Notes under the pieces: generated by a model
Told to the model about the DNA's origin: nothing
The model's database searches: none
What the model saw: only the letters and a program-made list of their open reading frames with translations
In this document: positions 1 to 64,000 of the stretch, one piece after another
How positions within the stretch are numbered: the first letter of the stretch is position 1
Layout: each line of letters opens with the position of its first letter
Translations under genes and position numbers: made by a program
Assembly (NCBI RefSeq): GCF_001941845.1
Contig: NZ_CP018870.1
Location: 1 to 64,000 of the forward strand
From: Streptomyces sp. TN58
Lineage (GTDB): Bacteria > Actinomycetota > Actinomycetes > Streptomycetales > Streptomycetaceae
DNA: 64,000 nucleotides
Reading direction: 5' to 3'

Positions 1-69
1 GATCCCGAGAACATCGCCACCCCTTCCCTGGCGGGCCTCCACGCCGCTTCGAGTTCCGTGGAGTGCCGA

Positions 70-2595
70 ATGCAGAAGTCCGGTGACATCGTGCTGCGTC
101 CTCACCAGGAGGAGGCGGTGGAGGCCATTGTCCGGGGGCTGGATATCCCGCCGGGAAAGCGGATTCCGGAGGCGGGGCTGAGGGCTACAGTCGTTTCCGC
201 GTGTGGAACCGGGAAGACCTTTATCGCCGCGGCGGCGGCGCTGCGGCTGGCGCGGCACGGGCGGGTCCTAGTGCTCCTGCCGACGCTCGATCTGCTGACG
301 CAGACGGTGCGGGAGTGGCGGCTCGCCGGGCACACCGGGCCGGCGGTCGCGGTGTGCTCGCTGGAGGACGATCCGCAGCTGTGGCAGCTCGACGTCCGGA
401 CGACGACGTCGGCGCCCCAGCTCGGGCTGTGGCACGGGCGCGGCCCCGTCACGGTGTACGCCACGTACGCGTCGCTGCCGGTCATCGCCGAGGCGCATGA
501 GGGCGCGTACGGGCTGCCGATGGACGTCTTCGACCTGGTGATTGTCGACGAGGCGCACCGTACGTCGGGGTCGGCGGGGAAGGCGTGGGCGGACGTCCAC
601 CGCCAGGAGGTGATCCCCGCGATGCGTCGGCTCTACATGACCGCGACACCCCGGATCTGGATGGAGCGGGCGCCGGGTTCCCGGGCGCAGGAGCGGGAGC
701 AGGAGGAGGCGCGCCGGCGGGCTGCGGAGGAGGAGCGGCGGGCGCGTGAGGAGGCCGAGGCGGAGGGGCGGGTGTGGGTGGCGCGGCCGCGGTGGGACCG
801 GCTGCCGAAGGATCTCGCGTGCTCGATGGACGATCCGGCGGTGTTCGGGCCTGTTGTTTATGAACTCTCGCTTGCTTCGGCTATTTCCCGGGGGCTTTTG
901 GCGAAGTATCAGATTGTGGTGGCGGAACTCACCGACCCTGTCGTTACTCCGCAGCGGCTGAATAGCGAAGAGCGGTACGAGGAGCAGCTGCGGGGGCAGC
1001 GGCTCGCGGCGACGCAGACCGCACTGCTGGAGACGATGGCCGAGCACGGGCTGCAGACCACCATCACGTTCCACCACCGAACCATGGAGGCGGAGGCCTT
1101 CGCCGTAGGACTGGAGCGGGTCGCCGCGCGGCTGCACGCCGTCGACCCCGGGCGGCACCCGGAGCGGGTGTGGGCCGGGTGGCTGTGCGGGGAACACGAG
1201 GGCTCCCACCGGCAGTCCGTGCTCGCGGACTTCGGGCGCAGGGCCGGGCGCGCCGTGCTCTCGAATTGCCGGGTCCTGGGCGAGGGTGTTGATATTCGGG
1301 CGACGGACAGCGTGGCTCTGATCGATCCGAAGGGGTCGGCCGTCGATATCGTCCAGGCGATCGGGCGGGCATTGCGGCAGAAGCCCGGTGAGGGGAAGAT
1401 GGCCACCCTGATCGTTCCCGTGTTTCTGCGGGAAGGTGAAAAGCCTGAGGACATGCTTTCGTCGAATTCCTATAGGCCTTTGGTGCGGGTTTTGGCGGGA
1501 TTGCGGGCGCATGATGAAAAAGCTGTGGAAATGCTTGCTATTCCTCAGGCGAATCAGAAAAGGGTCGTGGACCCGTCCCGGCCGGTCGGGCAGGAGCCGG
1601 AAGAGGGTGAGGAGGAGTCGCGGCTGCTGCTGAAGTTCGCGACGCCGCGGGACCCGGCGCTGATCGCGAAGTGGATCAGCTACCAGGTGATCAACACCGA
1701 GCGGCAGGACTGGCGTCGGGGCGCCGAGGCCGCCTACCGGTACCGGCAGCGCGAAGGGGACCTGGACGTCCCGTACGAGCACGTGGAGGAGGCGGGGGCG
1801 TTCCCGCTCGGCAGGTGGCTGTCGGACCAGCGGCGGGCGTACCGGGCCGGGACCATGACCGGGGAGCGGGCGGCCGAGCTGGAGGGGCTGGGGGTCGTGT
1901 GGGACACCGCCGACGCCGGCTTCGAGGCCAACCTCGGTGCGGCGCGGGCCTACTACGACCTTCACGGGAGCCTCGCCGCACCACGCGGCGCAGCGATCAT
2001 GGACGTCGCGATCGGTCAGTGGTTGACGAACGTGCGTCGGCCCGGCGGGCTCGGGAAGGACCCGGTTCGCGCGGAGCGGCGGGCGGCGGCGTTGGCTGCG
2101 GTCGATCCGGACTGGAACCCGGCCGTGCTGGGGTGGACGGTGGACTGGCAGCGGCACTACGCCTACCTGACGCAGCTCCTCGCCGAAGGCGCCCGCCTGA
2201 CCGCGGTCGTGCCCGGGGTGACCCGGCACGGGGACGACGTCGGACGCTGGCTCGCCACGCAGCGCAGGAACTGGGGGCGGCTCAACACCGAGCAGCAGCG
2301 CCGGCTCGCCGCGCTCGGCGTGAAGAAGGCCTCACGGGCTCGCAAGACGACGGTGAAGACGGCTGCGGCGTCCGGGCCGCGGGCGGGCGGAGACGCCTTC
2401 CAGAAGGGCCTGCAGGCCCTCGCGCAGTACGTGGCGCGGGAGGGCGGGATGCCGGGACGCGGCGCCGTCGAGGAGCTCGCGGACGGTCCTCACCGTGTGG
2501 GCATCTGGATCGGGAACCAGAAGGCCCGCCGTGACCGACTCAACCCGGCGCAACTCGCAGCGCTCGCCGAACTCGGCGTCGACTGGGCGCGGTAG
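70..2595 (+). CDS. SF2 DEAD/DEAH helicase with helicase-associated repeats
   Basis: An 841-aa superfamily 2 helicase. Visible motifs are the RPHQ-type N-terminal motif, Walker A ACGTGKT (about residue 45), a DEAH box (about 165), TATPRIW (motif III region) and QAIGRALR (motif VI, about 440). A charged Glu/Arg-rich insert lies at about residues 205-240. The C-terminal 300 residues contain about four W-x3-A/Y...LG-x-WL/WI repeats typical of helicase-associated (HA) domains, ending in LGVDWAR. HA domains are thought to bind nucleic acid. The ATG at 70 is preferred over the in-frame GTG at 58 because GGAG sits about 8 bases upstream of it. A truncated paralogue lies at 57.8-58.2 kb. Such helicases are common on Streptomyces plasmids and chromosome arms. 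The family is clear, but the biological role is not. Confidence 0.88.
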   Translation: MQKSGDIVLRPHQEEAVEAIVRGLDIPPGKRIPEAGLRATVVSACGTGKTFIAAAAALRLARHGRVLVLLPTLDLLTQTVREWRLAGHTGPAVAVCSLEDDPQLWQLDVRTTTSAPQLGLWHGRGPVTVYATYASLPVIAEAHEGAYGLPMDVFDLVIVDEAHRTSGSAGKAWADVHRQEVIPAMRRLYMTATPRIWMERAPGSRAQEREQEEARRRAAEEERRAREEAEAEGRVWVARPRWDRLPKDLACSMDDPAVFGPVVYELSLASAISRGLLAKYQIVVAELTDPVVTPQRLNSEERYEEQLRGQRLAATQTALLETMAEHGLQTTITFHHRTMEAEAFAVGLERVAARLHAVDPGRHPERVWAGWLCGEHEGSHRQSVLADFGRRAGRAVLSNCRVLGEGVDIRATDSVALIDPKGSAVDIVQAIGRALRQKPGEGKMATLIVPVFLREGEKPEDMLSSNSYRPLVRVLAGLRAHDEKAVEMLAIPQANQKRVVDPSRPVGQEPEEGEEESRLLLKFATPRDPALIAKWISYQVINTERQDWRRGAEAAYRYRQREGDLDVPYEHVEEAGAFPLGRWLSDQRRAYRAGTMTGERAAELEGLGVVWDTADAGFEANLGAARAYYDLHGSLAAPRGAAIMDVAIGQWLTNVRRPGGLGKDPVRAERRAAALAAVDPDWNPAVLGWTVDWQRHYAYLTQLLAEGARLTAVVPGVTRHGDDVGRWLATQRRNWGRLNTEQQRRLAALGVKKASRARKTTVKTAAASGPRAGGDAFQKGLQALAQYVAREGGMPGRGAVEELADGPHRVGIWIGNQKARRDRLNPAQLAALAELGVDWAR

Positions 2596-2611
2596 GCACC
2601 GTCGGGGGAGG

Positions 2612-2652
2612 AGTTCCTCGCACTGGCCCCCAGCAGACCAGTGCGAGGAGCT
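2612..2652. terminator. Bidirectional hairpin between convergent genes
   Basis: A perfect 11-bp GC-rich stem (CCTCGCACTGG with its complement) extends to about 15 bp with one G-T wobble, around an 11-base loop. It sits exactly between the stop of the helicase gene (2595) and the stop of the reverse-strand gene at 2658, so it can serve both. There is no clear U-tract, which is usual in Streptomyces. Confidence 0.75.
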
Positions 2653-2657
2653 GAGGT

Positions 2658-4040
2658 CTATCGCCGGAAGCCTCGCCGGGGGTCCCGGATGCCGCGGTTG
2701 TCGAACGGGTCGAACCAGGCAGCCTCTCGAAGGTCGCCCACACCCAGGAACTGGTTCGCGGGGTGGTCGGGGTCCTCGATGCCGGTGAACTTGGAGTGGA
2801 AGAGCATCAGGACATCGTGGTCCTGGAACATCAGGTCGGAGCAGCTGTCCCAGCCGTAGTCGTCCTCGTGTTCCGGGAGAGCGTTGTGGTCGTCCTCTGC
2901 AGGGCGGTCTTCGAGGTAGGTCGGGGCGTCTTCGATGGCCAGGTGCAGTGCCATCTCCTCCGCCGTGCAGTTGGGGTTGGGCCAGTTCCCCCTGGCAAGG
3001 TCGGCGGCCAGGTCGTCGAAAGCACGCGCCATGCGACGACGCCAGCGGTGGTCGGCTGTCCATGTGAGCGGGGGCATGCGGTCGAAGACCCCCCAGGTGG
3101 AGGAGTCAGCGTCTGCAAGGAACTGGTCCCCCAGATGCTGCGCGTCGTCGTAGGCCTGGTCTGCAAGGACGACCAGTGCGGTGTGGAGCAGGTCGGCGGT
3201 ACGGGGCGTGAGCTGCCATACGCAGTCCTCGCAGTCCTCGTCTTCGCCCTTGCACGGGCAGTGCCGAGTGGGGAAGAGCGCTGCGAAGTTGGGTGTCTCG
3301 TCTTCGGCTGCGGAGCGTGTCCGCCTGCTTCGCAGGCGCCAGCCGTGAGTGAATCGGGTGACGATCGGTGCCGCGCTCCAGTCAGCCAGCTCGTCCCCGT
3401 CTTCGACGCTCAGGAGCTCCGCGGAGCTCTGTTCTTCCAGGGTCTGGGTTCCGGCGACATCCGGATCCTCGGTGAGGGTCATCACCGCCCCGATCAGGTC
3501 GCGTGGATCGTCGTCGCCGCGTTCGGAGGCCGGCAGCGGCTCCCAGCCACGGTCGATAGCAGCCCGTAGGAGAGCGTTCTCGTCGGTGACGTGGAACTCG
3601 TACAGGTGCGCGATCCGCACGACCTTTCCCGGCAGGTCTTTCAGCCGCGGGTGCCCCACCGGGCCGGACGGTACGTCGGAGACTGTTTCATCTTCGGACG
3701 GATCCGGGTTGGGTACCACGAACAGGGTGCCGGGTTGTGCCTGCCAGGTGCCGGACGCGGCGTGGACGACGGCCTGGCGCAGCGAGCCGGCCGGGGCGTC
3801 CGGCATCTCGGCCGTGAGGGCCTTCAGTTCGTCGTCGACGGCAGTGGCATCCCGCCGGGCCAGGACTCGGCGCAGAATGCCCACCGCTTCGAAGGCCTGG
3901 TCTGGGTCCTTGCAGGTCAGAACGGCGGTCAGGGAACTGGGGCCGTTGTCGTGAGCCAGCAGGGCCATCACCCGGCTCTTGCTGGACGTGTGCTCACACA
4001 GGAAATCGATCGCCCGGGCCACGGGCAGCGATGAAGACAT
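2658..4040 (-). CDS. Hypothetical protein with Cys-rich cluster
   Basis: A 460-aa protein of no recognised family. The ATG at 4040 is chosen over an upstream in-frame start at 4091 because a GGAG lies about 10 bases before it and the extra 17 residues look untranslated. The sequence is acidic and probably soluble, with no signal peptide or membrane segment. Around residues 250-265 there is a compact Cys/His cluster (HCPCKGEDEDCEDC), suggestive of a metal site. It is followed by a helical region with several WT/W-D motifs and an acidic DDYGWDSCSD stretch near the C-terminus. It is co-directional with the gene at 4293-5168, about 250 bases downstream of that gene's stop, so the two may share a transcript. 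No function is inferred. Confidence 0.7.
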   Translation of the reverse strand: MSSSLPVARAIDFLCEHTSSKSRVMALLAHDNGPSSLTAVLTCKDPDQAFEAVGILRRVLARRDATAVDDELKALTAEMPDAPAGSLRQAVVHAASGTWQAQPGTLFVVPNPDPSEDETVSDVPSGPVGHPRLKDLPGKVVRIAHLYEFHVTDENALLRAAIDRGWEPLPASERGDDDPRDLIGAVMTLTEDPDVAGTQTLEEQSSAELLSVEDGDELADWSAAPIVTRFTHGWRLRSRRTRSAAEDETPNFAALFPTRHCPCKGEDEDCEDCVWQLTPRTADLLHTALVVLADQAYDDAQHLGDQFLADADSSTWGVFDRMPPLTWTADHRWRRRMARAFDDLAADLARGNWPNPNCTAEEMALHLAIEDAPTYLEDRPAEDDHNALPEHEDDYGWDSCSDLMFQDHDVLMLFHSKFTGIEDPDHPANQFLGVGDLREAAWFDPFDNRGIRDPRRGFRR

Positions 4041-4292
4041 CGCGGGACTCCAAAGGAAGAGAGCGCGCGCCGGACGAAGCAGCACGCGCACGCGGCAGGA
4101 AGCCCGCTGGTGGACACGGTACGAGCGCGTCCCCGGACGGTGAAAGAAGACTCGAGGAGCCAGCTGGTGCCCCCGCTACGAACGAAGACCCGGACCCGGC
4201 TGCCCCGACCCTACCCACACCCAACCGCGCTCACCCCACGAATCCACAGAAACCTCGCCGGGCGGTACCGAAGACCGGGGGCGTTCCACGAA

Positions 4293-5168
4293 TCAGTAGA
4301 TCCCGATCGCGTCGACGATGATGGCTGGGCCGGCGATGTGGGCGTGAACGTCCTCGGCGGGGAGGTCCAGATTGAAGTGACTGACCAGTTCTCGCACCTG
4401 GTCGTCCACCTGGGTCATCAGGAAGCGCCGCATCATGTGTTCCCAGTCGTGGAGAAGCCACTGCTCAGCGCTGAGGTACCCATCGCTGCCGCCTGGGATC
4501 AGCCTGCTGATGCTGCCCAGGACGCGCAGTTCGCCCTCGATACGGTTCGCTGACGCCTCGCCCAGGAAATGATCCGGTGGCACGTTGATGTAGACCTTCT
4601 GCGGCAGGTTCGATCCGGTGAGCTCCAGCAGGATGGGGATGGGGAGGAGCTCGTTTCGGAGGTACACCTGCTGGAACTGCTCGGCGAGCGGCAGATTGTT
4701 GACATCGAGATCGCGGAGACTGTCCAGGTCTACCGCGACGTTGTCCATGAGCCGTCGAAGGATGTAGAACATCTTCCCGGCCAGACTGGCTGCAGTGATC
4801 CGCGTTGTGCCCTCGATCTGCACCAGGTCGTCCCTGCAGAGGGGTGTCTCGCTGTCCGGGTCGACCTTGACTGCTCCGGCCTCGTTGATCAGCGCGTCGA
4901 TGACCTTGCTGAAGGTGGCCTTCTGCTTCGGGGCGAGCGTGTAAGTGGACTGGAACTCGACGTCGGTTCCCTTGGACCCTTCCAGCGCGAACCCGCCCAT
5001 GCCGGCCTTGCCGCCACCAGTCCGCTTCTGAACGGTCTTCTCAGTGATCTCCGCTTGTCGAGGGACGTCGATGTCGTAGTACTCCGCCTGAGACAGGAGA
5101 GTTTCGGTGTCGAGGTAGATCGGTGACCGCAGCGCCATGCCCAGGAGTGTCTCAGCGACCTCTGACAT
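4293..5168 (-). CDS. DUF6414-like hypothetical protein
   Basis: A 291-aa soluble protein. The N-terminus (SPIYLDTETLLSQAEYYDID), the Gly-rich linker (RTGGGKAGMGG) and a following polar segment resemble proteins annotated DUF6414, whose function is unknown. This assignment is from memory and tentative. The middle (residues 90-180) is rich in Leu and Asp with RDLDVNNLPLAEQFQ. The C-terminus ends in a conserved-looking DWEHMMRRFLM and AIIVDAIGIY. No signal peptide, membrane segment or catalytic motif is seen. The start is uncertain: ATG 5168 and ATG 5138 are both in frame and neither has a strong ribosome binding site. The gene lies upstream of the 460-aa gene on the same strand. Confidence 0.72.
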   Translation of the reverse strand: MSEVAETLLGMALRSPIYLDTETLLSQAEYYDIDVPRQAEITEKTVQKRTGGGKAGMGGFALEGSKGTDVEFQSTYTLAPKQKATFSKVIDALINEAGAVKVDPDSETPLCRDDLVQIEGTTRITAASLAGKMFYILRRLMDNVAVDLDSLRDLDVNNLPLAEQFQQVYLRNELLPIPILLELTGSNLPQKVYINVPPDHFLGEASANRIEGELRVLGSISRLIPGGSDGYLSAEQWLLHDWEHMMRRFLMTQVDDQVRELVSHFNLDLPAEDVHAHIAGPAIIVDAIGIY

Positions 5169-5559
5169 TCCAGTTCGCCAAGGTGGGCGGGGACCGCGGC
5201 GGCGGACGGGGCCAGCACGCCTGGGGTCGCAGGGTGCGGGTAGTAGACCCTGACCAGGCCGCCGGACCGAGTCGGGGAGACTCGCGGTCTGGAAGGCCGG
5301 CGACGCAGAGGACGATCCGCCCGACGCGGTCGTGTTCCCGGGAAGAATTCAGACCGGCCCGTCCCCCTCGTCCCGCACGGCGGGAAAACCTCGACGAGAC
5401 AGCGACCATGTGTCGAAAGTGCCAGAGGTGTGCCGCACACCAGACACCACACAGCAGAGACCCCCACCACCACCGCGCGGCCTGCCACCGCCCACACCCC
5501 CTCCCCCAGCGCGGCCGGCCGTGTCGGCTTCCCGCTCCGGTAGTGCAGCGCCGGGCGTC

Positions 5560-5840
5560 TACCGGCCGTGCCCTGCTGTCTTGCCCGGGGCGGGCTGCCT
5601 TCGGTGGGCGGAACCGCAGCCGGGGCCGATGCGCCGGCACCGCGGGGAGGAGGAGCGAGAGCGGTCAGCAGCCGGGGAGACCGGGGCCGGGAGGCGGCCG
5701 GTGTGCCGGGTAGGGTGGCCAGGGAAGTGAGGGTCGCGTCCACGAGGCGGCCGACCAGGGCGGTGCCCCCTGGCCTGCTGCCAAGTCCTGTCGGTGCGCA
5801 GCCGTCCCGCGCGGATCCTTGATCGGTTGGGCGTCCGTTG
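5560..5840 (-). pseudogene. Decayed copy of the 12.5-kb small-gene family
   Basis: On the reverse strand this stretch reads TALVGRLVDATLTSL followed by a Pro/Ala-rich tail. It aligns with the gene at 12490-12810, which has SALVGRLVDATLTSL, and the DNA of the two is clearly similar over about 200 bases (5600-5785 against 12540-12740). Upstream the match continues only after a frameshift (TWQQA against SWQEA). No intact reading frame remains. The rest of the 5169-5882 interval shows no other supportable gene. Confidence 0.5.
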
Positions 5841-5882
5841 CGAAAGTGCCCGCCCGGGCTGCGGACACGAGACCGTGGTGGA

Positions 5883-7283
5883 GTGAACCATCACCCCGGT
5901 CTTGTGCGGACCGCTCCCCTGCAGGGAGAAACGACCTCGTCGCTGATCTGCCGCATCGCAAGCCGCTACGGGCTGGAGGCGAAGGCATTGCGGTCCGGCT
6001 GGCACTGGCGCAACCACCAGCCCAAGCACGCGGGCGGGGCCTTTCGGGCCGATGCCGAGGTGGTGCTGAACTCAGCCGGGCGGCAACTCCTGGCAGGCCT
6101 GTGCGGCGTCGAGGAGGAGGTACTGGCGCGGGCGTTGCCGTCGTGGGCACAGGAGGACGCCAAGCTATCGGCCGAGGCGACCGGAGTGCCGATGGCGGCG
6201 TGGCGGATCGCCGGCACAGTCGCCGGGCCGGTGGCCTTCGGCTGCCGACTGTGCGCCGCCGGGCGTGCGGGGACGGCCGTGCGCGTCGTGCGGTACGTCC
6301 CGCGGTGGGATCGGGTGTGTGTACGGCACGGACGGTGGCTCTTCGATGCGGACGCCGACCAGCCTCTTGAGTACCTGGACGTACGGCAGCTGCCGGAAGT
6401 GGCTGCGGCGCAGCGGCGGTGGGCCGGGGTGGCGCGGCGGGCGGTGCGGGGCGGGGTCGGGCCGGAGAGGGTGTTCGCGCTGGCGTATGCGGTGGTGGGT
6501 CGTTGGTGGGAGCAGGCGTATGCCTGGGAGCGGGAGACGATCTGGCCGCGGCGGCTGCATCAGGTCGCTGGTGGTGACGCCGGAGGTGATCTGGAATGGT
6601 GGCGGATCGTGGGGCGGGATCCGGTCGTCTTCCCTGAGGTGGTGGTGGTTGCCGAGGCGTTGTTGAGTCCGGGTATGGCTGAGCTGGTGTGGGTGGACAG
6701 TGGTGCGGGGCGGCCGCGGGTGCTGCCAGCCGACGGGATGTTCTGTCGTCGGCTCGGGGAGCGGGTCGGGCGCGTGTGGCTGGGGCCGTTGGCGGCGACG
6801 GATCATGGAGGTCCGCTGATCTCCTGGATGGGCAGCGTCATCCGCCGGCGCCGCACCGCAGCCGGCGGGCCGACCGGGTACGCGGACGATCCGTGGTGGG
6901 TGCGCCAGGAACATCAGCCGGCGACCATGGCCGGACAGTTGCGGGTGCTCGGCAAGGAGAAACGGGCGCCGGGCTCGGGGACGATGTGGCGGACGGTCGT
7001 GCCGCCCGAGGAGCGGGCGCGGATCGGCAGTCTCATCGACGGTGCCGAGGAGCAGCTCGCCCAGCTGCGCGGCGTGCAGAGCGGGCCGACTGCCGAGGTC
7101 GCGGAGCAGCTGCTGCGCGGTCTCGGTCATAGTGCCGGTCTGATCGAGGCGGCCTGGAAGCGGAGCGCGGTGGCGGCGGTGAACGGCGGGGTGCCGCTGG
7201 AGGAGGTGGCACGGTGGGTGAACATGCCTGTCGAGGAGCTCAGGAGCATGCTGACGGCGGGCAGGCAGGAAGACGGCAGTTGA
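5883..7283 (+). CDS. tniQ: TniQ/TnsD-type transposition target-selection protein
   Basis: A 466-aa protein with the TniQ layout. The N-terminus has P-x-GE-T-x-SL-x-RIA (about residues 15-28). A zinc-finger region has CRLC near residue 121 and CVRHGRWL near 147. The C-terminus is helical with helix-turn-helix-like segments (LEEVARWVNMPVEEL). In Tn7-like and Tn5053-like elements TniQ/TnsD binds DNA and couples the target to the AAA+ regulator TnsC. The GTG at 5883 follows a GGTGGA sequence and puts the conserved N-terminus near the start. An in-frame extension to 5838 is possible but adds no recognisable sequence. It lies 160 bases upstream of tnsA on the same strand, whereas many actinobacterial modules place tniQ last. 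Confidence 0.85.
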   Translation: MNHHPGLVRTAPLQGETTSSLICRIASRYGLEAKALRSGWHWRNHQPKHAGGAFRADAEVVLNSAGRQLLAGLCGVEEEVLARALPSWAQEDAKLSAEATGVPMAAWRIAGTVAGPVAFGCRLCAAGRAGTAVRVVRYVPRWDRVCVRHGRWLFDADADQPLEYLDVRQLPEVAAAQRRWAGVARRAVRGGVGPERVFALAYAVVGRWWEQAYAWERETIWPRRLHQVAGGDAGGDLEWWRIVGRDPVVFPEVVVVAEALLSPGMAELVWVDSGAGRPRVLPADGMFCRRLGERVGRVWLGPLAATDHGGPLISWMGSVIRRRRTAAGGPTGYADDPWWVRQEHQPATMAGQLRVLGKEKRAPGSGTMWRTVVPPEERARIGSLIDGAEEQLAQLRGVQSGPTAEVAEQLLRGLGHSAGLIEAAWKRSAVAAVNGGVPLEEVARWVNMPVEELRSMLTAGRQEDGS

Positions 7284-7442
7284 GGACGAAGCACGACGGC
7301 TTTGTCGGCTGTTAGCTGATACTGCACTCGTTTGTGGAAGGAATCCTGAAAACAGCGGCGTCTGTCGGCGGGTACGGCTTGGCTGACGCGGGTGATCAGC
7401 ACAGGTGGGGCACGGCCCGGGGACCGGGCAGGGCGAGCGGTC
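7284..7442 (+). promoter_or_regulatory. tniQ-tnsA spacer, candidate TnsB-site or promoter region
   Basis: This non-coding spacer contains TGTCGGCTGTTAGCTGA at 7303 and a related TGTCGGCGGGTACGGC at 7366, in the same orientation. TGT is the conserved outer trinucleotide of Tn7-like ends, and TnsB binds short direct repeats there. No inverted partner could be found by eye downstream of tnsC, so an end is only a candidate. The spacer could equally be the tnsABC promoter. Confidence 0.3.
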
Positions 7443-8201
7443 GTGGACAGTGGGAGCGGGTTCGAGGCGGTGTTCCTCGACCCGGTGGGGCAGTCGGTGC
7501 AGCAGCGGTGGGCGGATGCAGCCATGACGGTGGCGTTCGAGGAGTTGCCGCCGGTGTCGGCGTTCCCGGTGGTGCCGGGGCGGCGTTGGGGGCCGGGACT
7601 GTGGTGGTCGGCGACCACCGGACGGCACGTGGCCGCGGGGTCGAACGCAATGCGCACCCAACTGATGGCCCTGGACCGCGACCCACGCGTGACCGGGCTC
7701 GCCGGGCGGCCGGTACGGCTGCTGTGGCGCGACGAACGGGGACGGGTGCGTTCCTGGGTGCCGCAGCTGTTCGCCCGCTACCGCGACGGCACGGGCCTGC
7801 TGGCCGACTGCCCCAGCCACCCCGACGCCGGTGGCGAACGTGCCCTGGGCGCCGCGCACGCGGTGGCCAGGGCGTGCGGGGACATCGGCTGGGCCTACCG
7901 GCGCCTTTCACCGCTCGACGATGTGCCGGCCTCCAATCTGAAGTGGCTGGCCGGCTATCGCCATCCCCGCAACGCCGGCCGCCCGGGCCTGACGCCCGCG
8001 GCTGTGGAAGCGTTCGCGCGACCGCGGCCGCTGATCGAGGGAGCCGAAGCTGTCGGTGACCCGATCGAGGTCCTTCCCGTCGTCTTCCACGCCCTGTGGC
8101 ACGGGCAGCTCACGACGGACCTGGAGGCGCCGCTGCACGAGTGCGTCCCCGTCGGCCCCAGGGACTGGAACGGTCTGGGCCGGACGGGAGGTGCCGGGTG
8201 A
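7443..8201 (+). CDS. tnsA: TnsA-like transposase endonuclease subunit, probably catalytically degenerate
   Basis: A 252-aa protein with the fold signature of actinobacterial TnsA-like subunits: LMALDRDPRVTGLAGRPVRL, then SWVPQLFARYRDGTGLLAD, a helical segment with DIGWAYR, and LKWLAGYRHPR. TnsA cuts the 5' strands at Tn7-type ends and partners with TnsB. Typical family members carry ESxLE, VPDF and VK at the corresponding places. Here they read GSNAM, VPQL and a Pro, so the Glu, Asp and Lys of the nuclease site all appear substituted. The alignment was made from memory. The GTG at 7443 follows AGGGCGAGCG; a GTG at 7392 is an alternative. The stop overlaps the tnsB GTG by two bases (GTGA). Confidence 0.78.
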   Translation: MDSGSGFEAVFLDPVGQSVQQRWADAAMTVAFEELPPVSAFPVVPGRRWGPGLWWSATTGRHVAAGSNAMRTQLMALDRDPRVTGLAGRPVRLLWRDERGRVRSWVPQLFARYRDGTGLLADCPSHPDAGGERALGAAHAVARACGDIGWAYRRLSPLDDVPASNLKWLAGYRHPRNAGRPGLTPAAVEAFARPRPLIEGAEAVGDPIEVLPVVFHALWHGQLTTDLEAPLHECVPVGPRDWNGLGRTGGAG

Positions 8202-10315
8202 GCGCGCGGCGCACTGCCCGGCCGGCCGTGGCGGTCGGGGCGCATGTCCGTTTCCGCGGTGTGAAGTGGCAGGTGGTCGCTCTGTCCGGACAGATGGTTC
8301 ACCTCGTCGGCCCGGACGGCGGCGGTGAGGCGGTGCTTGCCGGGTACCTGTTCGCCGATCCCGGCTTCAGTGTCATCGGGGCGGAGGTGCCGCAGGCGGC
8401 CCCGCAGTGGGGGCTGTTCGAGACCGCGCCCGCCGCGGCGCGGGAGAAGGCCCTGGCCTGGCAGCGGCATGTCCGGGAAGTCGAGTGCGGCCTTGCCGAC
8501 GGGCCCGGCAGCGGTGGAGTGGTGCGGGAGCAGTACGACCCCGCACGACACACGCTGGCCGAACGGGAGCAGGCCAAGGCCGAGGAACTGACCGCCCTCG
8601 GTTTCGGGCGGGTGTCACGTACCACGGTGCAGCGCATGCGCCTGGCCTACCGCAAGCAGGGACTGTGGGGGTTGCTCGACCACCGCACCACCCGCGCCTC
8701 CAGCTCTACCGGGCGCTCCGACGAACGGGTCGTCGCAGCCGTGCGTGAGGCGCTGCGCCGCCGGCGCGGGCGTTCCAGGGGCACCATCAACGGCCTGTTC
8801 CCGCTGATCCACCAGATCCTTCAGGACCGGCACGGCCCCGGTGCGGTGCCCGTGCCGTCCCAGGCCACGCTGTACCGGCTCGTCACCTCCCTCGCCCGCC
8901 CCGGTGAACTGCCCAGTGGCCCGGTGCGGCAGGTGCCCGCGAGCGTCGAGGGGCGGGCCTTCACCCCCGCCACCGCGCTGCGGCCCGGCGAGCAGGTCCA
9001 GATCGACACCACCCGCCTGGATGTCCTGGCCCTCTTCGACGACGGGCGCCTCGCCCGCCCCGAGCTCACCATCGCCGTCGACGTCGCCACCCGCGCCATC
9101 CTCGCCGCCGTGCTGTGCCCCAGCGCGACCAAGTCCGTGGACGCGGCCCTGCTGCTGGCGGAGATGGCCGTCCCGCACCCGGCCAGACCGACCTGGCCGG
9201 ACATCCTGCGCATGGACCACGCCCGCGCGCTCCCCTACCAGCAGCTGGCCACGCTGGATGAGCGCCTGGCCGGCGCGGCGGCCCGGCCGGTCGTCCTGCC
9301 GGAGACGATCGTCGTCGACCGGGGCAAGGTCTTCGTCTCCGCCGCGTTCACCGCCGCCTGCGAGACCCTCGGCATCAGCGTCCAGCCCGCCCCGCCCCGC
9401 GCCCCCACCGCGAAGGGCATCGTCGAGCGCACCTTCGGCTCTATCAACGCCCTGTTCTGCCAGCACCTGCCCGGCTACACCGGATCCGACGTCACCCGCC
9501 GTGGCCCCGAGGCCGAGAAAGACGCCTGCTTCAGCGTCGCCCAGCTGCAGGACCTGCTTGATGAGTGGCTGGTGCACTACCACCACCGGCCCCATGAAGG
9601 GCTGCGCCACCCGATGATGCCCAGGAAGGCGCTCACCCCGAATGAGATGTGGGGCGCGCTCGTCGCCGTCGCCGGATACGTGCCCGTCCCGTTGACCGGG
9701 CGCGACTACCTCGAACTGCTGCCCGTGCGCTGGCAGGCCATCACCCCCGCCGGCATCACCATCCGCCACCGCACCTACGACGCAGATCTCCTCGCCCCGC
9801 ACCGCGGCCAGGCCTCCCCCGTCGCCGGCCGCGGCGGGAAATGGGAGATCCACTACAACCCCCACGACGTCCGCCAGATCTGGATCCGGCTCCCCGACGG
9901 CGAACTCACCGAGATTCCGTGGATCCACCGCGACCACGTCCACCGGCCGTTCGACGAACACACCTGGCAGCACATCCGCACCCAGGCCACTGACTGCAAC
10001 CACGGTGACGCCGAGCAGCACGAAGCCCGCCTCGCCGACGCCCTCGACCAGCTCATGCGCCGCGTCCACAGCGGCCACGCCACCAAGACCGAACAAACCC
10101 TCCTGGCCCGCACCGCTCACGTCCCACTCCCCACAGCCCGCAATGGGGCCCACGGCACCGAAGCACCCGCCGACAGCCCGGAACAGCGGGACGACGACAC
10201 CATCGACGACCTCGACGACCTCGACGGCCTCGACGACCTGCCCGACGACGTCAGCCCCGCCCCGGCCACCGGACTCGGGCTCTACAACGCGCACGAGGAA
10301 GCCGACAAGTGGTGA
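8198..10315 (+). CDS. tnsB: TnsB/Mu-type DDE transposase
   Basis: A 705-aa retroviral-integrase-fold transposase that would join the 3' ends of a Tn7-like element. Catalytic residues are visible as D270 (QIDTTRLD), D374 (IVVDRGK) and E410 (AKGIVERTFG), with the expected D-35-E spacing. N-terminal winged-helix/HTH DNA-binding segments include VSRTTVQRMRLAYRKQGLWG. The C-terminal region has YHHRPHEGLRHP and a beta-barrel-like segment typical of MuA/TnsB. The tail is very acidic (DDLDDLDGLDDLPDD) and may contact TnsC. The GTG at 8198 is chosen because GGAGGTG lies just upstream and it overlaps the tnsA stop. Reading from an upstream in-frame start would lie inside tnsA. The stop overlaps the tnsC start. 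Confidence 0.93.
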   Translation: MSARRTARPAVAVGAHVRFRGVKWQVVALSGQMVHLVGPDGGGEAVLAGYLFADPGFSVIGAEVPQAAPQWGLFETAPAAAREKALAWQRHVREVECGLADGPGSGGVVREQYDPARHTLAEREQAKAEELTALGFGRVSRTTVQRMRLAYRKQGLWGLLDHRTTRASSSTGRSDERVVAAVREALRRRRGRSRGTINGLFPLIHQILQDRHGPGAVPVPSQATLYRLVTSLARPGELPSGPVRQVPASVEGRAFTPATALRPGEQVQIDTTRLDVLALFDDGRLARPELTIAVDVATRAILAAVLCPSATKSVDAALLLAEMAVPHPARPTWPDILRMDHARALPYQQLATLDERLAGAAARPVVLPETIVVDRGKVFVSAAFTAACETLGISVQPAPPRAPTAKGIVERTFGSINALFCQHLPGYTGSDVTRRGPEAEKDACFSVAQLQDLLDEWLVHYHHRPHEGLRHPMMPRKALTPNEMWGALVAVAGYVPVPLTGRDYLELLPVRWQAITPAGITIRHRTYDADLLAPHRGQASPVAGRGGKWEIHYNPHDVRQIWIRLPDGELTEIPWIHRDHVHRPFDEHTWQHIRTQATDCNHGDAEQHEARLADALDQLMRRVHSGHATKTEQTLLARTAHVPLPTARNGAHGTEAPADSPEQRDDDTIDDLDDLDGLDDLPDDVSPAPATGLGLYNAHEEADKW

Positions 10316-11367
10316 ACACCCCCCACCCCACGACGCCGAACCTGAGCCGCACACCAGTCGGCACCAGCGGCAGTGGTGCGGCCGAGCCATCCTGGCCGCT
10401 GACCACCTGGCAAGGCTGGCAGCGCTTCGCCACCACCGACCCCGTCGCACCGCCCCAGCCCGGCGATCCGCCCCGCAGTACAGAGGAACGCCTCGCCTAC
10501 CACTCCAGCTTCGTCACCATCCGCACCCCCGCCATCCACACCCTGACCACCCAGGTCCGCACCCTGATGATCCTCGGCCGCCACCAGCAGAACACCGCAC
10601 GGCCCTCACTGATCGTCACCGGACCCGCCGCAGCCGGGAAAACCACCGCCCTCCTCAACGTCGGCCGCACCTGCCACCTCGCCCACACCCGCAAAAACCC
10701 CGCACCACCCGGATCAGCCCACACCGCGGTACCCGTCGCGTATGTCCTGGTCCCGCCCGGCGCGACCGCGAAAACCCTCGTCACCGAGTTCGCCCGCTAC
10801 CTCGGCATCCCCGTCACCGCGCGTATGACCCAGACCCAGATCACCGATGCCGTCTGCCACACCTACACCCAAGCCGGCGTCCAGCTGGTGATGATCGACG
10901 AGATCCACCGCCTCAACCCCCGCACCACCACCGGCGCCCAAACCGCCGACCTGCTCAAAGACCTCAGCGAACGCCTCCCCGCGACGTTCGTCTACGCCGG
11001 CATCAACGTCACCGACACACCCCTCTTCAGCGGGACACGGGGCGCTCAACTCGCCGGACGCGCCACCCTCGTCGACTGCGGCCCCCTCCCCGCCCGCCAC
11101 GGCACCCGCCAACCCTTCCGCGACGCCATCACCGACATCGAAAACAACCTCGACCTCCAGCAGCACAAAGCCGGCACCCTCCCGGCCCACGCCCCCTACC
11201 TCCACCAGCGCACCGCCGGCCGCATCGGATCCCTCACCCGACTCATCCGCCAAGCCGCCATCACCGCCATCTGCGACGGCACCGAACGCATCACCAAAAC
11301 CGCCCTCGACGCGGTACGACTCGACCACCTCGCCGAAACCCACCACCGCCCCCACCGACGCCGATAA
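10309..11367 (+). CDS. tnsC: TnsC/TniB AAA+ transposition regulator
   Basis: A 352-aa AAA+ ATPase. Walker A is GPAAAGKTT (residues 105-113) and Walker B is LVMIDEIHRL (193-202). After these come a sensor-1-like FVYAGINV, an arginine-rich segment, and a C-terminal helical lid (GRIGSLTRLIRQAAITAI). In Tn7-like systems this protein assembles on target DNA and passes the target signal from TniQ to TnsB. Two consecutive GTG codons (10309 and 10312) overlap the tnsB stop, so translational coupling is likely and either could start the protein. The N-terminal 60 residues are Pro/Thr-rich and probably disordered. Confidence 0.9.
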   Translation: MVNTPHPTTPNLSRTPVGTSGSGAAEPSWPLTTWQGWQRFATTDPVAPPQPGDPPRSTEERLAYHSSFVTIRTPAIHTLTTQVRTLMILGRHQQNTARPSLIVTGPAAAGKTTALLNVGRTCHLAHTRKNPAPPGSAHTAVPVAYVLVPPGATAKTLVTEFARYLGIPVTARMTQTQITDAVCHTYTQAGVQLVMIDEIHRLNPRTTTGAQTADLLKDLSERLPATFVYAGINVTDTPLFSGTRGAQLAGRATLVDCGPLPARHGTRQPFRDAITDIENNLDLQQHKAGTLPAHAPYLHQRTAGRIGSLTRLIRQAAITAICDGTERITKTALDAVRLDHLAETHHRPHRRR

Positions 11368-11727
11368 ACCCCACCTACCAAACAGACAGGCAGAACAGCC
11401 CTGACCAGCACAAACACCAACCGGGCCTTTACACGCCAGAACTACTTACAACGAACCCTGCCGCCCTCAACACGAAACACATAACCCCAGCTCACACACC
11501 CCAGCCACCCCGCCGAACCGCCAAATCCACCTCTCAACGAACCCACAACACCCCAGGCCACCAACGACCCGACACACCAACAAACCCCCCACCGAGCGTT
11601 ACTCCTCGCGCTAGCGCTACCGGAGCATGGCCGGCCAGTCCGCCCCGGCATCAGCCTCAGGCCGTCGTCACACCGCGACCACACCCTCCCTCCGGCAACC
11701 GAAACCCAAGGCGCAGACCAGGCTCGG
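11368..11727. other. Non-coding A/C-rich interval after tnsC
   Basis: No supportable gene in 360 bases. The strand is strikingly C/A-rich, with many short CCAACCCC- and CACAAACACC-like words and a perfect GCGCTAGCGC palindrome near 11609. If a right end of the Tn7-like element exists it should lie here or beyond. No clear inverted copy of the 7303 sequence was seen. Confidence 0.4.
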
Positions 11728-11994
11728 CTACCAGGGCCGCAGCGGCAACCCCGCCGCGCGCCTCGGCTCTAGAAAGTCCGTGCGGAAGATCTCCAGGGAG
11801 GCCCTGAGCAGCGGAATACCCACCTCCGCGCCAAGGTGCACCAGCGTGGCCGTCTCCTCGTCCATCCGGAACTCCAACAAGAGGGCGCCACGCCCGGCAG
11901 CAGTCATCTCCACCACTTCCAGAGCGTCGAAGTCGTCGCTCCCGAGCACTGTGAGGGCAACGTACTCCCGGCCCTTCACGGAGAAGAACCTCAT
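11728..11994 (-). CDS. Small hypothetical protein, 88 aa
   Basis: The protein starts MRFFSVKGREYVALTV and contains an acidic strand/helix pattern (DDFDALEVVEM, DEETATLVHLGAEVG). Its size and composition are similar to small immunity or accessory proteins, but no family is recognised. ATG 11994 is supported by GGGAGGGGA about 6 bases upstream. The longer in-frame extension upstream is low-complexity and unlikely to be coding. No membrane segment. Confidence 0.6.
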   Translation of the reverse strand: MRFFSVKGREYVALTVLGSDDFDALEVVEMTAAGRGALLLEFRMDEETATLVHLGAEVGIPLLRASLEIFRTDFLEPRRAAGLPLRPW

Positions 11995-12015
11995 GTTCGT
12001 CCCCTCCCGTGACCG

Positions 12016-12100
12016 AACTCCCGCGCCCCTGGCAGGCGCGGCCGGTGGGCCGGGACCGAGGCCTCGGCCGGGGCCGGCTGACCGGGGACCGCAGCGGCGG
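12016..12100 (-). repeat. Partial duplicate of the gene tail at 12505-12590
   Basis: About 80 bases here closely match 12505-12590. On the reverse strand both read a PGxPAPAEAxVPxHR-type tail. Together with 5600-5785 this is the third copy of parts of the same small gene, indicating repeated local duplication. Confidence 0.5.
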
Positions 12101-12172
12101 GCGTGATGGAGCAGGGACGAGCCATGGCCCGGAAGACCCACAGCCGGAACGCGTGCGCGGCGCGGGCGGCGC

Positions 12173-12493
12173 TCACAGCAGCGTTGCCAGCAAGTGGAGG
12201 GGCCCGTAGAGCACGGAGCAGGGTGCGCATGAGGAGGAGCCCTCCGAGCATCTGCAGCCAGAGTCCCGCGCCCGCTGCTGCTGCGTTGCCTGGCGGCCGG
12301 CCTCGTGCTGCGGGAGGTGCAGGACGCCCGAGCGCCACGCACCTGCCAGCACCACGGTCCCGGCCAGCAGGGTCAGGGCCGTGCCCACGACCTCGTACCC
12401 GGACCACTGCGCCCACCAGCCGGCCGTGGCCAGCACGAGACCCGCCAGCGCGCTGCCACCGGCCCGGCGCTGCCTGCCCGTCATCACCATCAC
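12173..12493 (-). CDS. Small membrane protein
   Basis: A 106-aa protein with two predicted transmembrane segments near the N-terminus (SALAGLVLATAGWWAQW and VVGTALTLLAGTVVLAGAW), followed by a polar, Cys-containing tail. Its ATG overlaps the stop of the upstream gene (12490-12810) as TGATG, which suggests translational coupling and joint function. No family recognised. The last 40 residues have weaker coding character, so the natural protein may originally have ended earlier. Confidence 0.5.
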   Translation of the reverse strand: MMVMTGRQRRAGGSALAGLVLATAGWWAQWSGYEVVGTALTLLAGTVVLAGAWRSGVLHLPQHEAGRQATQQQRARDSGCRCSEGSSSCAPCSVLYGPLHLLATLL

Positions 12494-12810
12494 CGCCTAC
12501 GCCCCGCGCCCCTGACGGGTGCGGCCTGCTGCCGGTGGGTGGGGACCGCGGCCTCCGCCGGGGCCGGCCGGCCGGGGGCCGCGGCGGCAGTGGGGGTGGT
12601 GGTGGAGCGGGAGCGGGCGGCGGCCGCGGACACCCGGGGCCGGGAGGGGGCCGGTGCGCCGGGCGGGGTGGTCAGGGAGGTGAGGGTGGCGTCGACGAGG
12701 CGGCCGACCAGGGCGCTGCCGGTGGCTTCCTGCCAGGAGGTGGCGGTGGTGAGGCGGTTCAGGTGCTGGGCGACGGTGTCGGTGCCGTGATGTTCGCCGA
12801 GCTGCTGCAT
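12490..12810 (-). CDS. Hypothetical protein of a locally duplicated family
   Basis: A 106-aa protein beginning MQQLGEHHGTDTVAQHLNRL. It has a helical N-terminal half (TSWQEATGSALVGRLVDATL) and a disordered Ala/Pro/Thr-rich C-terminal half. Parts of the gene recur at 5600-5785 and 12016-12100. No good ribosome binding site precedes ATG 12810, and an upstream in-frame extension to 12924 exists. It is coupled to the small membrane protein downstream. Function unknown. Confidence 0.5.
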   Translation of the reverse strand: MQQLGEHHGTDTVAQHLNRLTTATSWQEATGSALVGRLVDATLTSLTTPPGAPAPSRPRVSAAAARSRSTTTPTAAAAPGRPAPAEAAVPTHRQQAAPVRGAGRRR

Positions 12811-12936
12811 GCGGGGTCTCGGTGTCGCGGCGGTGCTCGTACTCCTGGCAGCGGGCCGGCGGATGCGGCCGGAAAACCCCGCCCAGGTTCGGAGGATTCT
12901 TGTCGTATCGCGGGCGAGTCGCATACGTTGACCTGC

Positions 12937-15438
12937 ATGTATAGGGGGATGGAGCTAGCGGGCCGCTACCGGCTCGAGAGCCGGTTGGGGCACGGCGGCA
13001 TGGGCGAGGTATGGGCGGCGTCCGATCTGAGGCTGCGCCGTACCGTCGCGGTCAAGACGGTACTCATCTCCCATCTGCGTGACGAACGGCTCGCTGCCCA
13101 GGTCCTGGCCCGTTTCCGCCGTGAGGGCGAAGCAGCCGCCCGGCTGAACCACCGCAACATCGCCGTCGTCCACGACCTGGGCGAGCACCGGGAGACGAGC
13201 GCCGACGGGCAGGTGGAAGTCTCTCCGTTCCTCGTCATGGAGTTCCTGGAAGGTCGTGATCTCGCGACGGTCCTGCGCGAGGACCACCCCGGCGGGCTCC
13301 CGCTGGAGCAGGTGGTGGAGTACGGCGCCCAGGTGTGCGACGGGCTGGCCGCCGCCCACACGCAAAACATCGTCCACCGCGACATCAAGCCGGCCAACCT
13401 CATGCTGCTCGACGACGGCACCGTAAAGATCTGCGACTTCGGGATCGCCCAGGTCCAGGACGGCACGATCGGCCTGACCATGACCGGAGCGCTGCTCGGC
13501 AGCCCTCACTACATGGCTCCCGAGCAGCTCAGAGGCCAGACACCGACGCACTCGGCCGACCTGTATGCCCTGGGTGCCAGCCTCTACGAGCTCCTCACCG
13601 GGCGCCCCCTGTTCACCGCGGACTCCGCGTACGCCATCATCGCCATGCATCTGTCCACCACTCCCGAACCGCCCAGCACCCGCCAGCCCGCAATCCCGCC
13701 CGACATCGACAACCTCATCACCTCCCTTATTGCCAAAGACCCCGCCGGCCGTCCCCCCACCGCCAAAGACGTCGCCGCACGCCTGCGCACCGCCCACCTC
13801 GCACCCGGGCCCACCCCCGTGCCGGCAGCGGAGGCGTCGGAAACCGACGAGCAGCTCCTCCAACGGGACGCCGAAGCCGGAGACTCCGACGCCATGTACA
13901 GCCTCGCGTGGCTGCTGCAAGAGGCTGACCGCATCGACGAGGCAGAAACCTGGTACCGGAAGGCCGCCGACGCCGGACAGATCGACGCCATGAACAACCT
14001 CGGCGTGCTGCTGGAGAACACCGGCCGCACCAACGAAGCAGAAACCTGGTACCGAAAAGCCGCCGACGCCGGACAGATCGACGCCAGGAACAACCTCGGC
14101 GTGCTGCTGGAGAACACCGGCCGCACCGACGAGGCGGAAACCTGGTACCGGAAAGCCGCCGACGCCGGAAACACCGACGCCATGAACAACCTCGGACTGC
14201 TGCTGGAGAACACCGGCCGCACCGACGAGGCAGAAACCTGGTACCGGAAAGCCGCCGACACCGGAGACACCGACGCCATGTACAGCCTCGGAGTGGTGCT
14301 GGCCGGCACCGGCCGCACCGACGAGGCAGAAACCTGGTACCGGAAAGCCGCCGACACCGGGCACACCGACGCCATGACCAACCTCGGAGTGGTGCTGGCC
14401 TACTCCGGCCGCACCGACGAGGCGGAAACCTGGTACCGGAAGGCCGCCGACGCCGGACAGATGAACGCTACGGCCAACCTCGGAGTGGTGCTGGCCGGCA
14501 CCGGCCGCACCAACGAGGCAGAAACCTGGTACCGCAAAGCCACCGACGCCGGAAACACCGACGCCATGCACGGCCTCGGAGTGCTGCTGGCCAACACCGG
14601 CCGCACCGACGAAGCAGAAACCTGGTACCGGAAAGCCATCGACGCCGGAAACACCGACGCCATGAACGACCTCGGAGCGCTGCTGCATAACACTGGCCGC
14701 GAGACCGAGGCGCAACCCTGGTTCCAGCGCGCCGCCGAAGCCGGACACACCAACGCTATGAACAATCTCGCACTGCTGCTGCATAACACTGGCCGCGAGA
14801 CCGAGGCGGAACCCTGGTACCGGCGCGCCGTCGACGCCGGAAACACCAACGCAATGAACAACCTCGCACTCCTGCTGGAGAACACTGGCCGCGAGACCGA
14901 GGCGGAACCCTGGTACCAGCGCGCCGTCGACGCCGGAAACACCAACGCAATGAACAACCTCGGCATGGTGCTGGAGGACGCCGGCCGCACCAACGAGGCA
15001 GAAACCTGGTACCGAAAAGCCACCGACGCCGGGAACACCGGCGCCATGACCAACCTCGGACTGCTGCTGGAGAACACCGGCCGCACCAACGAGGCAGAAA
15101 CCTGGTACCGAAAAGCCACCGACGCCGGACAGATCAAGGCCATGAACAACCTCGGGGTGCTGCTGCAGACCACTGGCCGCGAGACCGAGGCGGAACCCTG
15201 GTACCAGCGCGCCGCCGACGCCGGAAACACCGAAGCCATGAACAACCTCGGAGTGGTGCTGCAGGGCACCGGGCGCACGGCCGAAGCAGAAACCTGGTAC
15301 CGGCGCGCCGCCGAAGCCGGAAACGCCCCTGCCATGAACAACCTCGCACGGCTGCTGCAGAACACAGGGCGGGCGGCCGAGGCAGAAACCTGGTACCAAC
15401 GCGCCGCCGGCAACCCTGACGGTGAAATCCGGGCCTGA
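12937..15438 (+). CDS. Soluble Ser/Thr protein kinase fused to TPR/Sel1-like repeat array
   Basis: An 833-aa protein. Residues 1-280 form a Hanks-type kinase: glycine loop GHGGMGEVW, catalytic Lys in VAVKTV (about residue 40), HRDIKPAN (about 148), DFGIA and APEQL. All key residues are present. No transmembrane helix follows the kinase domain, unlike PknB-type receptors, so it is probably cytosolic. From about residue 308 there are some 15 tandem repeats of 32 residues with consensus EAETWYRKAADAGNTDAMNN then LGVLLENTGRTD, a TPR/Sel1-like helical hairpin that usually binds partner proteins. Start choice is between ATG 12937 and ATG 12949; neither has a well-spaced ribosome binding site, and leaderless translation is possible. 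A long upstream in-frame extension is not protein-like. Confidence 0.88.
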   Translation: MYRGMELAGRYRLESRLGHGGMGEVWAASDLRLRRTVAVKTVLISHLRDERLAAQVLARFRREGEAAARLNHRNIAVVHDLGEHRETSADGQVEVSPFLVMEFLEGRDLATVLREDHPGGLPLEQVVEYGAQVCDGLAAAHTQNIVHRDIKPANLMLLDDGTVKICDFGIAQVQDGTIGLTMTGALLGSPHYMAPEQLRGQTPTHSADLYALGASLYELLTGRPLFTADSAYAIIAMHLSTTPEPPSTRQPAIPPDIDNLITSLIAKDPAGRPPTAKDVAARLRTAHLAPGPTPVPAAEASETDEQLLQRDAEAGDSDAMYSLAWLLQEADRIDEAETWYRKAADAGQIDAMNNLGVLLENTGRTNEAETWYRKAADAGQIDARNNLGVLLENTGRTDEAETWYRKAADAGNTDAMNNLGLLLENTGRTDEAETWYRKAADTGDTDAMYSLGVVLAGTGRTDEAETWYRKAADTGHTDAMTNLGVVLAYSGRTDEAETWYRKAADAGQMNATANLGVVLAGTGRTNEAETWYRKATDAGNTDAMHGLGVLLANTGRTDEAETWYRKAIDAGNTDAMNDLGALLHNTGRETEAQPWFQRAAEAGHTNAMNNLALLLHNTGRETEAEPWYRRAVDAGNTNAMNNLALLLENTGRETEAEPWYQRAVDAGNTNAMNNLGMVLEDAGRTNEAETWYRKATDAGNTGAMTNLGLLLENTGRTNEAETWYRKATDAGQIKAMNNLGVLLQTTGRETEAEPWYQRAADAGNTEAMNNLGVVLQGTGRTAEAETWYRRAAEAGNAPAMNNLARLLQNTGRAAEAETWYQRAAGNPDGEIRA
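13860..15405 (+). repeat. Tandem 96-bp repeats encoding the kinase C-terminus
   Basis: About 15-16 tandem units of 96 bp, each encoding 32 residues and highly similar at the DNA level. Two sub-types are visible, ETWYRKA units and EPWYQRA/EPWYRRA units (units 9-11 and 14), in a pattern consistent with block duplication inside the array. Confidence 0.9.
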
Positions 15439-15444
15439 CCGGCC

Positions 15445-15470
15445 CCCGGCGCATCCGAGGCTGCGCCGGG
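15445..15470 (+). terminator. Hairpin after the kinase gene
   Basis: A perfect 9-bp stem, CCCGGCGCA with its complement, around an 8-base loop, 7 bases after the kinase stop codon. Confidence 0.7.
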
Positions 15471-16160
15471 ACCACCCTCAGCCGACGAGCCCCTACGCGC
15501 TTGTCACGCTTGCCACGCTTCCTCGCCCGAGCTGTGCGCAGCGCAGGCCGCCGCCCGCGTGCCAGTCCAGCACTGGGGGGCGCCTCGCCGCCGTGTTCGT
15601 CGCACCACAGGACTGGGTCCAGGCCGCCGCAGTCGTGGCGGGTGCACACGCAGTCCTCGCCGGTCCTGGTCTGCGGGACGCCGTGGCGACCACACCACCG
15701 TTACCGGTGTGCGCGGTGGTGCCGCGCAGGCGGGCCGGCCATTCCAGCGTGATTCGCAGGCCCCCAGATCCGGACCAAAGCCGGTCGGTCACCCGGACGT
15801 CCCCGAGCACCGCGAGGGGACCCGCGCCCGGTGCGGTGAGCCGTGTCAGGGTGGCCCCGACCGGGCCCGCCGCGAGGGCGGCCAGCGCGTCGGCGTCCGC
15901 GTCGTCGGCGACCCAGCCCGACAGCCGGTCGGTGCCCTCGATGTCGTCGGCGAGGCCCAGCCACGGGGCATCCAGCCGGAACCTGCCTGTAGCGCCCCTC
16001 TCGCCGCGCACCAGCAGCGACGCCTGCCCCGCACCGGCGGGAAGGGTGATCTTGTCGTGGGCGAGCAGCCAGTTGACGACGTCGGCCCGGTCGAACTCCG
16101 GATGCAAGTCCGTCCCGGCGGCCTGGGCGGGGCAGCAGGTGGACGGCCGGGAGCCATGCT

Positions 16161-17140
16161 CTAGACGAGTAAGTCCGAAGTCTTCGGGCGCATGAAGCGA
16201 GGGTCTCGTTGATCCGTTTGTGACGACAGATCTCGAAACCCTCGCGACTGCACTGTACGTGAGGATTGATGACTCTCTGGCAGGAACGCGGCGATGGGGC
16301 CGTCCGCCGAGGCTGACGGATGCCGAGCTGTTGACGCTCGCGGTCATGCAGGCCGTCCTCGGCTTCGCCTCCGAGACCCGCTGGCTTCGGTTCGCCCGCC
16401 GCCACCTGAGCGCCGACTTTCCCCTACCTGCCCGAGCAGTCCGGCTACAACAAGCGCCTGCGGGCCGCCAACACGCTGATCAGCCGGTTCATCCGCACTC
16501 TGGCCCGCGACACCGACCTGTGGCACGACGACGTATGGATCGTGGACTCCACCCCCGTGGAGTGCGCCCGCTCACGGCCGACGGTCAAACGCTCGCAACT
16601 GGCGGGCTGGGCCGGTTACGGCTACTGCGCCTCGCACTCACGGTTCTTCTGGGGCTTGCGTCTGCACCTGCTCTGCACACCCGGCGGCCTGCCCATTGCC
16701 TGGGCGCTGGCCAACCCGACAACGGACGAGCGTGAAGTCCTCGCCGGCATGCTCACCCAGGACATCGACCTGCTGGCCACCCACCCCGGGCAGACCATCG
16801 TCGGCGACAAGGGCTACGTCTCCAAGCACCTGGACGCCTTCATGGCCGACCACGGCCTGACCCTGCTGCGGCCCAGCTACCGCAACCGCAAGCCACGGCC
16901 GGGCGAGCACCTGCTCAAACCGATCCGGCAGCTCATCGAGTCGGTGAACGACACCCTCAAAGGCCAACTCGACCTCGAACGTCACGGAGCCAGAACCCCA
17001 TCTGGGGTCCTGGCCCGCGTCGGACAACGCATCCTGGCCCTGACCGCAGCCATCTGGCACAACCGGGCCAACGGAACATCCATCACCCGATCACTCGTCG
17101 CCTACGACCACTGACCAACACTTCGGACTTACTCGTCTAG
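16161..17140 (+). mobile_element. IS5-family insertion sequence (IS427-like)
   Basis: The ends are perfect inverted repeats: the left begins CTAGACGAGTAAGTCCGAAG at 16161 and the exact complement ends at 17140. The CTAG is shared by both ends, consistent with insertion at a CTAG target with a TA or CTAG duplication. The element is about 976-980 bp and carries a transposase split over two frames. It lies within a reverse-strand gene. Confidence 0.9.
16220..17114 (+). CDS. IS5-family transposase in two frames
   Basis: The first frame runs from 16220 and encodes an N-terminal HTH-like region (GRPPRLTDAELLTLAVMQAV). The catalytic part lies one frame over: WIVDSTPVECARS (D), TIVGDKGY (D), LIESVNDTLKGQL (E). 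The frame changes near 16425-16432 at a TTTCCCC run, where skipping one base gives the continuous DF-PYLPEQSGYNKRL. This could be a programmed +1 shift, since two-frame transposases are known in this IS group, or an inactivating one-base insertion. Because both ends and the rest of the protein are intact, the insertion is probably recent. Confidence 0.8.
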
Positions 17141-17421
17141 TTCGACGACGAAAACGCCGACCACCACGACGGCACCAACAGCCGCGTCCACACCTGAGCC
17201 CATCCCGTCTGCGCCCGCAGCGCGGCCCCGGTTTACCTCGTCCACGGCCGGACAGACGCCCACCAGGGAGCCGTACAGCACCCGCCGCGGCTCCCGGAAC
17301 AAGGGCCCGGCCACCCACCTCTTCCCGGCAACAGCACCGGCGGGGCCCCGCCCCACGGAATCCCACAGCACACGCCCGCTCCAGCCGCCTGAGCGGCCGA
17401 CGGCGGCGCCAGCCGGCGCAG

Positions 17422-17715
17422 CTATCGCGGGCCAGGGACCGGCAGCGTGTTCCGGGCGTTGTACTGCTCGACCCACTCGACAACGTCGCGGCAGCCGTCC
17501 GGCGGGAAGGCGACATCGGGCACGAGCCGGAGCGCCTCGGGGATGTCCGCGCCCGGATGCGTCTCGCGGACGTGATCTCGGGCGCGGGCCAGCGCCTCGT
17601 CCAGCCGTCCGCTGTCCAGGACCAGCTCACCGAACGCGCCGCACAGGGCGCACCGGACGTACGTCGCCTCGACCGCGGTCCGCATCCCGAACGGCAACCG
17701 CTCCACCATCTCCAT
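17422..17715 (-). CDS. Small CxxC hypothetical protein, 97 aa
   Basis: Starts MEMVERLPFGMRTAVEATYV and has one CALC zinc-type motif, then an acidic helical region (LDEALARARDHVRETHP) and a conserved-looking PDGCRDVVEWVEQYNA. Resembles small Streptomyces zinc-ribbon-like proteins of unknown function. It lies just upstream of the interrupted gene on the same strand and overlaps its possible start, suggesting a former operon. An ATG at 17709 is an alternative start. Confidence 0.55.
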   Translation of the reverse strand: MEMVERLPFGMRTAVEATYVRCALCGAFGELVLDSGRLDEALARARDHVRETHPGADIPEALRLVPDVAFPPDGCRDVVEWVEQYNARNTLPVPGPR

Positions 17716-17879
17716 GCCCTGCCCAACGCCGCCGGGTCACGCCGGACACCAGCAACACGGGCGGCAGTAGGGGTGGGGGCGGCCCGGGGGTACTGCTGCC
17801 CCCAGAGCGCTCTGGGCCCCGGGCTCACCCGAGCACGCCATATCGGCACGGGCTACCCGGACCCTAGCTTGATCGGCAG

Positions 17880-18130
17880 CGTTCATGCGGGGTTGCCAAT
17901 CCTGTCCGGTCGCCTGGCGCGAGGACGGCATGGAGGGCTTGCGGTCAGCGGGTCCGGCGAACGCCCCGACCATCACCGACGAACAGTTCGCCGTGCTCGA
18001 GGAGGAACTCGGCAAGGGCCCGTCGGCGCACGGCACAGCTATGAAGACGAACGCTGGACCCTGCCTCGGGTCCAGACGTTGATCTGCCGGCATCTTAACG
18101 ACAAGCCCTTCGCGCCGTACACGACGAGCC
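17880..18130 (+). pseudogene. IS630-type transposase N-terminal remnant
   Basis: Reads WREDGMEGLRSAGPANAP, then TDEQFAVLEEELGKGP, then after a frameshift YEDERWTLPRVQTLI. This is the winged-helix DNA-binding region of IS630-family transposases. The catalytic domain is missing, and the frame breaks near 18030. Confidence 0.7.
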
Positions 18131-18273
18131 TGGCCCACTCGCACTCGGGCTGCCGGAGCTGGTGCGGCTGTGCCTCGTGGCGCCGTGGTGGCGAGACGCT
18201 CCCGGGCGGACGGCCGAAGAACTTCTAGCGGTCGCCGACGAGTACCGGGAGGTCACGACGAAGTCGGCCCAGG

Positions 18274-19032
18274 TCACGAGGCTGCCCCCGGACCCTGCTC
18301 GATGCGGTCCAGCAGGGGCTCCGCCCACTTCGGGAGGGCGGACGCCGCCGGGCGGGGCGGGCGGGGGTCGGAGGTGATGCCGAGGCCTCCCGCCGGGTCG
18401 CCGTACACGAACCGCTGGGACCACCCCAGCCAGGAGCGGACAAACAGGTTCGCGCTCCACGCCAGGGCCAGCGCGCCGCGCAGCCCGGGGACCTCGTACC
18501 AGTAGCTGGTGAGCACCACGGCGCGGGAGACCGCCTTGTCCGGGTCCCCCGGCCGGGAATCGGCGGTGAGCCCGGCGGCCAGCACCGATGCCGCGAACCG
18601 ATTGTCGGCGAGCAGCCCGCCGCTGTCGCAGACGACCGCGTCCAGCAGGTCCGCCGGGAGGCCGGCGGCGGCATGCTCCAGCCTCGCCAGCAGCGCGGGC
18701 AGGCCCGGCTCGCCGACCGCCTCCGGGTCGGGAACCACCCTCAGGTCGGCCGGCAGCCGCTCGTCCCCCGTGCGGGCGGCCAGCAGGTGCACGTACGCCA
18801 GCGCGCGCAGGGTCTGCCAGCGGCAGAGCGTGTCGAGCAGCTCGGTCCGGGAGTTGCGGAAGGCGAGCCGCACCGGCCAGTCGGCCGCCCGGACGTCGTT
18901 GCCGAGCGCCCGCAGCTCCGCCGGCAGCGGGGCCGGGAAGACCCGGCTCTGGCCGGGGTCGTAGGACGGCTCGGCGTGGTAGCCCGGCCAGCCGGGTGCA
19001 GGATCGCGGGGGATACCGCTGCGGCTACTCAT
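18274..19032 (-). CDS. Putative immunity protein for the adjacent RHS toxin
   Basis: A 252-aa, probably soluble protein of no recognised family, Ala/Leu/Asp-rich and largely helical, with LADNRFAASVLAAGLTAD and LTSYWYEVPGLRGALALAW. Its start ATG (19032) overlaps the last 8 bases of the 1551-aa RHS toxin gene. That is the normal place for the cognate immunity gene of a polymorphic toxin, and the assignment rests on this position alone. It ends near a Pro-rich tail. Transcribed with the toxin operon. Confidence 0.65.
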   Translation of the reverse strand: MSSRSGIPRDPAPGWPGYHAEPSYDPGQSRVFPAPLPAELRALGNDVRAADWPVRLAFRNSRTELLDTLCRWQTLRALAYVHLLAARTGDERLPADLRVVPDPEAVGEPGLPALLARLEHAAAGLPADLLDAVVCDSGGLLADNRFAASVLAAGLTADSRPGDPDKAVSRAVVLTSYWYEVPGLRGALALAWSANLFVRSWLGWSQRFVYGDPAGGLGITSDPRPPRPAASALPKWAEPLLDRIEQGPGAAS

Positions 19033-22000
19033 TCACTTCGTCCCCCTTCGGGGTCCGCCACTTCGCGGTGTCCTTGCCGTCCCGCGGAGTGATGTAGTTG
19101 GAGAGGTCCTCCGGCTCGATGTGGTACGCGTGGATCATATGGTCCTGGCGGATGATGGCCACCGGCCTGGACGGGTCCAGGGTCTTGTCGATGATGATCC
19201 GCGCCCCCGTGTCGCTGTCGACGTAGTTGGCCGGCGATTGCAGATGGCCCCGCAGGTACTTCTCCAGTTTCACCTCGTCTTTCCCGATGCCCTGCAGGTA
19301 GTGGTTGTCCTTGCCGCTCTCCGCCTCGTTGAGCTGGTGGTCGACGCCCTGCGCCGCCCGGGTGCTGTCCGAGTACGGGGCCAGCCCGAAGGGGTCGCAC
19401 CACCCGTGGGGGTTGGCGACGTACGCCACCGGGTTGGGGGCCGCCGCCAGGCCCAGCGGGTCCGGGCTCAGGTAGCGGGCGGTCTCGGGGTCGTACGTGC
19501 GGAAGTAGTTGTGGTGCAGGCCTGATTCGGCGTCAAAGTACTGGCCGGGGAAGCGCAGCGGCGTGTAGGCCGTGGCGTCCCGGTTCCAGGCCGTGGATCC
19601 CCACAGTGTGGAGCGGCTGCGCCAGGCCAGTCCGCCGCGCTCGTCGACGAGTTCGGCGGGTGCGCCCACCAGGTCGGTGACGATGGCGTAGAACCGCTCG
19701 TCCACCACCTCCTGGCTGGCGCCCAGGATCCGCTCCGTCTGCGCGAGCGGCTGCAGGCCGCGGTGGTCCCAGGTCACGGCGATCCCGCCGGCCTCCTGCG
19801 CCGCGGCGGCGGTCCGCTGCTCGCACAGCACGGTGCCGTCCCAGGTGAAGACCGTGCGCTCGGCCACCTCCAGGCCGTCGGGCGTCATCCGTTCCTTCGC
19901 CGTCCGCCGTCCCAGCGGGTCGTACGTGTACCGCCAGCGCGTCCCGTCCGGGGTGGTGACGGCCGTAATTCGGTCCTCGGCGTCCCACTCGTAGCGCCAG
20001 GTGTCGGGCTTGCGCGAGAGCCGGGCCTTCTGGCGGAGCACGACCCGGCCGAGGACGTCGTACTCGTGGCGGACCCGGCCCGCGCCGATCAGCCGGGTGC
20101 CCTCGTAGGTGCGCGGTCCGGTGGCTTCCCCGCCTCCGGGATGGGCGCCGGGCCAGTACGCGGAGGTCTGGTTGCCCACGTCGTCGTAGGCGTAGCGCTC
20201 GGTCCAGTTACCGGCGTGCACCGCCGTCACCCGGCCGCGCGGGTCGAGGTCGAAGCTGCGCGGGCCGGCCAACAGATCGTCGACGCCGGTCAGGACCCCG
20301 TCGGACCGGTAGGTGTAGCCGCGGCGCTGCACCACCCCCTGTCCTGCGCCCGTGAGCCGCTGCTCCACCAGCCGGCCGGTCTCGTCCCACGCCTGGTCGA
20401 GGGCGACGGCGTCGCCGTAGGTACGGCTGAGCTCCTGGCCCGCCGCGTCGTGCGTGAAGCCGATCCGGCGGCCGGACGTGGTCAGGGCGTCGTAGCGGCC
20501 TGCGGCGTCGTACGCCCAGGCGGCGACGGCGCCCGTGGGGGTGGTTCGGCCGGTGCGGCGCCCCATGGCGTCGTAGGTGTAGGTGAGGGTGCGGCCGTCG
20601 ACCGTCTCCTGGAGGATGCGGCCCGCCCGGTCCCGCAGCCGGGTCAGCACGCTGTCCCCGCACACCGCGACGGCGAGCCGGTCGAAGACGTCGTACTCGT
20701 ACGTCGTCACCGTGCCGCCCGCGTCCTTGCGGACGGTGCGCCCCAAGGCGTCGCGCTCGTACGTGATCCGCTGCCCGAGGGCGTCGGTGCGGGTGACGAG
20801 CCGGCCCGCCGGGTCGTAGGCGTAGTCGAGCACACGGCCGTCGAAGTCGGTCTCCCGGATGAGCCGGCCCGCCGGGTCGTAGGTGTACTCCCAGGTCATG
20901 CCCTGCGGGTTGCGGACCCCGGTCAGCCGCAGCTCGGCGTCGTATGTGTATGCGTGGCGCGTGCCGTCCGCGTCGGTCCGGGCGGCGAGCAGGTCGAAGT
21001 GGGTGTACTCGAAGTGCACCCCGCCGCCGTCGGGGCCGTCCGTACGGGTCAGGCAGTTCCCCTCGCCGTCATACGTCCACGAGCGGCGCCGGCCGTCCGG
21101 GTCCGTCCGGTGCAGCGGCTTGCCCTCCACCGTCCATTCCATGCGGGTGACCGCTCCCAGGGGGTCGGTGACCGCCGTGACCCGCCCGAAGGCGTCCCGC
21201 TCGTACGTGGTGGTGGCGCCGAGCCGGTCGGTGACGGCGAGCGGCAGCCCGGCCCGGTCGGTGCGGATCCGCGTGACCGCCCCGCGGGGGTCGGTGACGG
21301 TGGTGAGGTGGCCGCTCTCGTCGTAGCCGAAGTGGGTGACCGTCCCGTCGGGGCGGCTGACCGCGGTGCGGTTTCCGCGCTCGTCGTAGGTCTGGTGGAC
21401 GACCGATCCGTCCACGGCGACGACCTTGACCGGCCGGCCGAGGTCGTTGTACTCGGCGCGGGCCTCCCTGCCGTCGGGCCGGACGTAGGAGACCATGCGG
21501 CCCGTGTCGTCGAAGGTGCTGCGGGTGGTGTGGCCGAGCGGATCGGTGAGCGCGGTCCGCCGGCCGCCGCTGTCGTACTGGTACCGGGTGACCGCGCCGA
21601 GCGGGTCGGTCTCGGCCACCACCCGGTACCGGTCGTCGATCAGGTACTGGCGGGTATGACCTGCGGCGGTGGTCACACGCGTCACCCGGTGGCGGGTCTG
21701 CGGGTCCACGTCGTCGTAGCGGAAGGTGAGGGCGATGTGGCCCGCCTCGCCGGCCTCGGCGACACACCGGTCGAGGTCGTCGTAGGCGTACTCATAGCGG
21801 CGCTCGTTCGTATCCGTCCAGGAGGTGATGCGGGCGCGGTCGTCGTAGGCGAACCGCAGAGGCAGACCGGAGGAGTTGGTGACCTCGGTCAGGTTCCCGT
21901 CGGTGTAGCCGTACGCGAGGACGCGGCCGCCGCCGGACAGGTGCAGGGCCGTAATCCGGCCGCCTTCGGTCTCGAAGTGCAGCCGGTAGCCGCCCGAGTG

Positions 22001-23680
22001 GGTGAGCCCCAGCGGCGTGCCGTGCTCGTCGTACTCGAAGACGACGTGGTTGCCGTTCGGATCCTCGAACTGGGCGATCGGCGCGATGCCGTTCTCGGCG
22101 CCGTCGGCCGGCGGGACGAAGCGGCGGACGGCACCCGTCAGCGGGTCCGTCAGCGTCCAGTCGCCGTCAGGGGTGCGTGCCAGCGGGTGGCGCGGGGCCG
22201 AGGCCGACACCGGCAGTACGGGCACACCGGGCGCGGGATGCGGATAGCCGACGAGGAGGCCGTCCTCGGAGACCAGGACGACGCCCTTGGCGTCGATCTC
22301 CAAGTGCTGGTCGATCGTGGAGGACCAGGTGGGGCCGAACCAGCGGCCCGCCCGGTAGCCGGACTCCGCACGGCGCGTGAACGCGAACGGGAACGTGCCG
22401 GGCAGGACCACGTCCGTCTGCGGGAGGTACATCCGGCCGGTGGCGAGGTCGACGGGGTCGGTGCCCTCACTGGCCTTGTCCGGGTCGGGCCGCTCGCCGT
22501 GGTGCGGTCCTTTCCCGTCCGTCTCCTTGCGGCCCGGGCCGTCCGTCTCCTTGCCGCCCGGGCCGTCCAGGTCGTCCAGGTGCTTCGCGGCCGTGCCGGC
22601 CTTCTTCCCGGCGCCGAGGCCCTTGGTGCCGGCGAGTTCCGGGAGGAATTTGCCGACGCCTTCGGTGGGGTCCTTCATGAAGTCGTCGAGCATCTGCTTG
22701 CCCGTGCCTATGGGGTCGTTGACCGCCACGAGCAGGCCGGCGACCGTCGAGTTGAGGTTGGTCCGGTACTCGGCGGGGTGGGTGAGGTTGTACGGGTCGA
22801 ACGGGGTGACTGCCCGGACGAAGTTGGCGAGGCCCGCCGTTCCCTTGAGGACGCCCCCGGCCAGGTGGGTTTCCGCGATCTCCAGGTAGTCCATGCCGTC
22901 TTTGAGCTGTTCGGCGTACGAGGGCTTGGGCGGGGCGGCGTCGCGGGCCGCGCGGACCGCCGTACGGGCCGTCTCCGCGACCTCGTTGCGCTGGGTGCGC
23001 GCGGTCTGGAGCTTGTCGTCGGCCGCCTTGAACAGCGGATCGGCGGGGTCGGTGAAGTCGTCGGCCGGCCGCGGCGGCAGCGTGTCCTTCTCGGCCTTCA
23101 CCGCCGCCTTGTAGTCGATGATCGACTTGTTGTAGGCGGTGCGCGCGTCCTGAGAGACCTTCTTGGCCCTGTTGTACTCCTCCAGGGCCTCCTTGGCCTG
23201 GCCCTGTGCCCACTCCACGGTGTCCGCGAACCGGTTGATCGCGTCGGCGGCCTTGCCGAAGGCCTCGGCCGCCTTGAACCAGCGCGGCGGCTCCTTGGCT
23301 ATCGCGTCCCGGAACGCGTTCGCCGACGCGCCCTTCAGGCCGTCGCCTTCCAGGGCCTTCAGGCCGTTGCCAACGAGTGTGAACGAGAGCTCGAAGTCAC
23401 TGAGGTGCGAGACCTGCGCGCGGATCTTCGACACGCTGCCGTAGACCAGCTTGTTCGGGTCCTCGGTCTGTCCGAGCTCCAGCTCGGAGACGTCCGAGCC
23501 GAGCTGGTTGGCGGCCGATCGGCTCTTGTCACGGACCCAGTCGCCCGCCTCGTCCAGGCCCACCTTCTCTGCCGCGCCGGCGACCTTGTCACCGCCCCAC
23601 TCGACCGCGTCGCCGAGGTCCTCGGCCCGGTCCTCGACCCAGTCTTCCGCCGAGTCCGGTACGAAGTCCCTCCAGCCCAT
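19025..23680 (-). CDS. RHS/YD-repeat polymorphic toxin
   Basis: A 1551-aa protein. Residues 1-260 are helical (ELELGQTEDPNKLVYGSV, AFGKAADAINRFADTVEWAQ) like WXG/T7SS-type N-termini of actinobacterial toxins. At 400-470 a DUF6531-like module begins DPVDLATGRMYLPQTDVVLP. Residues 500-1290 hold dozens of YD repeats (YDxxGRLxxxTD). The RHS core follows (LRFPGQYFDAESGLHHNYFR, YLSPDPLGLAAAPN) and ends CDPFGLAP near 1435. The last 116 residues are the variable toxin tip, with HYLQGIGKDEVKLEKYL, ARIIIDKTLDP and RQDHMIHAYHIEP; I do not recognise its activity. The start ATG overlaps the upstream WXG-like gene (TGATG). No signal peptide, consistent with type VII-like export. Confidence 0.9.
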   Translation of the reverse strand: MGWRDFVPDSAEDWVEDRAEDLGDAVEWGGDKVAGAAEKVGLDEAGDWVRDKSRSAANQLGSDVSELELGQTEDPNKLVYGSVSKIRAQVSHLSDFELSFTLVGNGLKALEGDGLKGASANAFRDAIAKEPPRWFKAAEAFGKAADAINRFADTVEWAQGQAKEALEEYNRAKKVSQDARTAYNKSIIDYKAAVKAEKDTLPPRPADDFTDPADPLFKAADDKLQTARTQRNEVAETARTAVRAARDAAPPKPSYAEQLKDGMDYLEIAETHLAGGVLKGTAGLANFVRAVTPFDPYNLTHPAEYRTNLNSTVAGLLVAVNDPIGTGKQMLDDFMKDPTEGVGKFLPELAGTKGLGAGKKAGTAAKHLDDLDGPGGKETDGPGRKETDGKGPHHGERPDPDKASEGTDPVDLATGRMYLPQTDVVLPGTFPFAFTRRAESGYRAGRWFGPTWSSTIDQHLEIDAKGVVLVSEDGLLVGYPHPAPGVPVLPVSASAPRHPLARTPDGDWTLTDPLTGAVRRFVPPADGAENGIAPIAQFEDPNGNHVVFEYDEHGTPLGLTHSGGYRLHFETEGGRITALHLSGGGRVLAYGYTDGNLTEVTNSSGLPLRFAYDDRARITSWTDTNERRYEYAYDDLDRCVAEAGEAGHIALTFRYDDVDPQTRHRVTRVTTAAGHTRQYLIDDRYRVVAETDPLGAVTRYQYDSGGRRTALTDPLGHTTRSTFDDTGRMVSYVRPDGREARAEYNDLGRPVKVVAVDGSVVHQTYDERGNRTAVSRPDGTVTHFGYDESGHLTTVTDPRGAVTRIRTDRAGLPLAVTDRLGATTTYERDAFGRVTAVTDPLGAVTRMEWTVEGKPLHRTDPDGRRRSWTYDGEGNCLTRTDGPDGGGVHFEYTHFDLLAARTDADGTRHAYTYDAELRLTGVRNPQGMTWEYTYDPAGRLIRETDFDGRVLDYAYDPAGRLVTRTDALGQRITYERDALGRTVRKDAGGTVTTYEYDVFDRLAVAVCGDSVLTRLRDRAGRILQETVDGRTLTYTYDAMGRRTGRTTPTGAVAAWAYDAAGRYDALTTSGRRIGFTHDAAGQELSRTYGDAVALDQAWDETGRLVEQRLTGAGQGVVQRRGYTYRSDGVLTGVDDLLAGPRSFDLDPRGRVTAVHAGNWTERYAYDDVGNQTSAYWPGAHPGGGEATGPRTYEGTRLIGAGRVRHEYDVLGRVVLRQKARLSRKPDTWRYEWDAEDRITAVTTPDGTRWRYTYDPLGRRTAKERMTPDGLEVAERTVFTWDGTVLCEQRTAAAAQEAGGIAVTWDHRGLQPLAQTERILGASQEVVDERFYAIVTDLVGAPAELVDERGGLAWRSRSTLWGSTAWNRDATAYTPLRFPGQYFDAESGLHHNYFRTYDPETARYLSPDPLGLAAAPNPVAYVANPHGWCDPFGLAPYSDSTRAAQGVDHQLNEAESGKDNHYLQGIGKDEVKLEKYLRGHLQSPANYVDSDTGARIIIDKTLDPSRPVAIIRQDHMIHAYHIEPEDLSNYITPRDGKDTAKWRTPKGDEVNE

Positions 23681-24237
23681 CAGTTACCGCCCCCGCCGGC
23701 CTGGTCCAGCAGATCCTTCAGCGATCCGATCTTCCCGCTGGAAGTCAGCTTGTCGCCCGTGTCCGACCAGGTCTGCTTGATGTCCGCGTCGCTCTTCTCG
23801 AAGGACTCATCGCTGTAGTCCGGCTTGTAGACATCCGCACGCCAGATGTCGTCCCAGCTCTTCTGCTCGATCTCGTCCTCACTCGCATGCGGATTGCCGT
23901 ACGCGGCATTGGCGACCACCTTGAACGCCCCCTGCATGTAGTGCTCTTCCTCCCACACCGTGCCCGCCGCGATCCCCAGGTTCCCGGCCAGAGCGCTCGC
24001 GTTCTGCACCAGACTGCGCACGCCCCACTCCCAGCGCTCACAGAAGTCCTCGAAGTCGGTGGCCAGACCCGCGTGTCCGGCCTCCATCCCCGTCATCGAC
24101 AGATCACTGAAACCGGCGCCCATCGAGGCGCCGGCCGCATCCCCGGACTCGCGCAGCTCGGCGACGGCCCTGCGCAGACCGTCCTGGATGTTCTTGACCG
24201 CAGCCGGCGAAACCTCAAGGTCCGCATCGCCGGCCAT
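23680..24237 (-). CDS. WXG100/T7SS-type helical protein
   Basis: A 185-aa protein. The N-terminal 100 residues look like a long helical hairpin (VSPAAVKNIQDGLRRAVAEL, then FEDFCERWEWGVRSLVQNA) as in actinobacterial WXG100-like ESX substrates. The C-terminal part is acidic (ASEDEIEQKSWDDIW) and ends in a Gly-rich tail. It probably acts as an export partner or chaperone for the RHS toxin encoded immediately downstream. Start and stop each overlap the neighbouring gene as TGATG, so the three genes are translationally coupled. Confidence 0.78.
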   Translation of the reverse strand: MAGDADLEVSPAAVKNIQDGLRRAVAELRESGDAAGASMGAGFSDLSMTGMEAGHAGLATDFEDFCERWEWGVRSLVQNASALAGNLGIAAGTVWEEEHYMQGAFKVVANAAYGNPHASEDEIEQKSWDDIWRADVYKPDYSDESFEKSDADIKQTWSDTGDKLTSSGKIGSLKDLLDQAGGGGN

Positions 24238-24650
24238 CAGACGGCTTCCGCACGGTCGGGCCCTGCATCCACGGCATACGCGTCCGGAACGATGCCCACG
24301 ACCGGCGGGAACAGCATCGAACCGTCTTCATCAGCGACATCGACGGCCACACCGGTCGGACCCTCGACCGTAGGGATCACCGCGTCGACGAGACGGGCCC
24401 CCAGGATCGAGAGGTACTCCCACTCACGCGCACCAGCATCAGCACCGCGCGCCACCGCGAAACGGGCCAGAGCCTCCTCGTCCGTGAACGCGTAAATCCA
24501 GCGCACACCGCCCTGCCACCCCGACATCAGCCCGCCGCCATCACCCTCCGACAGCGGCACCAGCAGTGCGGCGCGGCGAAATTCCCCCAGCAAGCGGCCC
24601 GAATGCCCCGATACGCTGCGCACGGCGGATATCTCCTCGGCCAGTCCCAT
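24237..24650 (-). CDS. SseB-like protein, first gene of the RHS operon
   Basis: A 137-aa soluble protein resembling the SseB N-terminal fold common beside Streptomyces WXG/RHS loci: AALLVPLSEGDGGGL, GGVRWIYAFTDEEALARFA, and a C-terminal VPDAYAVD. ATG 24650 is chosen because GGGGG precedes it and the longer in-frame extension to 24968 runs through the MITE-containing intergenic DNA. Its stop overlaps the WXG-like start. Role in toxin export unknown. Confidence 0.68.
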   Translation of the reverse strand: MGLAEEISAVRSVSGHSGRLLGEFRRAALLVPLSEGDGGGLMSGWQGGVRWIYAFTDEEALARFAVARGADAGAREWEYLSILGARLVDAVIPTVEGPTGVAVDVADEDGSMLFPPVVGIVPDAYAVDAGPDRAEAV

Positions 24651-24790
24651 GAAGTGCCCCCGTTCTCCGAGGGCGCCCGACTCGACAGCCCCCAGTTCGC
24701 ACACGCTACCCAATCGGTCAGCCCCCACCGAGCATCGGCCCCTCCTCTGTCCGATCGTCCGTTCGACGCCGGGGGAAGTATCACGAAAGC

Positions 24791-25002
24791 GGCTCTGGCT
24801 CACTTCCGGTGGTAACGGGGCGTGGTGATCGTTACTAGCGGCGATTAACGCAGGCCAAGTGGAAGGTCGATGCCTTGGCTCTGTGCCCGCCGAAGACACG
24901 GACAGGGGTCTGACACGGACAGGGGTCTGACACGGGCGCCTGCTCGGCTCAACAGGCCTTCTTGCCATGCCTTTCCGTCACCACCGGAAGTGAGACAGAG
25001 CC
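24791..25002. mobile_element. 212-bp MITE-like element with 26-bp inverted repeats and 8-bp duplication
   Basis: The left end begins GGCTCTGGCTCACTTCCGG (24791-24816). The right end (24977-25002) is its complement with only two mismatches in 26 bp. Both sides are flanked by the same 8 bases, ACGAAAGC (24783-24790 and 25003-25010). No coding capacity. An internal 17-bp tandem repeat (GACACGGACAGGGGTCT at 24895 and 24912) is present. The end sequence and 8-bp duplication fit an IS256-type element mobilised in trans, but the parent IS is not in the window. Confidence 0.88.
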
Positions 25003-25059
25003 ACGAAAGCGGTGTTCACCACTCGGTTGGCGTAGAGGTTTCTCGTTGGTCTGGTTGGC

Positions 25060-25262
25060 TCACACTCGTTCGGCGGAGAGGCGGCCGTCGAAGGCGATGT
25101 CGAACGCGTTCATCGCCTCTTTCCAGCGGCTGGTCCACCGCTTGCGGCTCTTCCCGGTGGGGTCGAGGGCGAGGGTGGTGAGGTAGAGCTGCTTGAGGGC
25201 GGCGGTCTCGTTCGGGAAGTGCCCGCAGGCGTTGACCGAGCGCCGGTAGCGCGCGTTGACCC
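25060..25262 (-). pseudogene. IS256-family transposase C-terminal remnant
   Basis: Reads VNARYRRSVNACGHFPNETA through LDPTGKSRKRWTSRW to AFDIAFDGRLSAERV and a stop, the conserved C-terminus of IS256/Mutator transposases. The remaining ~330 residues are missing; the sequence switches abruptly to unrelated coding DNA near 25265. Confidence 0.82.
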
Positions 25263-25270
25263 GCCCGCGC

Positions 25271-25631
25271 GTTTCGCGCGGACCGCTGGGCGGCGAAGAA
25301 GGCCGCCGCGCAGGCAGCGCTCGCCGTCGCCGCGTGGGACTACCCGCTGCTGGATGAGCACGACTTCCTCAAGACAGTCCACGGACTGGTCCACACGGCC
25401 GTGGCGGCCGGCGGGAAGCGCCTCAGCGTCCACCTCGCCGACCAGGACGACAAGATTCTCGTCATGGCTCTCAACCACCAGACCCGTGAGCAGGACGCGG
25501 CGGGAGCCGTGCCGGCGGGGGTGGCGGTGCTGCGCACCGTGGACGCGTGCGGCGCCCATACCGACCACGACGGCCACGCCTGGTGGGCGCTCCTCGACGC
25601 CCGACCCGCTCCGAAGAAGCGCCTGGCATAG
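25271..25631 (+). pseudogene. 3' fragment of an unrecognised gene
   Basis: An open frame of about 120 residues (WAAKKAAAQAALAVAAWDYP, then LVHTAVAAGGKRLSVHLADQ, then LNHQTREQDAAGAV) ends at 25631. It has no proper 5' end because it is fused to the IS256 scar. The helix-plus-strand pattern is faintly like Streptomyces GHKL/anti-sigma ATPases, but this is weak. The 295 bases that follow contain no gene I can support. Confidence 0.45.
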
Positions 25632-25926
25632 CCAGGGAAGCTGAGTTCACCCTCGGCCGTGAATGCGGTCGTTGGGCCGGGGCCGGGTGGATGCTGTCGA
25701 CCGGGGCGGTGACCAGCTATGTGTGACAGCGGCCGGGTTCCTGCCCGCGGTCGACAGCGCCACGGGGGCCGGGAGCGGCCCGTCCGAGAGCAACTCCCCG
25801 CAGCACCATTGCACCCTTTTCCCGAGGCAGGCCCGGTGTTGACGTGCGGACATGGGTGTGAGCCGCACCCGGACAGGTGCTCATGGTCCGGGTGCGGTTC
25901 TACCGGGGCGGGCCTGGTGGCGGGTG

Positions 25927-26481
25927 TCAGAAGGAGACGTCGAAGTAGTCGATGTCGGTGAACTCGACTCGGAGTTCGTCTGCTCGGGTGCCGCCGTCCT
26001 TGAAGTAGATCTCCTGCAAGCCCTCGGCGACGATCCCGCGCAGATCACGGTCGTCGGCGCCTCGGGCGCGGGCGTCGAACAGGCGCTGGGCGTAGGCGGG
26101 CGGGAGGTGGACGGTGAGGCGGCGTACGCGGCCGTCGTCGGTGGTGCCGACGGGGGCGGTGTAGCCGAAGCGGGCGCGGGTCTCGACGGTGATGCCGGTG
26201 CTGGTGGCGGCTTCCTTGCGGCGGCGGCCGCGTACGACGGGCTGCCAGCGGGCGCGTACGGCCGCCTCGATGCGGGTGGCGACAGGCTGGGGCGGGGTCT
26301 TGCGGTCGCCCTTGCGGTAGCGCTCGACGGACCGCTGGCTGACGCCGAGTTCGGCTGCGACCGCGCGGGTGGTCTTAAGCTGCTTGAGCAGGAAGTTGAT
26401 CTGGCCCTTCAGGGTCTTGGGTGGGTCCTTGGTGAAAGCCTCCTGGTCGGCGCGGAGGATGGCGTCCTCGATCTCTCCCAC
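25927..26481 (-). CDS. tpg: Terminal protein Tpg of linear replicon
   Basis: A 184-aa protein matching Streptomyces terminal protein: start MGEIEDAILRADQEAFTKDP, helix-turn-helix AVAAELGVSQRSVERYRKGD (about residues 40-59), a basic stretch VRGRRRKEA, then GITVETRARFGYTAPVG, and the C-terminus RVEFTDIDYFDVSF. Tpg attaches covalently to the 5' telomere ends and primes end patching of linear Streptomyces chromosomes and plasmids. The gene is full length with no damage. In Streptomyces it normally follows tap in one operon, as here. Confidence 0.93.
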   Translation of the reverse strand: MGEIEDAILRADQEAFTKDPPKTLKGQINFLLKQLKTTRAVAAELGVSQRSVERYRKGDRKTPPQPVATRIEAAVRARWQPVVRGRRRKEAATSTGITVETRARFGYTAPVGTTDDGRVRRLTVHLPPAYAQRLFDARARGADDRDLRGIVAEGLQEIYFKDGGTRADELRVEFTDIDYFDVSF

Positions 26482-26572
26482 AGCGGTTCAGCGCTCCTGA
26501 CAGGTGTCCGAGTCGTACACGGTGAGCGGTCTGTCAGCCGTGGCCTCCGGTCGCGGAGGCCACGGCTCGATG

Positions 26573-28643
26573 CTATTCGCCGTCGTCGAGGACAGCGTCG
26601 CCGCCCTTGATGTGGCGGGCGGGGTTCAGACCCTTCTCCATCAGGTCCACCGCCCACGCCAACTGCTGCACGCCCTCCAGCTTGGCGAGGCCGGGGGTGG
26701 GGCCGAGGCGGAAGCCGCCCATCAGCGGCTTGCCCGACGCCGCGTACGGCAGGAAGTCCAGCGGCGAGGCGCCCGGGGACGGGTAGACGACGCAGTCGGA
26801 GAGCACGGCGAGGGGGTACAGGCCGGTCAGCTTCACCATGTTGGCGAGCTTGCGGTGCATGTTGACCCGCGCCTTCGAGATCACGGCCGCGCGGATGTCG
26901 GGGCGCCAGGTCGGGCGCTGCATGGCGGGCCAGGGGTCGCCGTCGCGGTAGGTGCGGCCCTGGGGCCGTTCGCGGAGCTTGCCGATACCGCCCTTGACCG
27001 TCGCCTTGATCGCCGCGAGGACGGCGGCCATCGCGGGGTCGGCCTGCTTGTGGTGCTCCATCGCCGCCAGGAACTCGGCCTCGGTGAGGTCCGGTGACGC
27101 CGAGGTCGGCCAGGGTGTCGACGTACGCGGTCTTGAGCCGGTCGTGCCACGGGTCGAGGTAGGCGCCGGTCTCCCGGCGCAGGTAGGCCTCGATCGGGTG
27201 GACCTCGTGCCCGAGTTCCTCGGCGTAGGCCAGGGTGTGGGTCTGGTACCAGGCCGGGCCCGTCGGCCGGGTGCCGTCCGGGGTGAACGGCGACGGCAGA
27301 CGCGGATCGAGATCGATGTGGGAGAGGTCGGCCAGTCAGGAGCCGGGGATCTTCTTGTTGAACACCGGCCGGTGGAAGTGGTCCGGCGCCGACAGGCCCA
27401 CCGTCAGTCGCGCCGCGGCCGCGAGGAACGCCGTGTTCAGGTCCAGGCCCACCGCGTACGGCAGCAGGCACTCCTCGTCCGAGAGGAGGCCGGGGTCGCG
27501 GACCCACTGGTACGCCTCCTCGTTCAGGAAGCCGCCCGTCCAGCCGGAGTTCACCACGACGGGGTGTTCGGCGATCGCCTCCGGCGGCGCCGGGTCCATC
27601 GGCTCCGATCCGAGGCTGCCCGGGTTGTGGCCCGACACCCAGGTGCCGTTCTCCTGCACGGCCCGGGTGGGCGGGCGCAGCGCGGTCATCAGCTCCAGCC
27701 CGGACACGGCGGTGGAGCCGCGGGGGGTGATGACCCGCTGCGCGTACGCGCCGAGGACGCGGGCAATGTCAGCCGGAGCCATGTCGGCGACACCCGGCCA
27801 GGAGCGGGTGTCGAGGGCATCCCAGGACAGGACCGCGAGCTGCACGCACTGCCGCGCGCTCCCCTGGGCCTTGCGGTAGATCCGCGGCCACGGGCCGAAA
27901 CCGCGCTGCGTGAGCTGCCACTTCGCCCTGGCGATCTGCTTCACCACCGGGTGGTCCTCCGCCAAGCGCAGCGAGCGCCGCTCCTCCCGCCCCTCCAGCC
28001 GCTCGGGAAGGCCTAGCTTCACGGCAGCGGAGGCGGTGAGCACGATCAGGGGGTCGGAGTCCTTGCCGCTGCGGTTCAGCCGCGCGGCGCCCAGACCGGA
28101 CTCCTTCAGCGTCCACTCCACCAGCTCGACCACCGTGGTGGCCGGGCAGTCCACCACGATGCCGTTCACGGCGTACGCGTTGCCGTCGCCGTCGAGGACG
28201 GCGAGCGGACCGTGGGCAAAGCGGGGATCGGCCGGGTTGGTGGCGGGCTTGGCAGCCTCCTTCGCGGCCGGGCGCCGTGACGAAGCCGCCGGACGGATCG
28301 GGACCTCGGCAACGGCCGGGCTGACGGGCTCCGCTGACGGAGCGGCCGGAGCGGGCGTGCCGGAGAGCGCGGCGGGCACGGGCGTGTTCGGGCGGGTGGG
28401 CTGCTGGGCGGCCCAGCCATCCAGCAGCCGCTGATACGCCTGACGGCGCGGCGGGCGCGGCTCGGAACGGCCCGCTTCCCAGTTCTTCACCGACTGTGTC
28501 GTGGTCTGCAGGACCTGGGCGAGACGCGCCTGGGTGACACCGGCCGCCTCGCGCAGCCGGGCCCGCTCGGCCGGCTGCGGCATCTCGGGCTCACCGGTCA
28601 GCAGGGCATCCACGGCCGCGAACAGCTCATCCTCGGTTGGCAT
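26573..28643 (-). pseudogene. tap: Telomere-associated protein gene tap, broken by stop and frameshift
   Basis: The N-terminal 435 residues are open (MPTEDELFAAVDALLTGEPE, an HTH AGVTQARLAQVLQTTTQSV, then a C-terminal NTAFLAAAARLTVGLSAPDH) and end KKIPGS at a TGA near 27336. The same frame then continues with LADLSHIDLDPRLPSPF, so TGA seems to replace a Trp codon. Near 27090 the frame shifts between DLGVT and LTEAEFLAAMEHHKQADPAM, and the last 150 residues end GGDAVLDDGE at 26573. Tap recruits Tpg to telomere DNA. The reconstructed protein is about 690 aa, the usual size. Two separate lesions make a sequencing error unlikely, so a second tap elsewhere or loss of linear-end function is implied. 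Confidence 0.87.
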
Positions 28644-28662
28644 AGGCCAACCCTAGCGTGTC

Positions 28663-28704
28663 TTAACCTCAGATTCCGGCACTTCTTAACCTTGGATTTA
28701 ACCT
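28663..28704. promoter_or_regulatory. Three TTAACCT repeats upstream of tap
   Basis: TTAACCT occurs at 28663, 28686 and 28698, within 20-61 bases upstream of the tap start codon (AGGTTAA in the tap reading direction). The clustering in otherwise GC-rich DNA suggests an operator or the promoter region for tap-tpg. Confidence 0.45.
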
Positions 28705-28817
28705 CGCGGGACTTCGGGACGCGAGAGCGGGTGCGGTGATGCGTGTCAGCCAGGCTGTCGTGTGCCACCGATCCTTGACCGATTGCCACTGAAGTTGGAC
28801 CACTGCACCGTTCGTGC

Positions 28818-29307
28818 CATCGAACCTTGACCGCCCAGGTCCGAGCCTCACGAGGCGGTGTCAGTCCCCTGTTGGATGATCCGGCCATGCTGATAGCGAC
28901 CAACGAACTCGGCCACGTGGTGAAGCGCGCCACCAAGCCCGCCATCGGAGCGATGCTGGCCAACCTGCGGCGGGGCAACGCCCACCTGATCGTGGAGCGG
29001 GTGGACGAGGAACTGCCCGGCAGCTGGTACATCCAGGTCCTGCTGCGTGAGAACAACGCCTACCAGCTCGAATACCGGGACGGCGGGGCCGAGCAGCACT
29101 TCCAGACCATGACCGTTTCCCAGGAGAAGGTCCTCGTGGCAGTGTTCGGCTGTGCAGCCGCGAAGCCGAACTGGCAGGACGGCTTCATGTGGAACAACAT
29201 CGGCGAGCAGTTCAGCTCCAGCCCCCGGGCGGCACCCGAGCCTGCTGACGGTGCGAAGCAGTCGGCGGCCCCGGGAACAGTCTGACCAGGGCGGTCAAGG
29301 TTCGATG
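28818..29307. repeat. 19-bp perfect inverted repeats bracketing a small gene
   Basis: CATCGAACCTTGACCGCCC at 28818-28836 is exactly complementary to 29289-29307. The 490-bp interval between contains only the 132-aa gene. A related CCTTGACCG occurs at about 28772. No flanking duplication is evident. This looks like a mobilisable cassette or a pair of regulatory sites. Confidence 0.7.
28887..29285 (+). CDS. Hypothetical protein, 132 aa, in inverted-repeat cassette
   Basis: Starts MLIATNELGHVVKRATKPA and continues with LRRGNAHLIVERVDEELPGS, WYIQVLLRENNAYQLEYRDG and a Trp-rich WQDGFMWNNIG, ending in a disordered Pro/Ala tail. The repeated beta-strand pattern is typical of small Streptomyces immunity-like or uncharacterised proteins, but no family is recognised. 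ATG 28887 is chosen over a TTG at 28827, because that TTG lies inside the left inverted repeat. Confidence 0.68.
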   Translation: MLIATNELGHVVKRATKPAIGAMLANLRRGNAHLIVERVDEELPGSWYIQVLLRENNAYQLEYRDGGAEQHFQTMTVSQEKVLVAVFGCAAAKPNWQDGFMWNNIGEQFSSSPRAAPEPADGAKQSAAPGTV

Positions 29308-29737
29308 ATCGCGCCGTCGCGGACAGACTGCGGCCACGTCCCACGCGGCAGTATCACCGTCCAGGCGACGGTGTCCGGGCAATGGGTCGGTCGGCCTGAC
29401 CCAGTTGCGGGCGGGCGACGACCGCGTGTCGGGCACCGTGCTGCCCCGTGACTCCTCACCGACCGCGTACGCGTCCGGCACCGGGGCGTCGTCCTGGATC
29501 TGGATGGCGGCAGCGAACCGTGGCGGGCAGCCGTCCCTTCGTGAGGGATGGCGAGTCGTCGGACACCGCTCATCGCCGGACATCACATGGGTGGCTGTCT
29601 TCGACAGCTGGCGGCGCGTGGGCCACCACCGGGTGGCGGCGGCCCACGCCGACATGCATTCTGTCCGCGCTCCCGGCCGGAAGCGTGGGTGGCTCTCCTG
29701 GCCGCCTGGGAACGTCGTGCAGCCGCGAGGGGCCGGG
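29308..29737. other. No recognisable gene
   Basis: 430 bases without a frame that has convincing coding character or a start site. Possibly eroded coding DNA. Confidence 0.4.
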
Positions 29738-31861
29738 TCAGCTGATGGACTTGATGGCGCCCCAGCCGCCGCTGCCGACCTGGATGCTCGGGCCGTCGAC
29801 CGGGCCGTGGATGGAGGTGTCGCCCTTGTAGAACTTCAGGGTGCCGTCGGCGGCGGTGGCCCACATGTCGGCGATGCCGTCTCGATTGGCGTCGGCGGCG
29901 CCGGCGATCAGCGGCCGGAAAGCGTTGGTGTACCCGCGGCCGTACTCCGTGCGGTCGCTGAATGTCTTTCCGTCGGGCTGGCCGAGGTAGTGGTAGAGGA
30001 TGCCGTCCCGGGTGTCGCGGGCGAGCAGGTCGACGCGGCCGTCGTGGTCGGCGTCACCAGGGGCGGTGAGGTCCATGACGTCCCACCCGGACGTGCCGAT
30101 GATGACGGGGGCGGCGACGGACGGCGCGGGCCCCGCAGCACCTGCGTAGAGGTACAGCTTGTTGGAGTGCTGAACGAGGAGGTCGGGGTGGCCGTCCTTC
30201 GTGACATCGCCGGCGCCGACGACCTGGGCGGTGGTGGGAAGCCCGCTACCGATCTTGATATGCGCGCCGAGCGTACCGTCGCCCCGGTTGGGGTAGACCC
30301 GCAGTTCCCCGCCGACGCGGGCGACGATGTCCTCCTTGGCGTCGCCGGTCCAGTCGCCACGGTGCGTCACGGAAGATCCCGACCAGCCGCCGGTGCCAAT
30401 AATGCTGTGCGCACCGAGGGCGCCGGTACCCGTGCCGGGGTAGAGGCGCAGCTTGCCGGTGTCGTCGATCGCGACGAGGTCGGGCTTCTTGTCGCCGGTC
30501 ATGTCGCCGGGAGCGGCGGGCGTCACGCTCTGGCCGAGCTGGATTCGCGGAGTGGTGGCGCCTTCGTAGGCGATGGCCTTGCCGTCGTTCTTGAGGATCG
30601 TTTCGAGTTGGTCGATGCTCTTCGCGGGGTAGGTCTGCTTCAGCACTGCGAGGGCCCCGGCGACGTGGGGGGCGGCCATGGAGGTGCCGTTTCTCGAACC
30701 GTAGCCGCCGCCGGGAAGCGAGGAGATGATGCTCGTGCCGGGGGCGAGGAGGTCCAGCAGCGGTCCGCGGTTGGAGAAAGCGGAGAGTTGATCGTCGTCG
30801 GTGGTCGAGCCGACCGTGATCGCGGAGGGAACGCAGCCGGGAGCGTTGACGGCAGCGGTGTGACCGCTGTTGCCGGCGGCCACGACCGTGGCAACGCCAG
30901 CGGCACGCAGGGTGTCCACGACGACCGTACGCAAGTCCTGGCCGCAGGGGGTTGTGTAGTGCCCGCCGCCCAGGCTCAGGTTGGCCGCGACGACGTTGGT
31001 CCCTGCCTTCTTCAGCGCGAGGACCTTCTCCAGACCTTTGATCTGGGAGCTGGTGTAGCTGAGCACGCAGGGGCTCATCCCCGCTCCGCAGAAGTCGTCG
31101 GAGTCGAACTTGGAGAACACCTGGACGGCGATGATGTCCGCACCGGGCGCGACACCGTGCCGCGGTGCCCCGCCAATGCCGGCTCCGTTGCCGGCGGCGA
31201 TCCCGGCGACGTGGGTTCCGTGAGAGCAGTCGATGCCCGTGGTGACGCACGGGCCGCTGTCGGCGTCGGCGCTGCCGGCGCCGTCCTGCTGGTCGGAACC
31301 GTTGGGGCACAGACTCGAGACGCCCGACTCCGCGTCATTGACGGAGAAGCACGCTTCGGTCCTCACGCGGCCCGAGAGGAACGGGTGGTTGACGGCCACG
31401 CCGGTGTCGAGGATCGCGACGGCGGTGCCGGCGCCAGTCTTGCCTGCGGCGACGGCCTGGTCGGCGCCGATCTTGAGGGTGGATTCGTTCAGTGTGGGCG
31501 GGACCGGGACGTCCTCGGTGACGCTGATGACGCCCGGCCTGGTGTTCAGCTCCTGGAGGCCCGCCCTGTCCACGCGGAGGGTGACCATCGGCAGGGTGTC
31601 GTACGAGACGAGGGTCTCGCCCGCACCGGCAGCGGAAGCCAGGTCGGCCCGCTGGCCGGTGACGACGTTGACCCGGACGGTCCCGCCGTCCTGGGTGTCG
31701 TCGAACAGCGGAGGGTCGACCGGTCCGCCGCCCTCGGCGGAGGCGGTGGCGGTTCCGGACAGGGGGTTGATGCCCACCGGTATCGCGGTGATCACCATGG
31801 CCGCTGCTGCGGCGGCGACCAATCCGCCCATGCGAATTTTCACTTGCTGCTCCATGAACAT
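29738..31861 (-). CDS. Secreted subtilisin-like (S8) protease with FG-GAP repeats
   Basis: A 707-aa preproprotein. A signal peptide (VKIRMGGLVAAAAAAMVITA and Ala-rich cleavage region) is followed by a pro-region and a catalytic domain with Asp in AVAILDTGVAVNHPFL, His in DCSHGTHVAGIAAGN and Ser in RNGTSMAAPHVAGA. Several Cys suggest disulfides. From about residue 455 five FG-GAP/VCBS-like repeats (GDMTGDKKPDLVAID, GDVTKDGHPDLLVQH, GDADHDGRVDLLARD) probably form a beta-propeller. Start is ATG 31861 or 31855; neither has a strong ribosome binding site. A degraded copy of part of the propeller lies at 36.8-37.2 kb. Acts outside the cell, substrate unknown. Confidence 0.9.
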   Translation of the reverse strand: MFMEQQVKIRMGGLVAAAAAAMVITAIPVGINPLSGTATASAEGGGPVDPPLFDDTQDGGTVRVNVVTGQRADLASAAGAGETLVSYDTLPMVTLRVDRAGLQELNTRPGVISVTEDVPVPPTLNESTLKIGADQAVAAGKTGAGTAVAILDTGVAVNHPFLSGRVRTEACFSVNDAESGVSSLCPNGSDQQDGAGSADADSGPCVTTGIDCSHGTHVAGIAAGNGAGIGGAPRHGVAPGADIIAVQVFSKFDSDDFCGAGMSPCVLSYTSSQIKGLEKVLALKKAGTNVVAANLSLGGGHYTTPCGQDLRTVVVDTLRAAGVATVVAAGNSGHTAAVNAPGCVPSAITVGSTTDDDQLSAFSNRGPLLDLLAPGTSIISSLPGGGYGSRNGTSMAAPHVAGALAVLKQTYPAKSIDQLETILKNDGKAIAYEGATTPRIQLGQSVTPAAPGDMTGDKKPDLVAIDDTGKLRLYPGTGTGALGAHSIIGTGGWSGSSVTHRGDWTGDAKEDIVARVGGELRVYPNRGDGTLGAHIKIGSGLPTTAQVVGAGDVTKDGHPDLLVQHSNKLYLYAGAAGPAPSVAAPVIIGTSGWDVMDLTAPGDADHDGRVDLLARDTRDGILYHYLGQPDGKTFSDRTEYGRGYTNAFRPLIAGAADANRDGIADMWATAADGTLKFYKGDTSIHGPVDGPSIQVGSGGWGAIKSIS

Positions 31862-32165
31862 AGGGCGGGTGCGAGCTCGCACCAGGAAGGAAGAATGTGG
31901 CCGGCGGCATCGGGTCATGGCCGCCGAGGGTGGCTCCGCAGCTGCCGCGGGAGTGAGCGGCGCGGCTGCACGGACCGATCCGAAGCGCCGAGGGACCTCG
32001 TCGTCATCACGGCTGTGCCAGTTCAGTCGGCCGTCGTTTGCAAGGGAAATGCCGCGGCGGCCGGGGCGCGTCCTGACTCGTCTCGTGGGACCCGACTCGG
32101 ATCGCAGCGATGCCGAGGTGGCGAAGCGAGGCAGCCGAGATGGTGCACGGGCTGGTCGGAGGGGT

Positions 32166-32198
32166 GGGGCCGGGGCGGAGAGGTTCCGCCCCGGCCCC
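32166..32198 (-). terminator. Strong hairpin after the PLA2 gene
   Basis: A perfect 14-bp stem (GGGGCCGGGGCGGA with complement) around a 5-base loop, about 65 bases after the stop of the YD-repeat/phospholipase gene and before the protease gene on the same strand. Confidence 0.78.
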
Positions 32199-32261
32199 GT
32201 CATGCCCGGCCGCACCCGGTCCGGCTGATGTATGGCACGTTGTGGGAAAGAGTCGGCGCCC

Positions 32262-33932
32262 TTACGTGGCGTCAGCGCCGTTCTTCGGGTTGCCGCCCCA
32301 CCTCTGGTTGCTCACGGCCTTGTAGTAGGCATACGCCCAGTTGTTGCAGCCCGGCCGCCTCAGGATGAAGTACGCCTTGCAGCTGTAGGTCTTCATCGTG
32401 GTGTGGAAAGCGTTCTCGACGTTCGACTTCTTGCTCCGGTCGAGGTAGTACGAGTAGCCCTTGTACGTGTTGCCGATGAGCCCGTAGCCGTAGTCGTGCA
32501 TGTCGCACGCGGTGCGGAAGTTGAAGCCGCCCGGCCTGCTGACGTTGGGGCCGGGGGTGCTGCAACCGTCGTAGTTGATGCCCACGACCCGGTGGTTGGT
32601 CGGCGTGGTTTTGAACGTCGGCTTGTGCCAGCCGTAGTGCGCAGCCCACGCTGCACAGTTCCTCTTGAGGTACCACAGCCAGTCCGTCGCGGCTGAGCAG
32701 TGGCGCGGGTAGGCCTGCGGGTCGGTGATCTCTCCGTTGATGAAGTCCGTCGGCAGCGGGCCGGCGGCGGGGTCGGTGATCCCACCCGCTCCTTCGAGCG
32801 GTGCGTCCGCAGCCGGTCGCGCGGGACCGACGGGCTCGACGTTCGGCGAGGCCGAGCCGGCCGGGAACGTCAGCTCCCAGTTGCCGTTGGCCGGCGAAGC
32901 CACGGCGGAGACCCGCCCGGTGGTGTCATAGGAATACGAGGAAGCCGCGTCGATTCCCTCGGCCGGGTTGGCCACCGAACGGAGTCGACCGGTGGCGTCG
33001 TAGGAGTACCGAGCGAGGGTCTGCACCGTGGCGCCGTCGGTGAGGGTGATCTCCCTGGCTCGGCCCGTGAACTCCCCGGGGGTCGTGCCGGTGGCCGTGG
33101 TGGCGGTCGAGTACTTGACCGTCAGGAGCCGGGAGGTGGTTTCCCCGATCTCGGCGTCCTTGACGGTGGCGACCCGACCCGCGGTGTCGTACGTGACCGT
33201 GGACAGGGCGCTGTTGGCGGCAGTACCAACCCCGGTGACGCGCCAGCTGTTGGCTCCAGTCCCCACCTGCTTCCAGGTGTAGGTCGGTGCCAGCTGAGCG
33301 AAATTGCTGGGCGCGGTCGCATCGGCGTCAGCGGACAGGTCCTCGTCCGGTAGCGAGGTGGCCGCGTTGGCGCTCTCGACGGCGGTGGACACCATCGTGC
33401 CCGTCGCCTCGTTGAACCGGGTGGTCTCGGTGAGGGTGTCCCCCTCGGGGGTCGCGTACTTCCTGACGCCGCCCCCATCCGGGAAGTCGAGGCTGCTCTT
33501 CAGAGCGTAGGTGGCCGCGGCGTTCATGGTGAGGTCGGTGACGACGGCCGTATTGCCGCTCTGCTCCAGCTTGCGGTTGAGCTGGCCACCCACGAACTCA
33601 GCTTCCCAGCCCGGGCCGAAGATCCCCATGTCCGCACGGGCCACCGGTGCGGACTCTGGCCTGGACACGCCGTCCGGCTGAACGGTGACGGTGTGACTGC
33701 GGCTCATCAGGCCCACTGCCACATCGGTTTCGTAGATCTCGAACGACTTGTCCGCCGTCGAGTACACACCGGGACCGACCTGCTGGACTTGGCCGTCGGC
33801 CAGCGGTGGATCGACGACTGCGGACCCCGCCGCGGGTGATGCTGCCGCAGGTGTCGCCCCGGCCATCTGCTGCGGGAGCAGCAGAGACAAAGACACCATG
33901 GCAAACACTGGAAGCGCACTTCTTCTGCGCAC
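32262..33932 (-). CDS. Secreted YD-repeat protein with C-terminal phospholipase A2 domain
   Basis: A 556-aa protein. GTG 33932 is preceded by GAGGGGGGA and gives a good signal peptide (VRRRSALPVFAMVSLSLLLP). The N-terminal half is beta-rich with a few YD-type repeats (TVTYDTAGRVATV, RYSYDATGRLRSV, SYSYDTTGRVSAV). After a Pro/Gly linker the C-terminal 150 residues match bacterial phospholipase A2: NYDGCS, then ACDMHDYGYGL with the His-Asp catalytic pair, paired Cys, and a C-terminal CNNWAYAYYKAV. It is therefore a likely secreted lipase or contact toxin, a short relative of RHS effectors. No immunity gene is recognisable beside it, although a lipase acting on phospholipids outside the cell may not need one. 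Confidence 0.85.
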   Translation of the reverse strand: MRRRSALPVFAMVSLSLLLPQQMAGATPAAASPAAGSAVVDPPLADGQVQQVGPGVYSTADKSFEIYETDVAVGLMSRSHTVTVQPDGVSRPESAPVARADMGIFGPGWEAEFVGGQLNRKLEQSGNTAVVTDLTMNAAATYALKSSLDFPDGGGVRKYATPEGDTLTETTRFNEATGTMVSTAVESANAATSLPDEDLSADADATAPSNFAQLAPTYTWKQVGTGANSWRVTGVGTAANSALSTVTYDTAGRVATVKDAEIGETTSRLLTVKYSTATTATGTTPGEFTGRAREITLTDGATVQTLARYSYDATGRLRSVANPAEGIDAASSYSYDTTGRVSAVASPANGNWELTFPAGSASPNVEPVGPARPAADAPLEGAGGITDPAAGPLPTDFINGEITDPQAYPRHCSAATDWLWYLKRNCAAWAAHYGWHKPTFKTTPTNHRVVGINYDGCSTPGPNVSRPGGFNFRTACDMHDYGYGLIGNTYKGYSYYLDRSKKSNVENAFHTTMKTYSCKAYFILRRPGCNNWAYAYYKAVSNQRWGGNPKNGADAT

Positions 33933-34624
33933 GAGTCCCCCCTCGTGAGAAAAGTGTGAATGATCCGAACGGATCGGTGCGGACAGAACTGCGAATGGAC
34001 TGTCCATCTAACGGGCCGGCCGACGGCCCGAATTGCCCCTCCTGCGGAGGGGACGCCTGGAATCTATCCGCGGGCAGCAGCGGGAGGTAGCGCCGTCGTG
34101 CACAGCGTGGGGCGGCCTGAGGTTTCACACGGCACAGTGATCGTCTCGGTGCATCGCCGCGTCTTGCCGGGCCTGGCTGTCGGCCGGGGGGTGCAGGCAC
34201 CGCACCTATCGCTGTCTTCCCGCCTGGGAAGAAGGCGTTCCGCTATGCACGAGATCTTTCCTGATCAGCAGCTCCGCCGAGGCGGGCTGGTGGTTTGCCT
34301 GACCACCCGCCGCCGCCATGCGCGGCCGCGCCCCGGCCCCAGGTCAAGTCCCGACGAGGGGCCGCTGCACGTGCAGGTGGTCAGGATGCGCACCCGCCCT
34401 GGTGAGACCCGTGGGGGAACGGATGGATTCCCAGGGGCGGTGTGCGTCCCACCCTCACAACGACTGCGCATCTCGCCGGTTGCGCCGATTCGGACCGAGG
34501 CGAAACTCGTGTTTCTCTTCCCCGAAGGAGTGACTGCGCAGGGGTTGGAAAGGGATCGCGGCCAGCTTGCGACGCAGGCGGGGTATGCGGGGATCCATCG
34601 TGCTCTTCTCTCGTCCCTGTCACC
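33933..34624. other. Long intergenic region
   Basis: About 690 bases with no gene I can support. The 5' part contains the promoter of the PLA2 gene, presumably. Confidence 0.35.
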
Positions 34625-34843
34625 CTACGGGACCACGAAACCCGCGCCGGCCAGCGCCTCCTCATCCCCCATGACCGCGGCGACCTTGACCTCGCCCGTG
34701 ACGTAGCCGGACTGGTCGACACGGACAACCGCCTCTTTCGCCTTCGACCGGCCAAGGAGAGCAGCCGGATCCCAGCCAGCAACAGCGGCCATGGCGACGA
34801 CGGCGGCCGAGACGGCCACCACACGAACACGACGAATAGGCAC
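34625..34843 (-). CDS. Small secreted or membrane-anchored protein
   Basis: A 72-aa protein with N-terminal basic residues and one hydrophobic stretch (VPIRRVRVVAVSAAVVAMAA), then a short polar domain (KEAVVRVDQSGYVTGEVKVA). GTG 34843 is preceded by GGTGGGGGG. Resembles a signal-peptide precursor of a small exported protein; family unknown. Confidence 0.5.
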   Translation of the reverse strand: MPIRRVRVVAVSAAVVAMAAVAGWDPAALLGRSKAKEAVVRVDQSGYVTGEVKVAAVMGDEEALAGAGFVVP

Positions 34844-35013
34844 GCCCCCCACCTTGGCAGCCGCCACCCGAAGGGCCGCTCAACGCCGCCCGGCCCGGCA
34901 CAGAGGTTGACAACCACGGGGGGTGTGCCGCGCGAACGGGCCGGCCACCTTGAGAAGTGCACGACGAGCGGCTAGGGGGTGTCCGGCGGATCATAAGGCC
35001 GTAGGGTCTGACC

Positions 35014-35307
35014 GTGATTAACCTCCATGTCCGAGGCGAGAGCGGCACGATCGAGGCCCGCGCGAAGCACGGTGTGCTCTGGGGTCCTGAGCTGGCTGGT
35101 CTTGATCAGGCCGTGTTCCCGATGCTGGGACACCTGCTGCCGTATGGGGACACCGTTTTCAACCACCGGCAGGTGTCGACCCTGTTGGAGGAGGTACCGC
35201 GGCTGCCTGCAGGCGTGCTGACTGATGAGTTCGCGCGCGAGCTGATCGAGCTGGGTCAGGTGGTTCTCGCCGGACAGGGCCTGTACCTGTGGTTCCTCGG
35301 GGACTGA
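35014..35307 (+). CDS. Small hypothetical protein, immunity-like
   Basis: A 97-aa protein starting at GTG with AGGG upstream. It contains MINLHVRGESGTIEARAKHG, LPYGDTVFNHRQVSTLLEEV and LIELGQVVLAGQGLYLWFLG. Compact alpha/beta composition, no membrane segment. The type is common among Streptomyces orphan immunity-like proteins, but no family name can be given. Confidence 0.65.
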   Translation: MINLHVRGESGTIEARAKHGVLWGPELAGLDQAVFPMLGHLLPYGDTVFNHRQVSTLLEEVPRLPAGVLTDEFARELIELGQVVLAGQGLYLWFLGD

Positions 35308-35321
35308 GGCTGCAGGCCGGC

Positions 35322-35778
35322 TCAGCCTCGGAGCCATAACCGGACAGCCGCGGTGGTGACGGTGCTGTGGAAGACGTAGGCCCTCTTGTCATAGCGGGTG
35401 GCGACAGCCCGGGAGTTCTTGAGCCGGTTGATCGTCCGCTCGACTTCGTTGCGGCGCTTGTAGATCTCGCTGTCGAAGCCGGTGGGCCGGCCGCCCTCAC
35501 TGCCGCGGCGTTTGCGGTTGACGGTGGCTGATGATGCGGTTGGCCGCGGACTTCGAGACGCCGAACAGTGGTGCGAGCGCCGTAACGTCAAGTTGGTGCG
35601 CCAGTACGCCGTGGCTAACAGCACCCGGTCCTCCGGCGGCATGCCCCACGGCCGGCCTGCGGACCGCGTCAGCTCCTTCACGCCGCAGCTGTGTCACCAA
35701 CGTGCTGAAACAGCGAGGGCTCAGCCCGGTGAACGGGGCTATCCAGGACGGCTCCGACGCCGTGATCACACCAGACAC
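35322..35778 (-). pseudogene. Chimeric IS5-family transposase remnant
   Basis: The upstream part encodes an IS5-type N-terminus (LSPRCFSTLVTQLRREGADA, then GRPWGMPPEDRVLLATAYWR and LAPLFGVSKSAANRIISH) across three frames. The downstream part switches to the C-terminus of a different IS5-group enzyme (FDSEIYKRRNEVERTINRLK, then RYDKRAYVFHSTVTTAAVRL). Two unrelated remnants have been joined near 35515, with multiple frameshifts. Confidence 0.8.
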
Positions 35779-35820
35779 CGCAGGGTCTTTTCACGGGCCG
35801 CGGTGCCGGTCAGCGGGCAG

Positions 35821-36390
35821 TCAGGAAGGACGTCGCTGCGGTTCCACAGCCCTGAGCAGGCACTCGCGGTCATCCGCGCTGATCAGTCCGTCCGGAAGGG
35901 TTCCGTCCTCCAGCAACGCGCGCAGGGCGGACGCGTGTGCGGCGAAGGCGGCCCTGCACCACTCGCGTTCCGGGTGATCGGAGTCCTTGCCGAACAGCAG
36001 CACCTGGCGTTCATCGTCGGCGTCGACGGACGAAGACAGTTCCGCGGCGACGACCAGGAAGTCGACCAATCCGGACCGCACCGCGATGTCAGGGACGGCT
36101 GCCAGGCGGATCAGGAAGGGCAGGACGGCCGGCATCACGGCGCTCACGTGGAAAACACTGTTCATCAGGACGTTCTCCAGCACGGTCAGAGCCGCAGGGC
36201 CGGCCACCTCATCCAAGAGACCGCGGAGCAGGACCGGGACCCCGGCAGGGCACCCGGGAATCTGCGACCAGTCGACGTCGGCGCAGCCCAGCAGCGCGGG
36301 GTGGTCGCATGCAGCTTGCTCCATCAGCGGATATTCGCGGAGGAACCGAGCAACGGCAGCCTCTCTGACCGCCGCGTCCATCTCACACAT
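35821..36390 (-). CDS. Hypothetical helical (HEAT-like) protein
   Basis: A 189-aa protein. Helical repeats are suggested by LENVLMNSVFHVSAVMPAVL and LPFLIRLAAVPDIAVRSGLV, then an acidic SSSVDADDERQVLLFGKDS. HEAT-type proteins of this size often occur as immunity proteins in actinobacterial toxin islands. ATG 36390 follows GGCAGAGAG; a longer frame to 36528 exists but lacks a site. Its neighbours are transposase scars, so it is an orphan. Confidence 0.65.
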   Translation of the reverse strand: MCEMDAAVREAAVARFLREYPLMEQAACDHPALLGCADVDWSQIPGCPAGVPVLLRGLLDEVAGPAALTVLENVLMNSVFHVSAVMPAVLPFLIRLAAVPDIAVRSGLVDFLVVAAELSSSVDADDERQVLLFGKDSDHPEREWCRAAFAAHASALRALLEDGTLPDGLISADDRECLLRAVEPQRRPS

Positions 36391-36639
36391 CTCTCTGCCC
36401 CTGCTCCCACGCCCCGCCCCGAACGACGTCCGCAGGACGGAACTCTTCCCGGGGCGGGCGTCGAACGCAAGCGTCAGGTCAGTAGCCGCCACCTCCCGCT
36501 CTGGGGTAGCGGCGCTCCAGCCCGGCACTGGATTCCGGGACAGCCCTTAGTCGAGCGACGTGTCCTGAGCTTGCCGTTTAACCTGTGGTCCGTGGGGCTT
36601 GCTCTCTGGCAGGGATGAAGATCGCTACGTAGTTACGTC

Positions 36640-36838
36640 GCTTGTGAACCAGGACGTCGTCGGGGAGCACTCGCAGGGCGTCGTGCGGGGCGACCTGTCA
36701 GGTGTCGCGGTCCCCACCCTGGTCGGGATCGGCACACTCGAAGTCGCCGACTTCCAGGACATCGGCCGCCGCTACGCCTCCGAGATCCCCGGCGCCGTCA
36801 TGATCGAGTTCCCACCGCCGCCCGCCTCATCGCGATGG
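36640..36838 (+). pseudogene. Alpha/beta-hydrolase C-terminal fragment
   Basis: Reads GVAVPTLVGIGTLEVADFQD then IGRRYASEIPGAVMIEFP, which resembles the strand that bears the acid residue in alpha/beta hydrolases (VPTLVVxGDxDVPDF). The frame has no hydrolase N-terminus and runs straight into the protease-repeat duplicate at 36838. Confidence 0.45.
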
Positions 36839-37215
36839 ACGCGTAGAGGTACAGCTTGTTGGAGTGCTGGACGAGGAGGTCGGGGTGGCCGTCCTTCGTG
36901 ACATCGCCGGCGCCGACGACCCGGTAGACCCGCAGTTCCCCGCCGACGCGGGGGACAATGTCCTTCTTAGCGTCGCCGGTCCGGTCGCTGCGGTGCGCCA
37001 CGGAAGATACCGACCGGCCGCCGTTGCCCATGCTGTGCGTACCGAGGGCGCCGGTACCCGTGGCGTGTAGAGGCGCAGCTTGCCGGTGGCGTCGATCGCG
37101 ACGAGGTCGTGATTCTAGTCGCCGGTCATGTCGCCCGGAGCGGCGGGCGTCACGCTCTGGCCGAGCTGGATCCACGGAGCGGTGGCACCTTCGTAGGCGA
37201 TGACCTTGCCGCCCT
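36838..37215 (-). pseudogene. Duplicated fragment of the S8 protease FG-GAP region
   Basis: The DNA is nearly the same as part of 30.14-30.60 kb. It reads YEGATAPWIQLGQSVTPAAP, GDMTGD, then RTGDAKKDIVPRVGGELRVY and VVGAGDVTKDGHPDLLVQHS. About 25 residues are deleted after LRVY, and frameshifts and a stop are present. It is a degraded partial duplication of the protease gene 6 kb away, in the same orientation. Confidence 0.87.
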
Positions 37216-37445
37216 GGCCGTTCCCCCTATGTGCGGTGGCAGGAGACCGGCGGGCGCGTAGCGCGCGGCGTTGCTGCTCCTCGCGGGCAATCTCCCGGGC
37301 GAGGATGTCGCGGTCGATGTACGGGTCTACGGCGGCGAGGACCAGGCGCTGGAGTTCGTCCGGCTCCAGCGCCTCCACCTCCCACTGGACCGGCCGCTCG
37401 ATGTCGAAGCCGTAGCGGCGGGCGAAGGTCGGCCACCTCGGGGCG
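37212..37445 (-). pseudogene. Fragment of an unrecognised gene
   Basis: A reverse-strand frame reads RYGFDIERPVQWEVEALEPD, then ELQRLVLAAVDPYIDRDILA and REIAREEQQRRALRAR. It is well composed and typical of Streptomyces plasmid or phage proteins, but it lacks a start and fuses into the protease-repeat remnant. Confidence 0.5.
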
Positions 37446-37464
37446 ATGTCGGTACGATCCGTGG

Positions 37465-37725
37465 ATGTCTTCGGAAGATCTTGGGGCCGTGTGGGTCCTT
37501 CAGGGGTTCAGTAAGGTCGACGATTTCCTGCGCACCGAGTTTCCCATCGGCCGCGAACAGATCATGCAACTCCGTGAGGTGATCACTCCCGACGCGGACG
37601 ACCCTTGGATGTTCGATGGGTACGACGTGCCCATCGAGCTGTGGCCGGCCGTGGACGCGATCCTGCAGTGTGGGCCACCCGATCCCGGGCTCGACTACCA
37701 GACAGGGTGCTACGCGGCAGACTAG
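37465..37725 (+). CDS. Small hypothetical protein, DUF7683-like
   Basis: An 86-aa protein with AVWVLQGFSKVDDFLRTEFP, QIMQLREVITPDADDPWMFD and VPIELWPAVDAILQ. The WVLxGFSK start and spacing resemble small proteins annotated DUF7683 (from memory, tentative), found among toxin-immunity arrays. ATG at 37465. An orphan between gene fragments. Confidence 0.62.
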   Translation: MSSEDLGAVWVLQGFSKVDDFLRTEFPIGREQIMQLREVITPDADDPWMFDGYDVPIELWPAVDAILQCGPPDPGLDYQTGCYAAD

Positions 37726-37828
37726 GCCCGCCGGCCGACGCCGTCCTGGCGGCAACGTCGGTGCACGTTGCCCGTCACCGGCGCCGCTCTCAGCCCTGAG
37801 CAACGCTGTGTTTCTAGCTCGTGTCCTA

Positions 37829-38060
37829 TGCGGTGAGGCGGAGGAATTGCTTGTAGCAGCAGATGGCTGCGGCGAGGCCGAGAAAGGCGAGGTAGTTGCG
37901 GGGGTGGCGTTCGTAGCGGTGGTTGAGTCTGCGGTAGCCGGTGAGCCAGACATGGCCCGCTCGATCACCCTCCGGCGGCGGCCGAGTCGTTCTGATGACT
38001 CGATGCCCTTGCGGGCGATGCGGACGCCGATGCATTTCCAGCCGCTGTGAGGACTCGACC
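37829..38060 (-). pseudogene. IS5/IS4-type transposase C-terminal remnant
   Basis: Ends with WLTGYRRLNHRYERHPRNYL then LGLAAAICCYKQFLRL, the familiar C-terminus of Streptomyces IS5-group transposases. Upstream, KCIGVRIARKGIESSERLGR follows in another frame. Catalytic core missing. Confidence 0.82.
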
Positions 38061-38281
38061 CCTTTGCGGGCATCGACCGGGGAGACGACTATTTAGTGCA
38101 CTGGGGCCTGACCCACTTCCTCCTCGACGGCCACCACAAACTGGAAGCCGCGGCAACCGCCGGCCGGCCGGTGCGGCTCCTCTCGCTGCTGACCGTGGGC
38201 GAGAGTCTGGCCGGAGCCGAAGACACCGCCCGGCTGCCTGCCTTGCGCGCGCAACCCCGCTCGGCCCGAGCGACCAAATAG
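38055..38281 (+). pseudogene. C-terminal fragment of an unknown protein
   Basis: Reads FAGIDRGDDYLVHWGLTHFL, then LDGHHKLEAAATAGRPVRLL and SLLTVGESLAGAED. The HYLLDGHHKL-type motif is familiar from Streptomyces hypothetical proteins. The 5' part is missing, cut by the adjacent transposase remnant. Confidence 0.55.
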
Positions 38282-38568
38282 GAGGCCCGAAGCTCCTGCC
38301 TGTGCCAAGCCGGGACCCTCCCCTCCCACGCTCGCGCAGACGGCACGATCGACTCGAGATCGGCCGGTAGACGCCGTTGCGCGGCTCCGGCCAGCTACAA
38401 CGCTCAGTGGTCAACTACAGCTGGCCAATATGAGTGTTCCAGAGGGCCCCTGCCGCCCTCGGGACACCCGTGACCTGCACGTACGGATGGTCGGAAAACT
38501 GCCCCGAAGCGTGTACCCCCAAGGTCCTCACGCCGAGGCGCCTCCGAGCCGCGTCTAGGCTCCCGCGC

Positions 38569-39822
38569 ATGGACATGGGCGAGCGGTGGGCGGAATACGA
38601 CGGGCTGCGGGGACGGGTCCCCTCGTGGCATCCGGTCGGGGTGGTGGTCCGGGCCGATGGGCCGGTCGTACGCCGGCACTACGGGACGCACGGCACGGTC
38701 GAGCACGCCCCCCTCAAGCCCGGGACTGACATCGCCGGGCTGGTGCGCCACCAGCAGGAAGGTTTCGCAGAGCGTGGCGAGCCCGTGGAGTGGAAGGTGT
38801 ACGGGCACGATGCGCCGGACCTGAGCCGAGCGCTGACCGCGGCTGGGTTCACCCCGGGCTGGGAGCGTTCCGTGCTGATTGCCGAGGAGCTGCCGGGCGA
38901 GCCCGATGTCTTGGTGGAGCCCCGGAACGACATCCGCAGCCTGTACGCGGTACGGGAGCAAGCCGAACGCGCCTGGGGGATCGCCGTCGGTTCCCCCGGC
39001 CCGCACGCGGTGCCCTACGCGGAGATGATCGCCGACGGCGCCTCGGAGGACGGCGACGTCTACATCGACGTCCTGTTGCAGCACCGCGAGGTCACCGCCG
39101 TGGGCTGGGTCTACGCCGACCTGACCCGTCCCTTCAAAGTCGTCGGTGGGCTGAGCAGCGACGACGCAGAATTCGTCCAAGGCTGCACCGCCCACTGGCG
39201 CACGCAGAGCTCGCGTCCCCTCCTCGCCGAGGCCGGAGGCCTCCTGCGCGAGCGGCTTCTGAAGGCCGGCTTCATGGAGGCGGCCACCGTCCGCTCCTAC
39301 CACTGGCGCCCGACCGGCACCCCCGAGATCACCCGACCCGCGCAGTTCCTCGACTGGCTCCACGACGACGGTCCACTGAGGGACCGCTTCCAAACTGAAT
39401 TCGACTTCAAGCCGAGCACCACGTCCCTGCCCGCGATCAGCGCTCCCGTTCCCTCCGCCGTCTGGCATCTGCACGCCCACCACCGGCCCGTCCCTGACCT
39501 CCCCGAACAGATCGACGCGATCGTCCAGCGCGGACTACTCACAGCCACCAAGCCCGGCGAGTTCGTCTACTGGCTCGACTGGCAGCACGACGGCTATCGC
39601 TACGACCCCCGCCGCACCGACCTCCCCGGACGGCCGCCCCGACCCGGCAAAGGCACCTACCCCAATGGCGACTACTACCTCCACCTCACCGACGACCTCC
39701 GCCTGGGCACCTTCGGCCACCCCTGGGAACAGACACTGACCGTCTGGGGGCCCCCGCTGCTCGCCGCCGTCGAGGCAGAACTGACCGAGCTGCTCGGAGA
39801 GCCGGTCAGACGCCGCGGCTGA
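38569..39822 (+). CDS. GNAT-like acetyltransferase fused to DUF2716
   Basis: A 417-aa protein. Residues about 1-250 resemble a GNAT-type N-acetyltransferase: a regulatory N-terminal part with WKVYGHDAPDLSRALTAAGF and WERSVLIAEE, then VTAVGWVYADL and RPLLAEAGGLLRERLLKAGF in the usual acetyl-CoA-binding place, though the classical Q/RxxGxG/A loop is weak. Residues 255-415 fit DUF2716 (LRDRFQTEFDFKPSTT, PSAVWHLHAHH, YWLDWQHDGYRYDP and TFGHPWEQTLTVWG). ATG 38569 is chosen because the frame upstream lacks coding character. The combination occurs in Streptomyces; substrate unknown. Confidence 0.7.
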   Translation: MDMGERWAEYDGLRGRVPSWHPVGVVVRADGPVVRRHYGTHGTVEHAPLKPGTDIAGLVRHQQEGFAERGEPVEWKVYGHDAPDLSRALTAAGFTPGWERSVLIAEELPGEPDVLVEPRNDIRSLYAVREQAERAWGIAVGSPGPHAVPYAEMIADGASEDGDVYIDVLLQHREVTAVGWVYADLTRPFKVVGGLSSDDAEFVQGCTAHWRTQSSRPLLAEAGGLLRERLLKAGFMEAATVRSYHWRPTGTPEITRPAQFLDWLHDDGPLRDRFQTEFDFKPSTTSLPAISAPVPSAVWHLHAHHRPVPDLPEQIDAIVQRGLLTATKPGEFVYWLDWQHDGYRYDPRRTDLPGRPPRPGKGTYPNGDYYLHLTDDLRLGTFGHPWEQTLTVWGPPLLAAVEAELTELLGEPVRRRG

Positions 39823-40233
39823 CGGGTGGCCGGGTCCCCGTCCTCGTCTTCAGGTCGGGACCCGAACGCCACACAGGTCGGCGCGGTTCCGCAGCCCGCC
39901 GAGCCGCACAACGGGCGTGAAAGCTGAGTGGTGTAGTTGGCGGGAGGGGCCAACTAAGGCCGGCAGTCACAGGTGCGTCGTGACGGAGCACTGCACCTGT
40001 CCGATGAACACTGGACTTGTCGGGCTGTGATTCCTGGGCTGTGGCGCACAGCACTCCCGACCTGCTCACGTTTGCGCTGTGCGCCCGCGCGTGGCGTTGA
40101 TCAACACGCAGCCTCTGCGCGGCTGGAGCGCGAGCATCGGCCCGAGACGGTCGATCTTTTTTCGCTGGACGCCGGGTGATCACTGCGGCATGCTGCGGGA
40201 CATGATCTACGGAATCGAGTCGCGCCCCGTCCG
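39823..40233. other. No recognisable gene
   Basis: About 410 bases. No supportable reading frame on either strand. Confidence 0.35.
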
Positions 40234-41997
40234 GTGAGCGCCCGCGAAGAGCGCCCGGCGCTCCGCTCCCAGACGACCTCCCTCCACGACTACGCCCTGT
40301 TCCGCCGCGGCATCGAGCCGGACGGACGGGCTCCCGCCTACGGCTACCCGGTGCCCGGTGACCGGCTGCGCTCCGCGCTGCGCTTCAGGGAAGCCACCCG
40401 GCTCCTGGCCCAGTTGCTCGGTCCCGCTGTGGACGACCCCGATCCGGTCGGGGCAGCGGCAACGCTGGACCGGCGGTTGCCCCAGCTGGGTGTGCGCCCG
40501 GACCTCGTGCACCATCCCCTCGCGCGGCTGCCCCTGACGAACGAGTCCGCAGCCCTCGCACTGGGCCGTCAGCTGGTCCGTACGGCATCCGATCCGACGG
40601 CGCTGGGGGCGGGAATCCACCTGGTCGGCCGCCTCGGCGGGTCGGAGGACGTGCCCCAGCTCACGACACTGGCCCTGCTGCAGGGCTTCCTCCGGCCCGT
40701 CGTCACGGCCCTCTCGGCACTACGGTGCGACACCGAGGTGCTGATCCGGCTCATGGACCTGCTGGATCCGCAGGATCACGGCGTGGTGATCGACGCGCTC
40801 GCCTCACGTGAGGACCCGGCAGCCCGTCGGTGGCTGCTGAACCTGCCCGTGGGGCCCGGCACGACCAGCTCCCGGGCCCACCACATCGCCCTCGCGGTCC
40901 GCCTCGCCGACCTGCTGCAGGACGAGTCCGTCGATGCGTCCGTCCTGGCGCAGGGCGGCCGGCTGCTGACCCGGATGGCGCTGGCGACCGGCTCCCCCGC
41001 CGAGGTCCTCGGCTACGGGCCGGCCATCGCCGTTTACGAGGCGCTGGTGCGACGGGCCGACCGGCTCCCGCCCACCCTCGACCACCACGCGATCCTGCTC
41101 TCGCTCGCCCTGGACCTGTCCAGCGGTGCGTCCGTACTCCTGGACTGGCCTCCGGGGCTGCGAGAGGAACTGCTGGAGCGGCTGGAGCGCCTGCTGGGCA
41201 CCCCGGCCTGGGCGGCGGTGCCGGACGGCGGCCATCGACACCGCGACCGGTACCGGGCCGACTGGATCCGGCGCATGCGACGGGAGCCCCTCGACCGCAC
41301 CACGCCGAACGGCCTGCGGATCCACGTGGTCGAACACGATCCGGAGATCGGTGGCCACGTGGAGGCCCGGATCCTGCTGGACGGCCGCCCGCTGGTGCCC
41401 CGTCTGTTCCCCGCGGGCCACAGCCCGTCGCCGGAGCACGTCCTCGGCCAGGACCTGCTGCGGGCGACGCCCGAGGAACGCACCGTCACGCTGTCGACGG
41501 CGGAGTGCGATGAAGGGTGCTGCGGAACGCTGTCCGTAACCGTGCGGCGGGACGGGGCCCACGTCGTGTGGCACGGGCCCCGTCAGAACGGCATCGGACC
41601 ACAGCTGCCCGAGCACCGGTTCGACGCCGCGGCCTACCACGCCGAGGTCGACCGTGCCCGGGCGGACGACACCTGGTGCCGGCCCGCGCGCAGCACCGCC
41701 CGCCTCATCCAGGCCGGGCTCGGGGAGCGGCCCGGCCTGCTGGCCCGCTGGGGCATCCTGCAGAGTTGGTGCCGCCCGGCCGGCCCGTACGAGGACACCG
41801 TCGAAGTGGACTTCTGGTACGGGCCCGGCGCCGGCCGCGACCCGGTCGGCGACGAAGCCGGCCAGTGGGTCCGCCTCACCTGGCGCCTGCCCGACGACGG
41901 GCGCCGGCCGGGCGTGCGGGCCGCTGCCGCGCTTGAACGCATCGCCGCCACCGACCCGAAGACGTACTCCCGGGTCACCGGCGGGAATGCGGAGTAG
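40234..41997 (+). CDS. Large hypothetical protein with helical repeats and CxxGCC motif
   Basis: A 587-aa soluble protein starting at GTG. Residues 100-330 are helical and repeat-like (DVPQLTTLALLQGFLRPVVT, VLIRLMDLLDPQDHGVVIDA). The C-terminal third is beta-rich with EARILLDGRPLVPRLFPAGH, then AECDEGCCGTLSVTVRRDGA and VDFWYGPGAGRDP. The CxxGCC-TLxV segment recurs in uncharacterised Streptomyces proteins and may bind metal. No signal peptide. No homologue with known function is recognised. Confidence 0.7.
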   Translation: MSAREERPALRSQTTSLHDYALFRRGIEPDGRAPAYGYPVPGDRLRSALRFREATRLLAQLLGPAVDDPDPVGAAATLDRRLPQLGVRPDLVHHPLARLPLTNESAALALGRQLVRTASDPTALGAGIHLVGRLGGSEDVPQLTTLALLQGFLRPVVTALSALRCDTEVLIRLMDLLDPQDHGVVIDALASREDPAARRWLLNLPVGPGTTSSRAHHIALAVRLADLLQDESVDASVLAQGGRLLTRMALATGSPAEVLGYGPAIAVYEALVRRADRLPPTLDHHAILLSLALDLSSGASVLLDWPPGLREELLERLERLLGTPAWAAVPDGGHRHRDRYRADWIRRMRREPLDRTTPNGLRIHVVEHDPEIGGHVEARILLDGRPLVPRLFPAGHSPSPEHVLGQDLLRATPEERTVTLSTAECDEGCCGTLSVTVRRDGAHVVWHGPRQNGIGPQLPEHRFDAAAYHAEVDRARADDTWCRPARSTARLIQAGLGERPGLLARWGILQSWCRPAGPYEDTVEVDFWYGPGAGRDPVGDEAGQWVRLTWRLPDDGRRPGVRAAAALERIAATDPKTYSRVTGGNAE

Positions 41998-42271
41998 CCC
42001 GAGCCGTCGAATACGCCACCAGGCCGACGGGTGAGGGGGCCGGGCCGGCTGCGGCCCGGGCTCCCCGGGGCGTGTCCGGGCACCCGCTGCGGATGCGGGC
42101 CGTGCGGGGTCTCGCGGCTGGGACCCGAGCACGGCGGCGCGCCGGCTCCCCGCCCACTCCGGAAAGAAGGGGTTCCGTCTTCCGTGCGGTCGACGGCATG
42201 ATCGGGCCTCGTCGGCGGCCGCGAGGCAGGCCGGGGAGCGGCGCCGGCCCGTTCCTGACCCCGCCTGCCCC

Positions 42272-42314
42272 GGTTCCCACGGGCCCGCAGGACCACGGCG
42301 GGCCCGTGGGAACC
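42272..42314 (+). terminator. Perfect 17-bp hairpin
   Basis: GGTTCCCACGGGCCCGC and its exact complement are separated by 9 bases. It lies 275 bases after the 587-aa gene and 53 bases before the next gene on the same strand. It is the strongest hairpin noticed in the window and a likely terminator. The interval 41998-42271 holds no gene. Confidence 0.65.
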
Positions 42315-42366
42315 CCATCCGGGCACCAGCCGTGGCAGGATGGCCTTATGTTGATCCGAAAGGGCG

Positions 42367-42783
42367 ATGCCGCGTAGGCGTCCCAAGGCCGTCCGTGCAG
42401 AGCGGTTTCGGCCACGATGGCAGTACCCGGTCCTGCAAGTCCGCGGTGTCAGTGCGCGGACTCGTGCAGCGATCCGCCGGGTCGAAGACCAAGATATGTG
42501 GCCCAACGCGGTCGCGGATGCGCTCTCACGCTTCGAGTGGGCCTTCAAGCAACCTGGCCGCTACCTGAACGCCTCCGAGGCATGCTCGCCTGGGATAGAG
42601 GTGGAAGACGCCCGTGACGATCTGGAGCGGGCGATGCTGCACCTTCCTCCCGGAGCCCAACGGGACTTGGGTCGACTGATCACGCGCATCGATGAGGAAT
42701 TCGAGCGCCGCACCTTGCCGGAGCCCAACTACACCGAGTGGGCAATGCACGGCTGGTGGTGGACCAGGATGCGTGAACGCTGA
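42367..42783 (+). CDS. Hypothetical protein, 138 aa
   Basis: A basic N-terminus (MPRRRPKAVRAERFRPRWQY) is followed by a helical domain (DMWPNAVADALSRFEWAFKQ, DARDDLERAMLHLPPGAQRD, LGRLITRIDEEFERRTLPEP) and ends in Trp-rich WAMHGWWWTRM. The composition is typical of orphan immunity-like proteins; family not recognised. Confidence 0.6.
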   Translation: MPRRRPKAVRAERFRPRWQYPVLQVRGVSARTRAAIRRVEDQDMWPNAVADALSRFEWAFKQPGRYLNASEACSPGIEVEDARDDLERAMLHLPPGAQRDLGRLITRIDEEFERRTLPEPNYTEWAMHGWWWTRMRER

Positions 42784-42867
42784 CAGACCCGGCCTCGCGC
42801 TCCTTCCATCGCATTCGAACACCCCCGTTACCCTCCGGAGGCCGAGCCGGGCTGATCCCAGTCTGCC

Positions 42868-42966
42868 CACGGCGCCCGCGACGTGCCGCTCACAGTGCTG
42901 GCCACCGCGCTGGGTACGAGCGAGGCCGCGGCCCGCACCTACCTCAACGACTACCTCCACCCCTGA
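42868..42966 (+). pseudogene. Short HTH-containing C-terminal fragment
   Basis: Reads ARDVPLTVLATALGTSEAAA then RTYLNDYLHP and a stop, the end of some HTH-bearing protein. No start is present. It precedes a terminator hairpin. Confidence 0.35.
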
Positions 42967-42986
42967 CCGCAGGCGCCACAGACAAA

Positions 42987-43019
42987 GGGGCCGCCCCCCT
43001 CGTCGGCGGTGGCGGCCCC
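42987..43019. terminator. Hairpin between convergent sequences
   Basis: A 9-bp stem GGGGCCGCC/GGCGGCCCC with a 15-base loop, between the fragment ending at 42966 and the reverse-strand HNH gene remnant ending at 43041. Confidence 0.6.
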
Positions 43020-43040
43020 GTCAAACCGTCCGCGTTGGCG

Positions 43041-43560
43041 CTACGGGGCGGGGGTGAACTCCACGTCCGTGCCGCTACAGCCGGCAGCGATGTCCAGCAG
43101 CCGCTCCCGCTCCGCCTCGTCGGCCGCGAGACCCCAGCGGAGCTTGGTCGCGGTCCATTCGGCGCCGTACCGGCACAGCGCGTCCGGCGCCGGCGGGAGC
43201 CACTGCGCCGGGTCCTGGTCGGCCTTGCTCCGGTTCGAGCGGGCCGTCACCGCCACCAGCGAGGCCAGCTGACCTTGATCGTTCGCGTATGCCTCCCGCC
43301 GCGCCGCCGTCCACGCCGCCGCCCCAGAGTCCCAGGCCTCGACGAGCGGCACCATGTGGTCGATGTCCAGCGCACCGGCCGGCGTGACCTCCCGCTCGTC
43401 GTAGTACAACCACCACACCCCGCCGGTCAGGGTGCAGCCCGGCCCGATCTCCGGATACACGACCGCCTCGGCCAGCAGTACCTCGGCGCGGGTGTTGCAG
43501 CCGTCGGCCGGGACGTCGCCGGCGTTCCAGTGCCGGAGTCGGCCGAGGCCCGGTCCTTCC
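43041..43560 (-). pseudogene. 5'-truncated HNH endonuclease
   Basis: The reverse frame reads DGCNTRAEVLLAEAV, then GPGCTLTGGVWWLYYDEREV, LDIDHMVPLVEAWDSGAAAW and RSNRSKADQDPAQWLPPAPD. This is the HNH family with secreted relatives in Streptomyces: DIDHMVPL supplies the catalytic His, with NRSKAD and the C-terminal CRYGAEW. The N-terminal signal/leader part is missing, and an in-frame TAG lies just upstream near 43563. Only internal starts such as the GTG at 43460 remain, so activity is doubtful. Confidence 0.78.
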
Positions 43561-43603
43561 TAAACGGGCATGACCCCGAGGTGGCCAGCCAGCGGAGGTC
43601 GTC

Positions 43604-43864
43604 TCACTCTGGCGCCGGGGCGGGGTCGCGCCGCCGAAGGTCTTGCACCGCCAAGGCCACGCCTCGGCCATCGGCAAGCATCGCCCAGAGCCCCATCGGG
43701 ACAACAAGCCACCGCCAGTCACTGTGAAAGTGCGTGATCACGGCGACTACGAATACCAGCTGGGCCGCACCGAGCAGGAGGTTGCCCAGCAGGCGCAGCA
43801 TCGGGTGCGGTCTCCTGCGGAACACCTCTTCGAACCAGGTCTTCTCCACGTTCCCACCCCTCAT
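43604..43864 (-). CDS. Small membrane protein, 86 aa
   Basis: MRGGNVEKTWFEEVFRRRPH is followed by two hydrophobic segments (LGNLLLGAAQLVFVVAVI and WLVVPMGLWAMLADGRGVAL) and a charged tail. No family. It resembles small Streptomyces inner-membrane proteins with both termini cytoplasmic. Orphan. Confidence 0.62.
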   Translation of the reverse strand: MRGGNVEKTWFEEVFRRRPHPMLRLLGNLLLGAAQLVFVVAVITHFHSDWRWLVVPMGLWAMLADGRGVALAVQDLRRRDPAPAPE

Positions 43865-43935
43865 TCAGACCGGGGCCCCCGGACGTCGACGGGGGAACTG
43901 TAGCGGCGTACTCGAACAGGCACTGAGCTTGCGAT

Positions 43936-44262
43936 TTAACCTTCGGAGTCTGGCGGGGAAGGTTCGGTTCCGGCGGGGAGGGTGACCTGAGCGGTCCATG
44001 ACCAGGGCTCCCGAGGGGGATCCCAGCTCACCTCGACGTCGGTGTCGTGGAAGTCTCGCGCGAGTTCCGTCACCATCCGGGCCGCCGCGGCTCGCGCGTC
44101 TTGTGGATCGGTGTTGATTGGCACGTCCAGACGCCCGCAGAGCATGCCGCCTTCCATGGTGAGGACGCTGTGGCGCCAGCCCTCTGGCGTCGCCAACAGC
44201 ACGATCCCCTTCGGGATGCCCCAGTCGGGCCGCTTCTTCTTCTCCTTCTTCCGTCTCACCAT
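43936..44262 (-). CDS. Hypothetical protein, 108 aa
   Basis: MVRRKKEKKKRPDWGIPKGI is followed by VLLATPEGWRHSVLTMEGGM and an alpha/beta C-terminal part (AAARMVTELARDFHDTDVEV). ATG 44262 has GGAT about 8 bases upstream; ATG 44277 is an alternative. Unrecognised. The start lies close to the transposase remnant upstream. Confidence 0.6.
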   Translation of the reverse strand: MVRRKKEKKKRPDWGIPKGIVLLATPEGWRHSVLTMEGGMLCGRLDVPINTDPQDARAAAARMVTELARDFHDTDVEVSWDPPREPWSWTAQVTLPAGTEPSPPDSEG

Positions 44263-44299
44263 GCGGCTATCCAACATCGTCGGTGTCGTGGCGATGAGG

Positions 44300-44890
44300 C
44301 TGGGGTGGCAGCTCAGCTTGCCGGTTGCCCAGTTCTTCGGGGTTTGGTGCCGACCTTGTGGTGGGCCGGTCGGGTGTAGGACTCGCCGGTGGCGAGGACG
44401 CGTCCGACGTCGTAGCGGGTGGCGGGCCGCTTGTTCTTCGAGCCGGGCGGGCGGCCGGGGCGGGGTCGGCTGGGTTTCGGTGCACGGGCTGGCGTGCCGG
44501 TCTGCGCGTGCAGGTTCCTGAACCCGCGGCGTACTCGGGCGGGGGTGAGTCTGTACGGTTCCGCTGGTCGCTCCCACGGCCGGGGAGGTCGCGCGCGAGC
44601 GGGCGGGCAAGACGAAGTTGGGCGTGTGCCGCGAGGACGATCCAGGTCCAGCGGTCGGCCGCGGCGGAGTCCCGGAGCTTGGGACGGGTCCAGCCGAGCG
44701 TCTGCTTGAGCAGGCGGAACGTGTGCTCCACGTCGAACCTTCGCAGGAACGCCCGCCAGCACCGATCCACGTCCTCGGGGCCCGCACCGGTGCCCGACCA
44801 CCAGAGCCAGGCGGGCTTGTTCACCCCGCCGCTTGGCAGCTTCGCGACCGTCAACCGAATCCCGGTGCCCTCGGTGATCGGCAAGGGGCC
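44300..44890 (-). pseudogene. DDE transposase C-terminal remnant (IS701-like)
   Basis: Reads GTGIRLTVAKLPSGGVNKPA, WRAFLRRFDVEHTFRLLKQT, LGWTRPKLRDSAAADRWTWI, then after a frameshift near 44590 LTPARVRRGFRNLHAQTGTP and GRPPGSKNKRPATRYDVGR. This is the end of a common Streptomyces NF-type IS701/IS4-like transposase. The N-terminal half is absent. Confidence 0.8.
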
Positions 44891-44929
44891 CTCATGGTCA
44901 ATTTCGGCCAGCTGCGCGCCGGGCGCGGG

Positions 44930-45229
44930 GTACTGCGTGATGGGGCGTGGTCGGGCTGCGCGCTCATCGGCGGGTGCTCACCGAGCGGCAGGGGGGAACG
45001 ACTCCCGCAGTGGCTCGAAGCCGGTCCGCCGGGACGTTCTTCCCAGTCCCCCCACACTCTCGCGGCCGGCATCGACCGAGACCGCGACGCCGTCATCGCC
45101 GGCCTGACCCTGCCCTGGAGCTCCGGCGTTGTCGAAGGGCACGTCAACAGGATCAAGATGCTCAAGCGCCAGATGTTCGGACGCGCCGGCTTCACACTGC
45201 TCCGCAAGCGGGTCCTCCTCGCCCCGTGA
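44930..45229 (+). pseudogene. ISL3-family transposase C-terminal remnant
   Basis: Across two frames it reads LPQWLEA and IDRDRDAVIAGLTLPWSSGV, VEGHVNRIKMLKRQMFGRAG and FTLLRKRVLLAP, the conserved ISL3 C-terminus. It is back-to-back with the IS701-like remnant at 44.9 kb, so two dead elements abut. Confidence 0.85.
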
Positions 45230-45290
45230 CCGACGTCAGTGGCTCCTGGAACCATGCCTTCGTCCGAGACAGCCGTATCAGGAGCCATGC

Positions 45291-45707
45291 ATGGGAACGT
45301 GGGGAACCGGCCCGTTCGACAGCGACCTCGCCGCAGACTTCGTCGATCAACTTGAGGGGCTCGCCCACCAGCAGGTCATCGCCCTGCTGGAGAGGGCATT
45401 CCAGCGAGTCACCGACTCAGAGGAACGCGTCGACGGCGGAGACGGGGCCGAAGCCGTCGCCGCCGGCGCCCTCGTCGCCAGCACCCTCCCAGACAGCCCC
45501 ATCGTGATCGACCCCGATGACGGCCCCAGGGAACCGCTGCCCAAACTGCCAGCCTCCCTTCGCGCGTCGGCGAAACTGGCACTGGACCGGGTTCTCCAGG
45601 ACGGATCAGAACTGACAACCGGCTGGGTGGACAGCGCTGACGCCAACCAGTGGCGCCAGGAAGTGCGACAGATCCTCCAAGCACTCGAAACACCCACTGA
45701 TCACTAA
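45291..45707 (+). CDS. DUF4259 domain protein
   Basis: A 138-aa protein with the family start MGTWGTGPFDSDLAADFVDQ, then a helical region and LTTGWVDSADANQWRQEVRQ. DUF4259 proteins are frequent single genes in actinobacteria and are often found as orphan immunity-like proteins. AGGAG lies 5 bases before the ATG. The gene begins 60 bases after the ISL3 scar. Confidence 0.82.
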   Translation: MGTWGTGPFDSDLAADFVDQLEGLAHQQVIALLERAFQRVTDSEERVDGGDGAEAVAAGALVASTLPDSPIVIDPDDGPREPLPKLPASLRASAKLALDRVLQDGSELTTGWVDSADANQWRQEVRQILQALETPTDH

Positions 45708-45891
45708 TCGCGACCGCTTCACGAAAGTCGTGCCAGAACCCGTCAACCGACAGCGTTGTTCGTGGGTTCCGGCGGCGGTCAGTGATCACCGGCACTCTGG
45801 ATGTTCACGGCACATAACGGCAGCACCTTGGTCGTCCCGCCCGTCGACCGGCTTCGGAGACCCGTCGTGATCGTTCGGCGGAAAAGGAGCC

Positions 45892-46467
45892 GTGCTGTCT
45901 GCGACAGAGGTGACACCATGCGGTGTCATGGCAGATGACAGCACCAGTACGTTTCAGGCGGGCCAGACGGGCCTCATCGTCCGGATCCCGGAGGCGGAGC
46001 CGTCCGTCCGCGGGTGGCGTGAACAGCTCGACCCCTCAGCCCAGGCCGGGGTTCCAGCCCACGTCACCGTGCTCTTCCCGTTCCTCGATGAGAGCCGAAT
46101 AGATGCGCTCGTCTACTCCGCTCTCGCGGACGTGCTGGCCAGCCACCCGGCCTTTGATCTGCGGTTCGAGAGGTGTGGGCGTCTCCCGGAAGTGCTGTAT
46201 CTCGTCCCCGAGCCTGATACGCAGTTGCGGCAGCTCACGGAGGCGATCGCTGATCGTTGGCCTGAGGCTCCGCCGTATGGCGGCCGGTTTGCCGAGATCG
46301 TGCCGCACCTGACCATCGCTCAAGGTCAGGAAGACGCCGTTCTGGAGGAGATCGAGGCCGACCTCGCCGACAAGCTCCCGTTCACGTCTCATGTCGCGTC
46401 GGTTGAACTGATGGTGCACGACGGTGTGAAATGGCAGGAACGGGCGTCGTTCGCACTCGGAGAATGA
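45892..46467 (+). CDS. 2H phosphoesterase / 2'-5' RNA ligase-like protein
   Basis: A 191-aa protein with the two signature His motifs of 2H phosphoesterases: HVTVLFPF (about residue 51) and HLTIAQG (about 143). Family members hydrolyse or join 2',5'- or cyclic phosphodiesters of RNA, tRNA fragments or nucleotides. The GTG at 45892 is supported by AAGGAG about 5 bases upstream; ATG 45928 is an alternative, directly after a small GACACC/GGTGTC hairpin that could affect initiation. The 3' end overlaps the reverse-strand truncated ATPase gene. Confidence 0.82.
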   Translation: MLSATEVTPCGVMADDSTSTFQAGQTGLIVRIPEAEPSVRGWREQLDPSAQAGVPAHVTVLFPFLDESRIDALVYSALADVLASHPAFDLRFERCGRLPEVLYLVPEPDTQLRQLTEAIADRWPEAPPYGGRFAEIVPHLTIAQGQEDAVLEEIEADLADKLPFTSHVASVELMVHDGVKWQERASFALGE

Positions 46468-47323
46468 AGCAGGTCGTGGCGACGCGTGCCGTGCTGACCG
46501 TGAGCCGGTCGAGGACGGCGTCCACCCGCTCGGTCCGGACCAGGGTGCGCCGAGCGACCTCCCCGTCCTGCCTCTCCTCGATGGTGAGTGACCCGATGCG
46601 GCGCAGGAAGAGCAGCACCGGCGGGTCGGCGGACAGCGCGGTCAACTGCTCGGCCGCCTCGGCCCGGGCCTCCTCGCTCTTGAGCGGCAGGCGCAGCACG
46701 GTCACGTATCCGTCGGCCGCGAAGCCGTTCACGGCGTCGGGGACGCCGTCGAGGGGGACAGGCAGACAGAGGTGGAAGACGTCGGCGGCCACCTCCGCTG
46801 CGAGGGTCACGTCGCCGCCCAGGAGATCCTTGAGCGAGGTCTCGTCGGCGAAGGTGAAGCGATAGCCGTCGAAGACCCGGCTTCCCGCCCCGGCGACCGA
46901 GTAGACCTGGGGTGCTCCGGTCAGCTGGAGAACGCTCTTGAAGCCGATCCCCTTGTTGCCGATGCCTTCCTCCGGTCGCTTGTCCGACTGTGCGATGTAG
47001 GTCATCGCGTCGAAGTTGCTGCCGCTGACGGGCCGTCCGGTGTTCGCCACGTACACCGCACCGTGCGGGCCCTCGTCGTGGTCGAGCCTGATCAGGACCC
47101 TGCCGCCGGGGTCATCGGCGTCATGCGCGTCGTGGGCGTTCTGAAGGAGCTCCACCAAGGCGCGATGCTCGTAGTCTCGGACGGCTTGTTCGATGAGGTT
47201 CTTGAGGCTCCGGAACAGGTTCCAGCGGTCCTTGGACTCCTGATACGAAGCAATGCGGTCGAGCGTCTTCGCACGCATTTCGGCACTGCGGTCCGGCAAG
47301 GGTGTGTCCCCCTTCAGACGCAT
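46382..47323 (-). pseudogene. Truncated sacsin-type HSP90-like ATPase gene
   Basis: The first about 285 residues match the N-terminal ATPase domain of sacsin-like bacterial proteins: EQAVRDYEHRALVELLQNAH (Asn/Asp of the GHKL N-box), GGRVLIRLDHDEGPHGAVYV, and GIGNKGIGFKSVLQ (G-box). At about 46468 the frame enters DNA antisense to the 2H phosphoesterase gene and ends without further domains. Intact relatives run to 1000 aa or more and often sit in defence islands. The 3' part has been replaced by a rearrangement whose junction lies next to the phosphoesterase stop. Confidence 0.8.
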
Positions 47324-47522
47324 TCGAGCGCACTGAACAGTACGGCGGTAGCGACGGCGGGGGCCACATGATGCCGGGTGTGAAGCCAGGGCGGCGCCTG
47401 CAAGATGTCCTCGGTGCGGGCTGCAGCGCGCCCCGCGGGAAGCGTCTGGTCACTGCTTGATCGTCGACACGGCTGGCTCCACACCAAGCACGGCCGACGT
47501 TGACGGCCCCCGCGCGGTGGGA

Positions 47523-47936
47523 TCAGCCCCGCGCGATGAACCGGGCTAGGTCCGTGTCACTCCCCCGCGGCAACTCCTTCACCGCCGCCCCGGGCAGCCC
47601 CGCGACGATGGTGCGCAGCCGCGCTTCGAGCTCCGGGAGCGCCGCCCAGGCCCCTTCGGGGGCCGTGACGGTTGCGAGCAGCAGGTCTCCCTCGTAGAAG
47701 TAGGCGTCCAGCAGCGGTTCCTCGGCCAGCAGGCGCACCGCGAGGGGAAGGACGAACGGGAGCGCCACCTGCTGCGCGAGGAGGGTGCGCAGGTCGGCGG
47801 GTCGCAGTTCGCCGAGCGGGACCCGGCGCAGACCGTGCACCGTGCGGACCAGCCGTGTCGCGTTGGCGGGCACGGCCTCCCAGCGCGGCGGGTCGAGGTC
47901 GTCGAGCGTACGGTCGAGGTGCAACAGAGGGTCCAT
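47523..47936 (-). CDS. CDI-immunity-like protein
   Basis: A 137-aa protein whose central LRPADLRTLLAQQVALPFVL and LPLAVRLLAEEPLLDAYFYE match contact-dependent growth-inhibition immunity-type proteins annotated widely in actinobacteria. N-terminal MDPLLHLDRTLDDLDPPRWE. ATG 47936 is preferred; an ATG at 47945 adds three residues. No toxin gene is adjacent, so it is an orphan or may guard against the toxins of neighbours. Confidence 0.78.
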   Translation of the reverse strand: MDPLLHLDRTLDDLDPPRWEAVPANATRLVRTVHGLRRVPLGELRPADLRTLLAQQVALPFVLPLAVRLLAEEPLLDAYFYEGDLLLATVTAPEGAWAALPELEARLRTIVAGLPGAAVKELPRGSDTDLARFIARG

Positions 47937-48193
47937 GGGTGCCATTCTCGGCCCGGTTTAAGTGGAGGTGACGTGCGGCGTCCGCCCGAACACCGGCCCC
48001 CCGTGGAGTTCGGGCATGGCCCTGCGACATGATGATCATGTCAGCGCACTGCGAGCGGTCGCAGACTCCGGCGGCGCGAGCCGGTCGGCGTTCGTTCGAC
48101 CGCGCGGCCGTCGCCGAGCGTCGATACGGAGGGTCGTCATGTCTTGTCGCGATCGCGCGCGCGGGGCTTCTCGGGGCCTGGCAAGCTGGTCGG

Positions 48194-48670
48194 ATGGCCA
48201 AAGTCTGCTGGAGCGCGGAGCGTTCCACGAACGTCGAGTACGCCTCGTTTCGTGTGGGTGCGTTCTCGCTGCTGGACGACACCGTGATGGAGCAGCTTCC
48301 CCCGGCTGCCGGGGGTTTGGCGGTCGGCGAGTACGCGGTCGGGATCGGCAGCTTGGTGCACACGCACTTCGATGTGGATGTCCTGGTGGAGGTCTGGGAC
48401 GAGGCGCCGCCCGTCTTGGCCGGGCAGGAGCCGCTGGGTGAGGCGTCGATCGCGGTGCGCAGCGGTATCTTCGCCGTGTACGACTTCTGGGGTGCGCCGC
48501 GGGGCGAGCCGATCCCTCTCGGCGGGCCGGCCCGGTACGCGCTGCGGGTGTACCGGTTCCCGATGAAACGGCCGGGAGCCGTGGGCGGGGCGGAGGGGCT
48601 GGAGACGTACGCGGTTCATGTGTGGCAGGCCGCTGGCGAGGCCGGGGGCCCGCCTGTGCTGCTGGAGTAG
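48194..48670 (+). CDS. Hypothetical beta-rich protein, 158 aa
   Basis: MAKVCWSAERSTNVEYASFR then FSLLDDTVMEQLPPAAGGLA, and a C-terminal YALRVYRFPMKRPGAV ending LETYAVHVWQAAGEAG. A compact beta-sandwich-like composition without signal or membrane segments. Family unknown; possibly another immunity protein. Confidence 0.62.
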   Translation: MAKVCWSAERSTNVEYASFRVGAFSLLDDTVMEQLPPAAGGLAVGEYAVGIGSLVHTHFDVDVLVEVWDEAPPVLAGQEPLGEASIAVRSGIFAVYDFWGAPRGEPIPLGGPARYALRVYRFPMKRPGAVGGAEGLETYAVHVWQAAGEAGGPPVLLE

Positions 48671-49168
48671 AGGTCGGTCGCTTTCGCTTCGCGGCCTGGA
48701 CCCGCTCGTCGCGGTGGAAGTCCTTGTGGAGGGCCGGACTGCGAGGTTGTGGTTCTTGGCGATGTAGCGGACGGAGTAGTTGCCGTCACCGGCGCCGCCG
48801 CCCTCGCAGGCTGTCAGCGGAATCTGGGCGCTCGCAGCGGTACCAGGCGCGGAGGCTCGCCTTGACGGATTCCGCCTACGGTGGCCTCAGCGCCCTCTTG
48901 GATGGAGCCGCGAAGGAGGTCATTCTATGGATTCTGTGGAAGGCTGGGAGCGTACGTTGTGGCAGCGTTGATGTGCTCGGCAGCTTCGAAGGAGCGAGCT
49001 GCCGGTAGTTGTCGGCAAGGTTGAGTTGGGTAGAAGCCGACGATGTGGAGACTGGCGCGTGCGCCTGGACGCGCTTCCTCCGGGGCCGCGCCCTGCGACC
49101 AGACGTACGGCCCATGGCAGCGTTGGATGGTCGCCCGGTAGATCAAACCTTTCGTTTTGCTTGGGGGT

Positions 49169-49393
49169 GTGAGACCGCCGATCCGTCTCCCGGACCTGAT
49201 CACGCTCCAAGGGACGTGGCAGCAGGCCTACGCCGAACTCGCTCAGGGCCCCGCTGGCCGGTACGGCCGCGCTGTGGCAGCGGCTGATCACTCGGCCTCC
49301 GTCCAGGCCGAGGTGTCCGTGTCAGCAGAGCGGGCTACTTCGTCACGCCGGACTGAGGCGGCGGAATTTGTGGGAGGCGAGGGGGAACGATGA
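49169..49393 (+). CDS. Possible small protein, weak evidence
   Basis: A 74-residue frame after GTG with GGGGGT upstream. The first 25 residues (PDLITLQGTWQQAYAELAQG) resemble short Streptomyces plasmid proteins, but the rest looks frameshifted. The interval 48671-49168 has no other supportable gene. Confidence 0.25.
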   Translation: MRPPIRLPDLITLQGTWQQAYAELAQGPAGRYGRAVAAADHSASVQAEVSVSAERATSSRRTEAAEFVGGEGER

Positions 49394-49876
49394 GGAGAGG
49401 ATGTTGGACTTCAACTCTCCGGTGAGTGCGGACGCAAGGAATTGCGTGCACGACACGGAGTAGTGTTCCCAACGGGGGCCCCTCGCCTCGTTCACCATGA
49501 CAGTCCATTCGTTCGGCTCAACGCCCGGAAGAACGAGCCAGTAGAGGCATTCTCCGTTGTCTGTGGTCGCCCATGGGACAACTACGGATCCTTCGGTCTC
49601 CAGTTCTGCCGGCCTCTTTTCGAACGTCCAGAGATCTTGCAGGTCTCGGAACTGGTACTCGGCCCACTTGAGGAGGTCGTAGTGCCTGTTGGGGCAGCCG
49701 GGCTCCAGGATATAGAGGTAGTCGTCCCAGTTGCTTCCTCCGTAGACGCTGATGAGCTCCTTGTAGTCGTTGGGGAGCTCTACCGCGAGGGTGCGTTCGA
49801 CTTCGCTCCACGCCTTGTCGCGGGGCTGGCTCGGCGCAGGGGCGATTTCGAGCAGACGTGCGAGGGCGTTGCTCAC
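49343..49876 (-). CDS. SMI1/KNR4 family immunity-like protein
   Basis: A 177-aa protein with the family pattern: AWSEVERTLAVELPNDYKEL then ISVYGGSNWDDYLYILEPG, and ECLYWLVLPGVEPNEWTVMV. SMI1/KNR4 superfamily members are the most common immunity proteins in bacterial polymorphic toxin systems. Starts at GTG 49876 with GGACC upstream. No toxin beside it. Confidence 0.82.
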   Translation of the reverse strand: MSNALARLLEIAPAPSQPRDKAWSEVERTLAVELPNDYKELISVYGGSNWDDYLYILEPGCPNRHYDLLKWAEYQFRDLQDLWTFEKRPAELETEGSVVVPWATTDNGECLYWLVLPGVEPNEWTVMVNEARGPRWEHYSVSCTQFLASALTGELKSNILSSSFPLASHKFRRLSPA

Positions 49877-50172
49877 GGGGAGGTCCTGTTCCTAAGGGTT
49901 GGCAAGTCCGGACGGACGGGATGGCAGTGGCCGGAAGGTGTTTTCTGGGGGCAGCCGAGCCTGGTCCTCCGCTATACGGTGCGCCGTTGCATGGGCCGCC
50001 TGGGTGGGCACGGCTCGCGTGCACCTTCGAAGAGGCCGGCCCACCAGGCGGCCAGTCCGGATAGGGGGGCCTATCGTTGGGCGTGACATGGTTACTCGTC
50101 AAGAACAGGCGAGGCGAGACCAGCAGCCAGCTCGCCCGGCTCTTTGTGCACCACGCGCCCGACCGCCCGAAG

Positions 50173-50208
50173 AGGGCCCCCTCCGGCTGGGCGGCCGGAG
50201 GGGCCCTT
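50173..50208 (-). terminator. Hairpin after the 365-aa membrane protein gene
   Basis: A stem of about 15 bp (GGGCCCCCTCCGGC pairing with GCCGGAGGGGCCC, one bulge) 12 bases past the reverse-strand gene end at 50220. Confidence 0.7.
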
Positions 50209-50219
50209 CGAGGTGCAGG

Positions 50220-51317
50220 CTACTGGCGCCAGCGGTTCTGACCGGGGCCCTTGCAGGTGTACGTCTTCCCGTTCGCCGTACCGACCGCTCCGCCCGGCGA
50301 GCAGAACGCCCCCGGATGCACGGTCTTCGCACCGCCGCCTGTCGACCCGCTTGAGCTCGACGAATCGTCATGTCCCGTTGAGGTCCCGGGGCGCTCGTAG
50401 TCGGGATCGTTCGCCGGGATCTGGTACGTGGTGCCCTTCGTGGCCGGACAGCTCTTCACCAGGGACGCCTCGCTCCACCTGCCCAGATCTAGACGGACCG
50501 TGGTGGTCGAGGTGACCTTGCCGTCCTTGCCCGGGTCCTGGAAGCAGACGTGCCACTCCTCACCGTCCTTCGCGGCCTGCTCCGCAGTGGGCGTGTCCGT
50601 GTCGAGGTAGACGTCCTCCAGCGACACCCGCTCCAGCGGCACGCCCGCCGCCTTGAGATCCGCCATCGCCTTGTTGTAGGTGGCGCCCACCACGTTAGGC
50701 ATCACCGGCCACGGCAGCGCACCGCCGTCCTCCTTCGGACACGGCTCGCCCTCCTTGACCACGGAGAAGTCCACGCCCTTCTTCCCGCCGGCCAGGTCGG
50801 AGACCTTCTGGAAGCACACTGTCCAGTTCCCAGCGAGGACGACCCCGCGGGCCTCGCTGGAGGCGTCACGGTTGCCGACCGTGTATCCGGCAGCCTCGGC
50901 GCCCTTGCGTGCCTCGGTCAGCGCCTTGCCCGTGTAGTCCGACAGCTGCGGCACAGCCGCCGGGGCGGGCGTCTCCGATGCCTTCGACGTGGCAGCCGTC
51001 GTCGGCGTCGCTGCGGCCTTCGCGTCGTCCTTCTTCTTCACCGGGTGCGCGATGCCGGCCACGATCAGGCAGAGCATCAGGGTGCCGACCGTTGCGGCGA
51101 TCCGCTGCCACACCTGCCACGGATGCCTCAACCCGCCCGTGCTGATCCAGATCATGGCGATGGACGCGAACATGAGGAGTATGCCGAGCCCCTGGGCGAT
51201 CGCCATGATGACGGCGGCCGCGCCGATGAATCCGAGACGGACTCCCGAAGTCTGCCACCAGGGGCGTATCGGGGCCGGTGGAGGGGTGTACGGGTAGGGC
51301 GGCTGGCCATAGGCCAC
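50220..51317 (-). CDS. Membrane-anchored PASTA-like protein
   Basis: A 365-aa protein. GTG 51317 has AGGAG at a good distance (the longer upstream frame lacks a site). N-terminal Pro-rich YGQPPYPYTPPPAPIRPWWQ, then two transmembrane segments (LGFIGAAAVIMAIAQGLGIL; IAATVGTLMLCLIVAGIAH). The exported part has two PASTA-like units (VPQLSDYTGKALTEARKGAE and MPNVVGATYNKAMADLKAAG), each followed by a Cys pair region, and a C-terminal CSPGGAVGTANGKTYTC. It resembles the 196-aa gene at 51644-52234 in layout. Probably an envelope protein. Confidence 0.78.
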   Translation of the reverse strand: MAYGQPPYPYTPPPAPIRPWWQTSGVRLGFIGAAAVIMAIAQGLGILLMFASIAMIWISTGGLRHPWQVWQRIAATVGTLMLCLIVAGIAHPVKKKDDAKAAATPTTAATSKASETPAPAAVPQLSDYTGKALTEARKGAEAAGYTVGNRDASSEARGVVLAGNWTVCFQKVSDLAGGKKGVDFSVVKEGEPCPKEDGGALPWPVMPNVVGATYNKAMADLKAAGVPLERVSLEDVYLDTDTPTAEQAAKDGEEWHVCFQDPGKDGKVTSTTTVRLDLGRWSEASLVKSCPATKGTTYQIPANDPDYERPGTSTGHDDSSSSSGSTGGGAKTVHPGAFCSPGGAVGTANGKTYTCKGPGQNRWRQ

Positions 51318-51643
51318 TGCAGACTCCTCGGTAACAGAAAGCGTCAATGTGACTGACGGATCGTAGCGATGAGGACCAACGGCGTCCGCCGCGCCCGGCA
51401 TGCGGGCCATCCGCCCACGGGACGCAGGCCAGAACATCATTTGCCAGCGAGGCCGGGCGAGCGAGTAGCGCCGTGGTTCACCGCCGCCGCTCCTGGCCGC
51501 TGCGGCGCAAGCGCTCCGTCCACCGCACGCGGCGAGTGGACGGCTGGGTTTACCCGCCCCTGCCCCGCTGGTGGCTCGCGGGTCCTCAGCCGCCGCGCTG
51601 CCGACGGCTGCACGACGGTGGCCGTCACCATGAGCAGGGGACG
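51318..51643. other. Intergenic, no gene seen
   Basis: 326 bases between the two PASTA-like genes, presumably containing the promoter of the downstream one. Nothing else seen. Confidence 0.35.
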
Positions 51644-52234
51644 TTAAGGGCAGTCCTCGCCGAACTTGACCACGCCGACTGAGACCTTTTCAGTGATGGG
51701 GACGGCCTTGTTCTTCGGGTCTTGGTCGCAAATCTTCCAGTTGGTCAGGAGCAGTACCGTACGTCCCTGGCCGCTGACATCGTGGAACGAAGTGGCCTTG
51801 TAGCCGTCGGCGAACCCTGCTGTTTTGAGGGCTTCTACGAGCAGGTCACCGGACTTGCCTGTCATGTCAGGGACTTGCGCCGTCTGCGGTGCTGCTTCCT
51901 GCATCGGCTCGGGAGCCTTGGCCACCACGGGCGGGGGCGCGGTGACCGTGACGGTCGCGGTGACCGTGACGGTGACGGTCGGGGCGGGTTTGGCCTCGGC
52001 GGGCTTGGCGTCGGAAGGTGAGACCGCGGCGGCGAACATCGTGGCTATCAGGAAGAGGGCGATCATGCCCCCGCACCCGAGGACGGTCTTCTGCTTGGCG
52101 TTGAGCTGGCTGTCGGGCTTGCCAGGGCCGTTCGCCAGCTGCGGGGTGAACGGCTGGCCGGCCTCCGACGCTGCGGAAGCGGGCACATCATCGGGCCGCT
52201 GAGGGTGGCCGGGGGCAGGTGTGGGCGCAGTCAT
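51644..52234 (-). CDS. Single-pass PASTA-like protein
   Basis: A 196-aa protein. ATG 52234 follows AGGAG. N-terminal disordered Pro-rich segment, a transmembrane segment (TVLGCGGMIALFLIATMFAA), a linker with a VTVTVTATVTVT run, and a PASTA-like domain (VPDMTGKSGDLLVEALKTAG) with a conserved Cys region (LLLTNWKICDQDP) and a final EDCP. Related in design to its neighbour at 50.2-51.3 kb; probably a paralogous pair displayed outside the membrane. Confidence 0.77.
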   Translation of the reverse strand: MTAPTPAPGHPQRPDDVPASAASEAGQPFTPQLANGPGKPDSQLNAKQKTVLGCGGMIALFLIATMFAAAVSPSDAKPAEAKPAPTVTVTVTATVTVTAPPPVVAKAPEPMQEAAPQTAQVPDMTGKSGDLLVEALKTAGFADGYKATSFHDVSGQGRTVLLLTNWKICDQDPKNKAVPITEKVSVGVVKFGEDCP

Positions 52235-52484
52235 GGATTGCTCCTGTGGCAAGTGAGAGGGAAGCCCCAACTTGGTGCGGTGAAGTGGGGTTCTCACACT
52301 GCCGGGAGCTGGCGGCGCTCAACATACACGTTGAATACCGAACAACACCAGATCACGCAGCCACCGCAGCGGCACGTCTAAGAGGGCGGTTCGTGAGGTC
52401 TTGAGTGGCTTTGTCGTCGCCTGATGGTATGGGTGCAGGGCGGAATCCGCCGGTCCGCAGCCGGGGGCCTGCTGGTGTGATGAT

Positions 52485-53759
52485 GTGAGTGAACGCAAGC
52501 CGTACCCGAGCGACTTATCGGACGAGCAGTGGGCGTTGATCGAGCCGGTGATCACCGCGTGGAAGGACCGGCATCGCTCTGTCAGCGGTCACCAGGGTGC
52601 CTACGCGATGCGGGAGATCGTCAACGCGATCCTCTACCAGGGCCGGACCGGCTGCCAGTGGGCCTACCTCCCGCACGACGTGCCGCCGAAGAGCGCGACG
52701 TACTACTACTTCGCCGCCTGGCGGGACGACGGCACCGACCAGGTCATCCACGAGCTCCTGCGCTGCCAGGTCCGTGAACGAGCTCGCCGATTAGAGGATC
52801 CGATTCTGGTGGTGCTGGACACCCAGAGTGTCCACGCGGCCGCTGGGGTCCCTGCGGCCACGACCGGCCGGGACCCGGCGAAGAGGGTGCCGGGCCGCAA
52901 GCGGGGACTGGCCGTGGACGTGCTGGGCCTGGTCATCGCCGTCATCGTCCTGGCCGCGAACACCCACGACAACGCAGCCGGCATCGCCCTGCTGGACCAG
53001 GTCGCCGAGCACACCGGCGGCACTGTCCGCAGAGCCCTGGTCGACCAGGGCTTCAAGACGGCCGTGGTCGCTCACGGCACCGCGCTCGGCATCGACGTGG
53101 AGATCGTCGAACGCAACCCGCAGGAGAGGGGGTTCGTCCCGCAGCCGAAGCGGCGGAGGGTCGAGCAGACCTACGGAATCCTGATACTGCACCGGCGCCT
53201 GGTCCGCGACTACGAGCACCGCCCTGCCTCCTCGGCATCCCGCGTCTACTGGGCGATGACCCAGGTCATGGCCCGACGGCTCACCAACGCGAACACCCCC
53301 AGCTGGCGTGATCCCGCAGGCGGTGGCAGCGTGAACATCGAGCCCCTCCTCGACGCGCTCGTCGTCCAAGAGGACGCCGCCCGGGCCCTGGCCGACGGCC
53401 TCCGCACCCAGATCGAAGAGCTGCACGGCCGACTGCGGGAAGCCGAGATCCACCTCGAACACCTGTCGATTACCCGGAAGACCGTCACGGCCCTCGCCGA
53501 CCGGCTCCCGGCCGCCCCGCCGGACCTGCCCGAGCACCCGGACTACCCCCGCATCCTCGCTGCCTTCAACGAGGCCACCAGCCCGCTCCGGGCCCGCGAT
53601 GTCTGCGAAGCCCTCGACCACGAACTGCTGCAAAAGAACATCGAGGGCACCCGCGCCAAGCTGAAACGCCTGGTCAAGCTCGACATCCTTGCCGAGGTCG
53701 ACACCGGCAGCTTCACCAGGAAGCAGCAGGCTGCCGGGCACCACGACCAGCAGCTGTGA
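52485..53759 (+). CDS. IS5-family transposase with C-terminal coiled-coil/winged-helix extension
   Basis: A 424-aa protein. Residues 1-275 are a standard IS5-group transposase: SDLSDEQWALIEPVI, QGRTGCQWAYLPHDVPPKSA, catalytic VLDTQSV (D), LVDQGFK (D) and RRRVEQTYG (E). From about residue 285 the sequence continues into a coiled-coil segment (LDALVVQEDAARALADGLRT, QIEELHGRLREAEIHLEHLS), a linker, and a winged-helix-like end (LRARDVCEALDHELLQKNIE, GTRAKLKRLVKLDILAEV). That C-terminal module appears in other Streptomyces transposase-associated proteins. Here it is in frame with a catalytic domain that would normally end near MARRLT. Confidence 0.85.
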   Translation: MSERKPYPSDLSDEQWALIEPVITAWKDRHRSVSGHQGAYAMREIVNAILYQGRTGCQWAYLPHDVPPKSATYYYFAAWRDDGTDQVIHELLRCQVRERARRLEDPILVVLDTQSVHAAAGVPAATTGRDPAKRVPGRKRGLAVDVLGLVIAVIVLAANTHDNAAGIALLDQVAEHTGGTVRRALVDQGFKTAVVAHGTALGIDVEIVERNPQERGFVPQPKRRRVEQTYGILILHRRLVRDYEHRPASSASRVYWAMTQVMARRLTNANTPSWRDPAGGGSVNIEPLLDALVVQEDAARALADGLRTQIEELHGRLREAEIHLEHLSITRKTVTALADRLPAAPPDLPEHPDYPRILAAFNEATSPLRARDVCEALDHELLQKNIEGTRAKLKRLVKLDILAEVDTGSFTRKQQAAGHHDQQL

Positions 53760-53798
53760 CCCCGACCGATCGGCCACCCCGGATCGGCGCCCCTCTTG

Positions 53799-54182
53799 CT
53801 ACCAGATCCACATCCCGCCGAGGACAGAAGCCCGACCGCTCTCGTCGACGTCGACCATGTGGGCGGCCTCGGGACCGCCGCTTGAATCGGAGTCCAGCGG
53901 GATGACGAAGCGGTGCTCTCCGAAGTCCAGGGCGAGAATCCGGTCCGGATCCAGTTCATAGCCGTCGACGGTCTCGCCGATGTAGCAGCGCATGAGCTCC
54001 AACGACCCTGGTGCGGGAAAGCTCCACTCGCGGCCCCCGTACACCCCCGAGGGGTCGCTCAAGGCCCGCAGAATCGGTCCATCGAAGTGCAGCTCGACGT
54101 AGTCGCGCACGAAAGACACGTCGCTGACCTCCAAGCCCATCAGCAGCTGGAGCGGGTCGTCCGAGTCGTTCGCATGAGTCAC
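53799..54182 (-). CDS. Passenger gene, hypothetical 127-aa protein
   Basis: GTG start at 54182. Sequence features are LQLLMGLEVSDVSFVRDYVE, LHFDGPILRALSDPSGVYGG, LMRCYIGETVDGYELDPDRI and an end VLGGMWIW. Beta-rich, soluble, immunity-like composition; family not recognised. It lies convergent to the transposase, 40 bases from it, inside the inverted repeats of the element, and would therefore travel with it. Confidence 0.65.
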   Translation of the reverse strand: MTHANDSDDPLQLLMGLEVSDVSFVRDYVELHFDGPILRALSDPSGVYGGREWSFPAPGSLELMRCYIGETVDGYELDPDRILALDFGEHRFVIPLDSDSSGGPEAAHMVDVDESGRASVLGGMWIW

Positions 54183-54395
54183 AAGCCCATGCTGCCAGAG
54201 GCCTCCGCCCGCCCTATCACGCGTCCGCCCACTGGCCGGCTCGGAACCGGAACGACCAACTACAGGTCGACATCACAGCAGCCCCCTCCCAGCCTCACCC
54301 GGCAATGGACATCAGCTCACGAACCGCCCTCTAAGAACTCCTAACGGAATGACCTCATAGCGCCTGTTGGTGAGCACGGTTGGTACTGTCCGACC

Positions 54396-54725
54396 GTGAC
54401 TTTGACTGACCTGCGGGATGGCTTTCGCGATGATGACCAGCGGCAGTGCGTCCAAGCAGTCGTTCACAGTCGACTCGCGGATGACCGGGAGCCGCAGGAG
54501 TGTCGCTACTTGATGCGCTTCTGGTGGCAGCTGAGCATGCCGTACCAGGAAGTTTCGCTTGAGGAGCTGCGCCTGAACGTCGGCAGGCAGAAGCTGGACG
54601 CCCTCATGGAGCTGATCAGCGCCATCCGGTCCTCCCACGACGAGATCGATGCGTGGCTTGCTGATGCGGAGAAGACGTTTCCGGTGATTCAGGACCGCGG
54701 CTTCAGCTCAGACCGCAGCGACTGA
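54396..54725 (+). CDS. Hypothetical helical protein, 109 aa
   Basis: GTG start. DQRQCVQAVVHSRLADDREP, QECRYLMRFWWQLSMPYQEV and MELISAIRSSHDEIDAWLAD suggest an all-helical small protein of unknown family. It lies just outside the IS right end. The last residues (FSSDRSD) run into the following IS5 remnant, so the natural C-terminus may be altered. Confidence 0.6.
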   Translation: MTLTDLRDGFRDDDQRQCVQAVVHSRLADDREPQECRYLMRFWWQLSMPYQEVSLEELRLNVGRQKLDALMELISAIRSSHDEIDAWLADAEKTFPVIQDRGFSSDRSD

Positions 54726-55192
54726 GGCACGAGCTTCGTCAGGCGCCGCCAGCAGATGATGCAGCAGGCGAGCTTGAAAAAGGCTTCATGGATGTCATCG
54801 CGGATCTCCCACCGGATTGCAGGCGGCGGAACCAGTGCAGATGGGCGAATGCGCGCTCCACGACCCAGCGGCGGGTGCCGAGCCCGGAACCGTGCTCGGT
54901 CCCGCGGCGGGCGATCACCGGTTTCACCCCAAGCTCCCACACGAGACGGCGGTACTTGTCGTGGTCGTACCCGCGGTCACCGAGCCCGACGTCCGGGCGA
55001 CGCCGGGGCCGGCCGCGTTTGCCCCGCACCGACGGAACGGCTTCGAGTAGCGGAACGAGCTGGGTCACGTCATTGCGGTTGCCCCCAGTCAAGGTGACAG
55101 CGAGCGGGATGCCGGTGGCATCGGTGATCAAGTGGTGCTTGCTGCCCGTTCTACCCCGGTCGACAGGGCTTCGTCCGGTCTTGGAGCCCCTT
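54690..55192 (-). pseudogene. IS5-family transposase 3' remnant, interrupted by IS21
   Basis: Reads SKTGRSPVDRGRTGSKHHLI, GIPLAVTLTGGNRNDVTQLV, LGDRGYDHDKYRRLVWELGV and RRWVVERAFAHLHWFRRL, then after a frameshift near 54830 IRWEIRDDIHEAFFKLACCI. The N-terminal part is absent: the frame is cut at 55192 exactly where the IS21-type TGTCGGCG end begins. Confidence 0.85.
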
Positions 55193-55316
55193 TGTCGGCG
55201 TACAGGTGGACGTGCGCCACCTCGTACGAGGGAAGGTGCTCCGTTTTCGGGGCGGTGACGGGGTGCTGGCGTGAGGCTGTTGTCGTCCGTTCGGGACGGC
55301 AAGGAGGCGTCTGGCA

Positions 55317-56735
55317 GTGGTCTTGGACCCACATCGCTGGCTGGAGTTGAGGCGGTTCCGCCCGCTGTATGCGTCTGGTGCGATGAGCCTGCGGGAGATC
55401 GCGAAGGAGACCGGGCTGAACCGGCGGACGGTCAGCAAGTATCTGAAGAATCCGGCGTCGGCGGGGCTGCCCAGGCGGGAGTCCGATGGCCGTCAGCCGC
55501 GGCGGGTCGTGGACGAGATCGCGCCTCTCATCGACGCGATGCTCAGGTCCGAGGTGCTCCTGAAGGGGTCGGTGATCCACGAGCGCCTGGTCGCGGATTA
55601 CGGGGTCGCGATCAACTACCAGCGGGTGAAGATCTATCTGCAGGAGGCCCGGCCGCGGATCGCGGAGGAGTTGGGTATCAGCCCGGGCGAGCTGGCGGGT
55701 CTGCACCGGCGTTTCGAGGTGGTTCCCGGTGCTCAGGCCCAGGTCGACTGGGGTGATGAGGGCAGGGTCCTCGCTCATGTCGGGATCCCGAAGGTCTACT
55801 CGTTCCATATGACGCTGTCGTACTCGCGTGATCCTTTCTGCTGCTTCACCACCAGCCAGGATCTCGCGACGTTCTTCGACTGCCACCGCCAGGCCTTCGC
55901 GCACTTCGCGGGGGTGCCGATGAGCATCGTCTACGACCGCACGAAGACGGTCGTGCGCCGGCACGTCGCCCCGGGTGAGGCCGTTCCGCTGCATCCGGAG
56001 GCGGTCGCGTTCGCCGGCCACTACGACTACGACATCGACGTGCTGGCGGCCTACCGGCCGCAGGGCAAGGGCAGGGTCGAGCGCCAGGTGAACATCGTCC
56101 GCGATCATGTCCTGGCGGGCCGGGCCTTCTCCTCGCTCGAGGAGATGAACGCCGCCTTCGCGGCTTGGGTGCCGTTGCGGCGGGCGAAGGTCCATTCCAC
56201 CCACGGCGAGGTCATCGGCCATCGGGCCGCTCGCGATCACACAGCCCTGCGGCCACTGCCGGGAACTCCGTATGTGGTTGCCCAGCGGCATCTGCGGCAC
56301 GTCGGCAAGGACTGTCTGGTTGCTTTCGATGCGAACCTCTACTCGGTGCCCGCCCGCAAGGTCCGCCCTCGCCAGCTGGTCGAGGTCCGGGCGACGAAAT
56401 CGCAGGTCAGTCTGCATTCCACCGTCCCCGATGCTGGCGGGCTGACGCTGCTGGCCGTTCATGCGCGGGCAGTCGGCCGCGGAGCCCACGTCGTCGACGA
56501 GACGCACTGGGACGGTCTGCCCACCGGCGCCGGCCGCCGTGTCACCACTGGCGACGCTCTGCCTTCTCCCCGCCGCGGCCGGCCGACAGGTTCGCAGACC
56601 GGACCGCTGCAGGCTCTTCTCAGCAGGTCTGCCGCCGCTCACGTCGAGGTCGGCCGCCGCCCGCTGTCGGTCTATGACGAGCTGACCGGCACCCGGCCTT
56701 TCAATCCGCCCGCCCCGACCAAGGACGCCCGTTGA
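55317..56735 (+). CDS. istA: IS21 transposase IstA
   Basis: A 472-aa protein with an N-terminal helix-turn-helix (SLREIAKETGLNRRTVSKYL) and an integrase-like DDE core: AQVDWGDEGRV (D), SIVYDRTKTVV (D), QGKGRVERQVN (E). The C-terminal region has YSVPARKVRPRQLVEVRATK. IstA performs cleavage and joining in IS21-type copy-paste transposition through a circular intermediate. Full length, GTG start. Its stop overlaps the istB TTG start. Confidence 0.93.
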   Translation: MVLDPHRWLELRRFRPLYASGAMSLREIAKETGLNRRTVSKYLKNPASAGLPRRESDGRQPRRVVDEIAPLIDAMLRSEVLLKGSVIHERLVADYGVAINYQRVKIYLQEARPRIAEELGISPGELAGLHRRFEVVPGAQAQVDWGDEGRVLAHVGIPKVYSFHMTLSYSRDPFCCFTTSQDLATFFDCHRQAFAHFAGVPMSIVYDRTKTVVRRHVAPGEAVPLHPEAVAFAGHYDYDIDVLAAYRPQGKGRVERQVNIVRDHVLAGRAFSSLEEMNAAFAAWVPLRRAKVHSTHGEVIGHRAARDHTALRPLPGTPYVVAQRHLRHVGKDCLVAFDANLYSVPARKVRPRQLVEVRATKSQVSLHSTVPDAGGLTLLAVHARAVGRGAHVVDETHWDGLPTGAGRRVTTGDALPSPRRGRPTGSQTGPLQALLSRSAAAHVEVGRRPLSVYDELTGTRPFNPPAPTKDAR

Positions 56736-57505
56736 GCGAGCTGACCAGCACCCGCATCCGCACCACCGCCACCCGCCTCGGGCTGCCGCACCTGGCCGAA
56801 GCCCTGAGCCATTACATCCAGCGGGCCGACGAGGCGAAGATGGGCTACCTCGACCTGCTTGACCTGGTCCTCTCCGAGGAACTTGCGGTCCGTGACGACC
56901 GCCGCTTCCGCAACGGCCTGCGGCTGTCGAAGCTCCCGCACCACAAGACCATCGAGGACTACGACTTCTCGTTCCAGCCCGAACTCGACCCGCGCAAGGT
57001 CAAGGACCTGGCCACCTTGTCCTTCGTTGAGGACAAGGCCAACGTCGCCCTGCTCGGGCCACCCGGTGTCGGCAAGACCCACATCGCCGTCGCACTCGCG
57101 GTCGCGGCATGCCGAGCGGGCTACTCGATCTACTTCACCAGCCTCGACGACATGGTCCGCCACCTCAAGGCCGCCGAGGACCAGGGCCGGCTGATGAGCA
57201 AGCTCACCAGCTACCTCCGCCCCGCGGTCCTCGTGGTCGACGAAGTCGGCTACCAGCCACTCGAGCGAACCGAGGCCAACCTGGTCTTCCAGGTCATCTC
57301 CAAGCGCTACGAGAAGGGCTCGATCATCCTCACCTCGAACAAGACCTTCGGCGAATGGGGCCAGGTCTTCGGCGACGAAGTCCTCGCCACTGCAATCCTC
57401 GACCGGCTCCTGCACCACTGCGAGGTCGTCTCCATCAACGGCAACAGCTACCGCCTCAAGAACCGGCTGGCCGCCATCGAACGAGACCGCAACGACGCAG
57501 CCTGA
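56732..57505 (+). CDS. istB: IS21 AAA+ helper protein IstB
   Basis: A 257-aa AAA+ ATPase: Walker A GPPGVGKTH (about residue 111), Walker B VLVVDEVGYQ (about 168), sensor-type IILTSNKTFGEWGQVF and LDRLLHHCEVVSINGNSYR. IstB remodels target DNA and delivers it to IstA. Start TTG at 56732 overlaps the istA stop, giving translational coupling. Complete. Confidence 0.94.
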   Translation: MSELTSTRIRTTATRLGLPHLAEALSHYIQRADEAKMGYLDLLDLVLSEELAVRDDRRFRNGLRLSKLPHHKTIEDYDFSFQPELDPRKVKDLATLSFVEDKANVALLGPPGVGKTHIAVALAVAACRAGYSIYFTSLDDMVRHLKAAEDQGRLMSKLTSYLRPAVLVVDEVGYQPLERTEANLVFQVISKRYEKGSIILTSNKTFGEWGQVFGDEVLATAILDRLLHHCEVVSINGNSYRLKNRLAAIERDRNDAA

Positions 57506-57516
57506 AGGCAGCCTCC

Positions 57517-57693
57517 CTATCGGCCGGACACCTCGAGGGCCGGTCCGCCTTGCTCTTCCTCAGCCCTCTTCAAAGCTCTGATTTCACGGCGGCGCCAACG
57601 TGTGACAGCCGCAACGGCGACCGCCCCACCCAGCAGGGTGACCAGAGGAATGCCCCAAACCGCGGCCATGAACAGGTTTCCGAGTGATTCCAT
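57517..57693 (-). CDS. Small membrane protein, 58 aa
   Basis: MESLGNLFMAAVWGIPLVTL then LGGAVAVAAVTRWRRREIRA form one transmembrane helix with a basic inner flank, followed by a charged tail. ATG 57693 is preceded by AAAGGGGG. Small single-span proteins of this kind are common in Streptomyces; function unknown. Confidence 0.6.
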   Translation of the reverse strand: MESLGNLFMAAVWGIPLVTLLGGAVAVAAVTRWRRREIRALKRAEEEQGGPALEVSGR

Positions 57694-57799
57694 GACGCCC
57701 CCTTTCGACGGGACCTTACTCGCTCCCTGAAGCGGCTTCGGCGGCAAGGATTGGTGCACAGATCTCCGTACTGGGTTGAGCACTCTCACGAGTACGCCG

Positions 57800-58156
57800 A
57801 CAGTCGCGTCGCCGGCGGTGAGGGCGGTCAGTTCGGCGGGGTCGGTGGTCAGCGGGATGTCGGTGCCGACCGGTTCGTGGTCGAGGGCCTGGCGGGCCGA
57901 GCACACCGCCACAGTGGTGCCCTTGCGGCCGGCCAGACGCCAGGAACGGATCGTCTGCGACAGCAGGTCCACTGTCGGCAGCAGCACCAGCACACGGCCA
58001 CGGGGGGGCAATACGGGCGGTGGTACGGGCGGCAATGAGGGTCTTGCCGGTGCCGCAGGCCGCGATCACGCTCGCGCGGGCGTAATCGCGGAACGTGGCG
58101 GTCGCGGCGGCGACGGCTTCCTTCTGGTGGGGCCGCAGCTCGATATCGGAAGCCAT
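57800..58156 (-). pseudogene. Truncated helicase paralogue
   Basis: Starts at ATG 58156: MASDIELRPHQKEAVAAATA, ASVIAACGTGKTLIAARTTA (Walker A), then after a frameshift at a C-run near 58000 GRVLVLLPTVDLLSQTIRSW. It aligns with the first 100 residues of the helicase at 70-2595. The DEAH box and all later motifs are absent; the homology ends near 57800. Confidence 0.85.
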
Positions 58157-58227
58157 GAAGGTGTGCTGCTCCGTGGAGTTCGGCTGGACGGGGGCGGACA
58201 AGGCGCCCCGCCCTGTCAGGGTGCAGG

Positions 58228-61200
58228 TTATTCGGCTGCTTCGGTCAGGTGGGCGAGGGTGGATCCAGCGGGGCTTTTACGGACGTGCAGGCGGTGAGTG
58301 ATGCGGCGGCGCAGTTCGGGGACGTGGCTGATGACGCCGACGGTGCGGTCGTGGGCACGCAGGGAGTCCAGGACATCGAGGACCTTGTGGAGGGTGTCTT
58401 CGTCGAGAGTGCCGAAGCCTTCATCGATGAAGAGAGTGTCCAGGGGGTTGCCGCCGGCTTCGTGGGTGACGACGTCGGCCAGGCCAAGGGCGAGGGACAG
58501 GGAGGCGAAGAAGGATTCGCCGCCGGAGAGTGTGTCGGTCTTGCGGGGACGGCCGGTCCAGGAGTCGGTGATCTCCAGTCCGAGGCCGGAGCGGGCGCCG
58601 CGGGCGGCTTGGTGATCGGAGTGGGAGAGGTTGTAGCGGCCTTCGGACATGATGTGCAGGCGGGTGTTGGCGGCGGTGACGACTTCTTCGAGGCGGGCTG
58701 CCAGGACGTAGGCCTCCAGCTGCATGCGCACCCGGGCGCTGGGTGAGTTGCCGGTGACGAGTTCGGCCAGGTGGCGGGCGGTGAGGTGCGCCTGCTCGAG
58801 CGGTTGCAGGCGCTGGATGGCGGTGCCGAGGTTGGCGGCAAGGGCGGTGAGGGCCTGGCTGCGGGTGTGGGCGGCACTGGCGGCGGCGGCGGCCTCGGCG
58901 TGCTGGTCATCCGCGGTGGCCCTTGCAGCCGTGGCGGCGTCGAGGTTGGCGGAAGGCTGTGCGGCGGCCTGCTGCAGTGCCGGGTTGTCCAGGACTGCGG
59001 TGTGCGCGGCACATGCCTCGCGCCACTGAGTGATCTCTTCTTCTATGGCGCGCAGGTCTTCGTCGTTGAGCAGGGCCTGCTGGGCGAGTGCCAGGGTGTC
59101 GAAGCCCTGGTCCTTGGCGGCGAGGGTGGCCTGGTCGGTGCGGTGCGCGAGGGTCTGGACGGCGGCGGCGAGGCTGCGGGAGGCCTCGGCGGTCTCTTTG
59201 AGGCGGTGGGCGGTGCGGGTGAGGTCGTCGGCGTGGGCGGCGACAGTGGGATAGGTGCCGCGGGCCGCGGTGAGCTTGGCCGTCAGCTCGGTGAGCTGCT
59301 GGGTGAGGGTGTCGTAGTGGGCGTTGCGGGCGGACAGGCCGGCCGTGGCGGTGCTGTGTTGCTGGGTCTGGGCCGTGTGCTCGCCGTCGAGTGCGAGGAG
59401 TTCTTCTTGGACGGTGCCCTGGTCTGCAGCGCGGTCCAGGACGTCGGTCAACTCCGTGGTGAGCGTGGTGTGCTGGGTCTGGAGGTCGGTCAGGGGGGTG
59501 TCGCCGGCTTCACCGGCGGCGGTGGCCGCCTGTTCGCGGAGCCCGTGCAGCACGGCCGCGGCGGCTTTCTGGGTGGTCTTGGCCTGCTCGTGGAGGGCTT
59601 CCGCGTCCTGCTCGTCCTGGCGTGTGGGCTGCCCGTCCTGGGCAGCGGCGGGCGCCGGGTGGGTACAGGATCCGCAGACCGGGCAGGGCGTGCCGTCGGT
59701 GAGGGTGGCGGCAAGTTCGGCGGCCATGCCTTCGGTGCGCCGGCGGCGGATGGTCAGGTAGTCCTGGCCGGTCTGGCCGGTGACCGCTTCTGCATCGGCC
59801 AGCTGCTGTTCGGCCTTGGTGACCTTGGCGAGATGCGTGTCGCGGCGCCTGGCTGCTTCGAGGCGGGTTTTGAGGCCGTCCAGGGCGGTCTGGTGGCGGC
59901 GGCTTTCTTCTTCGGCCTGGCGGGCGGCTTCTCGCCGGGCTTCGAGGGCGCCGCGCCGGGCGGGCTCGGCTTCGAGCCAGTCCTGGGCTGTGCGTTGCTG
60001 GGTGGCGAAGTCCTGCCGTTCGGCGTCGGTGCGCTCCAGCTCGGTGGTCAGCCGGCGGACGGTGTCTTCTTCGGGGATGAGGGTGGTCAGGATGGCAGCT
60101 TCGGCGCGAAGACGATGCTCGGCGGTTTCCAGCCGGCTGGCGTCAAGGTCCTTGTGTTCGGGCAACAGGCGCTCGCGGGCGCTGCGTTCAACGCTCTGGG
60201 CACGGGTGTGGTCGTGTGCGGCGGTGTCCGCGGCGTGCAGCAGTGGTGCTGCCTGTTGGGCGCGGCGGGCTTGGTCGCGGCGCTGGATGAGTGTGTCCTG
60301 GTGCGGTGTCTGTTCCTGGAGCAGGTCGAGTTGCTGCCGTGCGCTGGTGTAGGTGGTTTGCTGCTGGTGGAGTTCGCGGGCCGCGGCTTCGAAGGTCTGC
60401 TGTCTGGCCAGGTTCTCCTTGGCCGTTGTGGCTGCTTGGAGTGTCCTGGCGTGGTCGGTGTGGCTGACGCGGAGGAGATCCTGGGCCCAGGCGCGGGCGG
60501 GCTCGGTGAGCGTGTTCGGGTCGTCGGGGGTGGGCGCCGTGTACTCGGTTTCCAGGTCGGGTCCGGCTGCCTGGTGGATACGTTCGGCTAGGCGCAGCAC
60601 GTCGGCGCGGGTGGCGTCGCGGTTCTTCTCGGTGGTGCGGCTGTGGTCGTTCAGCCAGCGCTCGATGAAGGAGAAGCGACCGGTGCGGAAGAGTTTGCCG
60701 AGGAGTTCTCGTCGGCCGTGGGCGTCTGCGTGGAGGAACTTGGTGAATTCGTTCTGCGGCAGCAGGACGACCTGGCAGAACTGCTCCCGGCTCATGCCCA
60801 GCAGGTCAGTGACCTCGACGGCTGCTTCTTGGTGGGACTTACTGGAAGGTTCCCAGCGGCCCTGCCCGTCGGCGTCGACGGCCCATTCACTGAGCCGGGT
60901 TTCTGCTTTCTGGGAGGTCTCGCCTTCACCGGATCGCTTGGGGCGCATCTGGGCGGGGATCCGGTCGATGCGCAGGCGGCGCCCTGCAAGAGTGACTTCG
61001 AGGGTGACTTCGGTCAGGAGGCCAGCGGGAGCGTGGTGGCTGCGCAGCAGCAGGTCGCGGTCGCCCGGTGGTTTGCCGTAGAGAGCGAAACAGATGGCCG
61101 CGAAGATGGTGCTCTTGCCCGCTCCGGTGTCGCCGTGCAGGAGGAACAGGCCGTCGGCGGATAGTGCGTCGAAGTCGATGGTGTGGGTGCTGGCGAAGGG

Positions 61201-61236
61201 TCCGAATGCCTGCAGGCGCAGGGTGTGCAAGCGCAT
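58228..61236 (-). CDS. sbcC: Exonuclease SbcC, ATPase subunit
   Basis: A 1002-aa SMC/Rad50-like protein. Walker A GDTGAGKST is at residues 35-43; long Gln/Ala/Arg-rich coiled coils flank a zinc-hook (TPCPVCGSCTHP, about residue 516); the ABC signature DTLSGGESFFASLSLALGLA and Walker B LDTLFIDEGFGTLDEDTL are near the C-terminus. With SbcD it trims hairpins, palindromes and protein-blocked DNA ends, which is relevant beside telomere genes of a linear replicon. One base separates its ATG from the sbcD stop, so the two form an operon. Confidence 0.96.
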   Translation of the reverse strand: MRLHTLRLQAFGPFASTHTIDFDALSADGLFLLHGDTGAGKSTIFAAICFALYGKPPGDRDLLLRSHHAPAGLLTEVTLEVTLAGRRLRIDRIPAQMRPKRSGEGETSQKAETRLSEWAVDADGQGRWEPSSKSHQEAAVEVTDLLGMSREQFCQVVLLPQNEFTKFLHADAHGRRELLGKLFRTGRFSFIERWLNDHSRTTEKNRDATRADVLRLAERIHQAAGPDLETEYTAPTPDDPNTLTEPARAWAQDLLRVSHTDHARTLQAATTAKENLARQQTFEAAARELHQQQTTYTSARQQLDLLQEQTPHQDTLIQRRDQARRAQQAAPLLHAADTAAHDHTRAQSVERSARERLLPEHKDLDASRLETAEHRLRAEAAILTTLIPEEDTVRRLTTELERTDAERQDFATQQRTAQDWLEAEPARRGALEARREAARQAEEESRRHQTALDGLKTRLEAARRRDTHLAKVTKAEQQLADAEAVTGQTGQDYLTIRRRRTEGMAAELAATLTDGTPCPVCGSCTHPAPAAAQDGQPTRQDEQDAEALHEQAKTTQKAAAAVLHGLREQAATAAGEAGDTPLTDLQTQHTTLTTELTDVLDRAADQGTVQEELLALDGEHTAQTQQHSTATAGLSARNAHYDTLTQQLTELTAKLTAARGTYPTVAAHADDLTRTAHRLKETAEASRSLAAAVQTLAHRTDQATLAAKDQGFDTLALAQQALLNDEDLRAIEEEITQWREACAAHTAVLDNPALQQAAAQPSANLDAATAARATADDQHAEAAAAASAAHTRSQALTALAANLGTAIQRLQPLEQAHLTARHLAELVTGNSPSARVRMQLEAYVLAARLEEVVTAANTRLHIMSEGRYNLSHSDHQAARGARSGLGLEITDSWTGRPRKTDTLSGGESFFASLSLALGLADVVTHEAGGNPLDTLFIDEGFGTLDEDTLHKVLDVLDSLRAHDRTVGVISHVPELRRRITHRLHVRKSPAGSTLAHLTEAAE

Positions 61237-61237
61237 G

Positions 61238-62437
61238 TCAGACGGATTCCTTCTGCTGCTCGTTCAGGCGGGAGGCTTCGACCGCCTGCTGTAGCAGAGC
61301 GTGTTCGTCCGGTGTGGGGTCGGTTCCGCGCATGCTGCTGATGAAATCGCTGGCGATGTCGAGGTCGCCGCGGCCCCGGATGCGCTGACTGTAAGTGGGG
61401 GTGTTCGTGGCCTGGGAGGGTATAAAGGCGGGCTTGTGCCTGAGGCTGGCGGTGTGGGGGAAGCGGCGGCGCAGGCGGGCCATGGCCTCGAAGGGCAGGG
61501 CCGTGTCGGTGAGGGTGACCTCGAGCCAGGCATCCTTCAGCGGCTCGTGGTCGGGATTGGTCAGGAGGTCTTCCATGAAGCCGGACACACGTTCCAGGCG
61601 GAGAGGCACAGGGCAGGGCTGGCGGGTGAGGGCGGGAACGGCATTGGGGGTGAGGTCGACAAGGGTGATCGACTTGGTGTGGCGGGCTTCGGAGAAGGAG
61701 TAGGCCAGCGGGGAGCCGCTGTAGTGGATGCGGTCGGTGACACGCTGGGGGCCGTGGAGGTGGCCCAGGGCCACGTAGTCGATCCCGTCGAAGACGTCGG
61801 AGCCTACGTGTGCGACACCGCCCACGGCGATTTCGCGTTCGCTGGTGGACTCTTGGCTCTCATCGCGTTCCTCGGGCTGTCCGGTGCCGGAGGTGACGAA
61901 GGCGTGCGCAAGGACCACTGACCGGGTACCGGCCGGCTGGTGGTTGGTGAGGTCGGCGTGGATGCGGTCCAGGGCTGCGGTCAGTACTGCGCGGTGGGAG
62001 ACGGCTTCGGCTTCCAGGCGGTCGCGGACCATCGACGGCTCGAGGTAGGGGATGCCGTACATGGCGACGGGGCCGTCGGCGTCGTCGAAGAGGACCGGGA
62101 TGTCGCAGGTGTCCGGGTCAGTCCTCAAGTGGATCCCGGCACGGGCGAGGAGCCCGGATCCGACGCCGAGGCGGTGCGCGGAGTCATGGTTTCCGCTGAT
62201 CATGATGATCGGCACGCCGAGGTCGGCGAGCTGGTGCAGAGCGCGGTTGAACAGGCGCACGGCGTCCAGGCTGGGGATGGCCCGGTCGTAGATGTCTCCT
62301 GCGACAAGGATCGCGTCGACATCCTCGGTTCGGGCAGTGTCGACCAGGTGGTCGAGGAAGGCACGCTGGGCGGGGATCAGGTCTTCTGTGTGGAACCGGC
62401 GGCCCAGGTGCCAGTCGGATGTGTGGAGAAACCTCAT
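61238..62437 (-). CDS. sbcD: Exonuclease SbcD, nuclease subunit
   Basis: A 399-aa Mre11-type metallophosphoesterase. Motifs in order: HTSDWHLGRRF, VAGDIYDRAIPS, ISGNHDSAHRLG, VLAHAFVTSG and VALGHLHGPQ, all five metal-binding blocks present. Forms the SbcCD complex with the downstream ATPase. The C-terminal 110 residues form the capping domain. The ATG at 62437 agrees with the family start MRFLHTSDWHLG. Probably the promoter-proximal gene of sbcDC. Confidence 0.96.
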   Translation of the reverse strand: MRFLHTSDWHLGRRFHTEDLIPAQRAFLDHLVDTARTEDVDAILVAGDIYDRAIPSLDAVRLFNRALHQLADLGVPIIMISGNHDSAHRLGVGSGLLARAGIHLRTDPDTCDIPVLFDDADGPVAMYGIPYLEPSMVRDRLEAEAVSHRAVLTAALDRIHADLTNHQPAGTRSVVLAHAFVTSGTGQPEERDESQESTSEREIAVGGVAHVGSDVFDGIDYVALGHLHGPQRVTDRIHYSGSPLAYSFSEARHTKSITLVDLTPNAVPALTRQPCPVPLRLERVSGFMEDLLTNPDHEPLKDAWLEVTLTDTALPFEAMARLRRRFPHTASLRHKPAFIPSQATNTPTYSQRIRGRGDLDIASDFISSMRGTDPTPDEHALLQQAVEASRLNEQQKESV

Positions 62438-62516
62438 GCGCTTACACCTCGGCTTTGTCGCTCAGCGTGATTGTCAGTGCTCGCAGGGAAGATGGAGAGC
62501 GTGGGAAGGAGGAGAG

Positions 62517-62714
62517 ATGCCCTCTCCAAGGTCTGCTCGTGCTGCCTGCGTTCCCTCGCCGGGGGGGTGCAGGTGGTGTGGGATCGATGCTCGGATCCAT
62601 GCTCGCCAATGGGTGGAATCGGTTGGCTGGCATGTGTGGCAGACGCCGACGGACGAGCAGCGCAAAGAGCGTATGCGGGCGCGTCGTGCACGGCGGTCGG
62701 CGCCGGATCAGTGA
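62517..62714 (+). CDS. Small CxxC protein, 65 aa
   Basis: MPSPRSARAACVPSPGGCRW, then CGIDARIHARQWVESVGWHV and WQTPTDEQRKERMRARRARR. The Cys pair and the WHVWxxPTxxQRxxRM pattern recur in tiny Streptomyces plasmid proteins. GGAGGAGAG directly precedes the ATG, a strong initiation signal. Divergent from sbcD (80 bases apart), and its 3' end overlaps the OLD-type gene by 7 bases tail to tail. Confidence 0.65.
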   Translation: MPSPRSARAACVPSPGGCRWCGIDARIHARQWVESVGWHVWQTPTDEQRKERMRARRARRSAPDQ

Positions 62715-64000
62715 GCGAGTTCTTGCAGGTGGGTGAAGATGTCCCGTAGCTGCCGGGGCACGTCCTGGGCCGTGGTGAGGGTGCTGGCCAGCCCGTAGAC
62801 CATGGCGGGTTTGCCGTTGGGGCTGTTGTTTCCGGCTTGGTTTTGGATCATGTCGAGGATACGGGCGCTGAATTTCTTGCCGTCGCGGTGAGCCGTGAAG
62901 TCGTGGGCTTGCCAGGTCTGCGGGGCCGGGCGAGGCCAGTGGGTGTTGGCGGCAGTGGCCCACTGCTCGTCGCTGAAGAGTTCTTCCAGCTCGTTGTAGC
63001 CGTCGGCTTCTCCGACGTAGGAGACGTGCTTTTCGAGGTCGAGACCGGCGCGCCGGAGGCGTTCGTCTTTGAAGAGTTTGTTGGTGCGGCTGTCTGCGTC
63101 CACCATCAGCATCACTGTGCGTTGATGTTTGACGAGGTAGCGGGCCAGGTGCAGGGCTCCCTCGTTGTTCTCGCAACCCCACAGGGCGATACCTGCTGCC
63201 TGGAGGGACATGTTCTGGGCCAGGCGGAATAGCAGCGGCAGGCTCTTTTGTTCTGTGTCGCCCTCGACGGCCAGGAAGCAGCGCTCGTGGAGCAGGACGG
63301 AGTTGCGCAGACCCAGCGATGCCGCGATCTGGCCCAGGTGGAAATCAATCCCGTCGTGCTGATCGTCATCGAGCCGTTCGACGACGGTGCGCCCGCCAGG
63401 TCCAAGGCTCAGGTGGACGACATCGGCGATGTCGACGCCGTCGATGAGGTTCATCGAGTGGGTGGCGACCATGACGCTGACGTGGGGCAGGGCGCACTGC
63501 TTGCGGATGATGTCCATGACCGTGCGCTGGTGGCGGTAGTCAAGGTGGGTGTCGGGCTCGTCGTAGACCACGATGGTCTGCGTAGGTTGGGTGTTTCCCT
63601 GTTCTGCCGAGGCGGCCAGTTCGGCGTTCTCCAGGAGGTTGCTGGTCCACTCCCATACCGCCAGGGCGATACGGCGTGTGCTGCCCTGCCCGGCGCGCGT
63701 CAGGTCGACAGGTTCGCCGTCCGCTCTTGAGACGTGCAGCGGGGCGCCCTGGAAGCCTCCCTTGAAGGAGACCAGGGGTTTCACGTTTACGCTGACGTAT
63801 TCGGCGCAGTGCTGGCGGATGTGGAGGCACAGGGAGTCGGCTTCCTTCTCCAGCCGCTGGGTGATCTCTCCCTCGATCTCCCGGACGCGGCCCTGAAGAG
63901 TCTCGTCCTCCAGGTGCGTCTTGTAGCTGCTACTCAAAGCGGTGCGCACGGCGTCGTCGGGGCTCTCGTCCTTCCCACCGAACGACAAAAGCTGCGGGAG
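62708..64000 (-). CDS. OLD-type ATPase/TOPRIM nuclease, N-terminus beyond window
   Basis: A partial reverse-strand gene, open through the right edge (LPQLLSFGGKDESPDD at the edge); 430 residues are visible. ABC-type features: a signature-like region LTRAGQGSTRRIALAVWEW, Walker B TIVVYDEPDTHLD, switch His VMVATHSMNL. The TOPRIM part shows CFLAVEGDTEQKSLPLLFRL (Glu) and VMLMVDADSRTNK (DxD). This is the layout of OLD-family nucleases, many of which act in phage defence or DNA repair. The Walker A part lies outside the window. A partner such as GajB-like helicase is not visible here. Confidence 0.85.
   Translation of the reverse strand, partial: LPQLLSFGGKDESPDDAVRTALSSSYKTHLEDETLQGRVREIEGEITQRLEKEADSLCLHIRQHCAEYVSVNVKPLVSFKGGFQGAPLHVSRADGEPVDLTRAGQGSTRRIALAVWEWTSNLLENAELAASAEQGNTQPTQTIVVYDEPDTHLDYRHQRTVMDIIRKQCALPHVSVMVATHSMNLIDGVDIADVVHLSLGPGGRTVVERLDDDQHDGIDFHLGQIAASLGLRNSVLLHERCFLAVEGDTEQKSLPLLFRLAQNMSLQAAGIALWGCENNEGALHLARYLVKHQRTVMLMVDADSRTNKLFKDERLRRAGLDLEKHVSYVGEADGYNELEELFSDEQWATAANTHWPRPAPQTWQAHDFTAHRDGKKFSARILDMIQNQAGNNSPNGKPAMVYGLASTLTTAQDVPRQLRDIFTHLQELAH

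Follow-up and report, generated by a model that had tools for sequence, protein, structure and literature searches.

The window, the whole 64-kb stretch of DNA that was analysed, belongs to a linear chromosome of 7,585,034 bp, whose left end it forms; dnaA lies near the middle (3.95 Mb). The right chromosome end carries a mirror-image tnsA copy, and the 64 kb of the window are 100.0% identical to the inverted right end. The tip palindromes of the telomere are absent from the assembly of the window. The element described here occupies positions 1..11601 of the assembled sequence, with the chromosome end on one side and the only transposon end that was recognised on the other; the homology of many relatives ends at 11599-11602. 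It starts with an inward-reading helicase gene (58..2595, plus strand) with helicase-associated domains (Pfam HA in four stretches, ResIII, DEAD and Helicase_C), which we take to be TtrA-like; a comparable helicase lies near a contig end in three other genomes (G321, G351 and G334). Two leftward genes, one of them DUF6414, separate the helicase from a tniQ-like target-selector gene (5838..7283, plus strand), whose Pfam TniQ match (E = 1.2e-4, 23.2 bits) is below the curated cut-off of 27. Then follow, all on the plus strand, tnsA (7443..8201), tnsB (8198..10315) and tnsC/tniB (10309..11367). The DDE transposase TnsB (Pfam rve and Mu-transpos_C) has D270, D374 and E410, and direct reading places its GTG start in a 4-nt overlap with the tnsA stop (GTGA). 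The AAA+ ATPase gene tnsC overlaps tnsB by 7 nt; its product matches Pfam TniB (59.9 bits) and AAA_22, and GPAAAGKT and VMIDE were read directly. The terminal 28 bp of the sole recognised end are at 11574..11601 on the minus strand (TAACGCTCGG...TTTGTTGGTGT read inward). Having TnsB, TnsC and TnsA, the element falls under the definition of Tn7-like transposons given in the excerpted part of PMC11406308, that is, TnsB and TnsC plus TnsA and/or TniQ.

Two directly repeated copies of about 139 bp, 83% identical to each other, flank tniQ-tnsABC at 5646-5783 and 12598-12735. A long frame at 12103-15438 encodes a protein-kinase domain and many TPR units, and within it the DNA has a periodicity of 96 bp over about 13.8-15.4 kb. 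Further inward, 25.9-28.6 kb of the window matches telomere-side DNA of the element in several other strains, hinting that an older telomeric element may be buried within the present repeat.

The tnsA frame is open and encodes 252 amino acids, of which residues 23-237 match the NCBIfam family NF033179 ('TnsA-like heteromeric transposase endonuclease subunit') with 284.1 bits, passing the curated cut-off of 110. No Pfam family, PF08722 included, was matched by the protein at E 1; PF08722 was matched at E 0.1 by all 29 rows with an intact site in one alignment. The initial annotation had claimed that the Glu of ESxLE, the Asp and the Lys of the nuclease site are replaced by Gly, Gln and Pro. This was borne out by the alignment, which has G66 at the first Glu of ESxLE, M70 at the second Glu, Q108 at the PD Asp, a retained D122, and P124 at the Lys/Arg position, the latter being Arg in the near intact relatives. 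The corresponding codons, on the plus strand, are 7638..7652 (G66...M70, ESxLE to GSNAM), 7764..7766 (Q108) and 7812..7814 (P124). The signatures LMALDRDP and LAGYRHPR, said to remain, are both there.

Which of the two Glu residues is catalytic was read from a profile alignment against the PDB. A profile of the intact relatives matched PseCAST TnsA (E 0.0016-0.0024), with residues 36, 73 and 89 of the TnsAB fusion chain, counted along the alignment, opposite the second Glu, the PD Asp and the Arg, respectively. Once a constant offset of 2 is subtracted, they correspond to E34, D71 and K87, the PseCAST TnsA triad according to the excerpted part of PMC13228271. A profile of intact and inactive sequences mixed found no TnsA in the PDB. 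By this mapping the second Glu of ESxLE is the catalytic one, and it is also lost in the window TnsA. A Glu-Asp-Lys/Arg triad of the PD-(D/E)xK type was not found at these positions, which hold M70, Q108 and P124, and the protein is predicted to have no nuclease activity. The fold is kept: AlphaFold gave similar elements for the window TnsA and an intact relative (pLDDT 93.3 and 92.7), and the four Foldseek matches in the PDB at E <= 0.001 were Tn7 TnsA (1t0f, 1f1z) and a TnsABCD-DNA complex, with E values from 3e-7 (1t0f) to 9e-6. The TM scores (query) of about 0.46-0.53 mean that this is a match at the level of the family, not a close one.

To see how widespread the substitutions are, 184 loci were reduced to 100 non-redundant rows by dropping sequences with internal stops, poor coverage or more than 88% identity; two sequences (L072 and L101) start inside the protein, hence their odd appearance in the alignment of all 184. 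In thirty rows the five site columns invariably read Glu, Glu, Asp, Asp and Arg. The other 70 share the substitutions: Gly in the first column and Asp in the fourth in all 70, Met, Val or Gln in the second (68, 1 and 1), Gln, His or Asp in the third (63, 6 and 1), and 53 Pro, 9 Ala, 1 Arg and 7 others in the fifth. Hence 69 of the 70 lack the third-column Asp and 69 lack Lys/Arg, the exceptions being L156, which keeps Asp, and L135, which keeps Arg. Misalignment was rejected as a cause: the first two columns separate the 70 rows from the 30 completely, L156 and L135 alone overlap in the remaining ones, and the PDB mapping fits one offset. The catalytic Lys/Arg column, Arg in 30 of 30 near intact relatives, is Lys in some more distant ones. 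Outside Streptomyces, where 36 genomes matched, the 18 loci examined all keep Glu, Glu, Asp and Arg or Lys. Further typing of 49 loci, some of them re-fetched from the first set, gave 17 inactive ones and 32 others; the latter include L268, with Trp in place of the Arg, and a degenerate sequence of 33% identity, L277.

In a quick tree search without bootstrap, the 70 inactive rows form one side of a branch with an SH-aLRT of 100. This branch persists after removal of the three catalytic blocks and also with 19 further intact rows, which have long branches in the outgroup. Median dN/dS is 0.286 among the inactive (887 pairs) and 0.249 among the intact sequences (30 pairs), for pairs with dN below 0.3 and dS of 0.1-1.2; with a median of about 0.7, dS is partly saturated. 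These values indicate that the inactive clade is under purifying selection, and a pseudogene was rejected on account of the open frame and of a dN/dS close to that of the intact relatives.

In elements with an inactive TnsA, the DDE of TnsB is intact in 62 of 64 covered cases (six more had no coverage), and in both exceptions the gene concerned is followed by another tnsB with DDE present. Such tandem tnsB pairs after tnsA occur in one sub-clade: L196, L200, L285, L306 and L104 (in G096, G022, G347, pNL15-2K-Lin and G138, respectively). The first gene of the pair has ADA, AAA, ADG, ADA and ADL in place of DDE; the second keeps DDE in the four cases covered, G138/L104 being covered for the first gene only. 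From L106, which is also in this sub-clade, no tnsB could be read. A pair of one inactive and one active TnsB would fit an element with one end to process.

The number of ends was examined in the window and in relatives. With up to three mismatches, the 28-bp end pattern has one match in the 64-kb window, with none expected, and no exact-pattern match to a second end was found on the telomere side within the window. With a shorter core of the end, one more match (two mismatches) came up at 63 kb, a position that is not part of the element. The terminal sequence ...ACACCAACAAACCCCCC..AGCGT[T/C]A was found with at most two errors in 22 of 80 related loci, at 23 places, followed by differing DNA wherever the sequence continues. 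The transposon end coincides exactly with the end of five draft contigs and with an assembly gap in two more; one of these contigs (L021) extends for more than 180 kb on the telomere side. Two loci (L049 and L027) have a second right end further in.

Two of three pairs of intact elements are two-ended with 5-bp duplications. Those of G096 and G025 have perfect terminal repeats (TGTCCGTTCCC and TGTCCTGTCGCA), and all four copies are flanked by duplications (TGGGC, GCACC, CCGTG and ACCGC); the third, G090, has no clean ends. A local-alignment score test for a second end did not discriminate: the two intact controls have tip matches of 11 and 12 bp yet do not exceed the best shuffle, and in the same test the inactive ends have no match at the tip on the telomere side. 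The stretch 5300-5838 of the window gave an internal match of 28 against a maximum of 26 over 60 shuffles, in a test in which the controls are not above shuffles. A compact two-ended transposon of 5.8 kb was considered and rejected, since its left boundary (5812-5840) is merely the conserved leader of tniQ and no shared end. Altogether, the exact-pattern search and the comparison of relatives reveal one end and no pair of ends with a 5-bp target duplication. The other boundary of the window element appears to be the telomere itself. One specific end with the telomere opposite is the anatomy seen from tip to end in relatives, and the window has the end at 11601.

Comparison of near-identical copies revealed the extent of the unit that spreads. 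In G066 the left and right arms are identical exactly to the transposon end and then diverge. In G117 the left end of the chromosome and the two ends of the plasmid agree from the tip palindromes, where there are small differences, to ...ATCAGCGACA at 6599, beyond which chromosome and plasmid differ. Both ends of the S. longwoodensis plasmid NZ_CP107814 are identical over 14,329 bp to ...GAGCGTTA and then diverge. Streptomyces sp. NBC_00984 has a 9.2-kb unit (99.9-100%) on two plasmids with three different flanks, which stops at ...AGCGTTA plus one or two chance G. A near-identical unit from tip to end with differing flanks was thus found in four strains. The several near-identical copies in NBC_00984 would fit copy-type movement; recombination could also multiply ends. 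The first five flank bases on the left and right are ACGAA/ACTGC in G066, CCGCC/AAGGC in CP107814 and GGTGG/TCGCC in CP108735, and a common 5-bp duplication was found in none of these three pairs. Just past the transposon end in the left arm of G066, L113:11163-11404 is 81% identical to the stretch of the element about 500 bp before its end; apparently this element inserted into one of its own relatives.

Identity is not always confined to the unit. It continues past the located end in G228, in plasmid CP107794 and in the window's own genome (64 kb, 100.0%), extends beyond tnsC or through the whole stretch compared in G047, G108, G151, G284, G347 and CP108736, and breaks inside tnsA in CP109587. 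In a set of five linear plasmids, identity ceased at the end twice, passed it twice and was lost within tnsA once. We attribute these departures from the unit to later recombination. In G094 (L185-L188), chromosome and linear plasmid C2 are 100.0% identical over at least 40 kb from the end.

The two kinds of element differ in their position. Inactive elements (n = 31) are at a median of 12.2 kb from the replicon end, 29 of them within less than 70 kb and all 31 oriented inward, whereas intact elements (n = 22) are at a median of 1.45 Mb, with only two at less than 70 kb and 15 oriented inward (one-sided Mann-Whitney p = 3e-9 for the distance). These figures refer to a hand-compiled selection of matches on complete or nearly complete replicons in which mirror twins were counted once; G162, one contig of a 40-contig draft, is included, the row of the second G154 copy is gapped in the first site column, and the rotated assemblies G390 and G007 and the 80 related loci are excluded. 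An internal inactive copy in G390 (5.6 Mb) was dropped because the assembly starts at dnaA (1.2 kb) and is therefore probably rotated. The assembly of G007, which has an intact element, is apparently rotated as well (dnaA at 244 kb), and near-end positions would look internal in it. Inactive copies far inside are those of G165 (362 kb) and of a G204 plasmid (102 kb); L077, of the inactive type and outside the selection, points outward on an 11.3-Mb chromosome, about 305 kb short of its right end. Among plasmids, 41 of the 60 records listed (of 93 matched) have at least 46.8% identity, a median distance to the end of 6.4 kb and inward orientation in 37 cases; the other 19 have a median distance of 32.8 kb, with six inward. 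The residues examined in six of the 41 records (eleven stretches) were all of the inactive kind, and at least two plasmid records are in common with the hand-compiled selection. Judged by residues and positions, the putative loss of the nuclease is the hallmark of a clade whose elements reside at the ends of chromosomes and plasmids.

Hsieh et al. (Science 2025) are reported to have named the telomeric transposons of linear bacterial replicons. Their abstract is said to describe one specific end with the telomere as the other boundary, in hosts that include Streptomyces and cyanobacteria. On this description, the anatomy of the window element is of that kind; telomeric transposons are already known. 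In the literature searched for TnsA together with telomeric transposons, loss or an inactive site, no naturally inactive TnsA clade was recognised, which is no proof of novelty. With Tn7 and Tn7-like elements (TnsABC and TniQ) the window element shares the genes, the fold of TnsA and the DDE of TnsB, but it differs from Tn7 in lacking the nuclease triad of TnsA and in having one recognised end instead of two and no visible target duplication. The intact actinobacterial NF033179 elements (G096 at 5.0 and 6.1 Mb, and G025) are the sister group in the TnsA tree and have the same tnsA-tnsB-tnsC order; they differ by an intact triad, terminal inverted repeats (TGTCC..GGACA), 5-bp duplications and a mostly interior position in the chromosome. 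Tn5053 and type V-K CAST (TnsB-TnsC-TniQ) likewise have no cutting by TnsA, so copy-type movement is expected of them according to excerpts of PMC8188705 and PMC11406308. Unlike the window element, in which tnsA is retained, overlaps tnsB and is under purifying selection, they lack tnsA altogether.

What the loss of TnsA cutting does to a Tn7-like element has been described. In the excerpted part of PMC8188705, more than 95% of the reads were cointegrates when TnsA of a CRISPR-associated Tn7-like element carried a catalytic mutation; in that of PMC11406308, elements without a working TnsA form a branched intermediate that is completed by replication; and PMC8649781, as excerpted, has mutations in the catalytic site of tnsA abolish cut-and-paste but not replicative transposition and several branches lacking tnsA.

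In the reading that we favour, at a probability of roughly 70%, the window element is a telomeric Tn7-like transposon that copies the telomere to new sites and has kept TnsA as a non-cutting subunit. The mobile unit would extend from the telomere to the single TnsB end at 11601. TniQ and TnsC would pick the target, and TnsB, to judge from its intact DDE, would nick the 3' strand at the lone internal end and join it to the target. With the telomere as outer boundary, cutting of both strands would strip the donor of its chromosome end; because TnsA, by its residues, can no longer nick the 5' strand, the donor chromosome end would not be severed. The free 3' end of the target would prime copying outward to the telomere, where normal telomere synthesis would finish the process, such that the donor retains its telomere and the target arm gains a new one. 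The inactive TnsA would be a structural partner of TnsB and TnsC, presumably kept because one or the other needs it. A copy-type pathway or a structural TnsA had been proposed in the initial annotation on the premise that TnsB, TnsC and TniQ stay active. Loss of the nuclease with retention of TnsB and TnsC agrees with this, TniQ being sub-threshold, and we infer a copy-type pathway as the best account, in which the copying itself would be as outlined; ordinary two-ended cointegrates now seem unlikely. The structural role is likely from purifying selection, the conserved fold and the overlapping reading frames.

TnsB-type transposases normally require two paired ends, and telomeric transposons reportedly move using two ends. 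One could therefore imagine that the ends of two telomeric copies, from both chromosome ends or from two molecules, are paired, that the loss of TnsA cutting leaves a branched product resolved by replication, and that the target is split into two capped pieces. Identical copies at both ends of a replicon are indeed common. Against this, which we consider unlikely, the three left/right pairs whose flanks differ do not share a duplication in the first five flank bases; the argument carries little weight, since a partner piece that has no origin would be lost. A spread of chromosome ends by homologous recombination between arms and plasmids, with the Tns genes as passengers and a decayed nuclease, would agree with the mirror-image repeats that often extend past the transposon end and with the telomere exchange and terminal recombination described for Streptomyces (PMC7205883 and PMC8743542, as excerpted). 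However, it is very improbable in view of the four strains in which identity ends at the transposon end before unrelated flanks and of the five draft contigs that stop there; the dN/dS of 0.286, the conserved replacement residues (Gly, Met and Gln) and the DDE kept by TnsB oppose decay. Of the two papers, PMC7205883 describes telomere turnover without any word beginning 'transpos' in its main text, and PMC8743542 names classical transposition as one possible route.

Two further possibilities would leave cutting in place. TnsA could have a different working active site or a new catalytic role, with cut-and-paste continuing; D122, kept in 70 of 70, and the conservation of the replacement residues themselves speak for it, but Met, Gln/His and mostly Pro/Ala at the triad positions are not the usual metal-binding set, and we consider it very improbable too. 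That another, intact TnsA in the same cell provides the nuclease has hardly any probability: both kinds coexist in some genomes (e.g. G058 and G108), but at E 0.001 the window genome has no other recognised relative of TnsA, and Pfam's domain for the TnsA N-terminus gave no match in it at E 1, searches that a very different kind could escape.

Returning to the telomere-copying transposon, its history may have been simple. A two-ended ancestor with a working TnsA would have lost the nuclease once, when or after turning telomeric. It is tempting to speculate further, although we rate the chances at slightly under even, that this single ancient loss turned a two-ended cut-and-paste element into a one-ended copier of telomeres to other Streptomyces replicons, that the non-cutting TnsA was what enabled the change, and that in the sub-clade with paired TnsB one subunit serves the uncut telomeric side. 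The intact two-ended elements, the inactive one-ended elements and the inactive elements with paired TnsB form a natural series for the non-cutting roles of TnsA. If true, the copying of telomeres by an element with a non-cutting TnsA would explain, at the level of single residues, how such transposons could spread while leaving intact the chromosome end from which they start. It would also provide a mechanism for the rapid turnover of telomeres and the exchange of ends between chromosomes and plasmids known in Streptomyces.
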